DNA from: Microvelia longipes
Lineage: Eukaryota; Arthropoda; Insecta; Hemiptera; Veliidae
Assembly: GCA_018340805.1 (NCBI GenBank)
Contig: JACMZG010001913.1
Location: forward strand, 8,323,286-8,387,285
Length of the DNA stretch: 64,000 nt
Direction of reading: 5' to 3'
This document shows, piece by piece, positions 1-64,000 of this stretch (its first letter is position 1; every line of letters starts with the position of its first letter). A model generated the notes under the pieces. It was given only the letters and a program-made list of their open reading frames with translations, was not told where the DNA came from and searched no databases. Position numbers and translations under genes: made by a program.

Positions 1-35
<35 letters not shown>

Positions 36-37
36 GT
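1..37. repeat. (AGT)n microsatellite
   Basis: Twelve uninterrupted AGT trinucleotides open the window. On the minus strand this reads (ACT)n, the kind of tail seen on the SINEs near 61 kb, but no SINE body could be recognised next to it. Confidence 0.9.
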
Positions 38-161
38 ATAACACAAAGGTAAGGCACGGCCTAAGCCGTCAGCCTGGAGTTTTGCTGAATTTCTTAAAGT
101 AGCTCATACAGTATTAATTAAAATAACAGTTAAAATAATTTTGTTACATTACTAAATTAGG

Positions 162-181
162 TATATATATAATATATAATA

Positions 182-223
<42 letters not shown>

Positions 224-246
224 TATTATATATATATATATATATA

Positions 247-277
<31 letters not shown>

Positions 278-278
278 C
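162..278. repeat. (AT)n/(TG)n microsatellite
   Basis: A long (AT)n run with small interruptions passes into (TG)n. Apparent reading frames here are Tyr-Ile or His-Thr runs from the repeat and are not genes. Confidence 0.9.
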
Positions 279-1043
279 TGTAGTTTGGCGTAAACAACAC
301 TTCACAGCTTGCTTGAATCGAAGCGAAACTTGATACAAAGTCTTTATTTTAAAAGAAAAATGTTGAAAAAAACACTTCTTAACTACTAAAAAACGAGTGA
401 AATTCTTTTTATACTTCAACCACACACAACAATTTTCCTGGTTTACCTAAAGTATAAATGAGTAAAAATCATAGAAAAAAATGAATAGACTTTGTTATTA
501 CAAATCTTCTATTTTTAAGACCAGGAGAAGCTTAATTCGTCTTAAACTTCTGTAATATTACATCAGGAGAAAGTTCTCTCTACATTTATCATGTTTGTTA
601 ACGTTATTGTTATGAAGGATTATAAATCTTGTCTAAGTGACAAATTGACAAAGCCTTTGACTTTAAACTAAACATGTTGGACAATATGACCTTTCATAAA
701 TTATAATCTTCTTTATTCTTCCTTAAAAGAATTATAAAAGAAGAACAAATATTAAGTTAGGAGAACAGCATATTGAGTAAGAAGAATATAAATTATAGAA
801 TTGAATGAATTTATTATTGTTTGATTTTATTATATTATTAAAAATGACTGTGACTAAGTATATTGTATTATTTATACTTTTTATATAATTTATATATATT
901 ATTATTTATATTCTATTTATATTTATATTATTTTATTTGTACAAATTTTAAGTTTGGAGTACGGCATATTGACTAAGAAGTGTATAAATTAATAAATTCA
1001 GTAAATTTATATTATTTAATTTCATTATATTTCATTATATTAT
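279..1043. other. AT-rich intergenic stretch, nothing recognised
   Basis: AT-rich sequence with no convincing reading frame, RNA gene or repeat boundary. A short motif (taggagaacagcatattgagtaagaag-like) recurs weakly at about 757 and 952, hinting at an old duplication. Confidence 0.5.
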
Positions 1044-1362
1044 TGTGACTAAGTATATTATCAATTGATAATACATTGATAATATTACGATAATTGAGTA
1101 TATTATCAATTGATAATACATTGATAATTACAATAATTGATAATATTACGATAATTGAGTATATTATCAATTGAAAATACATTGATAATTACAATAATTG
1201 ATAATATTACGATAATTGAGTATATTATCAATTGATAATACATTGATAATTACAATAATTGATAATATTACGATAATTGAGTATATTATCAATTGATAAT
1301 ACATTGATAATTACAATAATTGATAATATTTCGATAATTGAGTTTATTAGTTTATTATCAAT
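1044..1362. repeat. 61-bp tandem array, about five units
   Basis: The unit begins gataattgagtatattatca and repeats with an exact 61-base period from about 1089 to 1333, with a shorter, diverged unit before it. Units are nearly identical, so the array is young. The unit contains the small palindromes tatcaattgata and caattg. Confidence 0.9.
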
Positions 1363-1363
1363 T

Positions 1364-1660
1364 TTCCTCATTTATACCGTAGATATGTAGGAAAAGTATT
1401 GTGTTGGCAAAAATCTCTGAAACCGGGATGTCACCGAAGTTATTCGTTTCAGGTGTTTTTAAGGTTACCTGAGAGGTTTTCAAATCTGTATGAGAGTGTG
1501 TCTGTTATCATCGTAGCTTCACGAGTATTTATGCAAGAGAGTTGAAACTTTGTACAAAACTCAGTCTACCGCTTAAAAATATACCGAGCTATTCAGAAAA
1601 TATTTTTTAAGACGTCATTAACCCCCAATAATGACGCTTTAAAAATTTAAAAATAATCTA
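1364..1660 (+). repeat. Composite 5S-related repeat, head fragment
   Basis: It starts with the hairpin-forming tttcctcatttataccgtag...taggaaaagt and runs through tgtctgttatcatcgtagct to the segment with gacgtcattaacc and aataatgac. The same order of blocks recurs at 3.3-3.9, 5.6-6.4, 18.5-19.1, 34.9, 56.4-56.9, 57.3-58.3 and 63.6-64.0 kb. This copy lacks the 5S-like tail. Confidence 0.85.
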
Positions 1661-1694
1661 AAGTTGGCGATGTATTATTTGACGAAATCTTATA

Positions 1695-1826
1695 TAAAAA
1701 CTGAGAGCGTAACCTGGGCTGCGAACCCCAGACCTCCGAAATCAGTGAATCCCTTACACTGACCTCTGGTGTCAAAGGTCAGTGTAAATACTAACGCTCT
1801 AACGACTTCGACCACGGAGGCGGATG
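1695..1826 (-). repeat. tRNA-like (SINE head-like) sequence with internal palindrome
   Basis: On the minus strand an A-box-like tggtcgaagtcgttagagcg lies upstream of a B-box-like ggttcgcagcc. Between them sits a perfect 11-bp inverted repeat (ttacactgacc and its complement). The cloverleaf is not complete, so this looks like a degenerate tRNA-derived SINE, not a tRNA gene. Confidence 0.35.
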
Positions 1827-2013
1827 TGTTCATTAAAAGGCTTAAATCTTACTTATTTAATTCTGACAAATAATCGACATGAAATTTAAAGAGTTTACGT
1901 GTGTAAAGGATAAGTATTAAAAGCGTTGACTGATTCAAATTTATTATTATAAACCTCTGTTTCTATAAGTTTTTTTTAAGTTCATTAAACCCATTTATAT
2001 AAAAAGTAAGAAA

Positions 2014-2055
2014 TACCTACTTAATGGAGAGACGTCCTTCTCCATTAAGTAGGTA
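2014..2055. repeat. Perfect 17-bp hairpin
   Basis: Positions 2014-2030 and 2039-2055 are exact reverse complements around an 8-base loop (gacgtcct). It could be a short foldback insertion or a transcribed hairpin. Nothing next to it indicates a function. Confidence 0.85.
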
Positions 2056-2214
2056 GAAGGATAAAAGAAATAATATCCCAATAATACATAGTGCCAAATA
2101 TTATATACTTTTTCCCTAAATAATATTTTTTCCCTTATATAAATTTCCCTATATACTTTCTGCTTAGAAAAATAGAAAAGCATTGAGTTTCAAATGAATG
2201 CCGTTAAATATATA

Positions 2215-2480
<266 letters not shown>

Positions 2481-2935
2481 GTGTAAAATTGTTTTCTCTT
2501 AATAATAAATTTATTGCCTAACATTTTTCAAATAGGCTTTTTTACGAACTATATAAAAATTTAATTGTTACAAATAAAATCTAATAAAAGGTTTACTACT
2601 ATTGTATACTAATAATAATAAAGCTTAAATAAACATCGTTATAATTGTACTAGCATAGCAATAGACATCTGACATTAAAAATAAAATAGAACGAACTAAT
2701 TGCTTCAATAATAAAGTATCGAAATGATATTTTTAAAAAAAATTGTTAAGTAAAGATAAAAAAAAGACAAAATGAATTTTATGAGACTTGTTGCATAATA
2801 AATGATAATTATACAAATTGTAGATGTAACAATATCTATTGCCAGTGCTTCCTTCATACTTGTTAAAAACATCTTATATTGAAAACATACATAAAAAACA
2901 ATGACGATTTATCCAAGAATTTTTAATAGATAGTA
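2481..2935. other. AT-rich, nothing recognised
   Basis: No reading frame, RNA or repeat boundary could be supported in this interval. Confidence 0.5.
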
Positions 2936-3027
2936 ATTCAAATTAATCGGTTAAGAGGTACTTAAGAACCTTTCGTCACAACTTCGGACTCGCTTCGCTT
3001 GCTCTTAGACAGTGAATACTATTATAA

Positions 3028-3090
3028 CCCCAGCGGTCACCCATTCATGCACTGACCTCGCTCGATGATGCTTAACTTAATGATGCAACA
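3028..3090 (-). repeat. 5S rRNA-derived block (internal control region)
   Basis: The minus strand reads aagttaagcatcatcgagc, gaggtcagtgcatgaatggg and tgaccgctggg. These line up with the 5S rRNA box A, intermediate element and box C of animal 5S genes (GAAGTTAAGCAGCGTCGAGC, CGGTCAGTACTTGGATGGG, TGACCGCTTGGG from general knowledge of the family). The 5' third and the 3' end of 5S are absent or unrecognisable, so this is a 5S-related repeat, not a 5S gene. Confidence 0.8.
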
Positions 3091-3110
3091 ATACATGTAG
3101 ATTAACTTCC

Positions 3111-3220
3111 CTTATTATAAGAAACTTATAATAAGTATACTTATTATAAGAAACTTATAATAAGTATACTTATATAATAAGTATACTTATTATAAGAAAC
3201 TTATAATAAGTATACTTATT
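3111..3220. repeat. Palindromic about 30-bp minisatellite inside the composite repeat
   Basis: Near-perfect tandem units built on cttattataagaaacttata and ataagtatacttat. In other copies the corresponding place has a single aagaaacttggtgtacttatt-like stretch, so the array arose inside this copy. Confidence 0.85.
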
Positions 3221-3290
3221 TGTTACTTGAAGGATTACACTTGAACTAAAATTTCAACTCAATTAGATTATTTATTTATTAGATTAGAAA

Positions 3291-3870
3291 AATCTGGTAC
3301 GGGGTACCTCAAAACTTTTCCTCATTATATCGGATTCGCTAAGCTCATCCTCTCAGTTTCAGAATTCTTCAGAATATACAAGTCTTCAGTCTCGCTTCGC
3401 TCGTCCTCAGATAGTAAAAAGATTCGTTTTATTCCCAGCGGTCACTCAACCAGACACTGACCATACTCGATGGTGCTTAACTTTTATAATCCACCAAAAA
3501 TCATGGATAAACTTATTTACAAAATATACAAAAATATTAAAACTAAACTTAGCACACTTATTTATTACGTCAAGGGATACACTTGTACCTTTTTAAATTT
3601 TATTTGGATTATTTTCCGATTATTTAATTGAATTTTACAATTCGATAAAAATTGGCATATATGTTAATCTTATACATGGATAATGCGTGCAAAACTTCAA
3701 TAGGATCGCATCATATTTCCGCGTTTTATGATTTTTCAAAAATTTTGCTGAGTCATTATTGCGAGATAATGAGGTCATAACAAAATTATTTTTCGAGTAG
3801 CAGAAATGACAGTGATGGACTGATTTTTGTACAAAGTTTCAACTCTCAAGCATAAATACTAGAGCTACGA
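3291..3870 (-). repeat. Composite 5S-related repeat, near full length
   Basis: The minus-strand head is at about 3870 (tgtctgttatcatcgtagct-like), followed by the cattat/gacgtcat segment (about 3750), a 5S-like block (3433-3515) and the tail ending ggtaccccgtaccagattt at 3291. It abuts the previous copy in the same orientation. An ATATAC microsatellite begins at the head. Confidence 0.85.
3433..3515 (-). repeat. 5S rRNA-derived block
   Basis: The minus strand reads ttggtggattataaaagtta, agcaccatcgagtatggtca and gtgtctggttgagtgaccgctggg in broken pieces. It is the same 5S-like stretch as at 3028-3090, with more upstream sequence (tccatgattttt) kept and box C slightly mutated. Confidence 0.75.
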
Positions 3871-3879
3871 TGATAACAG

Positions 3880-4020
3880 ACACACACATACATATATACA
3901 TATACATATATACATATACATATATACATATACATATATACATATACATATACATATATACATATATACATATACATATATACATATACATATATACATT
4001 TACATATATGTATATGTATG
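3880..4020. repeat. (ATATAC)n microsatellite
   Basis: Imperfect tandem of atacatatatac-type units directly at the head end of the composite repeat. Confidence 0.9.
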
Positions 4021-4059
4021 TATGCATCTTTACTCTAAACCAAAGAAATATATACTTTA

Positions 4060-4400
4060 TCGAAGAATCAGCTACCGTCGATACTTGTTGGATATGATTA
4101 TCCCTGGAGCGGTTTCGCCATAACGCCATCATCAGCAGGCGGGGCAACATTCGAGCTCTCAACTAATAAAGTTATATCAGTGAATAACTTCTAGTCTCAA
4201 TGAGCACGACGAGCCCTCTAAAGATAAGCTCGTCTTCAGAGGGCACGTCGTGCTCATTGAGACTAGAAGTTATTCACTGATACAACTCTATTAGTTGAGA
4301 GCTCGAGTGTTGCTCCGCCTGCTGATGATGGCGTTATGGCGAAACCGCTTCAGGGATAATCATATCCAACAGCAAGTATCGACGCTAGTTGATTCTTCGA
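4060..4400. mobile_element. Foldback element with hammerhead-like motif in each arm
   Basis: Left arm about 4060-4218 and right arm about 4237-4400 are inverted copies with only scattered mismatches and a spacer of about 18 bases. Each arm carries ctgatgatggcgttatggcg followed by aaaccgc, resembling the type I hammerhead core seen in Penelope-like elements. No reading frame is present, so this is a non-autonomous element or a processed derivative of a larger one. Confidence 0.8.
4318..4354 (+). ncRNA. Degenerate type I hammerhead-like motif
   Basis: CCUG (4318-4321) can pair with CAGG (4351-4354) as stem I. CUGAUGA lies at 4322-4328 and GAAA at 4341-4344, followed by CCGC and UU, leaving a one-pair stem III as in Penelope-associated hammerheads. 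The intervening stem II sequence (tggcgttatggc) does not pair well, so self-cleavage is unlikely in this copy. The opposite arm (about 4102-4139, minus strand) has the same defect. Confidence 0.4.
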
Positions 4401-5595
4401 TTGCTTCTTCAACTTGCGGTAAATACAACCTTTATATACTTTATACTTACTTAATCTTTATACGTTTAAACTTTCAACTAACAATACTCATATATTGCTA
4501 AAAAAAATTTTTGAAAGTGAAACTTTATTTTTATTTGAAATCTATGGGTATAGATAACTTGCTATAGTGAAGACGAAAAAGGTCATGAAAGGTCACGAGG
4601 GATGGTCCCATCTTGGGAGTATGTCTGGGGAACCTTCACCTTCAGAGACACTCGTCTGCTTTCCTCACGAATGTGAAAGTTCTATCAGAGACATCTACTG
4701 CATCGTGATCATAAAGAAAACATTGAAATGCAATTGAAAACGAGACTTGATACAACAATGCTTTCGCGCGTCTTTTGCTTTCATAATGGGAGATATAGTA
4801 CTTAGAGATGACAGGAAGAAGTTTTAATAAATGAGGCTTATCAGAAGATATAGGTCTTCTGGTGGTGACAACACCTGCACGTGGGATCTTGAATAGGACA
4901 TATTCAGAAATAAGAACAAAGTAATTAAGGATATGAAGTAATGTATATTGTCAGATTAATTATACTAAAAGACAGATAATATTACAGGGGAACATAATTG
5001 GTCGGATCCCTGAAGGGAATCCAACTTAGAGTTGGAGTTATATGGTTACTGTAACTATAAGTTACCTAAGTATAAACGGACAGATGCGATTATACCTTTA
5101 GATGGGAAGTTATCACCCAGGAGGAGTCAGTCATCGTGCCCAAAAAACCTAATGGCCGAACTTCTCCCACTACAATCCCTACTTAGACATTAAGTCTACC
5201 CTATCTCTCATAGCGGGGTTTGTAACCAGCATGTAAGAATGCTGACACAATCAAAAATGAAATAAGAAGTTTTGAAGTAACTAAATGATATGATTTTAAC
5301 ATTCTGATCAATAATTGGGAGTATGAGCTTATCTAAAGCTCAATTAAGGCTAAATTTAATGTTAATGGTCAACTAAGGAACTAGTTTAAATGGGCATAAG
5401 GAAGAAAGCTAAACTACTATAAGAATAACTGTCCCATACAAGGTTCAAGGGTTTCGCGAGGAGACATTCTGTTCATATTGGGCCCACAGAATTGCTGCTG
5501 ATAGACCAAGTACACAAAATTCTTTCTCTCTTTCGGTTTAACAAGACGGAAACTGCCGTTGATAATATAAATAACTTCTCTTAGACAATTGCATC
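4401..5595. other. No recognised feature
   Basis: Moderately AT-rich unique-looking sequence. The short reading frames have no recognisable similarity. No repeat boundary was seen. Confidence 0.5.
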
Positions 5596-6385
5596 TAGAA
5601 CAATCGGGCACAGGGTACCTCATAACTTTTCCTCGTCACATCAGATTCGCTACGCTCATCCTCCATACTTCGGACTCGCTTCGCTCTTCCTCAGAATATA
5701 CAATTCGCCCAATTTATATGCAAGACGTCAGATATAAAATACATCCATTCCATACTCAGCGAACATCCATGCAGCACTGACCACGCTTTATGCTGCTTAA
5801 CTTTTATAATCCAACAAAAACCATAGATATACTTGTCATTTTAAAAAGAAACTTGGTGTACTTATTTATTACGTAAAGGTGTACACTTGTACCGAATTTC
5901 AACTCACTTGATTTTTTTTATTTTTTAAATTTTTTAAAAACACACAAGTCATTTAATAAAAATTTAACTAATATTGATAATGAAATGAAACTTGACACAT
6001 ATACATTGGTCTAATACATGGCTACATGCGTGCTAAATCTCAAATCGATCGCATCATTATTTCGCGTTTAATGATGTTTCGAAATCGCAGAGTCATTATT
6101 GCGGGTTGGTGACGTCATAAAAATTGATTTTCCGAATGGCACAACTTCATCTATAGACTGATTTTTGTACAAAGTTGCAACTCTCTAGCATAAATACATT
6201 GAGGACACCGATTATAACAGACCCTCATACACATGAATACAAATACAGAGAGAAAACTTCGGGAAAACTATTCAGGAGGTCTTAAAAAGACGTGAAACTG
6301 ATAATTCCGGTGACATTCCTGTTTCGGATATTTGCGAACACAATACTTTTCCTAAATACCTACGGTATAAATGAGGAAAAGTATA
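5596..6385 (-). repeat. Composite 5S-related repeat, most complete copy (about 790 bp)
   Basis: Read on the minus strand: head hairpin (acttttcctcatttatacc...taggaaaagt, 6345-6385), aaaccgg-like motif, cctcctgaatagttttcc, gacgtcaccaacccgcaata (about 6105), gatcgatttgagatttagc, atcaatattagttaaattt, ttgagttgaaattcgg (about 5895), 5S-like block (5755-5837), and the palindromic tail gcgaagcgagtccgaag ending ggtaccctgtgcccga at 5596. Both ends contain acttttcctc-type sequence in opposite orientation, suggesting short terminal inverted repeats. No protein is encoded. Confidence 0.85.
5755..5837 (-). repeat. 5S rRNA-derived block
   Basis: The minus strand reads tccatgg-like ctatggtttttgttggatta, taaaagttaagcagcataaa and gcgtggtcagtgctgcatgg. 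Box A and the intermediate element are clear. The box C part is degraded. Confidence 0.7.
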
Positions 6386-7214
6386 AATGGTGACATGGTT
6401 TGGAACCAAAAGTGTGACCGAATTCAGTTTTAGAGCCCCCAGATGGAGACCCGGTTAAACGCCTCTACCAAAGGACAGCTCATGCAACACTTGATCCATT
6501 CGTCGGCTAGTAGCTGATCGTTGTGGTAAGATTAATAAAGACCATCCCAGCCGGTAGCAAACCAAAAGGGGTTTAAAGCACAAAATGTTAACTATAAGAA
6601 CAGGGAATCTATTCGAACCCAACAACGCAAAAAGCACTACCAGAGCACAACATATTAAATAATGTATTTCTTATAAGGTCATTTCCTAGTTCCACTAAAA
6701 TGACAATTAAAGCGAAGAATCAGCGTCATTAAAAGACAACAAAAAATCTAATGTTTACAAAGAACCGTTTTGGACTGTTATTTAACTGAAAAATTAAATT
6801 TAACTTCAACAAATCCATGACGCAAGAGTGACTTACGTGCAACCTTAGCCTAAGAAATGTCGTTTTATTTAACTAATATTAAGATTCGACATAATACCTA
6901 ATAACTGGTTCCATTGTCGTAAGGTACAGATCCTCGGAGTGAGAGTATCAGACAAACAGTTTCAGAGAGTTTCAGCCACCTGTTTTAGACGTGTTCAGAG
7001 TGCAGCTTTACCTCCGGATTAAAATACATAGTCACTTAGCTTCGCCTCAAAACTATAATAGTTGTGTTAGCCTTTCAAGAGGGACTTAAGTCAATGCTCT
7101 GAGAGAATTAGTTTAGTTTACTTCGTATTGTCATAATTTAATATATTTTATCTCCAGACGGTATATAATACGAATTTTAATGACTAGATTTAAGAGAGTT
7201 AAGAATCACTTTTC
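6386..7214. other. No recognised feature
   Basis: Unique-looking sequence without a supported gene or repeat. Confidence 0.45.
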
Positions 7215-7256
7215 ACTCCCAAGGGAGTAAAAAGTACTTTTTACTCCCTTGGGAGT
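7215..7256. repeat. 42-bp perfect palindrome
   Basis: Positions 7215-7235 are the exact reverse complement of 7236-7256 with no loop. Each half contains actcccaagggagt, itself palindromic and related to the ctccc...gggag hairpins at 8.2 kb. Confidence 0.9.
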
Positions 7257-7690
7257 AATTGTAATAGTTGCCAACTTAACTTAATAATCGACAAACTGAA
7301 TAGTATATAATTATTTTTATTTGAAAACTAAGATACCTATAAACAAGAAGATATACAAGAATAAGATGTATAAAAAATAATATAACATTAACAATCATTT
7401 TAAGTAGAACTAGTTAATGCTAATAATAATATAAGAATAAATAATTTAAAAAATAAAAACTAGTTCTTTATTTAAAAGTAAAAAAAAATAAGTTGGCTAT
7501 CCTGATTTTTTTTATAATAATTTTAAGATTTGCATGCTGATTGTTTTTTTTTTTCGACAAAATATCATTAAATCAAAGTTTTTTTTAGTTTAAAACCTTA
7601 GCTTTAACTGTTTAACCAGTCTTAAACTTTAATAATTAGATTAAAATATTACTTATAACTGCTCTAATATTCTACTCTAATATTTCAATT
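7257..7690. other. AT-rich lead-in to recombinase fragment
   Basis: Very AT-rich with A and T runs. It may be the promoter or 5' flank of the Crypton-like fragment that starts at 7691, but no specific element can be named. Confidence 0.35.
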
Positions 7691-8112
7691 ATGTCAGATA
7701 ATATTGTGTGCGATATTGACGAACTTTTTAATAATACACCTCCTGACATTGCTATTGAAGCGAACTTGGTAAAAGAAAACTTGTTACCAACGAAGTTATA
7801 TGACAAAGCATGTAACAATTTTAAAAGTTGGTGTCATGATCATAATTTACAACAAGTAAGTGAAAATGCATTGCTTGTTTATTTTAATAATGAATGAAAA
7901 ACAAAACAGGCGTCAAGTCTGCGGTCACTGCATTCAATGATCAAATCATCTTTGCTTGTGAGAGAAAATTTTAATATCAAAAGTTATGCATCACTAATAG
8001 CATTATTAAAAAAAACGAAGGTTATGTTGCAAAGAAAGCGAATGTTTTTACTAAGAACCAAGTTGAAGACTTTTTGCATAATTCACCAAACGACGAGTTT
8101 CTTATAATAAAG
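7691..8112 (+). pseudogene. Crypton-like tyrosine recombinase, N-terminal core-binding domain (broken)
   Basis: The ATG at 7691 opens a frame with the pattern KLYDKACNNFKSWCHDH then VSENALLVYFNNE. An in-frame TGA at 7895-7897 interrupts it, after which the same frame continues with SSLRSLHSMIKSSL and FNIKSYASLIALLKK. A frameshift in the A-run at about 8009-8016 then moves to EGYVAKKANVFTKNQVEDFL. The order of a 'YxKAxxxFxxW' helix, 'SLWSxxSMxKSxL', 'YxxLxxFLKK', 'GYxxKKAxV' and 'FLxxxPD' matches the N-terminal DNA-binding region of animal Crypton/phage-integrase-type recombinases. The catalytic domain (R, HxxR, Y) is not found downstream. The frame ends at AAG|GTAAGA (intron would start at 8113), a good splice donor, so this may be a first exon. 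It is inactive unless the stop and shift are sequencing errors. Confidence 0.6.
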
Positions 8113-8208
8113 GTAAGATAATTTTCAGTTAAAAAATCTTGAAAAAAGAAATGAAAAAGACATTCTTACTTTATTTTCAATGTCCACGTCTGGAGATAAA
8201 ATCTTGTA

Positions 8209-8437
8209 TGCACCTTGGGAGTAAAATGCCATTATTCCCTCGCAATAATTTTCTCCCTCGGCTTCGCCTCGGGAGTAAATAGCTATACCTCCCTCGGCTT
8301 CGCCTCAGGAGTTAAACAACTAAATCCCTCGGCTTCGCCTCAGGATTTAAATCCTTTGGTTCCCTCGGCTTTCGCCTTAGGAACCAACATAATGCTCAGG
8401 GGAATAATGACATTCTTTACTCCCTTGGTGCATAAAT
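8209..8437. repeat. Nested palindrome cluster with variable stems
   Basis: An outer inverted repeat (about 8207-8242 with 8399-8437; tgcaccttgggagtaaa and its complement) encloses four tandem hairpins. Each hairpin has a ctcggcttcgcct core but different outer stems: ctccc/gggag, ctcc/ggag, aaatcc/ggattt and ggttcc/ggaacc. The stem sequence changes while pairing is kept. A translated frame across it is a by-product of the repeat. Confidence 0.85.
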
Positions 8438-8439
8438 AA

Positions 8440-8681
8440 CTATTACTAACAGCTGTTCATTTTACATATCTACCTTTTGTTAAAAGGTTAATTTTATAAA
8501 GCCTATTGTTTATGAAATATGTGTAACATCATTAACCTACAGTAATGACCCACAAACATTTTGAAAAATCACTAATCATAAAAATAACTTTCGAACAGAT
8601 AAATATTTTTTTAATTCACTTTCCATAGCCCTTAACTACGGCTTCGTAACTGATTATCGTGTATTGTATACTTGTATTTTG

Positions 8682-8741
<60 letters not shown>

Positions 8742-9250
8742 TTCTACTCTGGCATATTTGATTTTATTTTACCGAATGATAAATGCAAATGAATAATTAA
8801 TGCTTGAAAATCAAGATTTTTTTATATACGATTATATTTATTTTTACAAAATAAAGTAGCCGAATTATTTATTAGCGTTGATTCTTTTTTGTTTATAACT
8901 TTTTAAAAGATTAATTTATCTATGTTTGCAAACGGGTCGGAAAAATCGTATAATATATTCCCTAACACCCCTAAAAGCTGGGGAAAAAATAAAATGAAAT
9001 GAAAATGCTACAATAGATAATGGGAATAAAATATTTATTCTAAATGTGTATGCAAAGCTTCTGTGTCTTACAGAACTATTTCAATGTTGAAAATCAATAG
9101 ATACTTTATTCTCTACATTTATAAACATTACACATAACTAAAGGTAAGCCCCTCCCTAATTTTAGGGAATTTTCGAAGAAAAGTTGAGCTTATAAAGTTT
9201 AGAGCTTAGAAGGGTTAGATCTTTTAGAATGGGGAGGACATACTGATGAA
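8440..9250. other. AT-rich, includes (AT)n at 8684-8735
   Basis: No gene supported. A pure AT microsatellite of about 50 bases interrupts otherwise unremarkable sequence. Confidence 0.55.
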
Positions 9251-9257
9251 GAATATG

Positions 9258-9261
<4 letters not shown>

Positions 9262-9303
<42 letters not shown>

Positions 9304-9306
9304 TGT

Positions 9307-9371
<65 letters not shown>

Positions 9372-9440
9372 AATGTGCATATAACACACATGTGTGTTAT
9401 ATACACATGTAGGTGTGTGTTATATATACATATACATTGT
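9262..9440. repeat. (TG)n(AT)n(CA)n microsatellite
   Basis: (TG)n passes to a long (AT)n and then to an acacatgtgtg-type palindromic patch. Apparent proteins here are repeat artefacts. Confidence 0.9.
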
Positions 9441-9609
9441 TAATGTTTATATAAATAAATATATACATGTACGAGATTTTTCTTCCTAAACGTATGGGAC
9501 TCGATTGTATTCAAAGCTATCTTGGATTGGAATGGAACTTGCAACAAAAATCTTTAGTCGCATCCATTGAGCCCTACTGTTTATGAAATATGTGTGAAGT
9601 CATTAACCC
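9441..9609. other. No recognised feature
   Basis: Short stretch between the microsatellite and the inverted-repeat element. Nothing supported. Confidence 0.4.
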
Positions 9610-10055
9610 ACAGTAATAACCAGTTTTCTTGAAATAATTGGTTCCCTTTGGGTCGTATGCAAAACATGAATTAAAGGTGGTATAATGTTCTATAAAACGA
9701 GTGTTTAATCATCAAAATCGGATAACTTCAACCAAAGTTATGACTCTTTTAAAAACATTAAAAAAATGGTTAATTTATGAAAGTCAGCGAATTTCATATT
9801 TAATATCTTTTTTTTGGCCATTTAACAAATGTTATAACTTTATTGTTGTAACCTAATTTTGACAATAAAACACTCGATTTACAGGAAATTGTATCACCGT
9901 TAAAAAATGTCTTCTTCATGTTTTGCACACGACCTACAGGGAACCACTTATTACAAGAAAACTGGAATTTTGTGCGATTTTCTAATATTTTTGAGCGAGC
10001 GCAGTCATACAATGGGTTCTACTCTGGATAGGCAGAGTATGCTTTTCTTTCATAA
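9610..10055. mobile_element. Inverted-repeat element, family IR-A copy 1
   Basis: The left arm (about 9610-9775) and the right arm (about 9825-10055) are imperfect reverse complements. Both contain the block gttttcttg..ata..tggttccct, gtcgtatgcaaaacatga and aaaacgagtg. The same element, also with both arms, recurs at 17.9-18.4 kb, so it is a dispersed foldback family. Arms end in ctctggataggcagagtatg at the right side. No transposase is encoded. Confidence 0.8.
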
Positions 10056-10468
10056 TTAAGAAGGTTGATCATCAAACCAAAACCAAAAACTTTTGGTTTA
10101 AAGCTCTTAACTGTTGTTTTACATATGTTGTAGTGTAACTATATTACTTATATTTCAGAAAAATTTAGTTTGAAGAAGTGACGAAAAAAGTCACTTTTTT
10201 AAGTTAGGAAAAGTTATAATGAAGACAGCAGTCCGAGTTTTGTCAGATTAATTTATTTCATCAGAGCTTTTGCACAAGCGATGCTTGGCATCCTCAGTGA
10301 ATATAATAACAAGTAAACAAAACCATAAACCAATTACAGAAAGCAGAAATAAAAATATACATACCAAACAAGGCAAAAAACAATTCAAAATAAATGCAAG
10401 TTAATATTAAAATAATCATAGCCCAAACTTACAATAAGTAATATTAAACCAAGAGCCCAGGGGTGTAT

Positions 10469-10990
10469 TGTTAATAAAAAGTGTAATGGCTGGAACCGAT
10501 CTCAATTTTTCATACATACCTTCCTGAACAAGGATCTACAATTCTGCCGACTCGTAACGGATGGGTGTCCCAGGCAGAACGCACTTTAGGGGTCAAATTT
10601 ACCACCCAAGTTAATAAAAAGTGTAATGGCTGGAAAAGGGTTTAATTTTTGTAAATAACTTCCTGAACAAGGATCTGCAATTCTGCCAACTCGTATAGGA
10701 TGGACATCCCAGGCAGAACGCACTTTACAGGTCAAATTTACCACCCAAGTTAACAAACAGTGTAATGGCTGGAACCGGTCTCAATTTTTCGTAAATACCT
10801 TCCTGAACAAGGATCTGCAATTCTGCCGACTCGTATCGGATAGGTGTCCCAGGTAGAACCTTTGACCCCTAAAGTGCGTTCTGCCTGGGGCACCCATCCG
10901 ATACGAGTCGGCAGAATTGCAGATCCTTGTTCAGGAAGGTATTTACGAAAAATTGAGACCGGTTCCAGCCATTACACTTTTTATTAACAA
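10469..10990. repeat. 140-bp unit: three direct copies plus one inverted copy
   Basis: Units start gttaataaaaagtgtaatgg at about 10469, 10610 and 10750. Each carries ccttcctgaacaaggatctg and tcccaggcagaacgcacttt. The fourth copy (about 10868-10990) is inverted and closes the hairpin. Confidence 0.9.
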
Positions 10991-11203
10991 AACACCCCTG
11001 GGCTCTTGGTCTATATAGTTATACCACCACATATGTAAAACAACAGTTAAGAGCATCAAACCAAAAGTTTGATCATAAAACCGAAAACTTTACTTATTGT
11101 AAGTTTGGGCTATGATTATTTGTTTTTTGCCTTATTTGGTATGTATATTTTTATTTCTGTTTTTTTTGTAATTGGTTTATGGTTTTGTTTACTTGTTATT
11201 AGA

Positions 11204-11248
11204 TTCACTGAGGATGCCAAGCATCGCTTGTGCGAAATCTCTGATGAA
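11204..11248 (+). ncRNA. Hammerhead-like motif in foldback arm (degenerate)
   Basis: CUGAGGA (11208-11214) fits the CUGANGA core. CAAGC/GCUUG forms a stem II, GAAA follows at 11234-11237, and UUCA (11204-11207) can pair with UGAA (11245-11248). The residue before the expected cleavage site is not U, so activity is doubtful. The other arm (about 10257-10301, minus strand) has lost the GAAA block. Confidence 0.35.
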
Positions 11249-11310
11249 ATAAATTAAACTAACAAAAACTCGGACTGCTGTTTTCATTATTACTTTTCCT
11301 AATTAAGATT

Positions 11311-11952
11311 TCTCGCAGTCCATTAAACTTAATTCTTACACATTTTTAAGACCTGGCTTTTGGACCATTATGTAAGTTCCTCCACACATGTTCAATAAAT
11401 TGTAAGCGTAATTAAAAAAAATGCTTACTAGGATTAATTTAATTGTTTGTTAAATAAAATAAAATAAGAGAGGAGAAAAGAGTAAAACACTTTTATACGG
11501 CATATTACGTCTCTGCCAAATGATATATTACTCTTTGTTTTTGAGAACGAAACATTTTTGGTTATAGGGTGTAGGTTATAATATGTCCCAAGGTTTTCTG
11601 AAAAAAGAGCAATTTTTTCTTTAATAAAGCTTTTCAAGGAAGGTTATAACGGTAAATCATAACTTGCTTGTTTTCCCGAGGTTACAACGAGGCTTATAAA
11701 CTGTTTGTTTTTTGTAGAGGGGAAAAATTCTTTCACATTAAAAAAATGTTAGTTATTTGAAGGAAAGCAATTTTGGTGGAAAAATTGGAGAGGGTTAGAG
11801 ACTGAATGGTTAAATGGCGCGGTTTTATTGCGTTTAGGTTTCATTAAGTTTTTATTAAGTAGATTACAGAGAAAACCAGAGGCCTTGAGCCTCTTGGCCC
11901 TTTCGTGGCCTCGACGCTGTGCCACATGGGTGTTGTCCATCGGCTTGTCATA
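11311..11952. other. No recognised feature
   Basis: Unique-looking AT-rich sequence; no supported gene. Confidence 0.45.
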
Positions 11953-12565
11953 TTTATAGTTTATGTTCAAGATGTTAGAAATTTATAAGATGATTCAATT
12001 CGATGTAAACAAACCAAACGCGGAGGTAATAACCTGACTTATTTATGAATGACGTGTGACGTCATTGCAGGAATCGGTACAGGCGGTCAACATGGAAAAT
12101 ATACTATTTATTCCAGCAATGACGTCAATTCCAGACTATAACCTAACATGTAAAAAAAGATTTCATTCATACATAATTCTGGCGCGGTGGTCCGCATGTC
12201 GGGCAAATCTCCTTTGGATGCATGTTTCCGTGCTTAATAACAATCCTGGTTGGAATGATAATTTTTATAGTTTTTTATATTATATAAGTTTACAACTACT
12301 AATTAAATAATTCTGGCGCGTTCAGTATCAGTTTCTCAATTTATAGTTTATGTTTAAGATGTTAGAAATTTATAAGATGATTCAATTTGATGTAAACAAA
12401 CCAAACGCATTCGGAGGTTATAACCTGACGTTTTTATGAATGACGTGTGACGTCATTGCAGCAATCAGTATACGCGGTCAACATTGAAAATATACTATTT
12501 ATTCCAGCAATGACGTCAATTCCAAACTATAACCTAATATGTAAAAAAAATTGATTTCATTCATA
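11953..12565. repeat. Pair of about 220-bp direct repeats flanking an insert
   Basis: The left copy (about 11953-12172) and right copy (about 12338-12560) share atttatagtttatgtt.aag, gatgtaaacaaaccaaacgc and aatatactatttattccagc. Each copy is internally palindromic: gtgacgtcattgcag and its near complement ttccagcaatgacgtca. The insert between them is the ggcgcggtggtccgc repeat. It could be a tandem duplication split by an insertion, or a short terminally repeated element. Confidence 0.8.
12176..12320 (+). repeat. Dispersed repeat with ggcgcggtggtccgc motif, copy 1
   Basis: It contains aattctggcgcggtggtccg and tttccgtgctt, then tataagtttacaactacta and a partial second attctggcgcg. Two more copies lie in tandem at 23978-24135. 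Confidence 0.75.
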
Positions 12566-12907
12566 AAAACTCTATCAGCTATAAATTCTATCAGCTTGGT
12601 TTATGTTAGTGCCAAATTACCAAAACATTGCAAATTTACAAATGTGTCGAAAAAAGGAAATTTTTTTACATCGAGTTGTGAATGTTAATAGATCAAATCA
12701 AAAATATATAAGATATTTAAATGTAACTTTGTTTACGCGTTAAAATACATTGTAAATTTTAATAAAGTATACCAACCTGAATTTTTTTAAGGATTAATGA
12801 CGTCTTAAACATTTTAAGTACAATAGGGTTCTAAGTATAGTGAGGTTAAATTTTGTACTGAGTTTCATTCAGACTCCCAAAAGCGATTGAAGGTTATACT
12901 TGTATTT

Positions 12908-12996
<89 letters not shown>

Positions 12997-13904
12997 TTAA
13001 GGGGGCTAAAGGCATCTATGCTCATGACGAATGTAGTGAAACTACGAAATCATACTGGTCGAATTCGAAAACTTCTATATAACACACCAATTGTATACTT
13101 GTAATCACATATGTAACCTTCGAAAAGGGTAGCAGATATGAATGTATATTTTACATGGGACCAAGTACGTTTCTAATTAGCTAAGCCCTATCTAATCATA
13201 TGCTACCACCCATAAAATACAATAATATTACTTTAAGTTACAACTGCATCATAAAAAAATTAACCTTATGTTACGATGTTTTAAATTGAACAGAGTTAAT
13301 ACTAAAAAATTTAATTTTTCATTTGTTTCTTCTTCTTTTCCCAACCATTAATAGAACAAGTATTGTTTTAACAAACTTTTCGTTACGTTTCCCCACAGGA
13401 AAGTTGTTTTAAAAACAAAGTTTTTAAATATTTCAACTAAAGTTTTTTTTATTTTATATTTGAAATGTGACTGACTAGATGAAGAGTTGAATTTACAACG
13501 AAGTTATGATTATATTTTATTGTAAATTTACATCGTAATACCTTATATAGTTATTTCTTGTTCTTTTTTTTTATTATGACCAATAAATTTTATTTTACAA
13601 TTTATAAAGTTTGAAAGAGTTTTATGAATGCATTAAAATTGCTTGACAGACATTCAGTATAGTTTTCTACGCGTCAAATATTGTTTTTATTAAAACGAAA
13701 AATTTTTTACTAAAAATAAAGTATTATTTTTTTATTTAAAAAAGGGTATTTTTATTTAAAAAAAATAACTTTTTGGTTATTTTTTAATTTAAAAACTTTT
13801 ACAAGGTTAAGCAAAAAACTGGAGTAATTAGCTAATTTTGTTTATTTTCATAAATTTTTAACTAAATTTATTTTTCGAAAAATTGTTTATAAAGTGGGAC
13901 TGAG
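12566..13904. other. AT-rich, includes (AT)n at 12910-12998
   Basis: Only a long AT microsatellite is recognisable. Numerous A and T homopolymers. No gene supported. Confidence 0.5.
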
Positions 13905-14290
13905 TCTATAAGCTACGGCCCCCACATCGTCTCGGCATCACAATGTCTCAATACTATATACCGTCGAGACTTTTTGAAACAGGTTTCAACGCGGTATCGA
14001 CACTTAAATGTCTCGACACGACGATACATCGACACATGGAGCAGTTAAAAGTGTCGAAGATTTATAGAGCCCAGACATCGTGATGTCGAGACTACGTAGG
14101 AACTTGAACGCGGTTCCCTCTGTCTGTCGATGTTACGTAGTGTCGAGACTATCACATGACATGTGTCGTTGTAACTTAGAGTTTGTACAGGACAATTCTA
14201 CGTAAGATCAACATATGTGTCGACGTTGACGCGTCATCGTGATGTCGAGGCCCAAGGCCTATCGTATAACCTGTTTCAAATGTCCCACGT
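13905..14290. repeat. TCGA-dense, GC-richer island
   Basis: About ten TCGA tetramers fall within 330 bases, mostly in gtcgagac- or tcgacac-type octamers in both orientations, framed by tttgaaacaggtt (13973) and its complement (14268). It looks like a small inverted-repeat element or a short palindromic repeat cluster. No reading frame. Confidence 0.5.
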
Positions 14291-14347
14291 CATGAAATAT
14301 AGGTGTTTTTTCAACTAATTGGACAGAATGGGTGTTAAGCTAAATAT

Positions 14348-14467
14348 CATGAGTTGAGGTGTTTCAACTCGTGTAATACAGTTAATTCATGAGTTGAGGT
14401 GTTTCAACTCGTTTAATACAGTTAATTCATGAGTTGAGGTGTTTCAATTCGTGTAATACAGTTAAAT
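14348..14467. repeat. 40-bp tandem repeat, three units
   Basis: The unit starts tcatgagttgaggtgtttca. Each unit contains the hairpin gagttga...tcaactc. Three near-identical copies. Confidence 0.9.
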
Positions 14468-14565
14468 CGTGAGTTTAGGAATTCATTATTTAGTTATTCA
14501 TCTTGGAACTGTTCCATCATTCGACATTCGTCATCATTAATGGCTCGACATAATGTCATGTCCCA

Positions 14566-14606
14566 CTCTGTTTCGTTACGTCTAACTCACCAGGGCGCCG
14601 ACAGAG
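14566..14606 (-). ncRNA. Hammerhead motif, core mutated
   Basis: Same layout as 14899-14939 but with CUGGUGA in place of CUGAUGA, which should abolish cleavage. Stems II and III are kept. Confidence 0.55.
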
Positions 14607-14898
14607 CCTGAACTCATGAGCCTAATGAGTACTCATGGGCCTGTATCATTCTGTTGAATGATACAGAGCCTGAACTCACTCTGACCTTTAATTAATTCCG
14701 AAGAATATAATGTGAAGTACTTACCAGAGACGAGCGGTGCTCTCTTACCGCCATCATGCATGGCAAGCAAAACATACATCATTTGATACTACCGAGTTTT
14801 GCAAAACATAAATAGTTGACACAATATAATTGTGCGAGCGACACCTAGAAAATGTGACAAGCAAAAAATGCATGATGTAACTGCAAAATGAGTTCAGG

Positions 14899-14939
14899 CT
14901 CTGTCGGCGCCCTGATGAGTTAGACATAACGAAACAGAG
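14899..14939 (+). ncRNA. Hammerhead ribozyme motif, core intact
   Basis: CUCUG (14899-14903) pairs with CAGAG (14935-14939) as stem III. UC (14904-14905) completes the GUC cleavage triplet. GGCGCC (14906-14911) is the stem I sequence, CUGAUGA is at 14912-14918, GUUA/UAAC (14919-14922, 14927-14930) is stem II with loop GACA, and GAAA is at 14931-14934. All invariant core bases are present. Stem I has no loop, being a self-complementary hexamer, so it could pair only between two molecules or two adjacent units. Confidence 0.65.
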
Positions 14940-15065
14940 TGGGACATGACATTATGTCGAGCCATCAATGATGACGAATGTCGAATGATGCAACAGTTCC
15001 CAGATGTAGCATTGCATTTTGCTTGTTACATTTCCTAGGTGTCTCTCGCACAATTACATTAGTCA

Positions 15066-15671
15066 ACAAGTTATTTCATAAATTAACTAGTTATTTCATG
15101 GAAGAACTAATATTCCATAAAATATCGGATAATATTTCATCAAATCACGTTTTACCGTCAGATTCGGAAATTTACTAAAATCGTGTTTCTTTATAAAATT
15201 TTGTATAAAATGCTTTTACTGTTTTTGGTATCATATCTAGTTGTAATAGATAGCTTAAAATTAAAGAATAACATTTATTTATAACGTTACGTAAGGAAAC
15301 ATTCAATGTAACAATACATAATCAATACAACTCAAGTTAACAGTGCACGCCAACTAATTCCAATTCCCAACAAAGGAAATTGGTCTTTTCACGTAAATTG
15401 CATGAATCTTATTTTACGTTTTTTTGGAAGAAGAATAGAAATATAGAAATTAAACAAAGAAAAAAGTGTTTAAATCAGGTATATTCATAAGAAAAACATA
15501 AAAAGGGTAACAGTAATATTGGTAGGAGGGAGAATTGGTGTTCGGAAACATTTCACAACGCAATGCTTCCAATTATAGAAATATTTGTGTAACTTATAAG
15601 AACAACATACAAAACTATCTACAACATTAAATAGTTTAGTTTTCATCCTAAATAATTTAGACATCTTTTTC
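15066..15671. other. No recognised feature
   Basis: AT-rich with no supported gene. Confidence 0.45.
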
Positions 15672-15752
15672 TATTGAGTACTTTTCCTCATTTATACCGT
15701 AGGTATGTAGGAAATGTTTTGTGTTTGTAAAATAATCCGAAACCGGGATTTT
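15672..15752 (+). repeat. Composite 5S-related repeat, head fragment only
   Basis: It has cttttcctcatttataccgt, then taggtatgtaggaaatg and ccgaaaccgggat. The 70-bp tandem array that follows begins where the composite body should continue. Confidence 0.75.
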
Positions 15753-15789
15753 GGACCCTATGCTGCAAATTTGGACCCTACGCAAGTTT

Positions 15790-16000
15790 GGAGCTAGGCA
15801 CAATTTTGGATTTTGTTTAGACCAAACAAAAGTTTTGGTTTTGTTTTTCCCAACAAGAAATTTTGAATTTTGTTTGGACCAAAAAAAATGTGGTTTTGTT
15901 TTTCCCAACAAAAAATTTTGGATTTTGTTTGGACCAAAAAAAATTTGGTTTTGTTTTTCCCAACAAAAAATGTTGGATTTTGTTTGGATCCTAGGCTGCA
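15790..16000. repeat. About 70-bp tandem repeat, three units
   Basis: The units are ttggattttgtttggacc, a purine run, then ggttttgtttttcccaaca. Frames crossing it give artefact proteins rich in Phe, Gly and Pro or Lys and Asn. Confidence 0.9.
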
Positions 16001-16724
16001 AATGTTTTTTCTTAACTTAAATAAATACCTTAAAACTATAACAATAAAAATTTAAACTATAAATTTTGGAATGCCCAAAACTTTGATTGACAACATACCT
16101 GTGACTTTGTGTCCTCGTGATAAACGCGTCGCTGTTTCCACAATAAATTCAATCCAAGCCTAGAATCAATAAAGGTTGTGTGAATAAAAGTCCCTTTAAA
16201 GGCAATATTGTAAGGAAAAAATTACGGGGGGAAGAGGGAGGGGGGCAAAGACGGGAAGCTAAGTTGGAAAATCAGGATTTATAGTGGATAAATTTATTGG
16301 GGGTAAAGCTATGGATCATATTTAAAAATTCATAATAAAAAAAATTGGGCTGAAACCCCCTCCCACTTAAAATGAAATAAATGCTCTACGATCCTTTTCC
16401 TTTTTATACCTTTAAAGGTAAAAATTATGAAAGGGTATTTCCTGAAGAAAAAATTATATTAAATAAAAGATGAGAATTTGTTTTAACTACAAATTCTCAT
16501 CGTTTGACAATTTTCAGTTTCTTTGGAGGATAAATTTATTAGGTGTTTATAATTTATGGTTTTCTTAAAGGGAGGCATAATTGCTTTTTATGTAATTACT
16601 ATGTAAATTTGAAAATTGATAGTAAAAAGATTTTCTGATATAATAGAGCTATAAAAGCTTCTTTGGTATTTTAAAAATGATTGGATTAGCCTTACTGTGT
16701 GAGTTTTTGTTTTGCAACCCATAA
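16001..16724. other. No recognised feature
   Basis: AT-rich sequence; no supported gene or repeat boundary. Confidence 0.45.
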
Positions 16725-17580
16725 TTCACCATTTTACTTGGTTTTAACACCATTATACACAATTATACATTAGCCTTACAGTGCACAGTTCTGTTTGCAA
16801 CAAATAATTCACCATTATACATTAGCCTTACAGTGCACAGTTCTGTTTGCAAACAAATATTCACCATTTACATTAGCCTTACAGTGCACAGTTCTGTTTG
16901 CAACAAATAATTCACCATTATACATTAGCCTTACAGTGCACAGTTCTGTTTGCAACAAATAATTCACCATTATACATTAGCCTTACAGTGCACAGTTCTG
17001 TTTGCAACAAATAATTCACCATTATACATTAGCCTTACAGTGCACAGTTCTGTTTGTAACAGTTCTGTTTGCAACAAATATCACCATTATACATAGCCTT
17101 ACAGTGCACAGTTCTGTTTCAACAAATAATTCACCATTATACATTAGCCTTACAGTGCACAGTTCTGTTTGCAAAAATAATTCACCATTATACATTAGCC
17201 TTACAGTGCACAGTTCTGTTTGCAACAAATAATTCAACATTATACATTAGCCTTAAGTGCGATTTTCTGTTATGCAACAAATAATTCACCATTATAAATC
17301 AGTCGTATAGTGTTACTTTCTGTTTAACAACCACTAATTCACCATTATACTTTTTTATATCACCATTATATTTTAGCCTCACAGTGCGACTTTCTGTTAT
17401 GCAACTAATAATTCACCATTATACTTTTTTATATCACCATTATACATTACCATTACAGTGTTACTGTCTGTTTAACAACCATTTCACCTTTATAATTTTT
17501 TATATCACCATTATATATTAGTCGTACAGTGTTACTTTCTGCTTAACAATCACTAATTCACAATTATAATTTTTCTCTTT
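16725..17580. repeat. 52-bp minisatellite, about 15 units
   Basis: The unit is ttcaccattatacattagcc, ttacagtgcacagttctgtt, tgcaacaaataa. Central units (16790-17240) are nearly identical. Edge units are diverged and carry indels, the usual pattern of unequal exchange in the middle of an array. Confidence 0.95.
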
Positions 17581-17589
17581 TTTTTAAGT

Positions 17590-17720
17590 ATATCGGAAAA
17601 GATTTGTGTTTAGAAAAATGTCGAAACCGGGATTCTACATAAATTATTCGTTTCAGGTCTTTTATGACCTCCTGAGTGATTTTTACGAATTTCAAACTAA
17701 CTTAGGTTAATAGTTTGAGA
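17590..17720 (+). repeat. Composite 5S-related repeat, head fragment
   Basis: It has aagtatatcggaaaagatttg, cgaaaccgggat, attattcgtttcagg and gacctcctgagtgatttt, as in other heads. The body is missing; unique sequence and IR-A follow. Confidence 0.7.
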
Positions 17721-17892
17721 ACAACGGTTGATCCCACCTAAGGTTGTACTTGCAAAGGTATCCTTGATTAGTCGAAAGGCTCTTCGGGCTTTTAGCGATT
17801 TTTAGCAAACTATTTAGTCCAATAGCCAGGCCTGAAAAATGTGACTCATTTTGTTCTACTTCAAATCAAATTTTTCTGAAAAATATAACTTT

Positions 17893-18445
17893 AATTATTT
17901 AGGTGAAGGATAGTCTGCCTATCCAGAGTAGAACCCTTTGTATGAATGCGCTCTCTAAAAATATGAGAAAAACGCACAAATTCAAGTTTTCTTGTAATAA
18001 GTGGTTCCCTGTAAGTCGTGTGCAAGACTTGAAGAAAACTTTTTTTAAAGCTGATAAAATTTTCAATAAAACGAGTGTTTTTCGTCAAATTCGGATAAAT
18101 ACAACTTAAGTTATGACATTAGTTAAATGGCAGAAAAAATGCACAAAAAGTCCATATTTTTTTAATGAAATTGGCTGACTGTATACATTAACCATTTTTT
18201 TAGTGTTTTTGAAAGAGCTATAACTTTGGTTTCAGTTATCAAATTTTGATGATAAAACACTCGTTTTACAGAACATTTTATCACCTTTAAAAAATGCTCT
18301 TTTCATGTTTTGCACACGACCCACAGGGAACCACTTATTTCAAGAAAACTGAAATTTGTGCAACTTTATACAATTTTGAGCATGCGCAATCATATGAAAG
18401 GCTCCACTCTGGATAGGCAGACTATGCTTTTCCTTCATAGTTTAA
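17893..18445. mobile_element. Inverted-repeat element, family IR-A copy 2
   Basis: The left arm (17893-18115) and right arm (about 18195-18445) are imperfect inverted copies. They share ctgcctatccagagt, tggttccct, gtcgtgtgcaa and aaaacgagtgtttt with the element at 9.6-10.05 kb. Spacer about 80 bases. No coding capacity. Confidence 0.8.
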
Positions 18446-18534
18446 GGTATATTTTCAGAAATATGTGGTTTAAAGTAGTACAAAATGAGTCACATTTTTT
18501 CAGGTCCGGCTCTTGGACTATTAATGTTAGCAAA

Positions 18535-19105
18535 AAAAATCGAAACCGAAATATTACCTGAATTATCCGTTTTATGTGTTTTTGAGACCACTTAAGTGGT
18601 TTTTACAAAGTAGTCAGTCAGTATGTCGTGTGTCTGTTGTCATCGTATCTCCCAGTGTATTTATGATATAAAGTTGAAACTTGATACAATAATCAATCTT
18701 TGGGTCTACTATCTAGTAGTTGAGCAATCCGGAAATTGTTTTTTATGAAGTCATTAACCGAAAATAATGACTCAGCAAAATTGATCGATCAGTTTGAGAT
18801 TATTAAAGATATTAAAGAGCATATTAAAGTCATATTAGAGTCATATTAAAGAGCAACATATGTATCAAGTTTCATCTTTGTAATAGCATTAGCTTCATTT
18901 TTAATGGAATGAATTGTATACGATTTTTTAAACTTTGAATTTTGGTTAGATTATTTGAGTTGAAATTTAATACAAATATACCTTTATGTAATAAATAAAA
19001 ATTCTATTTTTTTTATGTTTCGTTTCAATTAAGAAAGTATATCTACGCTTTTTGTTGGATCATAAAAGTTGAGTCATAAACTATGTCAGATCTTGATCAG
19101 TGCTA
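18535..19105 (+). repeat. Composite 5S-related repeat with decayed 5S block
   Basis: Order: cgaaaccgaaatattacctg, gtttttgagaccacttaagt, gtctgttgtcatcgtatctc, gaagtcattaaccgaaaata, ttatttgagttgaaatttaa and then ttgttggatcataaaagttg (19052-19071). The box C part of the 5S block is lost. Orientation as at 57-58 kb. Confidence 0.75.
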
Positions 19106-20856
19106 AAATAAAAGTAGGAGATTAGAGTGAAAATTCATTTTTTTATTTCTTACAGCTCGGATTCTAATTGATAGATTTTGACTAAACTTTAAACTTAGAA
19201 TGCTCATAGGTCTGAGTAGTCACTTTCAAGTCTAATCGCGACCCGTTCGAAAATAATATGGGTTTAGTGCAACCCTAAATTTAAGTATTTTCAGATTGGA
19301 ATCTAATCGATGTATCTTGACTTAACTCTAGATTTAAATGACCCATAGGTCATATTCACCACATTATTTGTCTCAACGAAATTCCTTCTCAAATAACAAT
19401 AGGTGTTTATTGCATTGTTCAATTCACGGCCTATTTTGTTAAGAATATTATTGTATTCTCATTAAAAGTCAAAACACACGATTCAAGAATTCTATTCTTG
19501 ATCGTCAACTTATTGAAACAAGGAACTTACCAAGCAATCATAAAGCACAGCTTGAGAATCGCCAGATAGAAAAAAACGTCTTAAACAAGGAATTTCCTTG
19601 CTGTAACAGCTGTTAACAACTTTAATTTGTTGAAGTCCTCAAAGAAATAATTAATAATTTGTAGTTTAATAAATACAATATTTGCTGAACGAAGCTCGGG
19701 TATCACTGCAAATAAATTATAAAAAAAGCAACCTATAGACATGAGTAATCGTAGCGGGTTAAAGGCCCACGGAACGTCAAGGGACCAAAAAGAAGGGACA
19801 CCTTCTTTTATTTTACCATTTTCCACTTTTAAATGTTGTGGTAAAAGGGGAAGATTTTCTATTCCAATCTTTGAATAATTTATATAATCATGTTATCTAA
19901 AATCTTTTAAAATGGATTAAAAAAAAGGAAAACTCCTAAAAAAGTTAATCTATATTCATTTTCCGTTATCTTTATCACGAAAAGGTGTTAATATTACCCA
20001 CTTGAAACGTTCATTTTACATCTTTTCACCAGAAAACACTTTTTTAAAAAATGAATATACATAACGCTTAAAGCATTTTTTCAAGTACGAAGATGAAAAG
20101 GGGCAAAGATAATCTCAAGCACAAAGTCCGAGAAGGAAAAATTGCTTCAACTTTATGACCTCTTTTAAACTTACAAAAGAAAAAAGAAAAATTGTCACTT
20201 TTGGTTCTTGTCTATAAAAAAAAACCTTAAGAGTGCAGAATTTTTCTTTGCCTTTATAAAAGGAGGATGGAAAAAGGGACTTTAAAATAGTTACCTAAAG
20301 AAGCTTAAGGAGATCTGAAAGGAGTTAAAAAGAGTTGGTAAAAAATAAAAAGACCAAAAAAGGTTAAAAAGGAGCAGAGACAAACCTTATTCGGACTGTT
20401 TAAAAATTGATGCTTTTTTATGTTTCAGAAAACGAAGGAAGGAAGCCAGGTATCTTTGTTTGTTTTTTTTGTTCTTTGTTAATATTTTAAATTGTAGGTT
20501 AGCACTTGAGACAAGAAAATATGCATTGTTGTTGACAATAAAATACGCTTTGAGATCAACTAAATCTAAATCTAAACTGAATCTACGGCTCACTATGTAG
20601 TGAAACGCGACATAATGTTTTTATAATTTATTATAATTAAGATTAGGGTGAAATGGATGGGACTAAAAGCAGGGGCATATCATGTTATATGAGCGCGCGT
20701 GCGCATTATACAGCTTGTTTTTTAATTCACCAACAGCTCACCGATGTTTGGAATTACTTGGAATCAAGAACCTATGCTGAACTAAATTGTTTAACAAAAA
20801 ATAAACGATGAGATTAATTGTCCAGAAATTAGGAATCAGATCTGTTATAAGACTTA
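19106..20856. other. Mostly unrecognised; old direct duplication near 19145-19370
   Basis: Two diverged copies of an approximately 110-base segment (gattctaattgatagatttt versus gaatctaatcgatgtatctt) lie in tandem. The rest is A-rich with no supported gene. Confidence 0.45.
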
Positions 20857-20937
20857 GGCCCGTATTCAAAGACATTTTCCTAACATTCTCCTTGTTCCTT
20901 AAGGAGAATGTTAGGAAAATGTCTTTGAATACGGACC
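20857..20937. mobile_element. Hairpin MITE-like element
   Basis: Positions 20861-20893 and 20901-20933 are exact reverse complements (33 bp) around a 7-base loop (gttcctt). Pairing continues outward with a mismatch (ggcc/ggacc), and TTA flanks both ends. The start ggcccgtattcaaagacatt looks like MITE termini seen in many animal genomes. The fold also resembles a microRNA precursor. Confidence 0.8.
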
Positions 20938-21520
20938 TTATACTCATAATACTAGATGTAAAGATATTTTTACTATACCTTTACTCATACTAATGTTAGG
21001 GCAGCTGAGTAGAGCAAAATAATTAAAAAACAAAAATGAATAAAAAGAATATCCCAATATTTCTCACAACTTGGTTTAAGTGTCAGGATAGGAGGGAGCT
21101 ACACATAGTTGGTATTTCTAGAAAACCGTTTATAACTCCTGTCCTAACACTAAGTATGGCTATACTTATAGATAGTATATGGCTATCAACTATTTTGATA
21201 GAACTCTGAGAAGTGCGAACCGGTTAAACCAGCAAAATAATATTAATATTCTCACTTGTACTGAGAAACAGCTCAAAAACCATTTCTTTATCAAGAAATA
21301 ATCACTTAGTATTATTATAAAGATTATCTTATAAGATAAGATAAAGAAGATTATTATTATTATTATTATAATTATAAGTAATAATTATAAGTTAGTAATA
21401 GTAGTGATAGTAGTTAGTAATAGTAGTAATAGTATAGTAGTAATATAGTAAGTAGTAATAATATAGTAATAATTATAATTAATATTAGTAATAATATGAT
21501 TATTATTATTATTATTATAT
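20938..21520. other. TAA/TAG-rich sequence with small inverted repeat
   Basis: An imperfect inverted repeat (agtgtcaggataggag with ctcctgtcctaacact, 21079-21160) precedes a (TAA/TAG)n-rich tract at 21330-21520. Nothing else seen. Confidence 0.55.
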
Positions 21521-22422
21521 AATTATACTTTTTTTACGCTTTTTTTTAGGGTCATTAAGCGTTTTCCCCCCCACTCAAATCTCATTCAACATTAACCCCT
21601 GAGTTTGTACACATCCAATCATCTAGGAAGCAACCCCTCCGTACATGGTAGCACATATAACCAGTTCACAGTGTGTCTAGTTCATCCAGCCCAACCAGAC
21701 TCTATCCAAACTCACTGCTCTGGCTAGTATCTGCGACAAGTTCACAGTGTGCCTAGTTCATCTAGACCAGCTAGACTCTGGCTAGGCTCACCGCTCTGAC
21801 TAGCGCCGACTACTAGTTCACTGTATGGTTGGTTGGTCTCACCAATCTCATCAGTTCCTCTAGCATCACCAGACTCTAGCTAGGCTCACCGCTCTGGCCA
21901 GTCCAGCGCCACCCGACAAAGAACTCTAGTACCCAGGTGTCAGCGTGCACAAACTCATTCTTTAGCCCTGACCTCAAAGTCAAAACTCCGCAGTGCTATT
22001 AGGAGACGTCTGTCTTTAAGAACCGAGCACTTTGTTCCTAGTCACTTACGTTACTCGTGTCGCCGCCATCACTTTCACTGACTAAGTTTTCGGACATACA
22101 AAGACTCAGTATATCTTTCCGACCTTCATCTCCCCCAGCCCGCAGAACATTAACTTTTCGTGAGCTGGCGACAACGGAAACGTGGATCCATACTTGCCTC
22201 AGATGAAACTAGATCCAACTCGCATTTGCGTATTAGTAGCCAAGGAAACCACGTAAAACCCTGGCTGGGTTGGCCGGCCTTGAATTCAAGACCTCCCGAG
22301 TTTACGGTACAAGGGATACCTCATATATTGAGGTCCTACCCCGGCTGGATTTGAACCCTCGACCTCCAGGTCGAAAGGCGAGCGCTCTACCACTGAGCTA
22401 CCGGACTCGGTCAATTATACTT
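21521..22422 (-). mobile_element. tRNA-headed retroposon, 882 bp, with 10-bp target-site duplications
   Basis: aattatactt occurs at 21521-21530 and again at 22413-22422, bounding the element. On the minus strand the head reads ggtagctcagtggtagagcg (A box) and gggttcaaatccagc (B box), a tRNA-like promoter. A second, partial tRNA-like T-arm (ggtcttgaattcaaggcc) follows at about 22265-22320, so the head may be dimeric. The body is much more GC-rich than its surroundings. Near the far end are three diverged units of about 83 bp (21655-21905, ctagactctggctaggctca). The minus-strand end is A-rich (taaaaaaaagcgtaaaaa). It is longer than most SINEs; no reading frame of note. Confidence 0.75.
21655..21905. 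repeat. Three diverged 83-bp tandem units inside the retroposon
   Basis: Each unit contains agttcac.gt, cagactctggctaggctca-like and ccgctctg. Divergence among the units is substantial. Confidence 0.7.
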
Positions 22423-23164
22423 ATTATAATTATTATTATAATAATAATTGTACTAAAATAATAATACTTTTTGCTAAAACCGAGATGTAAAAGTTTTTTA
22501 TGCTTTACCGTGCTTTACCACAGTACTTAATGTTTTCCATGCTCCTTCCAAAGAAGTTTAAAAGAAGAAATACAACGAAATATTTATAAATTTGAAGTTC
22601 TCCCTCTTGTGTTTTAGATTCTTTTTTCCACTTCCTTCATACATTAAAAACTTAACAATCCCAACATTTAAATAAATTGTTAGAGTAACATTTTTAACAT
22701 TTGTGTTTTAACTCGTTGTGACATTTGTGTTGTTACCCTGTTCTTCATTAGGGACCCTTTTAAATCAAATAAATAGGACCTTTTTGTCACGGAGCCCGTT
22801 AACTGTTTTTAATTTTTCTCTCGGATAGCCCCAACAAGACGAATGCTTTGGTGCCTTTTTTCAGACAAAGGCCATAGTTGATTCCCATGCGGAGGTTTAA
22901 TTGAGTCATTTGATCCGAAAAGGATCCCCCGTGTAGGTTGAATTAATTGCTTCCAACATTGCTCCAAATTCACAATACTACCTCCTACATTTTACCCCTT
23001 CCCTCTCTCCTCTCTTCAACAGCCCAATAGTTAAATATTGTCTCATTTGTAATTATTTCTGAACATTTTTTGTTCCCCCCTTTTAATTTCTTATTAAAAA
23101 AAATTTAAAAAAAGACGATTTATAAAGAAAGAATCGTCTTCTTTTTTATTTTTTTTTATCATCA
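22423..23164. other. No recognised feature
   Basis: Starts with a short (ATA)n tract, then AT-rich sequence with no supported gene. Confidence 0.45.
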
Positions 23165-23347
23165 TTGCGATTTTTAACCGTTTTTCCAAAGAGTTGTGTG
23201 AAGGAAACAAGGAGAAGTAGAGGAAGGCCTAGAGCAAGATGGGATGAAGAAATGAAAAGGATCTGTGGAGAGGAGACGTGGCAGAGGGTAGCCAAAGATA
23301 GACAAGGATTGGTCAAATTTACAAAAAAAGGTTTATTACAAAATTAA
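23165..23347 (+). pseudogene. 3' end of a non-LTR retrotransposon ORF2 (5' truncated)
   Basis: The frame encodes SRGRPRARWDEEMKRICGEE, then TWQRVAKDRQGL. This arrangement, a GRPxxRWxD block followed by a W..VAxDR block, is typical of the extreme C-terminus of LINE reverse transcriptases after the catalytic domain. No RT or endonuclease domain lies upstream, so it is a 5'-truncated insertion. A stop follows at 23345-23347, then a short AT-rich stretch and an ATATAC/TG microsatellite that may be its tail. The upstream ATG at 23165 is probably not a real start. Confidence 0.6.
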
Positions 23348-23354
23348 TTTAACA

Positions 23355-23374
23355 AATATACATACATATATATA

Positions 23375-23452
<78 letters not shown>

Positions 23453-23560
23453 ATCTGTGCATATATACATGTATGTATATATGTGTGTATGTATATGTAT
23501 ATATGTATATGTATGCGTGTAATATATGAATGTTTGTATCTATATATATGATAAGTATGT
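23355..23560. repeat. (AT)n/(TG)n/(ATGT)n microsatellite
   Basis: Runs directly downstream of the LINE fragment. Confidence 0.9.
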
Positions 23561-23977
23561 ATGTATTATTTAGTGTTTATGTTATTTATTTGTTGCTTAC
23601 TAGTTATTTATGTTAGTTTTAATAATCTAAATTAATTATTATTAATTAGGTTAAGTTTTAGGATGTACCATCCAATCTCTCTTTTAAAAAGAGCACCACG
23701 GCTATTTGCCGATTTTGCATGTAAGTTTCTTAGTATTAAAAAAAGAAATGTATCTTGTAGAAAATTTAATGCAAATAAATGGTTTGTGTTAAAAATATAA
23801 CTGTAGTGTTTATTTTGAAAAGCATTAAAATAAATAATAAATTAAATGTTAATAAACATTTAAAGAAATAGTTAAATTAAATAAATAATATATAATTTTT
23901 TATAAAACATTACAGTCTCAATTTTAACAGACCCTATTTAAACAAGATAATTTTATGAGGTAATGGTGAGATAGGTA
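23561..23977. other. No recognised feature
   Basis: AT-rich sequence with no supported gene. Confidence 0.45.
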
Positions 23978-24135
23978 TAAAATTCTGGCGCGGTGGTCCG
24001 CATATCGGGCGAATTTCCTTTGATGCGTGTTTCCGTGCTTTTTATATAAGTTTACAACTACTAAATAAATAATTCCGGCGCGGTGGTCCGCTGTCGGGCG
24101 AATTTCATTTAGAATACGTGTTTCCGTGCTAAACA
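23978..24135 (+). repeat. Dispersed repeat with ggcgcggtggtccgc motif, two tandem copies
   Basis: Copies start at about 23978 and 24071. Each has ggcgcggtggtccgc, tcgggcgaattt and cgtgtttccgtgct, and they are separated by tataagtttacaactacta. Same family as 12176-12320. Confidence 0.8.
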
Positions 24136-24180
24136 ACCATTTTCTTGCTTATGCAAGAACCATGCCCATTGCGTGGTTCT

Positions 24181-25384
24181 GGTTCACGCTTTAGAACCTA
24201 AGCAGTTACTCAATTGTCAAGCACTGCTCGTAACTCATTTTGTCTGTATTTTTCAAAGGAAATGCGCATAACTATCCAGTTGGTTGTACAAAACTATGCC
24301 TCTAAAATTAGAAGTACGCACTATTATTTGCACTAGTTTAAAGCTTAGTTACTTATCTTTAAGCTTAGTCAGTTATCTTTAAAGGTTTTAGCGCATATAG
24401 TTTTATTCCAAACTGAATCGGATAACACATAAAAAATAAACATTAGTTATATTAATCTAACAATAGCAAGCTGTGTAAGCTATCGGAAAACGACACCTAT
24501 ATCTAAACAAAGATTCTAACGAACATTTTATATTAGTTTTGAGTCGCCGATTTATTTAATTTAGTTATTGAGCGTATATTTTATTTCTTTTTAGTTTTTA
24601 AATTATTTATTTTCACATCAGTCTTATAGTTGATCGTTTGTAGCCACAACCTACACAAACTCCCACAAACTGGGAGGCCCGGAGGCCTCCCAGTGGCCGC
24701 TTCGCGGCCACAATGTTGTTGTTTTGTATTATCTATGGTTTCATTATTGTTCTTGTTACATGGCATTTTGCCATGTATCTAGCGAATTTTCACAACCTCT
24801 CCACAGAGGCTTTCTCACAAATTTGATTTTACTAATACTCTACTATTAATAGTATGCTACGCTACAATATTAAAATTAAGAAGCGTTAAAAACAAAACTA
24901 TAGTAATTATTTTTTAAAATAAAATTACTGTTTCCGTCACTTAGGATTGTCCGATTGAGCTAAAACCGATCGACTTCGACCATATGAAGACTACTTCGAG
25001 GTTCTTCCTCTTTACAGGCCTGCTTAGCTCGGCGTGGATCAGTGGAAGACATTTCTGTCCTATCTATCTGGGACAGTAGGCTTACCAGGATGGAGCAATA
25101 GGTAGAGGCCCCTCTTTTATACTATATCCCCAACCTCTAACACTAGTGAACCCATGATAAATCGTATTTTTGGACACTTGATGGGACGGAATAAAATTCA
25201 AACAAATTACTTCATCAAAACGATATTTCACCTTTATTAGGAATCACACGGCATATTCATGTTTCAAAGAATAATTATATAATAACAGGATAATTATCTA
25301 TATTTTCTTTAAAAAATACAGAAAAAATGAGTTACGAGTAGTGCTTGACAATTGAGTCACTGCTCAAGTTTTAAAGCATAAACC
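24181..25384. mobile_element. TIR element, about 1.2 kb, non-autonomous
   Basis: 24181-24254 and 25309-25384 are inverted copies with few mismatches (core actcaattgtcaagcactgc and tcgtaactcatttt). The interior has no transposase frame but three strong hairpins at 24670-24776. Target-site duplications could not be fixed. Confidence 0.7.
24670..24776. repeat. Three adjacent GC-rich hairpins
   Basis: 24670-24693 (ctgggaggc/gcctcccag), 24693-24711 (gtggccgc, loop ttc, gcggccac) and 24758-24776 (acatggca, loop ttt, tgccatgt). The first two share a base at their junction. They lie in the interior of the TIR element. Confidence 0.85.
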
Positions 25385-25421
25385 GGAGCCTTAAAGCATA
25401 ACCGGTATACGGTGCACCCTG

Positions 25422-25874
25422 TTATCAATACTATATATCGATATATTTTTAGTTTAGAGATGTGACGTAGGAATAATCGATATATGCCTTATCTTTTACG
25501 TTTATGAACATATTTTATTATTTTTTTAAATGTTTTTTGTTGTTTGTGTTTTTTTTTATTTGTTGTAAGATGGTTTATAACTGTTTTCATATTTTTTTAT
25601 GTTTTTATAATGTTTTAACTATGTTTTCATAAGAATAATCGATGATACACCACATCTAATTTTATGTTACGCGTATTTTTTACGTATTTTTGTGTTTGTT
25701 ATTTTCAGGTTTTTTATTATATTTTTGTTGTTAATGTTTTCATTTATTTGTTGTATGGTTTTTTTAATGTTTTAATTATAATTAATAATTTAACGACGCT
25801 GCTTATCTTTTAAGTGCTCAGTTCTCGTTTACGTGTCGCGTAACTAAAAATATATCGATATATAGTATTGATAA
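25422..25874. mobile_element. MITE with 33-bp perfect terminal inverted repeats
   Basis: 25422-25454 and 25842-25874 are exact reverse complements (ttatcaatactatatatcga and onward). The interior is AT-rich with ataatcgat motifs and no reading frame. Length 453 bp fits a mariner-type or similar MITE. No TSD confirmed. Confidence 0.8.
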
Positions 25875-26739
25875 GATAATATACCGAAGATTTACCCTAA
25901 AATGTAAAACACCTCATAATCTCAATGAAACAGGCTTTACATTTTATGGTTAATAACTAAATTGTAAGAAGCTTTAGGTCTTCCGGTTGCGACCGCGTCA
26001 ATGTAGATGAAGAAATCGCGTTTGTCTTCATGACAATAACCGCGGAAGCCTACGCAGTTTATTAAATTGTAAGAACTAAAATGACAAAAAAAAAAACAAT
26101 GTATTAGAAACATTTTAAAAATAACGAGGCTCCTCTACTTGTCAAGGATCTTGGAAAACAATTTTTAATTTATAAATTAAGATTGACAAAGGGAAAAATA
26201 ATTTTCTTGACCTATAATTAAATTTTCTCATTTTTCCCTCTTTTCTTTAATAAAAGGTGATACTAAAGTAAAAAAAAATCATTGCCAAGATGCTGAGCAC
26301 GTAATTAGGAAAAAATATAAGTAAAAGAAAGAGGAAAATAAATTTATTTTTAAAAAGCGGACAGGCCTGGAGATAAAGATATTAGGCTGGGAATGAGAGA
26401 GGAATTTTCCCTTAGAAGCAAATATTTTTACTTACTTTTATTATTGCATTAACATTATTTTTATATAAAAAATTAAAGGTTAGAAAATTTTAATTAAAAC
26501 GCTTTATTTATGCAGTATTATTTTATCATTTTTACATTTAAAAATTAACTAGTTCTATGAAAATCCAATATAAATTTGTTTTATTAAAAACAGTTTGTCT
26601 TAAAATTTAAGACAAACAACTTTATAGGGACCTCTATTTTAAATTATTGAAGCTTGTGAGGAGATAGGTCCAAAATAATAAATAATAGTTATTTATGCAA
26701 CAAGGGATGAAAGTATGTTTTACAGCTCAAGTTAATGTT
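25875..26739. other. No recognised feature
   Basis: AT-rich sequence, no supported gene. Confidence 0.45.
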
Positions 26740-26845
26740 TCGTCCTAAGGCAGCGCCGAAGGAGGAAACTTCATTAGCTCACGAGGCCGGTAGGCCGAGG
26801 GAGATAAACTAGTTAGCTCCCGAGGCTTGCCGAGGGAGTCGATGC
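26740..26845. repeat. Palindrome cluster, relative of the 8.2-kb hairpins
   Basis: Three hairpins: tcctaaggcagcgccgaagga, ctcacgaggccgg.aggccgagggag and ctcccgaggcttgccgagggag in broken form. The cgaggc...gccgag core is as at 8.2 and 31.4 kb, with different outer stems. Confidence 0.75.
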
Positions 26846-27537
26846 AATTGTTTCCGATTGTATACAAGCAGGTGATGTTTTTGGTAGTCGAAATGTTCCT
26901 GTCCGCTAAAATCCTGATTAGCGGTTGTAGCCGACGCAAGATTCAACTTTAATACTGAGTTGTTGTTCCACTTTATCTTTTAACATCCAGCTCGACCGGC
27001 AAGCAACTTCACGGATCTGATGTCGCTGGTAGCTTCTGGCTAGGTGTGCTTAGAACTGTGAAAGCTTCTATATCAGGTGTGCTCCGTGGGGAAGGCTGTC
27101 ACTTAGGGGTCAGCACTCGCCCTCTGAGTAGTAAGCTCTGTCAACAGCATAGTACACGGTACTTCCTTCGGCCTGAGCTCCGTGTGCTAAAAGCCAGACA
27201 GTCCTTTTTCAGAACCACCGTCGCAGCCGTAACATAGAACTTCTTCGGACTTGATGTCAAGTCATCGCATACTTCAGTATAGTTTACGGTTTATGTCAAA
27301 ACCAGAACAGCAGCTTTATTACTTGTAACTTAAATGATTCAGGGCTTTTCAAAGAAAATGCGAAACTTTTTAAAAATGAACATAAACAGTGCTTCCATTG
27401 ATTGCGACTAATGCCTGAGCAGTGCCAATTTTGAAATAATGACCAGGACATACTTATCCCATAGTACAAAACTACACTCATCCTTCCAAAATTGTCACTG
27501 CACACCATTATTCGCACTAAAAGCTCAGTTAATGCTC

Positions 27538-27539
<2 letters not shown>
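26846..27539. other. GC-richer unassigned segment
   Basis: 26980-27240 is noticeably GC-richer, and ggtagcttctggctaggtgt resembles motifs in the 21.6-22.1 kb retroposon, so it may be a decayed retroposon. No gene supported. Confidence 0.35.

Positions 27540-27600
<61 letters not shown>
27540..27600. repeat. (AT)n microsatellite
   Basis: About 60 bases of pure AT. Confidence 0.95.
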
Positions 27601-27601
<1 letters not shown>

Positions 27602-28284
27602 GACATCTCACACTCTTATCTCCACTACCGTCATCAGAACAACCCATGAAACGTCATTTTCTGATAAAATTAATTTGCAACATATAACAATAATGACGTC
27701 ATCAACTGTTTATAATATCTTAAACATCCTGTTAAGTTTTTCATTACCCTTACACGAGAAGATATAGTAGAGTAGTTTAATGGTCTAATTCTAGTTAAAC
27801 ATATATTATCCTTTTTCTAGCCCACATTAAATAATCCTTAAGCGCTTATTCAAAAAAGGCTACAATAAAGGGTTCGTCCTTTTTAGCTTCCTTTTGAAAA
27901 TTTTTCATTTGGGGGAGGAAAACGGTGTGGGGGAGTGAGGTAGAAAATAATTACTTATTCTGGTGGGGCCACAAATATTGTTGCCCTACGAGATGGGCTA
28001 TCTCTCTCATCTATGTAAAACGTAAAGCGTAACAACCCTTGACCGAACACCAAACTACTCTCATAGGATTTCCCTTGCTGCGTTAAATTTTCACTTTAAG
28101 CACTTAATACTTTTTTTTGTTTTTATTAATTTTATTTATGATCTTTTACTAAAATTAAGATTAATTTTTCCTTCGATCGGGAGTTTAGCTTTACTTTAAT
28201 CCCTGGTGTACAGAATCTGTACCCCATTCTTTATATTTTTGAGGACTTCAAATAAGTTATAATAATAGTTATCTCGTCTACACG
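27601..28284. other. No recognised feature
   Basis: No gene or repeat boundary supported. Confidence 0.45.
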
Positions 28285-28445
28285 ATGTGTTAATCACCAG
28301 GTTGAATCCTCGACATTAATTTTACTCAGTGTAGACGGGGGTTCAACCCGGTGTTGAACACCGATATTGACACCGATAATTTGCAGGTTGAATCTCGATA
28401 ATGCGTCGTGTAGACACTTAACGGGGTTGAACCCGGTGTCCAAAG
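28285..28445. repeat. Repeat cluster with ggttgaacccggtgt motif
   Basis: Three occurrences of ggttgaa(cccgg) and its complement lie between copies of tctacac/gtgtagac. The inverted counterpart is at 29993-30060 (gtattggtgttgaatcctgg). Together they may be the ends of one inserted unit of about 1.7 kb, which contains the hammerhead element. Confidence 0.45.
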
Positions 28446-28964
28446 TCAGGTTATTTTAATAATTATTATTGCTTTCAATTTATTTGGTTATTTAATAAAC
28501 TTTTACATTTTTATTATGAGTTTATTTATCTTTTCCTTATGATATTTAATCAAAATATTGATTTAGCAGCATTATGTTGTCGAAACTTTATTGGTAAAAT
28601 AAATGCATTCTTTAGCTTAAATTTAAGCCGCGAATCGATGTAATAAACGCTGCTCATGATATTGGTTCTTCGCCTTCTCATAAGAGCAGTGAATTTTCTT
28701 TTTCTGTTGCTCCTTGCCGCATATGCCTCGTTTAGTAAAAACCCTCATTTGTAGCATATGACAGTTATAATTATAAATAGCGGACACAAAATAAGGAAAG
28801 AATAATTCAGGTCTTTAAAAATATTCAAAATACTAGGTAGAAAACAAAACAGAAACGAATAATTGCAAATCATGTTGATTTTGAAGAATGGCCAACCTAC
28901 CAAAACAAAATATCCCTTCAGAAAATATCGATCTTTATTTAGATTTAAGTTATTATTTAGAATT
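28446..28964. other. No recognised feature
   Basis: AT-rich; no supported gene. Confidence 0.45.
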
Positions 28965-29225
28965 ATTTTATTGATAAAATCATTAATTCGATTTAATTGA
29001 TAAATATCATAAATATCATTAAAATTATAAATATTATTGATAAATATCATAAATATCATTTAAATTATAAATATTATTGATAAATATCATTAAAATTATA
29101 AATATTATTGATAAATATCATAAATATCATTAAAATTATAAATATTATTGATAATATCATAAATATCATTAAAAAATTATAATTTGATAAATATCATTAA
29201 AATTAAAATATTATTATAAATATCT
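28965..29225. repeat. About 41-bp AT-rich tandem array
   Basis: Units of ttgataaatatcataaatat, catt, aaaattataaatatta are repeated five to six times, decaying toward 29225. Minus-strand frames across it are Asn/Ile-rich artefacts. Confidence 0.9.
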
Positions 29226-29394
29226 ATTTTTTATATATATTCTACAGTTTTTACTGTTCAGTTTTGTTTGTATTTTTATTTCAATTTTTGGTTTATTTAT
29301 TTGGTTTTATTTATTCATTATCATTCTACTTTACTAAAATGTGATTTAAAATTGTCTGCCAATACTAATGAAGTGATAAAAGTATATAATGATT

Positions 29395-29890
29395 AACACA
29401 ATATAATTGTGAGAGAGACACCTAGAAAATGTAACAAGCAAAATGCAATGCTACATCTGGGAACTGTTCCATCATTCCACATTCATCATCATGGATGGCT
29501 CAACATAATTTCATGTCCCACTCAGTTCCGTTACGTCTAACTCATCAATTATATTGTGTCAACTATTCATGTTTTGCAAAAACTCGGTAGTATCAAGTGG
29601 TAAGAGAGCACCGCTCGTCTCTGGTAAATACTTCACATTATATTCTTCGGAATTAATTGAAGGTCGGAGTGAGTTCGGGCTCTGTCGGCGCCCTGATGAG
29701 TTAGACGTAACGAAACAGAGTGGGACATGACATTATGTCGAGCCATCAATGATGACGAATGTCGAATGATGGAACAGTTCCCAGATTAGCATTGCATTTT
29801 GCTTGTTACATTTCCTAGGTGTCTCTCGCACAATCATATTGTGTCAAATATTCATGTTTTGCAAAAGACGGTAGTATCAAATTATATATG
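29395..29890. mobile_element. Hammerhead-bearing element (family HH), foldback plus overlong unit
   Basis: 29395-29547 is a minus-strand partial unit. From 29547 the plus-strand unit runs through the motif and then repeats its own start: the attatattgtgtcaac block at 29547 returns at 29833, a period of 286 bases. Relative to the 56-kb copy it lacks about 28 bases (tgatatatgttttgcc region), giving the same underlying unit of about 314. Being longer than one unit with permuted ends is the layout of retrozyme copies made from circular or multimeric RNA. Confidence 0.8.
29680..29720 (+). ncRNA. Hammerhead ribozyme motif, core intact
   Basis: CUCUG (29680-29684) with CAGAG (29716-29720) forms stem III. 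GUC ends at 29686. GGCGCC is at 29687-29692, CUGAUGA at 29693-29699, GUUA/UAAC (29700-29703, 29708-29711) forms stem II with loop GACG, and GAAA is at 29712-29715. It differs from the 14.9-kb copy by one base, in the stem II loop, which preserves the fold. Confidence 0.7.
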
Positions 29891-29992
29891 TATATAATGA
29901 TGTTTAGAAACAGGCTACATTTAAATAAAGACAGAAAATCGTTAGAGATAGAATAGGATAACCACTGAGCAGAGGTTATAACTTTTAATTAC

Positions 29993-30060
29993 AGTATTGG
30001 TGTTGAATCCTGGGTTAAACCCCTACCGTGTAAACGTTTGCGGAGTTCAACCCCGAAAAC
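29993..30060. repeat. Inverted partner of the 28.3-kb cluster
   Basis: gtattggtgttgaatcctgg and ttaaacccctaccgtgtaaa are near reverse complements of 28331-28371. Confidence 0.45.
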
Positions 30061-30278
30061 AATTAAAGTATTTTCTTCTGGGCAGCACAATTAAACCTTA
30101 CGTCTGATATTTCTGCCAAGTTTAATTTCCCTATGCGCAAGCACAGCGGAAGTTATGCGTGACATAAACACACACACTCGTAGACAGTTTATCAAGCTGT
30201 CTCAATTCATTAAAAAATCCCTTATGTAGAAATGAAATTTCTACATAATTTATAGTTATTTCAACTCCGATATCGGGA

Positions 30279-30785
30279 GAAACAAAGGATCTTGAATAAA
30301 AGGGATTACGCATTAAGGAACATTTCTGACCCCATGAAAGTTTTATGAGATAGAGAAATAGGAGCAAACTTACCTTCCCCTTGGTTATAATGAAAAAAGA
30401 CGCCAACCCCAGGTAATGTAACAGGGTTGTCGAGTTTTCTTCTCAACTTTCTACTGCGCTTCTCGTGATTGTTACGTTTGTGCTGCTTGTTGAGTTGTTT
30501 GTGCTTATTTAATTTTAAATTTTGCACTATACTTAGCAACTTCAGTGAGTGATAATTTAAGCGTGTTTTGTTTTAACCTTCTCAAGCAATAAACCACGGG
30601 AAATCATTGAGAGGTAAGTTTTCTTCCAAAATTTAAGACCTGCGTTGTTACAACAATTTTAAGCATGCGCAGTTGGTTTTTGACGAGAGTTTCGTGCTGA
30701 ATCTATTTTTTGGTTTTCGATGGGGTCACTTTTTTATTTGGCAAATTGACTTAGTGTGTCATCCCCTTTATTCAAGATCCTTGGG
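30279..30785. mobile_element. TIR element, about 0.5 kb
   Basis: caaaggatcttgaataaaag at the left (from 30279) and its complement ccccaaggatcttgaataaa at the right (ending 30785) frame the unit. About 150 bases of its left half are repeated in opposite orientation at 63500-63645 (ggggaaggtaagtttgct, ccatggggtcagaaatgttc). No transposase. Confidence 0.65.
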
Positions 30786-31334
30786 GGAAATACAGTACTA
30801 AAGAAAAGTAAAAACATATATAATTAACCTAATAGAATACCACGACAAGAAAATAGCTTGCCAATCTAAAAAGACAATTAATAGAAGCGTCTTCAAGGCG
30901 TCCTCTCATGACATTTTCATTTTCGCAAGATGATCTCTAAACCTTTCTCGTCTGACATTTTTATTAAGTTATCACGTTTTGTCTAATTTGTTTCATTATT
31001 TTCAAATATCAATTATGTATTACGGAATATGCATTATATGTTGTTGTTGGAAATATCATTGTTATTTATGTTTTAATATTTTTAATTTGTAATTACTTAA
31101 CTTTTAAGTTCAACAATACAAACATAAAAAATTCTAGCGTGGGCTGTGCAAGCCGAGTGGATTTTTCTTTACAATTAGTGCTTCTTTGCTCAAAAATTAA
31201 TTTCTAGCTAAACTAAAGCAATAATTATTACTTTACAGCCAAGCTGTATGTACAAATTTTAGAGTATAAACTAATAAAATTCTTATTAACGTTCACACTT
31301 CGACTCCAAACACACTTTGGCCCTAAACTACGAC
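30786..31334. other. No recognised feature
   Basis: AT-rich; no supported gene. Confidence 0.45.
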
Positions 31335-31435
31335 AACGGCTCCTAAGGCGTAAGCCGAAGGAACAAAAGTATTCAACTCCCGAGGCGAAGCCGAGAGATT
31401 TATGTATTTAAATCACCCCCGATGCAAAGCCGGGG
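31335..31435. repeat. Palindrome cluster, third locus of the family
   Basis: tcctaaggcgtaagccgaagga, ctcccgaggcgaagccgag and cacccccgatgcaaagccgg with gggt. Same core as at 8.2 and 26.8 kb, and again each hairpin has its own outer stem. Confidence 0.75.
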
Positions 31436-31675
31436 GTTTTAAAACTTAACCTATAAAAAACCTAAATAGCCTTAAGGTTATTATTATATATAACATATAT
31501 AATAATAAATATAAAGGTGAATACATATAAAAAGTTATATGTATATAACCTCATATACAATAACACTATAACCCTTAAATAACACTATAAAAACCACAAT
31601 AACACTATAAAAACCTTATTATGTATAAGGTATTTATCCCTAAACTAATTAATTGTTAATAAACTTTATAAATCC

Positions 31676-32246
<571 letters not shown>

Positions 32247-33326
32247 TGCTAGATCAGTGAGTCCCTAGCATCCAGGATTTCATTAGATAGGCCATTGTTA
32301 ACTTTGCCGCAAAGAGTTAGTTTCATAGTGAACTATCTAACAAAAGCAGGAGGAGCAAACTCTAAAGTACGGGGAATTATTTAACATTTTCTTGAACAGC
32401 TAAAGAATAAAGGTTTTTATTCCTTACTAATTAATGTTAAGAAACTTGTATGTTTTACAACAAAGTTTCATTGTCTTTATTTTTCATAAGACATGTGTAT
32501 CATATAACCTTACGTATATTTTATATGACTTTATGTTCCACTCCCCTTATGTTACTTATTATCATCCGTCGTAAAAACAGTTAAGTCTATTATGTATATT
32601 TAAAAGTTGAGAGGATTAAAATTTTAAGTCTTATTCGTGTTTTTAAGTAAAGAGTACGTGTTAACTTTACTTTTAAAGTTTTTATTACTTGAGGAATTAA
32701 AAGCAGTGTTCGGAAGTTTTCGCTGCTTAGAAATATATGTTTAAAACATTGTTTTAATATTTGCTGAAATTAAGTTTGCACAGAATTATCGAGTTTAAGG
32801 TAAGTTTTTAGAATAATGTTGAAGCAAAAATTATAGAAACCCCACTATTATCAAGGAAACTAAGCTGAAACTGGACCATATTTAAGGATCAAGTTCAGGG
32901 ATCTTTTACTCAAATTACATGCCATTCAGTAAAAGCTGTAAAAGTTTAAACGGTATGGAACACACAATGGGGTTGAATGAGGAAGACGCATGTTTGCCAA
33001 ATATATTTTTATTTAAAAATATACTAAATTTAATGAATAATATCACTTGCAAATTTTTGTTAAAGTTTTTCAATTAATTTTTAAAGTATACTGTTGTTGT
33101 TGGGGTATGCTGTTCAAGGCAGAACCGGTATCGCACCAAAGCGGATTTATTTAGAACTATTCGTGGGTTACATTTGTTGCTTAACGTACCTTTTATTTGC
33201 AGACTACTAACTGCTTTATTCTATTGCCAACCCGCTTCACAGTTTTTTAAGTTCTTGCGGGAAATCACTCTTATCACGTGTGATCTTATACAGCAATTAA
33301 TGTATTACATCTTTTAACCAGAATAT
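32247..33326. other. No recognised feature
   Basis: AT-rich; no supported gene. Confidence 0.45.
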
Positions 33327-33615
33327 TTTAAACTTCTTAAGAGAGAAACGTCTTTTTGTAGATTCAATAATTACTATTAGGAAAAGAACGAATTTAATTC
33401 TACAATGTTTTTTATGAACAGGAACAATATATTTCAATCCATTTGGATCATCTTCGGGAATAATGTTTCAATTGGCTGTCAAGAGATGCTTCAAACTTCT
33501 TAAGAGAGAAACGTCTTTTTTGTAGAATTCCATAGTTACTATTAGGAAGAGAACGACTTTAATTCTACAATGTTTTTTATAAACAGAAACAATATATTTC
33601 AACCCATTTGGATTA
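33327..33615. repeat. Direct duplication of about 135 bp
   Basis: aaacttcttaagagagaaac, gtctttttgtaga, tctacaatgttttttat and acaatatatttcaa..catt occur twice, offset by about 161 bases and separated by a short unique spacer. Confidence 0.85.
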
Positions 33616-34624
33616 AAGTATTTTATACCTTTATTTTATATATTTTATACAAATACCCAAGAATATTTTAACAATGTTAAAATATTAATAATTATATTTA
33701 TACTATTTTAAATTATTGAAACAAAATATCAAAGGTAATTATTGTGTTTTAAAATATTTTGTGCACGTAATAAACTATCAGTGATAAATTTTCAACTGCT
33801 TATTATTCGCCTTTGATTTTGTTTCATATATGCAATGATTAAATTAAATTTAACTAAATAGTTATTTTTTAATATTATGTACTAACTTTAAGAATAAACG
33901 CATCTATAGAGCTTCTATTTTAGTAATCTCAACGCCGTAAACTGCCCAAAATCGGATTCACACGTCCCAACTTTAAGATGATAATATGCGTACTTAAACT
34001 TGAACCAAAATAATGCAAAACTAGCAATTACCCACATGATATTTTACAAATCATAGAGCAGATTAATAAAATAATAACTATTTACGTAAATTCTAAGCAA
34101 TAATTTTTATAATTTGAACAAAATGTAAGGTAAACAAAAATCAATTGAAACATTTTTCCCTGATATCCGAACGGCTTTGCCTTAAAACATTGTAGATCCC
34201 GTAAAACTACTAAATAAATAATTTATACGACAATTGTTAGCAATACAGGGTTAAAAGTCACTCGCAATACCATAAAAATTGGTTTAACTACATGAGTTTT
34301 AGTTAAACCAAAATGTCCAAAACTAGGTTTTGGACATTTGTTAGTTTTAGCATTGACCTTGAGATTTGAAATGAACCAATCAAATGCATAACCCAAGTGG
34401 CGTAATAGCTTTTTGCCGGGAATCTTTCCTTTTTTTAAATATAATGTTCTTTTTAATTGCTAATTAAAATGTACAACATTTTTTTCTGTGAAATATATTT
34501 TTTCTTATCTTGATTGACCTAACAAAATATAAAAAACCAAGGTTTAAAATTCATACATCTTCCCATTATGTGTATGTTAAAAGTCCCCTGTACAAAAAAA
34601 GTGACAAATCTATATACGTTTTTA
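33616..34624. other. AT-rich; two small hairpins at 34273-34336
   Basis: ggtttaac/gttaaacc and atgtccaaaac/gttttggacat (11 bp, loop tag) sit next to each other. Nothing else recognised. Confidence 0.6.
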
Positions 34625-35150
34625 CGGATGGCTGAGAGCTGAGGATAAAACGTTTGTTTTCACTGTCAACTGAGTGAAGCGAGTCTGAAGACGTAATGCG
34701 ATATGTATTAGGTGATTTCTATATCTTGAGGACGAGCAATGCGGGTCTTGAAGTGGTGAGGATGCTTATCGAATCAAATACGGTGAAAAAATGTTCCGAG
34801 GTATCCAGAACCCGATTGTTTTACCAATTGTTTTCCGGTGACGGTCCTGTTCCCGAAGTAGTTAAAAAAGCAAATTTTAACGCATAAAAGTACGTTTTCA
34901 CTTCTCGCGTGACGTTTTCACACAAATTTCACACACATCGTATAAACGCTAGAGGATTTAAACTTCGAACAAAAATCAACCTTTATGTCTCGAACTTTTC
35001 CTATATACCAACGGTATGAATGAGGAAAAGTAAAAATTCATGACGTTACTAACCCTCAATAAATGTTTTGATCGTGTTGAGATTTAGCACGCGTTTAGCA
35101 AAATAAGACTAACACATATATGTGCCAAGTTTCATTTGTTTTTTTCATGC
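34625..35150 (+). repeat. Composite 5S-related repeat, copy interrupted by satellite and BEL
   Basis: The tail module of one copy (gaagcgagtctgaagacg, 34675-34700; ttccgaggtatccagaaccc, 34795) leads into the head and body of another: cttttcctatataccaacgg (34998), gacgttactaaccctcaata (35042) and atatgtgccaagtttcattt (35117). The expected ttgagttgaaattt segment is then replaced by the 29-bp satellite. Its 5S-like end reappears only at 54.98 kb. The stretch from about 34770 is duplicated in noisy form at 44567-45060. Confidence 0.75.
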
Positions 35151-35581
35151 ATTGAATTTGTTCATTCATCTGAATGATCTGATTGAAGTGATTTCTGATT
35201 AAATTTGAATTGTAAAAAATGGAATGATCAAATGATCTAAAGTTGAATTCGTGATGAATGATCGTGAATGAATGATCTAATGATTGAATTTGTTTGATGA
35301 ATGATCTATGATTTGAGTTGAATTCGTGATGAATGATCTAAATTGAGTTGAATTCTGAATGATCTATTGAGTTGAAGTGATGAATGATCTAATTTGTAGT
35401 TATTGATTGATGAATTCTGATGAATGATCTAATTGATGAATTCGTGATGAATGATCTAATTGAGGTTTGAATTCGTGATGAATGATCTAATTGAGTTGAA
35501 TTTGTGAATGAATGATCTAATTGAGTTGAATTCGTGATGATGAATGAAATCTAATTGAGTTGAATTGATCTAATTGAGTTG
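35151..35581 (+). repeat. 29-bp satellite, first block
   Basis: Units gaatgatctaattgagttga plus attcgtgat or atttgttat, here with many indels. The block ends abruptly at the BEL LTR. Confidence 0.9.
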
Positions 35582-35876
35582 AAGTTATACACCGAAATCG
35601 GATTAAGTGACTCACACATGTGTATGTATATGGAGGACTGTAACCATAAACAAGCGGTTAGCGGATACTTTAAAAAAGAACGAGGCGGTACCTGTTGGTT
35701 AGCGGCGGGCGGAGAGCTAGGCTCGAGTATGTATAGCGTTAAGACGCACACGCACACACTGCTTTCTTCTTGTATTTTCACACCTTTCTTCCGTACATGA
35801 ACGTTGACCGCACAACAGTAAACAATTATTATCTGAACGGTTTAAACTCCGTATTATTTCATAATTATTTTACCAA
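35582..35876 (-). repeat. BEL copy A, 3' LTR
   Basis: Matches 42381-42678 apart from scattered differences. Satellite lies on the outer side; internal sequence (aaccgccggccaagaat) on the inner side. On the minus strand the LTR starts TGGTAAAATAAT. The 6-7 small differences at the outer edge are probably decay or read error. Confidence 0.85.
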
Positions 35877-36165
35877 AACCGCCGGCCAAGAATCGTGACA
35901 ATGATTCTTAGTAAATTTGAACAGAGTTACAGGCATGAAATTAAGCATAAGTAAGTAAGCAAAGTTAAGTTAAAGTTAATTGAAGTATGATAAAGAAATT
36001 AAATTTGTAAAAAAAATGATTTTACTTCAGATGTAAAAGTTAAACAAAAATTTTACTTGAAAGTTAAAGTTAAATCAAAATGAAAAAAAGTATAGCTTCA
36101 TGAATGAAAATAAATTATCTTTGAAAATCAAAATTTCGACTTCGAAGAAAAAGAATAAGACTCCA
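35877..36165 (-). other. BEL copy A, 3' untranslated region
   Basis: About 290 bases between stop codon and 3' LTR, A/T-rich with repeated aaagttaaagttaa motifs. No clear polypurine tract was seen. Confidence 0.6.
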
Positions 36166-36510
36166 TTATTCAGACAGATATAAAGGAGCAAGTTTTCTCA
36201 CTGGTCGTTTGTAAAGACCGCGAGAAGTTCTAACAGACACGATACGTACAACGCCGTCATCTTGGTTTGGAAAAACCTCCTCAATTCTACCCAAAGGAAA
36301 AGTCAAAGGAGAAGCTCCGTCTTCTTTCACCCAAACAAGTTGACCAACTTGTAGATTTTCAGCGTTGTTAGAGAACCATTTACATTTAGGTTGCAAGGTT
36401 AACAGATACTCTGAAGACCAACGTTGCCAAAAGTGTTGGAACATTTGAGACACTTTCTGCCATCGAGATAATCTATTCAGCGGCAATTCTGTTAAGTCAA
36501 GCTCCGGCAC
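36166..36510 (-). pseudogene. BEL copy A, C-terminal DUF5641-like domain
   Basis: Encodes RLSRWQKVSQMFQHFWQRWS, then a KWFS, VGQLVWVKED, LGRIEEVFP, VRIV.VRTSRG and RPVRKLAPL series. This is the DUF5641 domain that ends BEL/Pao polyproteins after integrase and probably takes part in DNA binding. The terminal TAA is at 36166-36168. A one-base frame change near 36530 separates it from the integrase in this copy; copy B reads through that point. Confidence 0.85.
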
Positions 36511-36530
36511 CGCTACTAATGGTGCACCTA

Positions 36531-37549
36531 TTAAAAAGTGACCGGAGTCAAAGCCTCCAACTCATTAGGGCTTGGAGATAAATCACAAAGCGGTCTAGAG
36601 TTGAGAACTGCTTCAACACGGGCAAGCATAGTAACAAACTCTTCAATTGTTAGTATTTTGTCACCAACTACCTTGTGAAGATGACATTTAGTATTTTTAA
36701 TGTTGCTTTCCCATATACCACCCATAAAGGGTGCTCTAGGGCAGATGAAATGAAAGTTGATTTCTAGTTTAGCTAATTCTGCAGTAATGTAGCGTTGGTT
36801 GTCTTCCTGTTTCAAAAAACTGACAATTTCTGTAAGCTCTCTAGCGGCTCCACGGAAGTTAGTAGCTTGATCGCTGTATATATCAGATGGGAGACCACGG
36901 CGGGCGACAAAACGAGTAAGAGTAGCAATAAATGCTTCCGAAGAAAGACTAGTCAACGCCTCTAAATGAACAGCCTTAGTGACCATACAAATAAAAAGGG
37001 CAAAATATCCTTTATAAGAGCTGGCGTTTCGCGATAACTCTCTTTAATAAGAAAAGGTCCAGCTAAATCTACACCACAGCGGGAAAAAGGACGCGCAACA
37101 GTCACTCTACTGGAAGGTAAATCAGCCATCATTGGAGATGGTGTTGTAATGCTAAATCTAGAACAAGTCAAACACATTCTTATGCGTTGACGTATAACTG
37201 AGTGCGCTGAAAGAATCCAAAACTGTTTTTGAAGCAAGGCTCTTAATGTTCGTGGTCCAGCATGCAAATAGAATTTGTGATAGTGGTCTATCAGAACATT
37301 CGTAAGATGGCAGTGTTTAGGAAGCAGCAAAGGATGTTGAGCACTGTAAGGTAAGTTTGCGTGTTTCAGACGACCTCCAACTCGAAGAAGTCCTTGTTCG
37401 TCGATAAATGGAGTAAGCGGTAGTAAAGAAGATGATTTAAGCTGTTTAGAATGTATCAAAAGTATATCTTTTGCAAAGTAAACATTCTGAACTTGTCTGA
37501 CCAAATTAAAGTAAGGCCTTTCGGAGTTCGGAAACAGAAATAGGCTCAT
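36531..37549 (-). pseudogene. BEL copy A, integrase
   Basis: Read in two frames. The first (37549-36962) has the H-H-C-C zinc region (HYHKFYLHAG then MCLTCSR) and the first catalytic Asp in GVDLAGPF. The second (36986-36531) has the second Asp in YSDQATNFRGAARE and the Glu in GGIWESNIKN, completing D,D,E. A frameshift at about 36965-37020 divides them. The family inserts the cDNA into chromosomes. All catalytic residues are visible, so decay is recent or artefactual. Confidence 0.85.
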
Positions 37550-38400
37550 TTGAAGGTGGAACTACTCCTTGAGAACTCAAACGGCACCAAGAAATGAAAC
37601 GAGACACATAAACTTGAATTTTCTGTATTTTAAGAAAAGAAGAGAACTGTGACATCCATTCAATGTCTTTCTCTAAATCTGCTTCGGTTAAAAGGACTTT
37701 AGCCGTCGTAGGTTTGAGTTCAGGTAGTTCCTCAGTGGGAATAGGAGACCATACAGGTACAGGCCAAGCCGAACGAGATTGGTGTATCCATTTTGGTCCT
37801 TGGAACCACTCAGAACATTGAGATAAACTAAAAGCATCTAAACCCCTAGATACGACATCAGCAATATTTAGATCGGTAGAAATATGTCTCCAATCGTTTA
37901 ACTGAGTGTGCTCTAAAATTGAATTAACCCGGTTACCCACATACATTTTTAATGTGGGGGCGGTTTATTTAACCAAGAAAGTACAATACTTGAGTCAGTG
38001 TGGAGATATAATCTATCAATGACCAATTTAGAAAAAACAGGTTGTAAAGAACCTATAGAACGAGCTAGTAAGAGAGCACCAGCTAGTCTAAACGAGGAAT
38101 AGTAGAGCCTTTTAGCGGGGCAACTTTAGATTTTGCCAATAAGAGAGATATATGCGGCGGTGAATTACAACGTGAGACTCTTAAATAAATAACACAACCG
38201 TACCCACGTTCGGAAGCGTCAGAAAATCCTAATACTTGAATAGAAGTGTAAGTTTGAGGTAGTATCCATCGCGGGAGGCGTATGTTTGAGAGACAAGATA
38301 GATCAGAAGTGAGCGAATGCCATTTTTGATACAGGTCTTTAGTGAGATGATCGTCCCATGCTAACCCTGCCGTCCAAAGAAGCTGCATAAAACATTTCAA
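37506..38400 (-). pseudogene. BEL copy A, RNase H / Pao A17 region
   Basis: The first piece (38400-38083) has VLGFSDASERGYGCVIY with the first acidic residue and the start of the KSKVAPLKGSTIPRL block. The second (37946-37506) has NIADVVSRGLD, where Asp is the last catalytic position. Between them, at about 37940-38095, frame is lost by single-base indels (aatgtgggggcgg and agctagtctaaac, which differ from copy B). The region removes the RNA strand during reverse transcription. Confidence 0.8.
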
Positions 38401-39237
38401 GGCAAAGGTAACGGGATAAAAATCCTAACGGATCGTAGATACTTGCGATAATAGATAAAACTGATCTTTTCGTAGGCGGTTCACTACGAGTAGGTAAGTC
38501 GATATTATAGGACAAAACATCAGTTGTAGGTTCCCAGCGTATCCCCAATATTTTACAGGTCTGATCTTCGGATATAATAAGCGGACTGGAAGAAGATGCG
38601 TTGACAAGACATAGAAATTCTTTTGAATTACTCTTCCATTTGCTCAATTCGAAGCGCCGGCCCTGAGCAACTGGATTAACTCATCAGCTAGACTAATTAA
38701 ACTAGAAATAGACTGGGTTCCTGTCGTAATATCATCCATGAAGGTGTCTTCTAATAACACACGTGCAGCGGCGGGAAAAACATCTCCTTCATCCTTAGCA
38801 AGCTGTATTAAGACCCTCTGAGCATGCCAAGGGGAAGGGGTTAGTCCATATGTGACAGTATTTAACCTATACTCTTGCAAAGGTTCATCTGGATTATCTC
38901 GATAAACAATATGAGTGAATTTGCGGTCATCATCATGTAAAAGAATTTGGCGAAACATTTTTATAATGTCGCAACAGAAACAAATTTATGGAGTCGAAAA
39001 TTCATAATAATATCCGGAACTTGTTTCTGGAGTTTCGGTCCAGGATATAACGTCGTTTAAAGAACGCTGAGATGCTTTCGCGCTTCCATCAAAAACTACT
39101 CGTACAGGCGTTGTTTGTGAATGCGGGTTGTGAACACAAAAATAAGGTAGAACATATTCAGCCTTTTCTAAAGTTTTTTCCATATGACCCAAATTTTCAT
39201 ATTCATGAAGAAAAGATGAACAATTTTCTTTGAGCAC
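38339..39237 (-). pseudogene. BEL copy A, reverse transcriptase
   Basis: Three pieces in shifted frames: 39237-38986 with TPVRVVFDGSAKA, where the Asp of the first catalytic motif lies; 38958-38644 with MFRQILLHDDDRKFTHIVYR, YGLTPSPWHAQRVL and the catalytic box as TFMDDI; and 38647-38339 with KILGIRW and SIYDPLGFLS, characteristic of BEL/Pao. The box is FMDD where most relatives have YVDD or YMDD. Confidence 0.85.
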
Positions 39238-40217
39238 GTTATTGCGGCGAAAACGTTGTTCAAGTGATAAAACCGTTTAACCGCAACTGACCTAGACTCA
39301 GGAAAATTTAAATCGGTATTTTTGAATGGAAGGCGAACTATGTATCGACCGTCCTTATTCCTTTCGTGAGTAGAAACAAAATGTTTTTCGCATAGTTCGT
39401 CCTCAGGATTAAGAATTGGCGTTATAGGAACTTCTTCAGTTTCCCAGAAGCGAGTTATAGATTCTGATAATGGATCAACAGCGGTACAGAGTGATACTAA
39501 ACCTCTTGGAGGCTCAGCGTCTGATGATATAGGCCCCATTACAACATCACCAAAAATAGTATGAATAACACTTTCCTTAAGATGAAAATTGGGCTGTGAA
39601 GTCAATACTAAAAGGAATAAATCAGCCCCTATGAGAAAGTCAATGGGTCCTGGAGTTCCAAACTCAGGGTCCGCTAAATTAAATTCCGAATAGTTTTTAA
39701 TAAGCGAATTAGCAAGTGCAGTTGGCGGCGTAGGCCCTAAGATTTCTGGAAGAGCTACTGCTACTGTGGTTACTCGAGGCTCAGACGTATAAAGCGGTTT
39801 AATTTCACACTTAACTAATCCGGTCCCTTCAACAACTGGTACCTCACCAAGTCCAGTAAAGCGTAAGCGTCGGGGAGTAACATCTAAACCTAGTTTAGCA
39901 ACACAACTCTCAGTTATACAGCTGCGAAGAGAAGCTGGATCAAGAAGAGCTCTGCAAGTAGAAAAAGTGCCATCTTTACACTTTAATGAAATTAATGCAG
40001 TGCCGAGAACTACTGTAGAGTTTATTTGTTTAGTTTGAGTAGATAAGTTTGTCTCTGAGTCCAAGTTATCAACAGTATTAGAGCACAATGACTTATTTTG
40101 ATCCTGGCGTGTTGGAATTTTAACGTCGATATGAATCAATGTATGATGGCGAGCCTGACAACGGAAAATGATGATGTAGAACGGCATTTCTTCACAGGGT
40201 GAGTTAAAGAAAGACAA
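39168..40217 (-). pseudogene. BEL copy A, aspartic protease (DUF1758-like) and linker
   Basis: A continuous frame of 349 codons. The active-site region reads RALLDPASLRSCIT, where relatives usually have LLDSGS; the Asp is kept but the following residues are PAS. A flap-like RLRFTGLGEVPVVEGTG, then PIDFLIGADLF and FGDVVMGPIS follow as in other BEL proteases. The frame runs on to the start of RT. It overlaps the preceding gag frame (40136-40217), reflecting a frameshift at about 40190. Confidence 0.8.
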
Positions 40218-41586
40218 TTCTCACATGCCTTTAAAGCTCTTACTTTATTTACCCTTTGCTCAGGTGACATTTGTTGAAAGCTATAACATTTATACAAGGG
40301 ATGAGCAGCCTGGCAAAGAGGACACGGTGAATAAAACGAATTGTAAGATGATGTATTTGCGTATTGTGGTGTATTAGGATAAATATTCGAGACATGCGGT
40401 GCGGATGAAGAAGCGTTAGTATACTGAGAAGCGGTGGCCATCATAGGCGTGCATTGCGACGTCGATGGGAAGGCTGGCGGATATTGCAGCGCGGCGGATG
40501 AATAATAAGAACCGTAATGCGGATGAAAAGCGGGTGCGGATTGCATAGGAGAAGCGGTTGAGTGCGTAGTGTCTTGCGGTGCGGTTGTTTGAATAGCTGT
40601 TTGTTGATCAGTAGTTGAAAAAGACAGTAAACATTTTTTAGAATTTTTAGATTTAGAAGTGTCAGAAGATGTACCCTTCGAATGAGAAGAAGTCTCTGCT
40701 GCTGTTATCTCTAGAACCTTAAGCTGTTTCTTGACAAACTTAACTAAGCTATCGTACTTAGGAAAATCAGTACCAACATTTTCTCTTTCAAAGGCTTTTA
40801 CAGTAACAGGGTCCAAACGACGAAGTGCCAAATTTAAAACTATTAAATCAGATAAGTCCTCGACCCTCATGTTAGTCAACCCCACGACAGCGTCGTTGAA
40901 TTTAGTGAGAAATGTTTGTAAACTTTTAGCAGTCTGGTGTAATGGTGGTTTTTCAAAAGAAAAAAGTTCATCAAAAAAGTGAGCAGCTAGTAACCTCTTG
41001 TCTTCAAAACGCTCTTCAAGAGCATTCCAAGCTGAGTTAAAATGTTCTGCGACAATGGGAAACTACTAATAATTTTTAGTGCTTCGGGTTCTAAATAAGA
41101 ACGTAAATAATAATATTTACGAGCGTTGTCTAAAGATTTGTCGTTAATAATTACAGCCTTAAACAAATCTCTAAACTCGGGCCAATCTTTAATTTTACCT
41201 GAAAAATGTTTAAAATTTAAACGAGGAAGTTGATTTTGATTGCCTTCAGTAGTAGAACACCGATGCATTATAGGCTCGTTAGTAGGAACATTTAATTTTT
41301 CATAAGCAATTAAAATTGCTCCATACAAATCATCGAAAGCGGTGAGTGACTGAAAATCAGGTTCTACCTGATCATCTATTTCTACTTGCAGAGTAGAAAT
41401 TTCATCAATATAAGAATAATAATGAGCACGGGTCTCTGCTAAAGTTTGATAGCGTATAATAAATTGATTTTTAGCGGGTTCATTGTCTGGAAGTTGAGCA
41501 ATAAGATCGTAAATAAGTTGAACGCGTCTAAAATAATCCTCTCTCTTCTTTTCTAAAACTCTCAAACGGGCACGCTTCGCTTCCAT
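40136..41586 (-). pseudogene. BEL copy A, gag (DUF1759-like) with two zinc knuckles
   Basis: Starts ATG at 41586 (MEAKRARLRVLEKKREDYF, coiled-coil-like). The capsid-like part has RLNFKHFSGKIKDWPEFRDL and YYYLRSYLEPEAL, hallmark DUF1759 motifs. A frameshift at about 41046 (missing base versus copy B) separates it from the 40885-40136 frame, which has a Ser/Tyr-rich linker and two knuckles: CPLC-H-C (CX2CX3HX4C) and CENC-H-C (CX2CX4HX4C). Gag packages the element RNA. Confidence 0.85.
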
Positions 41587-42380
41587 GACAGTAAAATAAT
41601 ATTACCAGAATAAAATAGAACAAAAAATAAAAATTAAACTTCGAAGGATTAATAAAGTTGATTCATAAATAATAAAAAAATTAAATCCACAATCTTGAAG
41701 GAAAAAAATGTAAAAAATAATTTTATGAAGCTGATAACTAGGCTAGATAAGCGTGAAATTCGCAATAGAAAGAAGTTTTTTGCAAGAAAATCGAAACAGT
41801 AGATGAGAAGATACGCGCGAACACACATACGCGGGGGAGGTGAGAGCCTGCGGGGGGGGAAGTATACAGAGAGAGTATGGAACAAGTATAGTGAGTGTAG
41901 ACGCGGGGTCCTCGTGCCACACCACTCTAACGTCCAAGCACAGAATCCTACCTTCCAGCCCTACTATAAAAACTACTCTTACCTTCACACTAACTCTATT
42001 ACAAACTTTATAATAATTATTATAATTGAAGCTATACGTAAATATTATTGATTTTTTAATTTAAAATAAAATATAATCATGAATTTTTATAAAAAAACGA
42101 AATCTACAAAATCATTAAAGGAATGAATCTTGAATAAATAAATTAAAATATGCATCTAATAAAATTGATTAAAGAAATATTAATTAAATTTAATAAATCT
42201 GAATTTAAAGAAATTACTTTAAATTTAAAACCAATAAGAATTTAATTTTATATTTAATATTATTAATTTAAATCTATTAAGTTTCTGTTTTTAAAAGAGG
42301 TTTTAAAAAAAACAAAATTTAGAGTCCACAATAATTTAAAAAAAAATGCCTGTGGCTCGAAGGCCAAAAAATGATATGGT
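41587..42380 (-). other. BEL copy A, 5' leader
   Basis: Roughly 790 bases between the 5' LTR and the gag ATG, very AT-rich (42000-42300), with a GC-richer patch at 41800-41960. A tRNA primer-binding site was not recognised. Confidence 0.6.
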
Positions 42381-42678
42381 GGAAGTTTACACCGAAAATC
42401 GGGATAAGTGACATCACACCATGTAGTATGTATATGGAGGACTGTAACCATAAACAAGCGGTTAGCGGATACTTTAAAAAAGAACGAGGCGGTACCTGTT
42501 GGTTAGCGGCGGGCGGAGAGCTAGGCTCGAGTATGTATAGCGTTAAGACGCACACGCACACACTGCTTTCTTCTTGTATTTTCACACCTTTCTTCCGTAC
42601 ATGAACGTTGACCGCACAACAGTAAAATTATTATCTGAACGGTTTAAACTCCGTATTATTTCATAATTATTTTACCAA
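42381..42678 (-). repeat. BEL copy A, 5' LTR
   Basis: Pairs with 35582-35876. Contains cggtacctgttggttagcgg and cgcacacgcacacactgctt. Satellite begins immediately at 42679. Confidence 0.85.
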
Positions 42679-43566
42679 TGATGTTCTAATTGAGTTGATT
42701 CGTGATGAATGATCTAATTTGATTGATGTTGAATGATCGTGATGAATGATCTAATTGAGTGAATTCGTGATGAATGATCTAATTGAGTTGAATTCGTGAT
42801 GAATGATCTAATTGAGTTGAATTGTGATGAATGATCTAATTGAGTTGAATTCGTGATGAATGATTCTAAGAGTTGAATTTGTTATGAATGATCTAATTGA
42901 GATTGAATTCTGATGAATGATCTGAATTGAGTTGAATTTGTTATTGTTGATGAATGAACTAATTGAGTTGAATTTTGTTATGAATGATCTAATTGAGTTG
43001 AATTCGTGATGATGATCTAATTGAGTTGAATTTGTTATGAATGATCTTAAATGAGTTGATTCGTGATGAATGATCTAATTGAGTTGAATTTGTTATGAAT
43101 GATTAATTGAGTTGAATCGTGATGAATGATCTAATGAGTTGAATTTGTTATGAATGATCTAATTGAGTTGATTTCGTGATTGAATGATCTTGAATTGAGT
43201 TGAATTCAGTTGAATTGAATGATCTAATTGAGGTTGATTTCGTGATGAATGATCTAATTGAGTTGAATTTGTTATGAATGATCTAATTGAGTTGAATTCG
43301 TGATGAATGATCTAATTGAGTTGAATTTGTTATGAATGTTGAGTTGAAATTCGTGATGGATTGAGTTGATTTTCGTGATGAATGATCTTAATTGAGTTGA
43401 ATTCGTGATCTAATTGAGTTGAATTTGATTGAATGAATCTAATGAGTTGAAATTCGTGATGAATGATCTAATTGAGTTGAAATTTGTGATGAATGATCTA
43501 ATTGAGTTGAATTCGTTTATGAATGAATCAATTGAGTTGAAATTGTTATGAATGATCTAATTGAGT
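42679..43566 (+). repeat. 29-bp satellite with 58-bp dimeric order
   Basis: Units ending attcgtgat and atttgttat alternate over long parts (clear at 43240-43340), giving a 58-bp higher-order period. The block runs into the assembly gap. Confidence 0.9.
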
Positions 43567-44566
43567 NNNNNNNNNNNNNNNNNNNNNNNNNNNNNNNNNN
43601 NNNNNNNNNNNNNNNNNNNNNNNNNNNNNNNNNNNNNNNNNNNNNNNNNNNNNNNNNNNNNNNNNNNNNNNNNNNNNNNNNNNNNNNNNNNNNNNNNNNN
43701 NNNNNNNNNNNNNNNNNNNNNNNNNNNNNNNNNNNNNNNNNNNNNNNNNNNNNNNNNNNNNNNNNNNNNNNNNNNNNNNNNNNNNNNNNNNNNNNNNNNN
43801 NNNNNNNNNNNNNNNNNNNNNNNNNNNNNNNNNNNNNNNNNNNNNNNNNNNNNNNNNNNNNNNNNNNNNNNNNNNNNNNNNNNNNNNNNNNNNNNNNNNN
43901 NNNNNNNNNNNNNNNNNNNNNNNNNNNNNNNNNNNNNNNNNNNNNNNNNNNNNNNNNNNNNNNNNNNNNNNNNNNNNNNNNNNNNNNNNNNNNNNNNNNN
44001 NNNNNNNNNNNNNNNNNNNNNNNNNNNNNNNNNNNNNNNNNNNNNNNNNNNNNNNNNNNNNNNNNNNNNNNNNNNNNNNNNNNNNNNNNNNNNNNNNNNN
44101 NNNNNNNNNNNNNNNNNNNNNNNNNNNNNNNNNNNNNNNNNNNNNNNNNNNNNNNNNNNNNNNNNNNNNNNNNNNNNNNNNNNNNNNNNNNNNNNNNNNN
44201 NNNNNNNNNNNNNNNNNNNNNNNNNNNNNNNNNNNNNNNNNNNNNNNNNNNNNNNNNNNNNNNNNNNNNNNNNNNNNNNNNNNNNNNNNNNNNNNNNNNN
44301 NNNNNNNNNNNNNNNNNNNNNNNNNNNNNNNNNNNNNNNNNNNNNNNNNNNNNNNNNNNNNNNNNNNNNNNNNNNNNNNNNNNNNNNNNNNNNNNNNNNN
44401 NNNNNNNNNNNNNNNNNNNNNNNNNNNNNNNNNNNNNNNNNNNNNNNNNNNNNNNNNNNNNNNNNNNNNNNNNNNNNNNNNNNNNNNNNNNNNNNNNNNN
44501 NNNNNNNNNNNNNNNNNNNNNNNNNNNNNNNNNNNNNNNNNNNNNNNNNNNNNNNNNNNNNNNNNN
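43567..44566. other. Assembly gap (exactly 1000 N)
   Basis: The round length suggests a placeholder gap. Frames crossing it are meaningless. Confidence 1.
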
Positions 44567-45060
44567 GAAATTAACGGTGAAAATGTTCCGTAGTATCTCC
44601 GAACGCGTTGTTTTAACCAATATGTTTTCCGGTGAACGGTCTGTTCCCGAGTGTAGGTTAAACAAAAGACACACATTTTAACGTAAAAGTACGCTTTTCA
44701 CTTCTCCGCAGATGACGTTTGTCACTGACAAATTTCACACACATTCGTATGAAGGAGCCGCTAGAGAATTTAACTTGTCGAACAAAACATTCAAGCCTTT
44801 ATGATCTTGTGAATAACTTTGTACTATATCACCGAACCGGTATGAAATTGAGCGGAAAAAAGTAGAACAATTACATTGCTACGTTTCTAACGACTACAAC
44901 ATACCAATGTTAATTTTGATGCGTGTTTGAAGATTGGTAAGCAAAACGCGATTTAGCAAAATAAAGAACCTAACACAATATAGTTTGCCAAGTTTCATAT
45001 TTTTTGCTTCAGCCATTCAGTATTCACAACTTGATACTAGGCTTTTTTTTAAAATGATTG
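44567..45060 (+). repeat. Noisy duplicate of the 34.77-35.15 kb composite segment
   Basis: Same order as 34770-35150 (aacggtgaaaatgttccg, tgttttccggtga, cacttctc.gc, atttagcaaaataa, tgccaagtttcat) but with many extra bases, as in uncorrected long-read sequence. Confidence 0.8.
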
Positions 45061-46068
45061 ATAAAAAATGGCAAATAGATCTTAATTGAGTTGATCTCGT
45101 GATGAAATGATCTAATTGAGTGAATTTGTTATGAATGGCATCTAATTCGAGTCTGACAATTCCGTGATAGAATTGAGACTTCTAGAGTTCTTGAGTGTGA
45201 ATTCGCTGTTCTGAAATGATCATAATTGAGTTGAATTAGTGATCGAGATGATCTAATCTGAGTTGAATTTGTTATGAAATGATCTAATCTCGAGTTGAAT
45301 TTGGTTTATGAATGATCTAATTAGTAGAGATTGGAGAATTGTGATGATGATCTAATTGACGTTGATTTGTTATGAATGATCTAGTTGAGTTGAATTCGTG
45401 CATGAATGATCTAATTGAAGTTGAATTCGTCGATAGAATGATCTAAATTGAGTTGAATTCGTGAATGAATGATCTAATTTGAGGTGAATTTTGTTACTGA
45501 ATGATCTATTGAGTTGAATTAAGTGATGAAATGATCTAAGTTGAGTTGAATTTAGTGTTTATAGAATGATCTATGTGAGTTGAATTCGTGATGATGAATC
45601 TAATTGGTTTGAATTCTGTTAATGAATGTCTAATTGGTTGAATTCGTGATGAATGATTCGCTAAATTGAGTTGAATTTGTTAATGACAATGATCTATTGA
45701 GGTTGATTTCGTGATGAATGATCTCAATTGAGTTGAATTTGTTATGAATGATCTAATTGAGTTGAATTCGTGATGAATGAAAATCTTATGAGTTTTTTGA
45801 ATTTGTCTTTGATGAATGTCTAATTGAGTTTGAAATTCGGTGGATGCAAGGTGATCTAGATTGAGTTGAATTCGTGATGAATGATCTAATTGAGTTGAAT
45901 TCGTGATACTGCATCTAATTGAGTTGACGGTCTCGTTGAATCGAATGATTAATCTGACGTTGACATTCGTGAATGAATGATCTAATTGAGTTTGAATTTT
46001 CTATGGAATGAGACTAATTGAGGTTGATTCGTGATGAACTGATCTAATTGAGTTGCAATTTGCTATGG
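45061..46068 (+). repeat. 29-bp satellite, noisy block
   Basis: Same monomer with many one-base insertions, in contrast to the cleaner array at 53.1-54.9 kb. Confidence 0.85.
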
Positions 46069-46375
46069 TGGATAAGTTTCACCGAAAAGATCGGGATAAG
46101 TGACATCACACATGTCAAGTATGAGTATATGGAAGGGACTGTAACCATAACAAGCGGTTAGCGGATACTTTAAAAAAGAACGAGGCGGTACCTGTTGGTT
46201 AGCGGCGGGCGGAGAGCTAGGCTCGAGTATGTATAGCGTTAAGACGCACACGCACACACTGCTTTCTTCTTGTATTTCACACCTTTCTTCCGTACATGAA
46301 CGTTGACCGCACAACAGTAAACAATTATAATCTGAACGGTTTAAACTCCGTATTATTTCATAATTATTTTACCAA
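46069..46375 (-). repeat. BEL copy B, 3' LTR
   Basis: Matches the other three LTR copies. Its outer 60 bases carry several insertions like the noisy satellite beside it. Confidence 0.85.
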
Positions 46376-46670
46376 AACCGCCGGCCAAGAATCGTGACAA
46401 TGATTCTTAGTAAATTTGAACAGAGTTACAGGCATGAAATTAAGCATAAGTAAGTAAGCAAAGTTAAGTTAAAGTTAATTGAAGTATGATAAAGAAATTA
46501 AATTTGTAAAAAAATGATTTTACTTCAGATGTAAAAGTTAAAAAAATTTTACTTGAAAGTTAAAGTTAAATCAAAATGAAAAAAAGTATAGCTTCATGAA
46601 TGAAAATAAATTATCTTTGAAAATCAAAATTTCGACTTCGAAGAAAAAGAATAAGACTCCATTATTCAGA
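46376..46670 (-). other. BEL copy B, 3' untranslated region
   Basis: Counterpart of 35877-36165, almost identical. Confidence 0.6.
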
Positions 46671-47520
46671 CAGATATAAAGGAGCAAGTTTTCTCACTGG
46701 TCGTTTGTAAAGACCGCGAGAAGTTCTAACAGACAGACACGATACGTACAACGCCGTCATCTTGGTTTGGAAAAACCTCCTCAATTCTACCCAAAGGAAA
46801 AGTCAAAGGAGAAGCTCCGTCTTCTTTCACCCAACAAGTTGACCAACTTGTAGATTTTCAGCGTTGTTAGAGAACCATTTAGCCTTTTGTTGCAAGGTTA
46901 ACAGATACTCTGAAGACCAACGTTGCCAAAAGTGTTGGAACATTTGAGACACTTTCTGCCATCGAGATAATCTATTCAGCGGCAATTCTGTTAAGTCAAG
47001 CTCCGGTACCGCTACTAATGGTGCACCTATTAAAAAGTGACCAGGAGTCAAAGCCTCCAACTCATTAGGGCTTGGAGATAAATCACAAAGCGGTCTAGAG
47101 TTGAGAACTGCTTCAACACGGGCAAGCATAGTAACAAACTCTTCAATTGTTAGTATTTTGTCACCAACTACCTTGTGAAGATGACATTTAGTATTTTTAA
47201 TGTTGCTTTCCCATATACCACCCATAAAGGGTGCTCTAGGGCAGATGAAATGAAAGTTGATTTCTAGTTTAGCTAATTCTGCAGTAATGTAGCGTTGGTT
47301 GTCTTCCTGTTTCAAAAAACTGACAATTTCTGTGAGCTCTCTAGCGGCTCCACGGAAGTTAGTAGCTTGATCGCTGTATATATCAGATGGGAGACCACGG
47401 CGGGCGGCAAAACGAGTAAGAGTAGCAATAAATGCTTCCGAGAAAGACTAGTCAACGCCTCTAAATGAACAGCCTTAGTGACCATACAAATAAAAAGGGC
47501 AAAATATCCTTTATAAGAGC
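46671..47520 (-). pseudogene. BEL copy B, integrase catalytic core and DUF5641-like end
   Basis: A 162-codon frame (47315-46827) joins GGIWESNIKN, VLNSRPL and the LTPGHFLIGAPL motif directly to RLSRWQKVSQMFQHF, showing that integrase and C-terminal domain are one protein. A base lost in cacccaacaagttg (about 46832) breaks the last part. The second catalytic Asp segment (about 47340-47450) is out of frame with it. Confidence 0.8.
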
Positions 47521-47768
47521 TGGCGTTTTCGGCGATAACTCTCTTTAATAAGAAAAGGTCCAGCTAAATCTACACCACAGCGGGAAAAAGGACGCGCAAC
47601 AGTCACTCTACTGGAAGGTAAATCAGCCATCATTGGAGATGGTGTTGTGATGCTAAATCTAGAACAAGTCAAACACATTCTTATGCGTTGACGTATAACT
47701 GAGTGCGCTGAAAGAATCCAAAACTGTTTTTGAAGCAAGGCTCTTAATGTTCGTGGTCCAGCATGCAA
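47511..47768 (-). pseudogene. BEL copy B, integrase zinc-binding region and first Asp
   Basis: HAGPRTLRALLQKQFWILSA, MCLTCSRFS and GVDLAGPFLIKES are readable. It is separated from the preceding frame by a base missing at about 47783 (gatatggtct versus gatagtggtct in A) and ends in a shift near 47525. Confidence 0.8.
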
Positions 47769-48901
47769 ATAGAATTTGTGATATGGTCTATCAGAACATT
47801 CGTAAGATGGCAGTGTTTAGGAAGCAGCAAAGGATGTTGAGCACTGTAAGGTAAGTTTGCGTGTTTCAGACGACCTCCAACTCGAAGAAGTCCTTGTTCG
47901 TCGATAAATGGAGTAAGCGGTAGTAAAGAAGATGATTTAAGCTGTTTAGAATGTATCAAAAGTATATCTTTTGCAAAGTAAACATTCTGAACTTGTCTGA
48001 CCAAATTAAGTAAGGCTTTTCGGAGTTCGGAAACAGAAATAGGCTCATTTGAAGGTGGAACTACTCCTTGAGAACTCAAACGGCACCAAGAAATGAAACG
48101 AGACACATAAACTTGAATTTTCTGTATTTTAAGAAAAGAAGAGAACTGTGACATCCATTCAATGTCTTTCTCTAAATCTGCTTCGGTTAAAAGGACTTTA
48201 GCCGTCGTAGGTTTGAGTTCAGGTAGTTCCTCAGTGGGAATAGGAGACCATACAGGTACAGGCCAAGCCGAACGAGATTGGTGTATCCATTTTGGTCCTT
48301 GGAACCACTCAGAACATTGAGATAAACTAAAAGCATCTAAACCCCTAGATACGACATCAGCAATATTTAGATCGGTAGAAATATGTCTCCAATCGTTTAA
48401 CTGAGTGTGCTCTAAAATTGAATTAACCCGGTTACCCACATACATTTTTAATGTGTGGGGCGGTTTATTTAACCAAGAAAGTACAATACTTGAGTCAGTG
48501 TGGAGATATAATCTATCAATGACCAATTTAGAAAAAACAGGTTGTAAAGAACCTATAGAACGAGCTAGTAAGAGAGCACCAGCTAGTTCTAAACGAGGAA
48601 TAGTAGAGCCTTTTAGCGGGGCAACTTTAGATTTTGCCAAATAGAGAGATATATGCGGCGGTGAATTACAACGTGAGACTCTTAAATAAATAACACAACC
48701 GTACCCACGTTCGGAAGCGTCAGAAAATCCTAATACTTGAATAGAAGTGTAAGTTTGAGGTAGTATCCATCGCGGGAGGCGTATGTTTGAGAGACAAGAT
48801 AGATCAGAAGTGAGCGAATGCCATTTTTGATACAGGTCTTTAGTGAGATGATCGTCCCATGCTAACCCTGCCGTCCAAAGAAGCTGCATAAAACATTTCA
48901 A
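47744..48901 (-). pseudogene. BEL copy B, RNase H region through integrase start (unbroken 385 codons)
   Basis: One continuous frame: GFSDASERGYGCVIY, KSKVAPLKGSTIPRLELAGA, YLHTDSSIVLSWLNKPPHT and NIADVVSRGLD give the full RNase H acidic set D, E, D, D. It continues into GLLRVGGRLKHANLP and HPLLLPKHCHLTNVLID, the lead-in to integrase. The corresponding region of copy A has at least three frame breaks. Confidence 0.85.
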
Positions 48902-49680
48902 GGCAAAGGTAACGGGATAAAAATCCTAACGGATCGTAGATACTTGCGATAATAGATAAAACTGATCTTTTCGTAGGCGGTTCACTACGAGTAGGTAAGT
49001 CGATATTATAGGACAAAACATCAGTTGTAGGTTCCCAGCGTATCCCAATTTTACAGGTCTGATCTTCGGATATAATAAGCGGACTGGAAGAAGATGCGTT
49101 GACAAGACATAGAAATTCTTTTGAATTACTCTTCCATTTGCTCAATTCGAAGCCGCCGCCCTGAGCAACTGGATTAACTCATCAGCTAGACTAATTAAAC
49201 TAGAAATAGACTGGGTTCCTGTCGTAATATCATCCATGAAGGTGTCTTCTAATAACACACGTGCAGCGGCGGGAAAAATCTCCTTCATCCTTAGCAAGCT
49301 GTATTAAGACCCTCTGAGCATGCCAAGGGGAAGGGGTTAGTCCAATGTGACAGTATTTAACCTATACTCTTGCAAAGGTTCATCTGGATTATCTCGATAA
49401 ACAATATGAGTGAATTTGCGGTCATCATCATGTAAAAGAATTTGGCGAACATTTTTATATGTCGCAACAGAAAAACAATTTATGGAGTCGAAAATTCATA
49501 ATAATATCCGGAACTTGTTTCTGGAGTTTCGGTCCAGGAATATAACGTGTCGTTTAAAGAACGCTGAGATGCTTTCGCGCTTCCATCAAAAACTACTCGT
49601 ACAGGCGTTGTTTGTGAATGCGGGTTGTGAACACAAATAAGGTAGAACATATTCAGCCTTTTCTAAAGTTTTTTCCATAT
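48840..49680 (-). pseudogene. BEL copy B, reverse transcriptase (multiply broken)
   Basis: The last third (49145-48840) reads KIGIRWEPTTDVL and SIYDPLGFLS with one codon missing relative to A. Upstream the same RT sequence as A is present at nucleotide level, including the FMDD box near 49235, but single-base losses (for example gggaaaaatctcc and gtccaatgtgac) break every frame. Confidence 0.75.
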
Positions 49681-50711
49681 GACCCAAGTTTTCATATTCA
49701 TGAAGAAAGATGAACAATTTTCTTTGAGCACGTTATTGCGGCGAAAACGTTGTTCAAGTGATAAATACCGTTTAACCGCAACTGACCTAGACTCAGGAAA
49801 ATTTAAATCGGTATTTTTGAATGGAAGGCGAACTATGTATCGACCGTTCTTATTCCTTTCGTGAGTAGAAACAAAATGTTTTTCGCATAGTTCGTCCTCA
49901 GGATTAAGAATTGGCGTTATAGGAACTTCTTCAGTTTCCCAGAAGCGAGTTATAGATTCTGATAATGGATCAACAGCGGTACAGAGTGATACTAAACCTC
50001 TTGGAGGCTCAGCGTCTGATGATATAGGCCCATTACAACATCACCAAAATAGTATGATAACACTTTCCTTAAGATGAAATTGGGCTGTGAAGTCAATACT
50101 AAAAGGAATAAATCAGCCCTATGAGAAAGTCAATGGGTCCTGGAGTTCCAAACTCAGGGTCGCTAAATTAAATTCCGAATAGTTTTTAATAAGCGAATTA
50201 GCAAGTGCAGTTGGCGGCGTAGGCCCTAAGATTTCTGGAAGAGCTACTGCTACTGTGGTTACTCGAGGCTCAGACGTATAAAGCGGTTTAATTTCACACT
50301 TAACTAATCCGGTCCCTTCAACAACTGGTACTCATTAAGTCCAGTAAAGCGTAAGCGTCGGGGAGTAACATCTAAACCTAGTTTAGCAACACAACTCTCA
50401 GTTATACAGCTGCGAAGAGAAGCTGGATCAAGAAGAGCTCTGCAAGTAGAAAAAGTGCCATCTTTACACTTTAATGAAATTAATGCAGTGCCCGAGAACT
50501 ACTGTAGAGTTTATTTGTTTAGTTTGAGTAGATAAGTTTGTCTCTGAGTCCAAGTTATCAACAGTATTAGAGCACAATGACTTATTTGATCCTGGCGTGT
50601 TGGAATTTTAACGTCGATATGAATCAATGTATGATGGCGAGCCTGACAACGGAAACATGATGATGTAGAACGGATTTCTTCACAGGGTGAGTTAAAGAAG
50701 ACAATTCTCAC
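49681..50711 (-). pseudogene. BEL copy B, protease region (multiply broken)
   Basis: Nucleotide counterpart of copy A 39168-40217, with at least six one-base indels so that no long frame remains. The active-site stretch (about 50420-50440) encodes the same LLDPAS pattern. Confidence 0.75.
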
Positions 50712-52057
50712 ATGCCTTTAAAGCTCTTACTTTATTTACCTTTGCTCAGGTGACATTTGTTGAAAGCTATAACATTTATACAAGGATGAGCAGCCTGGCA
50801 AAGAGGACACGGTGAATAAAACGAATTGTAAGATGATGTATTTGCGTATTGTGGTGTATTAGGATAAATATTCGAGACATGCGGTGCGGATGAAGAAGCG
50901 TTAGTATACTGAGAAGCGGTGGCCATCATAGGCGTGCATTGCGACGTCGATGGGAAGGCTGGCGGATATTGCAGCGCGGCGGATGAATAATAAGAACCGT
51001 AATGCGGATGAAAAGCGGGTGCGGATTGCATAGGAGAAGCGGTTGAGTGCGTAGTGTCTTGCGGTGCGGTTGTTTGAATAGCTGTTTGTTGATTAGTAGT
51101 TGAAAAAGACAGTAAATTTTTTAGAATTTTAGATTTAGAAGTGTCGAAGATGTACCCTTCGAATGAGAAGAAGTCTCTGCTGCTGTTATCTCTAGAACCT
51201 TAAGCTGTTTCTTGACAAACTTAACTAAGCTATCGTACTTAGGAAAATCAGTACCAACATTTTCTCTTTCAAAGGCTTTTACAGTAACAGGGTCCAAACG
51301 ACGAAGTGCCAAATTTAAAACTATTAAATCAGATAAGTCCTCGACCCTCATGTTAGTCAACCCCACGACAGCGTCGTTGAATTTAGTGAGAATGTTTGTA
51401 AACTTTTAGCAGTCTGGTGTATGGTGGTTTTTCAAAGAAAAAAGTTCATCAAAAAAGTGAGCAGCTAGTAACTCTTGTCTTCAAAACGCTCTTCAAGAGC
51501 ATTCCAAGCTGAGTTAAAATGTTCTGCTGACAATGGGAAACTACTAATAAATTTTAGTGCTTCGGGTTCTAAATAAGAACGTAAATAATAATATTTACGA
51601 GCGTTGTCTAAAGATTTGTCGTTAATAATTACAGCCTTAAACAAATCTCTAAACTCGGGCCAATCTTTATTTTACCTGAAAAATGTTTAAAATTTAAACG
51701 AGGAAGTTGATTTTGATTGCCTTCAGTAGTAGAACACCGATGCATTATAGGCTCGTTAGTAGAACATTTAATTTTTCATAAGCAATTAAAATTGCTCCAT
51801 ACAAATCATCGAAAGCGGTGAGTGACTGAAAATCAGGTTCTACTGATCATTATTTCTACTTGCAGAGTAGAAATTTCATCAATATAAGAATAATAATGAG
51901 CACGGGTCTCTGCTAAAGTTTGATAGCGTATAATAAATTGATTTTTAGCGGGTTCATTGTCTGGAAGTTGAGCAATAAGATCGTAAATAAGTTGAACGCG
52001 TCTAAATAATCCTCTCTTCTTTTCTAAAACTCTCAAACGGGCACGCTTCGCTTCCAT
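50712..52057 (-). pseudogene. BEL copy B, gag (multiply broken)
   Basis: Readable pieces: 52057-51833 (MEAKRARLRVLEKKRG, QLPDNEPAKNQFIIRYQ), 51366-51121 and 51031-50732 (the linker and CPLCQAAH of the first knuckle). Frameshifts occur at homopolymers where copy A is often in frame. Confidence 0.8.
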
Positions 52058-52847
52058 GACAGTAAATAATATTACCAGAATAAATAGAACAAAAAATAAA
52101 AATTAAACTTCGAGGATTAATAAGTTGATTCGTAAATATAAAATAAATTAAATCACAATCTTGAAGGAAAAAAATGTAAAAAATAATTTTATGAAGCTGA
52201 TAACTAGGCTAGATAAGCGTGAAATTCGCAATAGAAAGAAGTTTTTTGCAAGAAAATCGAAACAGTAGATGAGAAGATACGCGTGAACACAATACGCGGG
52301 GAGAGGTGAGAGCCTGCGGGGAGGGGAAGTATACAGAGAGAGTATGGAACAAGTATAGTGAGGTGTAGACGCGGGGTCTCGTGCGCCACACCACTCTAAC
52401 GTCCAAGCACAGAATCCTACCTTCCAGCCCTACTATACAAAACTACTCTTACCTTCACACTAACTCTATTACAACTTTATAATATTATTATAATTGAAGC
52501 TATACGTAAATATTATTGATTTTTTTTAATTTAAAATAATATAATCATGAATTTTTATAAAAAAACGAAATCTACAAAATCATTAAAGGAATGAATCTTG
52601 AATAAAAATTAAAATATGCATCTATAAAATTGATTAAAGAAATATTAATTAAATTTAATAAATCTGAATTTAAAGAAATTACTTTTAAATTTAAATCAAT
52701 AAGAATTTAATTTATATTTAATATTATTAATTTAAATCTATTAAGTTTCTGTTTTTAAAAAGAGGTTTAAAAAAAAAACAAAATTTAGAGTCCACAATAA
52801 TTTAAAAAAAAATGCCTGTGGCTCGAAGGCCAAAAAATGATATGGTG
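52058..52847 (-). other. BEL copy B, 5' leader
   Basis: Counterpart of 41587-42380 with small indels. No primer-binding site recognised. Confidence 0.6.
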
Positions 52848-53109
52848 GAAGTTTACACCGAAAATCGGGATAAGTGACATCACACCATGTAGTATGTATA
52901 TGGAGGACTGTAACCATAAACAAGCGGTTAGCGGATACTTTAAAAAAGAACGAGGCGGTACCTGTTGGTTAGCGGCGGGCGGAGAGCTAGGCTCGAGTAT
53001 GTATATGCGTTAAGACGCACACGCAACACTGCTTTCTTCTTGTATTTTCACACTTTCTTCGTACATGAACGTTGACCGCACAACAGTAACAATTATTATT
53101 GAACGGTTT
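52848..53109 (-). repeat. BEL copy B, 5' LTR (outer end truncated)
   Basis: Identical in layout to 42381-42678 but stops at about gaacggttt. The last 35-40 bases (aaactccgtattatttcata) are missing, replaced by a short unique ccgaccgaattcacc before the satellite resumes. Confidence 0.8.
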
Positions 53110-54919
53110 TCCGACCGAATTCACCATGAATGATCAACACTTCTGAACGACTAATTGAGTTGAATCGTGATGAATGATCTAATTGAGTTGAATTCCATGA
53201 TGATTAATGAGTTGATTTGAATGATGATCTAATTGAATTATTGAATGATCTGAATGAACTAATTGAGTTGAATTTGTTATGAATGATCTAATTGAGTTGA
53301 ATTCGTGATGAATGATCTAATTGAGTTGAATGAATGATCTAATTGAGTTGATTTCGTGATGAATGATCTAATTGAGTTGAATTTGTTATGAATGATCTAT
53401 GAGTGAATGATTGATGATGATCTAATTGAGTTGAATTTGTTATGAATGATCTCTTGATGATGATCTAATTGAGTTGAATTCGTGATGAATGATCTAATTG
53501 AGTTGAATTCGTGATGAATGATCTAATTGAGTTGAATTTGTGATGAATGATCTATTGAGTTGAATTCGTGATGAAATGATCTAATTGAGTTGAATTTGTT
53601 ATGAATGATCTAATTGAGTTGAATTCGTGATGAATGATCTAATTGAGTTTGTTCGAAATGATCTAATTGAGTTGATGAATGAATCTAATTGAAGTGAATT
53701 CGTGATGAATGATCTAATTGAGTTGAATTTGTTATGAATGATCTAATTGAGTTGAATCGTGATGAATGATTGAGAATTGTTGAATGATCTTTGAGTTAAT
53801 TTGGAATGATCTAATGAACGTTGAATTCGTGATGAAATTGAATCTTTGAGTTGAATTTGTTATGAATGATCTAATTTAGTTGAATTCGTGATGAATGATC
53901 TAATGAGTTGAATTTGTTATGAATGATCTAATTGAGTTGATTTCGTGATGAATGATCTAATTGAGGTTGAATTTGTTATGAATGATCTAATTGTTGAATT
54001 CGTGATGAATGATCTAAATTGAGTTGAATTTGTTATGAAATGAACTAATTGATTGAATTTGTTTGATGATTTGTTGAATGAATGAATCTAATTGAGTTGA
54101 TTTGTATGAATGATCTATTGATGATTCGTGATGAATGATTTTGAGTTGAATTTGTTAATGAAATCTTTGAAGTTGAATTCGTGATGAATGATTGAATTTG
54201 ATGAATGATCTTTGTTATGAATGATCTAATTGAGTTGTGATGAATGAATTAATTGAGTTGAATTTTTATGAATGATTTAATTGAGTTGAATCGTGATGAA
54301 TGATCTAATTGAGTGAATTGTTATGAATGATCTAATTGAGTTGAATTCGTGATGATCTAATTGAGTTGAATTTGTTATGAATGATCTAATTGAGTTGAAT
54401 TTGTTATGAATGAACTAATTGAGTTGAATTTGTTATGAATGATCTAATTGAGTTGAATTCGTGATGAATGATCTAATTGAGTTGAATTTGTTATGAATGA
54501 ACTAATTGAGTTGAATTTGTTATGAATGAATAATTGAGTTGAATTTGTTATGAATGATCTAATTGAGTTGAATTCGTGATGAATGATCTAATTGAGTTGA
54601 ATTTGTTATGAATGATCTAATTGAGTTGAATTTGTTTGAATGAACTAATTGAGTTGAATTGTTATGAATGACTAATTGAGTTGAATTCGTGATGAATGAT
54701 CTAATTGAGTTGAATTTGTTATGAATGATCTAATTGAGTTGATTCGTGATGAATGATCTAATTGAGTTGAATTTGTTATGAATGATCTAATTGAGTTGAA
54801 TTCGTGATGAATGATCTAATTGAGTTGAATTTGTTATGAATGATCTAATTGAGTTGATTTCGTGATGAATGATCTATTGAGTTGAATTTGTTATGAATGA
54901 ATCTAATTGAGTTGATTTG
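53110..54919 (+). repeat. 29-bp satellite, main array with 58-bp dimeric order
   Basis: The longest and cleanest block. Units alternate between the attcgtgat and atttgttat endings (for example 54690-54900), giving a 58-bp period. Some stretches (54360-54660) lose the alternation and repeat the atttgttat form with actaatt variants. There are no unique spacers, so it is a satellite and not a CRISPR array. Confidence 0.95.
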
Positions 54920-55180
54920 ATGACTAAATTCGTTTCAACCTTTACTTAATCAATAAGTATAATAAGTTACGTTTAAATGCGACATGTATATCCATTATTT
55001 TAGTTGGATCATAAGAGTTAAACAGCATTGAGCAAGGTCAGTGCTTGGAGGTCACCGCTGAAAATTAAATTAAAGCAATAAGTATCTGAGGACGAACGAA
55101 GCGAGTCAAAAGTAGGATAGATAAGTAGCGAATTCGATGCAATGAGAAAAATTTAATTGCAATTTCAGGTACCCGTACCT
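54920..55180 (+). repeat. Composite 5S-related repeat, tail beyond the satellite
   Basis: It takes up exactly where the composite left off: ctttacttaatcaataagta, gacatgtatatccattattt, the 5S block (54980-55060), ctgaggacgaacgaagcgag and ggtacccgtacctgatttt. Together with 34.9-35.15 kb this shows the satellite and both BELs sit inside one composite copy. Confidence 0.85.
54980..55060 (+). repeat. 5S rRNA-derived block
   Basis: ttggatcataagagttaaac, agcattgagcaaggtcagtg and cttggaggtcaccgctg follow the 5S box A, intermediate element and box C order, with three bases lost in box C. Confidence 0.8.
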
Positions 55181-56004
55181 GATTTTTTGCTAATGGATTC
55201 ATAATCATAAAAAACCTATGTCACACAATACATTGTTTTTAACCATCTCTTACACGAGACTAAATAAATTCAGTATTCAATTTGCTTCCACCAGACACTC
55301 TCATATCGGATTCTCAGTATTAACCCCTTGTGGATTCTATAGAAATCTTGTTACCTTACCATATTGGTTTTTCCGTCTTGAGGGGACTATGTTCAGTGCA
55401 ACCACACACAATCACAGTGGTACGACAGGAATACAACCCCAGTCAATGTGTGCCACAATGACTATACCGATGTAAGTACGAGTCAAATAACATTATTACA
55501 ACCCAGACTTGTTCTCTCTTTCCTTGTATTCTATTTTCCAATAACACTGTTTTTTAAATTTTATTTAAAAACAAAGCCTTCCTTGTACACGCTATTGGTT
55601 AAAACAATATTAGATTTCTTTAAAAATTAAATTAAATAAAAACAAGCTACCAATTTTCATGTTAACTATAAAGTTAACATGAATCAAAAAGTTAACATTG
55701 TTGATGTTTATGATTCTCTTTAAGCACTAATTTTATTTTTTAAGAAATTAGCCCAAACAGTATCATTCTTTTTAGCGAATTTTCAAAAGAAAAGAGACCT
55801 TACCGGCTTGAGAGGGGGCTGACTGATCAAGAAAACCTGATTAATGACGTCACAAAAGGTTTTTAAAACGGTACGTGTCCTCCTAAGGTTGATTTTTGTA
55901 TTTGGTTCGAAAAAATATTTAGCCTTTTTTGAAGATAGTGTATTACAATATCACCCATGCTAGTGTTTTTTACATTAGCATGATTCTATGCTGTTCCATC
56001 ATTT
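55181..56004. other. Mostly unrecognised; hairpin at 55659-55682
   Basis: A short hairpin (catgttaac, loop tataaa, gttaacatg) and otherwise no supported gene. Confidence 0.5.
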
Positions 56005-56335
56005 AACGGTTCCCAGATGTAGCATTTCATTTTGATTGTTACATTTCTAGGTGTCACTCGCACAATTATATTGTATCAACTATTCATGTTTTGCAAAACT
56101 TGATAGTATCAAATGATATATGTTTTGCCTCCATGCATGTCGGCGGTAAGAGAGCACCGCTCGTCTTAAGTAAATACTTCACATTATATTCTTTGGAATT
56201 AATTAAAGGTCTGAGTGAGTTCAGGCTCTGTCGGCGCCCTAATGAGTCAGACGTAACGAAACAGTGTGGGACATGACATTATGTCGAGCCATCAATGATG
56301 ACGAATGTGGAATGATAGGACATTTCCCAGATGAA
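56005..56335 (+). mobile_element. Hammerhead-bearing element (family HH), single plus-strand copy
   Basis: Contains the whole unit: gcacaattatattgta, gatatatgttttgcc, gagcaccgctcgtc, gaattaattaaaggtc, the motif, gtcgagccatcaatgatgac. The cccagatg block occurs at both 56012 and 56326, a distance of 314, so the copy is slightly more than one unit and begins at a different point from the 29-kb copy. Confidence 0.8.
56226..56266 (+). ncRNA. Hammerhead motif, decayed
   Basis: GUC, GGCGCC and GAAA are kept, but the core reads CUAAUGA, stem II has one mismatch (GUCA/UAAC) and stem III has lost pairs. Expected to be inactive. Confidence 0.5.
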
Positions 56336-56439
56336 ATTTGTGACATTTGATGAAATAAATCAGTACATGCGTCCTAAATTTTAATTTCTCGAATTTTTGA
56401 TCGAAACATTTCTCTGAATTTTATTATTTTTTTAAAAAA

Positions 56440-56925
56440 ATTTTTTATTCATTGATACAATGAATATTGTATGCGGGTAAATGACGTTAAAACGTATACA
56501 AGTCACTTAATAAAAATTAAGCTAATGCTGATAACGAGATGAAACTTGACACAAATGTTAGTCTTATACATGGCTACATACGTCCTGAATGTCAGATGAT
56601 CACAACATATTTCCACGTTTTATGAATTTTCAATATTTTTGCCTAGTAATTTTTCCGGGTTAATCACGCGGTAAAAAATATTTTACGGATAGAACAAATA
56701 CACCTATAGAATAATATTTGAACGAATGATTTTTGTACAAAGTTTCAACTCTCTTTTATAAATACACTGATAACAGATCCACATACATACAGACAGACAA
56801 CTTTGTGAAAACCACTCAGGAGGCCTTAAAAACACCTGAAACAGATAATTCCGGTGGCATCCCGGTTTCGGATTTTTTTTTATAACCAAAATACTTTTCC
56901 TACTTACCTACGGTACAAATAATGA
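56440..56925 (-). repeat. Composite 5S-related repeat, head half
   Basis: Minus strand: head hairpin (56885-56920), ccgaaaccgggatgccacc, tttttaaggcctcctgagtg, ttgaaactttgtacaaaaat, then atttagg-like and ctcgttatcagcattagctt. The 5S tail is not present; the copy ends near 56440. Confidence 0.75.
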
Positions 56926-56981
56926 TACATGGTACAAAAAACTTTCGTTGTCAAATATGTTTATTTCTAAAACTTACATTC

Positions 56982-57024
56982 CACTTTGTATCATTCTTTA
57001 CTATGTAAAGAATGATACAAAGTG
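56982..57024. repeat. Perfect 20-bp hairpin
   Basis: 56982-57001 and 57005-57024 are exact reverse complements with a three-base loop (tat). The arm's aagaatgatac sequence is also echoed just upstream (aataatgatac, 56927). Confidence 0.9.
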
Positions 57025-57194
57025 AAAAAAAAATGAAATAAAATTTATTTGTTGTATATTCTTTTAACTTAACGATTTAAGCAGAAAAAGTTCAAAGGTT
57101 AGGAGAAGAGAGAAAGTATATAACTCCTCCAGTGTATTGACAAAGAGAAAATCTTGTATATGGTTGTAAACATATTAAAGAGGTTGTATTTACC

Positions 57195-57335
57195 CCGCAA
57201 CTTTACAAAAATCGGGTACGGGGTACCTCGCAACTTTTCCTCATCACATCGGATTCGCTACGCTCATCCTCCCTGCTTCGGACTCCCTTCGCTCGTCCTC
57301 AGAATATACAATATACTGCAACCTGTCTATCACAA
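57195..57335 (-). repeat. Composite 5S-related repeat, tail module
   Basis: Plus strand: tcgggtacggggtacctcgc, aacttttcctcatcacatcg, then cttcggactcccttcgctcg. The 5S block is not attached here. Confidence 0.75.
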
Positions 57336-57767
57336 GCATTTATATTAACCAGTGTCTGTTATCATCGTAGCTCCTAGAGCTTTTATGCTAGATAGTTGAA
57401 ATTTCATTCAAAAATCAGTCTACCGCTGTAGTTGTGCTATTCAGAAATTTTTTTATGACGTCATCAACCCGCAATAATGATTCAGCGTAAATTACAAAAA
57501 ATCATAAATTATAGAAAAAGTTTCGATCCTATTGAAATTTAGCACGAATTTAGTTATGTATAAGACTATATGTGCTAAGTTTCATCTCATTATTAGTTTA
57601 ATTTTTATCATATGACTTGTGTTCGTTTTATAATTTTTTTTTATTTTTTTAACTCCCTTTTATTCAATAAATGCAAATAAAACAATTATACAATAATTTA
57701 CAGCATAACATACAAAAGTTGAAATTTGGTACAAGTGTATACCTATACTTAATAAATAAGTGCAAAA

Positions 57768-57872
57768 CATGAGCGTAGACAGAGGGGGGACAAGTCCCTC
57801 TAGCCGAGCAGAGTTGTTGCAAACATTATATAAAAACTATGGTTCAGGCATATAGATATGTGTATATATATA

Positions 57873-57915
<43 letters not shown>

Positions 57916-57996
57916 ATGGATAGATATATAAAAATGATATAAAAACTATGGTTTCATAGTTTTTTATATATATATGTATATATATATATATATATA

Positions 57997-58053
<57 letters not shown>

Positions 58054-58095
58054 AATGGCCCCCCTCCAAAGGTAACCTTGGCTACGCCCATAGCA
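57768..58095. mobile_element. hAT-like MITE with AT microsatellite interior
   Basis: The left end gcgtagacagagggggga and right end ggcccccctccaaagg..ccttggctacgccc are imperfect inverted repeats. The grayGCGTAGCC-type terminus is typical of hAT MITEs. The interior is (AT)n with a small inverted repeat (aaaactatggtt). It interrupts the composite copy. Confidence 0.6.
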
Positions 58096-58115
58096 GACAA
58101 GTTTTATTTCAATAT

Positions 58116-58195
58116 GACAAGTATATCCATGATTTTTCTTGGATCATAAAAGTTAAGCAGTATTAAGCGAGGTCAGTGCTGTATGGGTGACAGAT
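58116..58195 (+). repeat. 5S rRNA-derived block
   Basis: cttggatcataaaagttaag, cagtattaagcgaggtcagt and gctgtatgggtgac follow 5S box A, intermediate element and box C. Confidence 0.8.
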
Positions 58196-58345
58196 TCATT
58201 TACTATTTGAGGATTTGAGGACGAGCGAAGCGAATCTGAAGACATATCGCAGTATAAATTTGGCGAATTTATATATTCTGAGGACGAGCAAAGCGTATTC
58301 GAAGCAGGGAGGATGTATATACTCCACGTGTAACTAGCAAATTTA

Positions 58346-58644
58346 GTTTATTTAATCTAATGAATCTTGTCTCTTCTCTCCTCTTCTAAGATTGTCTCTG
58401 ACCGCGGAGTACTTAGAATAATCTCTGCTCTGACGTTTGAAAGATTTATGTGGCTACCACACTCCTAGAGATATTTGAATTAATGAATGTTCTTTTTATT
58501 GCAAACACGCTAGCTTAAACGGATGCTAATTTAATTTTATGCTAAGAGGTAGGAAAGCCTGTTCCACGATTAACAGCTTGTTTTATAAATATTATGGAAT
58601 AGTAGCTAAAAACATTAATGATGGTTAATTAAGAAAAAATATTT
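58346..58644. other. No recognised feature
   Basis: Nothing supported. Confidence 0.4.
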
Positions 58645-58860
58645 TTTAGAGAAGCATAACTAGATCTAAAGATTGATTTTTGAATCAAGTTTTTAATCTC
58701 TAGGATACACACAGAGGAGCTACAATCAAAGTCACACACATACACGCACAAATACAGAAAACTTGGTAAAATCCACTCAGGAGGTCTTAAAAATATATAA
58801 AACGGATAATTAAGAGTCAAATCTCGGTTTTATTTAGTCTCGGTCTTTTTGCAAAAACAT
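58645..58860 (-). repeat. Composite 5S-related repeat, head fragment
   Basis: The plus strand contains aaaatccactcaggaggtct, taaaaatatataaaacggat and gattgatttttgaatcaag, diverged from the consensus head. Confidence 0.6.
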
Positions 58861-59299
58861 TTTCGCTCCAATAGAGTTTTGGTGTCAGTGTGGAAAATTA
58901 AAATTGCCGCAATCATTTAAACACTAAGCAAGGCGTCTAATTTGAAACTAAACAGCGTATAATTGCAGTTAAGAGTATTAATTAAAATCAAATACAAGTT
59001 AAACAAAATAAAGCTTTATAATAGTAAGTTAATACTTTAAGTTTAAAGTTATCTTTACTTTAAACTTGATTGCTAAAGTTTCTAATTGAGTTAGTGCTTA
59101 ACAAAGTTAAGTGAAGTGCAAGCAGGCAGATGAGCATCCCTGGCTTAGTATTCTCTCTTACGTTGCAATAAACTTTACTTCGTACCTTTGAAACGAAACA
59201 AAGTTTTGCATGAAGAAGAATACATTAAATTAGGCTAGAAATGTTCTCAGTTAATGTCAACGAAATAAAGGAATTTCAAAAAATACTGGAAATAAAATA
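58861..59299. other. No recognised feature
   Basis: AT-rich; no supported gene. Confidence 0.4.
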
Positions 59300-59515
59300 C
59301 TATGAAACTTGTCCTTGTCACATCGGATTCACTACGCTTATCTAGACTACTTAGGACTCGCTTCGCTCATCCTCAGAATATAAATAATACCTAATTTATA
59401 AGGTAATGCGCCATAGGACTCCTTCAGCTCGTCCTCAGATCGTAAAAACCTATATTCTCACCGGTTACTCATAAAGGTACTGACCTGGCTCGATGCATCT
59501 AAGTATTATAAGCCA
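59300..59515 (-). repeat. Composite 5S-related repeat, tail with 5S remnant
   Basis: gaaacttgtccttgtcacat, ggactcgcttcgctcatcct and the 5S remnant at 59457-59505 (ggttactc.., actgacctggctcgatgcat). Confidence 0.75.
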
Positions 59516-59790
59516 GTGGCGTAGCCAGGGGGGGGCTGAGGGGGCTTCAGCCCCCCCCCCGAAATTTTTACACAATCTAAACCTGCAATAAATGTGTGAA
59601 AAAAAAATCTATAAAAAATATATAAAAATAATAAATTACGTAACATATATTTTTTAACCATACTCTTAAAATACATTTAAAATATTATAGAAAAAAAACT
59701 AACAATCTAATTCAATAATCATTAGCATTTTGGCAAATTTGCATCTAAGTATTATAAGCCAGTGGCGTAGCCAGGGGGGGGGCTGAGGGG
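59516..59790. mobile_element. hAT-like terminal sequences in direct repeat
   Basis: gcatctaagtattataagcc followed by agtggcgtagccaggggggg and gctgaggggg occurs at 59496 and again at 59740. CAGTGGCGTAGCC is a common hAT terminus. A C-run/G-run hairpin (ctgagggggcttcagccccc) follows the first. The second copy seems to be a tandem duplication of the insertion and its flank. Confidence 0.6.
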
Positions 59791-60526
59791 GTTTGTGGAT
59801 TACCAGATTTATGGATTATTTTGTTTGGTTTTGGAACCCTTCTCTGAAGGTAAGGCCGTTTCCATTTTAGATTAATGTTTCATTTTCAACTAGAGTTTTC
59901 TTTGTTTAAGTAAAATTGTAGAAATCTTAAATTCTAATTCTCGTTGCTCTTGGTTTTAGGGTTTTTGGCACCGGATGATTTGATGTGGCATTTTATTGAA
60001 AAAGATGCTATAGTTCATTAGATATTGGTTATATGCCTCACAATCATAAAGCTTAAGAAGAGTCAAGCTAAGGATAAATACTTTTACCTACTTTTAGGTT
60101 TAATTCTAGGTTAAACTATAGGTACTTATTCCTTAGTTATAATTTCAATTTTATCAAATATGAAGGCCTTATAGGAGGTTAGGAACCCTATCAAACTTCA
60201 AGGATCTTCTTTTTGTTTATTTTCTTTTAAATACAGTTTCTTTCATTTTAATTGCTTTCAAATTATGAAACCGATGTTTAAAATAGTGTGTTTTACTGTG
60301 TCATATAAGTACTAGTACTTGGTGCTTGAAGCAGAAAGGTTAACAATGAGAGTAAGTTTAAGATTTTAAGGGGTGAGGTTCATGAGCGATAGGAAGTCAG
60401 TCCACCAAGGAACATTATTTGATATAAGGGGTCCGCGGGGCAATTTATGTTAGTGCAACCTAGTGCACTAACTGTATGCCTTATCAAGTCACTAAAACTG
60501 TATCAACTCTAATACTTGTAACATTT
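59791..60526. other. No recognised feature
   Basis: No gene or repeat boundary supported. Confidence 0.45.
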
Positions 60527-61143
60527 ATCTTGTTGTTCAGGGAGTCACCCGTGGTGTAGTGGTTAAGGTATGTTGAATGAATACACAGAATGAATGGACT
60601 TTAAACTTTCGAGTTTATTTAGTCATGGGTTCAATCCCAGCACGGGCCTCTGGGATTTTTATGAGAGGGATAAAAATTCTGCGAACCACGTCTTTCAGAA
60701 GTGACGTAAAGCCGGCTTTACGGGTGGTCTCGAGCCTGTGCGTTGTCAGGAACTCGTTAGAGATCCCTTACCCTAAATGAAACTGGGTCTAGGCAAAATT
60801 TAGGACCCTCATAGTAGATTCATGATAATACTATACTGTTTCTACCTTGTAGATTAAAGTGTATGGAGGTTTGGTTTAAAAGCGAGGGCACGCGTTATGT
60901 TCCTAGTTTTTACTAGACTATAAGAGTCAGTGAAAATATGTATGATTGCTTGAAAAAAGCATGAGAGGAACCATAGAAATTCACGGCTCTTCTGTCTAGA
61001 TTAGATAAAATATACCTAAACTTGAAATTAAAAGGAGTAGAACACTATCTTAGGTAGCTGGCAAAAAGGGCCCAACAACGAGGCCTACTTGCCTGGTAGT
61101 TAGTACTACTCCCCCCCCCCATATTACTACTATCTTGTTGTTC
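60527..61143 (+). mobile_element. tRNA-derived SINE with 12-bp target-site duplications
   Basis: atcttgttgttc occurs at 60527-60538 and 61132-61143. Inside, the tRNA-like head (gtggtgtagtggttaagg, then gggttcaatccc) has an enlarged A-to-B box distance. The central part (gacgtaaagccgg, cgagcctgtgcg, aggaccctcatagtag) and the end (aaagggcccaacaacgaggc) match the SINE at 62.8 kb. The tail is attactactat. A reading frame across the head is accidental. Confidence 0.85.
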
Positions 61144-62236
61144 TATTAGTCAATATAAATAAATAAAAAATAATAAAAAAGAGCAAAGACACTACTTTAT
61201 TTTTTCACTTTATACATTGTTCGGTTCTGGCGGTTTGACAGCGCTGGAGTTTGATATGCGTTTTGCACTTATAAAACAGTCATTTTTTTGACCGATCTAA
61301 TCATTAAATTGTCTTAGTTTTTTTTTGGCATTGGTCTACTAGGACCATACAGCCATGGAATAAATTGTCTTAGTTAGAGAGAGGGAATGTCAAAAGATTC
61401 AATAGTGGTCAGTAAGCTAAAAAAGAAGATAGTTCAATTCCTCATGCAAAATATTTCCGTCCGGGTCATGTCCTATTTAATTGTTTTTATTACAAGGAAA
61501 CCTGTAAAATAATTTAAGGTAGTAGTTCTAGCGAGATTTCTCTTTCTTAGGTTTACAAACTTTGTGAAGATTCCTGGCATCTTAGAGACATAAAATAATT
61601 TATTATTCTCAACATGTTTTTATTCAGAGATTCAACTGTCATGTGAAACCCTTGAAATTTAGAACTTTTTTGATTAATTAATTTCTTAAAGCCATTTGAA
61701 ACTTTATAAAAATAAATATTTTTTCAAAAGTCCTCTTTCTTAATAACCTCTTTCTTTTGAAGCTCATTAAGCTATTTTGGAAATCATTTTTTTATAAAAA
61801 AAAATATCATTAATGAAGTAGGGAAGAAATGTGGACCCTGGGGGAAACCCGCCTTAAAGAAAACCCATAAGGAACACCGGCAGCACCCATATTTTTTGGG
61901 TTTTCCCGGTAATATTACATTTTCACGGAACAACTTAAGCCATAGACATAATTCAAGCCCAATTTACTGGTTTTCCCTACCGTTTAAAAACTTATTACCC
62001 CTTTTCCCAGACCTATAATTTAAAAAAAGCTTTTATAACTACAATTTTTTTAGGATTATTTCATCCTTAATTATACTATATTGTCGAAAGAATTATTAGT
62101 TTTATTAAAAAAACAATAAAATTTTTAAATTTCTAGTAAAGTCATGCATAAAATCTTACAATTAAAGCTTTTATACAATTATCTTTATTTATTTAATAGA
62201 TACTAACTTTTTAGCTAAACAAAAATTAATATGAAA
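61144..62236. other. No recognised feature
   Basis: AT-rich; a C/G-richer patch at 61840-61990 is unassigned. Confidence 0.45.
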
Positions 62237-62500
62237 CTAATAAATAAAAGAGGAAGAAGTCTCTCCACAAAAATATATTTATTTATAGCAAAGCGCTTCC
62301 AACCTAACAAGAGGCCATCATCAGTACTTGTCTAAAAAACAAAATAATACAATAAATCAGAAAAATTATTTATATTGTTCAAAAATATTATTTTGTTTGT
62401 TAGGCTAGCACTGATAATGGCCTCTTGTTAGATTGAAAGCGTTTTGCTATAAAGAAATTTATTTTATGTGGAGAGACTTCTTCCTCTTTTATTAAGATGA
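62237..62500. mobile_element. Foldback element with hammerhead-like arms
   Basis: 62237-62350 and 62385-62500 are inverted copies (agaggaagaagtctctccac, aacaagaggccat). Each arm has a motif resembling Penelope-type hammerheads. The spacer is short and AT-rich. No coding capacity. Confidence 0.8.
62406..62449 (+). ncRNA. Type I hammerhead-like motif, one core change
   Basis: UAGCA (62406-62410) pairs perfectly with UGCUA (62445-62449) as stem I. The core reads CUGAUAA (G8 to A), stem II GGCCU/AGAUU is mostly paired, GAAA is present, and a one-pair stem III with loop GCGU leads to UU before the stem. The opposite arm (about 62285-62328, minus) keeps CUGAUGA but reads GGAAG instead of GAAA. Confidence 0.45.
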
Positions 62501-62554
62501 ACTCCATTAACGGTCACCTTAGTTCTTTAATAAGAAACTAGTACAGGTCACCCC

Positions 62555-62790
62555 AGTACTTTTCCTAACAACTTCGAACTCGCTTCGCTAGTCCAAAGCA
62601 TGTCATAGTTATCTAAAGCCTAAGGTGGGATTGTTTCGCTATCGCTGTGTTTCAGAATAAAGTGGTTAAACAATGCCTAAGGTGTTATGACATAGGACTC
62701 GCTTCATTCGTCCTAACAATGTCATGAATACCCGTAGCTTAAGGTGTCATTACTTCAAACTCGCGACGGTCAACCTCAGAATTATTAGGT
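62555..62790 (-). repeat. Composite 5S-related repeat, tail modules (amplified)
   Basis: Three related pieces: cgaactcgcttcgctagtcc, ggactcgcttcattcgtcct and caaactcgcgacggtcaacc, separated by similar taaggtg(tc)att spacers. Confidence 0.6.
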
Positions 62791-62797
62791 ATCCAAA

Positions 62798-63304
62798 TAT
62801 CTAGTGTTTTGTAGGGGTCCCGGTGGTGTAGTGGTTAGCACGTGCGCCTGCCACCGGGTTCGACCCTGGCCGGGACTCTAAGATTTTCACGCGAGGGTTG
62901 GAAGTCCCTTCACGTGCCGCCTTTCGAAAGGGACGTTAAGTCGGTAGTTCCGAGCCTGTGCGACGTCAGGTACTTGTAAAAGATGTCTAACCCTGAATGA
63001 AATTTGAGGACCCTCAATAGTAGTTTATATTAAATATATATGTTTCTTTCATATGGTATCGAGACCAGGAAAGCCTGATCTAGCAGAGGGGCACGTGTTG
63101 TTTCTAGTTGAAGCCAGAAAACTTAGAGTAAAAAGTCACAGCTCTTCTGTGGATTAGACGTAAAAAAATCTGCACTAGGACTCATACGGTATAAAGAACT
63201 ATCTTCTATCTAAGAGAGTCAGCAAAAAGGGCCCAACAACGCGGCCTACTTGCTAGGTGGTCTATCACCTATCGTTGATTACTATAACTATCATTATCTA
63301 GTGT
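62798..63304 (+). mobile_element. tRNA-derived SINE with about 10-bp target-site duplications
   Basis: tatctagtgt flanks it at 62798-62807 and 63295-63304. The tRNA-like head has A box gtggtgtagtggttagcac and B box gggttcgaccc. The central region (ttcgaaagggacgttaagtc, gagcctgtgcgacgtcagg) is well kept. The body continues to aaagggcccaacaacgcggc and a (ACTAT)-like tail. Length about 490 bp. Confidence 0.85.
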
Positions 63305-63499
63305 GTTATACCATTAGGTTAATTATAGATACACGGTAATACCCGTAAAACAAAACGGGTAATACTACATTCAAGAATGCATTAAAGACATGTGATCATT
63401 CTTATGCATTATATTAGGGATTACATTATGAGGATATTACAACTATATTTTATCAATGTATCTTATGATTTAATCTTATGATGCAAACTCGTCAATCTT
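63305..63499. other. No recognised feature
   Basis: Nothing supported. Confidence 0.4.
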
Positions 63500-63645
63500 G
63501 CTTCATAACCTGCGTTTGGCGCATTTTTTAATTATAACTATGGGGAAGGTAAGTTTGCTTATTTCTCTATCTCATACAACTTCCATGGGGTCAGAAATGT
63601 TCCTTAATACGTCATCCCCTTTATTCAAGATCCTTGATTTCTTAT
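63500..63645 (+). repeat. Second copy of the 30.3-kb TIR element end
   Basis: ggggaaggtaagtttgct, tatttctctatctcatac, ccatggggtcagaaatgttc and cctttattcaagatccttg match 30279-30440 in opposite orientation. Confidence 0.75.
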
Positions 63646-64000
63646 CAACTCCTTAGCAAAAAGAGTTGAAACTTGGCATAAAAATCAAACTTTAGGTCTA
63701 GTTGTGCTGTCCGGAATTTTTTATTTTATGAAATGATTAACCAGCAATGACGACTATAATGAAAATTTATAAGACGCTAAAAAATTTTCGGATTGGTTTG
63801 AGAGGCACGTATAGACATTACCAATTTATTTGCCATCTCATTGTCAGCATTAGATCAATTTTTATAGAATGACTTGTATACGGTTTTTAAAAAAATAGTT
63901 AAAAATCAGGAACATCCAATTGAGTTGAATTTGGAACAAGGGTTTCTCTTTATGTTTTGTTGTAATACAGCAAGTATATCTATGGTTTTTTGTTGGATCA
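63646..64000 (+). repeat. Composite 5S-related repeat, truncated by window end
   Basis: gagttgaaacttggcataaa, aaatgattaaccagcaatga, ccaattgagttgaatttgg (63915) and then aagtatatctatggtttttt at the start of the 5S block, cut by the window end at ttggatca. Confidence 0.8.

Follow-up and report, generated by a model that had tools for sequence, protein, structure and literature searches.

The window, by which we mean the whole 64,000-nucleotide stretch of Microvelia longipes DNA that was analyzed, contains three insertions of a high-copy element of about 314 nt, which carries a hammerhead ribozyme in type III order whose stem I, GGCGCC, is a palindrome without a loop. Assignment of the element to the retrozymes is well supported, and we consider it very probable that these are retrozymes associated with a Penelope-like element (PLE). 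Our best explanation, held with moderate confidence, is a PLE-mobilized retrozyme family in which the type III hammerhead would act as a double hammerhead joined through stem I.

Beyond the window, we examined 200 kb of adjoining DNA (20 stretches, including 11.9 kb of N; L159-L176 below are stretch labels) and searched the genome (664.6 Mb in 1470 contigs) for exact matches to the pattern GTC-N6-CTGATGA-N12-GAAAC, in which stem I is left free. Thirty-six insertions were mapped, three from the window and the rest from L159-L176 and from 25 non-overlapping genome loci chosen for an intact ribozyme. Positions within the element are given on a ring of 314 nt, derived from tandem copies and one full-turn copy, with ring 1 as the first base after the cleavage site.

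A type III hammerhead with a loopless stem I

The three insertions in the window comprise the following features.

14491-14498 and 15088-15095: alternative 8-bp duplication TAGTTATT of insertion 2
14492..14498: probable left target duplication AGTTATT of insertion 2, with the right copy at 15069-15075
14499..14866, minus strand: minus arm of insertion 2, ending at ring 101, with ribozyme core CUGGUGA and extra sequence at 14617-14662
14889..15067, plus strand: plus arm of insertion 2, ring 298 to 163
14898..14940, plus strand: hammerhead ribozyme of insertion 2, with GGCGCC at 14906-14911; the double-hammerhead fold is the predicted minimum free energy (MFE) structure of its dimer
29382..29393: left target site duplication GTATATAATGAT of insertion 1, a 12-bp exact match to 29890-29901
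29394..29547, minus strand: inverted arm of insertion 1, ring 8 to ~162
29546..29889, plus strand: direct arm of insertion 1, from ring 146 through the intact ribozyme to ring ~205, more than one full turn
29679..29721, plus strand: hammerhead ribozyme of insertion 1, type III order, cleavage predicted after C29686
29687..29692, plus strand: loopless palindromic stem I GGCGCC of insertion 1
29890..29901: right target site duplication GTATATAATGAT of insertion 1
56005..56333, plus strand: insertion 3, one full ring turn, starting at ring ~87-92 and ending at ring 101

The boundaries that an earlier note on this DNA had given for insertion 1 (29395-29890) lie within one base of the inserted unit bracketed by the 12-bp duplication. 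A search for a target duplication around insertion 3 found none. The ribozymes of insertions 1 and 2 (29679-29721 and 14898-14940, plus strand) read GCUCUGUC up to the predicted cleavage site and GGCGCC CUGAUGA GUUA-GACR-UAAC GAAA CAGAGU beyond it, and both possess all hammerhead core bases (GUC / CUGANGA / GAAA), a 4-bp stem II, and a 7-bp stem III. The strands of stem III are outermost, leaving stem III open and stem I inside, which is the type III order. At 29680-29720 and 14899-14939, GUC, GGCGCC, CUGAUGA, GUUA-GACR-UAAC, GAAA, and CAGAG follow one another in the hammerhead order that the earlier note had reported, and the two copies differ over these ranges by a single base, in loop II, as stated there. 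The pattern CTGATGA..GAAACAGAG gave two matches, against none in 100 shuffles. Both ribozymes align with the whole of the Rfam type III model (RF00008, Hammerhead_3) but lack its loop I positions, scoring 37.7 and 37.0 bits (E 1.5e-6 and 2e-6 in a search restricted to the local stretch); the gathering score of 48.5 is not reached, and a search of the window at the gathering threshold returned no match. Two altered copies retain GGCGCC, namely, the decayed ribozyme of insertion 3 at 56226 (plus strand; core CUAAUGA, with changes in stems II and III) and an inverted copy at 14586-14606 (minus strand; core change).

Cleavage site and core are separated by six bases that form a palindrome and leave no loop I for the usual contact between loops I and II. 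A monomer would require a loop of 0 nt to close this helix and is therefore unable to do so, and the earlier description of the layout, as a six-base stem I able to pair only with a second copy of itself, was correct.

Stem I may be completed by a second copy

We propose that two copies would share one continuous 6-bp GGCGCC/GGCGCC stem I, giving two complete cores, each with the cleavage strand of one copy and the catalytic strand of the other, and that multimeric transcripts would be cut after GUC by such double hammerheads. As stem I cannot be closed in the monomer, circularized unit-length RNA should resist re-cutting. The RNA circle, or an uncut multimer, would then be used by a Penelope-like endonuclease/reverse transcriptase that primes on both cut target strands; synthesis would begin near ring 160 on one strand and near ring 204 on the other, and the resulting cDNAs would meet head to head. 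This entire chain, from an obligate double hammerhead that cuts multimers and spares monomeric circles to the integration of ~314-nt retrozymes by a Penelope-like enzyme with the two target strands primed at different fixed sites, is advanced tentatively, as having slightly less than an even chance of being right. The dimer mechanism taken by itself, with cleavage as its presumed outcome, is given about an even chance.

Predicted folds differ between the natural variants. For the variant with loop GACA (14898-14940), the MFE structure of the dimer (two 44-nt strands) is the stem-I-joined double hammerhead, at -30.5 kcal/mol and with stem I pair probabilities of 0.96-0.97, whereas for the commoner loop variant GACG a different duplex is better than the double hammerhead by 2.5 kcal/mol and the stem I pair probability is ~0.01. 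For seven natural variants of stem I, of which two are palindromic, the dimer fold had a stem I pair probability of 0.0. These folding energies ignore hammerhead tertiary structure and so neither prove nor exclude the double hammerhead. The suggestion in the earlier note that the ribozyme may act as a dimer stands in part: no standard route other than pairing with a second copy would complete stem I, and the GACA variant is predicted to fold in this manner, but the GACG variant is predicted to prefer another duplex.

The second copy might be supplied only by neighboring units within one multimer, never between molecules. Direct tandems at ~314 nt do recur (in 5 of the 36 mapped insertions, a single arm runs across two ribozyme sites), and PMC6155905 and PMC6466107 present the dimers of PLEs and newts as tandem copies. 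However, 31 of the 36 mapped insertions are without an arm containing two ribozyme sites, and no insertion in the window carries two like-oriented ribozymes, so that from the window loci only pairing between molecules would be possible. A ribozyme confined to pairing within a multimer is a credible but somewhat doubtful account.

GGCGCC is the consensus of a family with thousands of copies

With the six stem I positions left free, the core is matched exactly at 4,980 places in the genome, whereas the reversed pattern gives 0 matches. Among the first 100 matches listed, which follow contig order and are not a random sample, stem I is GGCGCC in 71, and most of the remaining hexamers are one change from it. 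Six additional ribozyme places were found in the 20 neighboring stretches, in five of them, and 7 of the 9 complete ribozymes of the window and these stretches have GGCGCC. The palindrome therefore characterizes the family as its consensus and is no peculiarity of two copies. Taken column by column, the consensus is a perfect hammerhead with all core bases, a self-complementary 6-bp stem I, a 4-bp stem II, and a 7-bp stem III, and this holds also when only the window and L159-L176, with ~10 copies, are considered.

Individual copies, on the other hand, are conserved no better than their surroundings. In the window and L159-L176, changes affect 10 of 149 core positions (6.7%) versus 162 of 2,526 elsewhere in the unit (6.4%), with 2 changes at 55 stem I positions; the corresponding counts in a larger set, in which 6 of ~24 ribozymes are themselves pattern matches, are 18 of 349 and 653 of 12,372. 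Since the core is altered as often as the rest of the unit, copies appear to decay freely once inserted while the master sequence is preserved. The genome-wide conservation asked for in the earlier note is thus found in part: exact copies run into the thousands and the consensus is perfect, whereas single copies show no conservation above background. Within stem I of the 100 listed copies, three pairs are doubly changed, compared with 1.1 expected, and two of the three are compensated, a small sample.

Free decay is also what would be seen if the hammerhead were vestigial or barely active, with the same retrozyme and the same PLE mobilization but with loop I lost in a recent master and cleavage unneeded for reverse transcription. 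Ribozyme bases decaying at the rate of the rest of the unit, the integration of read-through RNA by the copies, and the lack of any monomer fold that yields stem I are all consistent with this, as are reports in PMC11167929 that PLE ribozyme mutants still inserted in vitro and that PLE RNA-seq reads neither began nor ended at the cleavage site. However, the consensus retains every core base, the self-complementarity of stem I, and stems II and III at full length, a 6-nt palindrome would arise by chance in 1 of 64 cases, and 6 bp is the length of the helix I stem in most type III ribozymes as described in PMC7936874. We consider a vestigial ribozyme unlikely.

Viral and prokaryote collections yielded 38 matches to a 16-mer and at least 120 matches to a loose descriptor; none of the matches listed combined a palindromic stem I with stems II and III, and stricter patterns gave 0 matches in the same collections. 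A phage blastn search returned 11 records, all of them short, weak matches.

The ~314-nt unit is retrozyme-like

The unit length of ~314 nt suggested earlier proved correct, as 314 nt separate the tandem ribozymes of stretch L179 and the same length is found in 56005-56333; insertion 1 itself, with a direct repeat spacing of 285 nt, is a copy ~29 nt short. The description as retrozyme-like likewise holds, given a small unit that is both dispersed and tandem, with unit-length and longer copies that cross an intact cleavage site. Tandem spacing of 312-316 nt and copies in the thousands place the family within the range of metazoan non-LTR retrozymes (150-450 nt, one hammerhead per unit, dispersed and tandem); the hammerhead is not the type I of that group, as its open stem III gives the type III order. 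Published animal retrozyme RNAs are notably self-paired, whereas self-pairing of the ~314-nt ring is ordinary (z -0.44 and +0.25). A tRNA-derived SINE was considered and rejected: A/B-box-like stretches can be picked out by eye, but cmscan gave no tRNA match in the three window insertions.

Two arrays on contig C505 were also observed, one at 5932901-5935138 with at least 8 direct ribozyme copies 312-316 nt apart and one at 5653794-5657664 with 9 ribozyme copies in mixed orientation. These arrays are satellite-like amplifications of the ~314-nt unit.

Insertions bear a PLE-type footprint

Among the 36 mapped insertions, 18 consist of a minus arm followed by a plus arm, 2 more have an extra minus arm, 11 are single minus arms, 4 are single plus arms, and 1 is a direct pair. 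Head-to-head inverted composites thus number 20, all in minus-then-plus order with none in plus-then-minus order, and 16 insertions are without an inverted arm. Copies start and stop outside the ribozyme, cross the cleavage site, and span up to 747 nt (2.4 units), so that their template must have been a circle or a multimer; permuted, longer-than-unit copies that read through the cleavage site would arise from a circle and from a linear multimer alike.

The outer 3' ends of these copies are concentrated at two sites ~43 nt apart, ring 153-168 (25 ends) and ring 199-206 (23 ends), which together hold 48 of the 56 ends. These windows were set after the ends had been viewed and the statistics depend on them, yet 48 of 56 ends within 24 of 314 positions is not chance even so. 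The 8 outer ends outside both clusters (ring 85-102 and 181-192) include ring 101 of insertions 2 and 3. Of the 20 inverted composites, 16 have both ends at these sites, and in 15 of them the arms end at different sites (at least 15 of 16 at even odds, 2.6e-4, windows chosen post hoc); the remaining one has both ends at the first site, no composite has both at the second, and in 4 an end lies outside. Flanks share words of at least 7 bases in 18 of the 36 insertions, versus 10% of 692 random flank pairs, and by hand count 11 of those 18 shared words, 7-14 bp long, lie within 4 bases of both edges. The duplication around insertion 1 belongs to this group.

Inner cDNA ends fall within ~30 nt of the ribozyme site in 5 of 14 cases (window and L159-L176, hand count), and their clustering at that site is suggestive only. 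The extra sequence at 14617-14662 in the minus arm of insertion 2, flanked by duplicated TGAGTTCAGGCTCTGT and starting ~1 base before the cleavage site, looks like a template switch at the ribozyme site.

A head-to-head inverted arm, a one-sided extension, and a short target duplication are together the footprint of PLE-type integration, which is well supported for these retrozyme insertions. In rotifer PLEs, an inverted pseudo-LTR (pLTR) is commonly found ahead of the direct copy and most inverted repeats are arranged head to head, with a 31-bp one-sided tail and duplications of 8-10 bp where present, although one rotifer family has mostly direct repeats only (PMC3846280). A lizard PLE studied in purified form acts on both target strands, cutting and extending each, and its reverse transcription has two adjacent internal start sites whose spacing equals the 30-40-bp tail (PMC11167929). 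The retrozyme and PLE insertions are therefore alike in the head-to-head repeat, the partial tandem, the one-sided tail, the short duplications, and the two start sites, which are spaced ~43 nt apart in the retrozyme and 30-40 in PLEs (PMC3846280, PMC11167929). The retrozyme unit, unlike a PLE, is too small to encode an enzyme. This footprint was missed by the earlier interpretation, which otherwise stands with respect to the retrozyme and the ribozyme layout.

A candidate source of the enzyme lies on the contig of the window, where stretch L174 holds at 1857-3567 what we observed to be a 5'-truncated Penelope-like element. Its 322-aa open reading frame (ORF) matches three proteins at 33-35% identity, all with PF26215 and one also with the GIY-YIG domain PF01541, although a Pfam search with the ORF as query gave no family at E up to 1; we take it to be PLE-type. 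Inverted arms at 1863-2183 and 3186-3523, an extension of ~32-38 nt on one side only, and a 12-bp duplication TTAAAGGTAAGG at 1857-1868 and 3556-3567 give this element a footprint matching that of the retrozyme insertions, and this footprint together with the relatives of the ORF places a PLE in the genome. From the footprint and the co-occurrence with the L174 PLE, we infer that a PLE moves the retrozyme, a role that had been proposed earlier for PLEs/Terminons (PMC7761336, PMC7229834).

By eye, each arm of the L174 element also has a hammerhead-like motif whose stem III would be a loopless GCGC palindrome. The motif at ~3426-3466 has an extra U before stem II, and Rfam gives nothing for it at E up to 1. 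A scan of the genome DNA examined here for a loopless palindromic stem III found none, and that scan missed the ~3426-3466 motif.

Inverted copies could instead come from self-priming (foldback) of a single cDNA, as proposed for rotifer PLEs, with no priming on both strands. Head-to-head repeats with junction palindromes are read in this way in PMC3846280, and the junction of the L159 insertion unites stretches with a common TGAGTT. Foldback, however, predicts neither defined start sites at both outer ends nor one end of each kind in 15 of the 16 classifiable composites, and we regard it as improbable. The one-of-each rule goes beyond what is stated in the relevant parts of PMC3846280 and PMC11167929, and it argues for priming on both strands over foldback. 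A foldback or MITE-like DNA transposon with an incidental hammerhead in its inverted repeats, which insertion 1 resembles in looking like a ~150-bp inverted-repeat element with a duplication, was rejected as extremely improbable because unequal arms with variable inner ends, spans of up to 747 nt, permuted starts, multi-unit copies, and simple single-arm copies misfit fixed terminal inverted repeats.

Other elements in the window and its neighborhood

The window also holds two broken BEL/Pao retrotransposon copies on the minus strand (36166-41601 and 46827-51199; Pao peptidase PF05380, DUF1759, and DUF5641). The named best matches of a retroelement protein from the window are mostly from insects and other arthropods, at about 40% identity or less. 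A 1,000-base run of N at ~43565-44565, between the BEL/Pao copies, is likely an assembly gap or a masked stretch. At 20861-20933 there is a near-perfect long hairpin with CCTAACATT words and a sub-threshold match to MIR9563, and a repeat array in L174 (5080-5630) has similar words and inverted ends; the hairpin and the array are possibly members of a separate foldback element family.

Implications and comparison with known systems

If the stem-I-joined double hammerhead is correct, a shared stem I would represent a novel means of tying self-cleavage to the presence of a second copy, by which multimers would be processed and the circle protected. The insertions provide a large natural record of retrozyme movement, and the pairing of different start sites on opposite arms is genomic evidence for PLE-type priming on both target strands, bearing on the enzyme that moves animal retrozymes and on the reason why PLEs end in inverted repeats. 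Cervera 2014 and Lunse 2017 reportedly describe minimal PLE/Terminon hammerheads that may cleave as dimers.

Metazoan non-LTR retrozymes are described as ~170-400 nt long, low in GC, tandemly repeated, and with a hammerhead in each unit (Cervera & de la Pena 2020, PMC7229834), and the unit reported here shares its small size, low GC, tandem repeats, and single hammerhead per unit with them. Their ribozymes, as described there, are of type I, stem III being closed and loop I touching loop II, in contrast to the type III order and loopless stem I found here. The LTR-bearing retrozymes described in PMC7936874 and PMC7761336 share the type III order, a 6-bp helix I, a 4-bp stem II, and a 4-nt loop, but their helix I is capped by a loop of 6-8 nt that contacts loop II, and they have LTRs and a primer binding site within ~600-1000 nt. 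The non-circular hammerhead permutations of PMC10085705 represent a rearrangement different from the present layout.

A survey of the open-licence full-text literature listed no natural hammerhead joined through stem I. A parallel exists with minimal PLE/Terminon hammerheads, for which dimer cleavage is considered possible (PMC7761336), and which have in common with the ribozyme described here a near-loopless helix that is completed only by a second copy, as well as a link to PLEs. The two are mirror cases, since helix III is reduced and helix I open in PLEs/Terminons, whereas helix I is reduced and helix III open in this family. The double hammerheads of newt, ASBVd, and Aedes are joined by a helix that is either palindromic or elongated (PMC6155905; PMC3088659, Fig. 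S8), and that helix is helix III, in contrast to helix I in the double hammerhead predicted here. The double hammerheads that we found in print (newt, ASBVd, Aedes, and PLE) thus share stem III according to these sources, and the sharing of stem I would be new.
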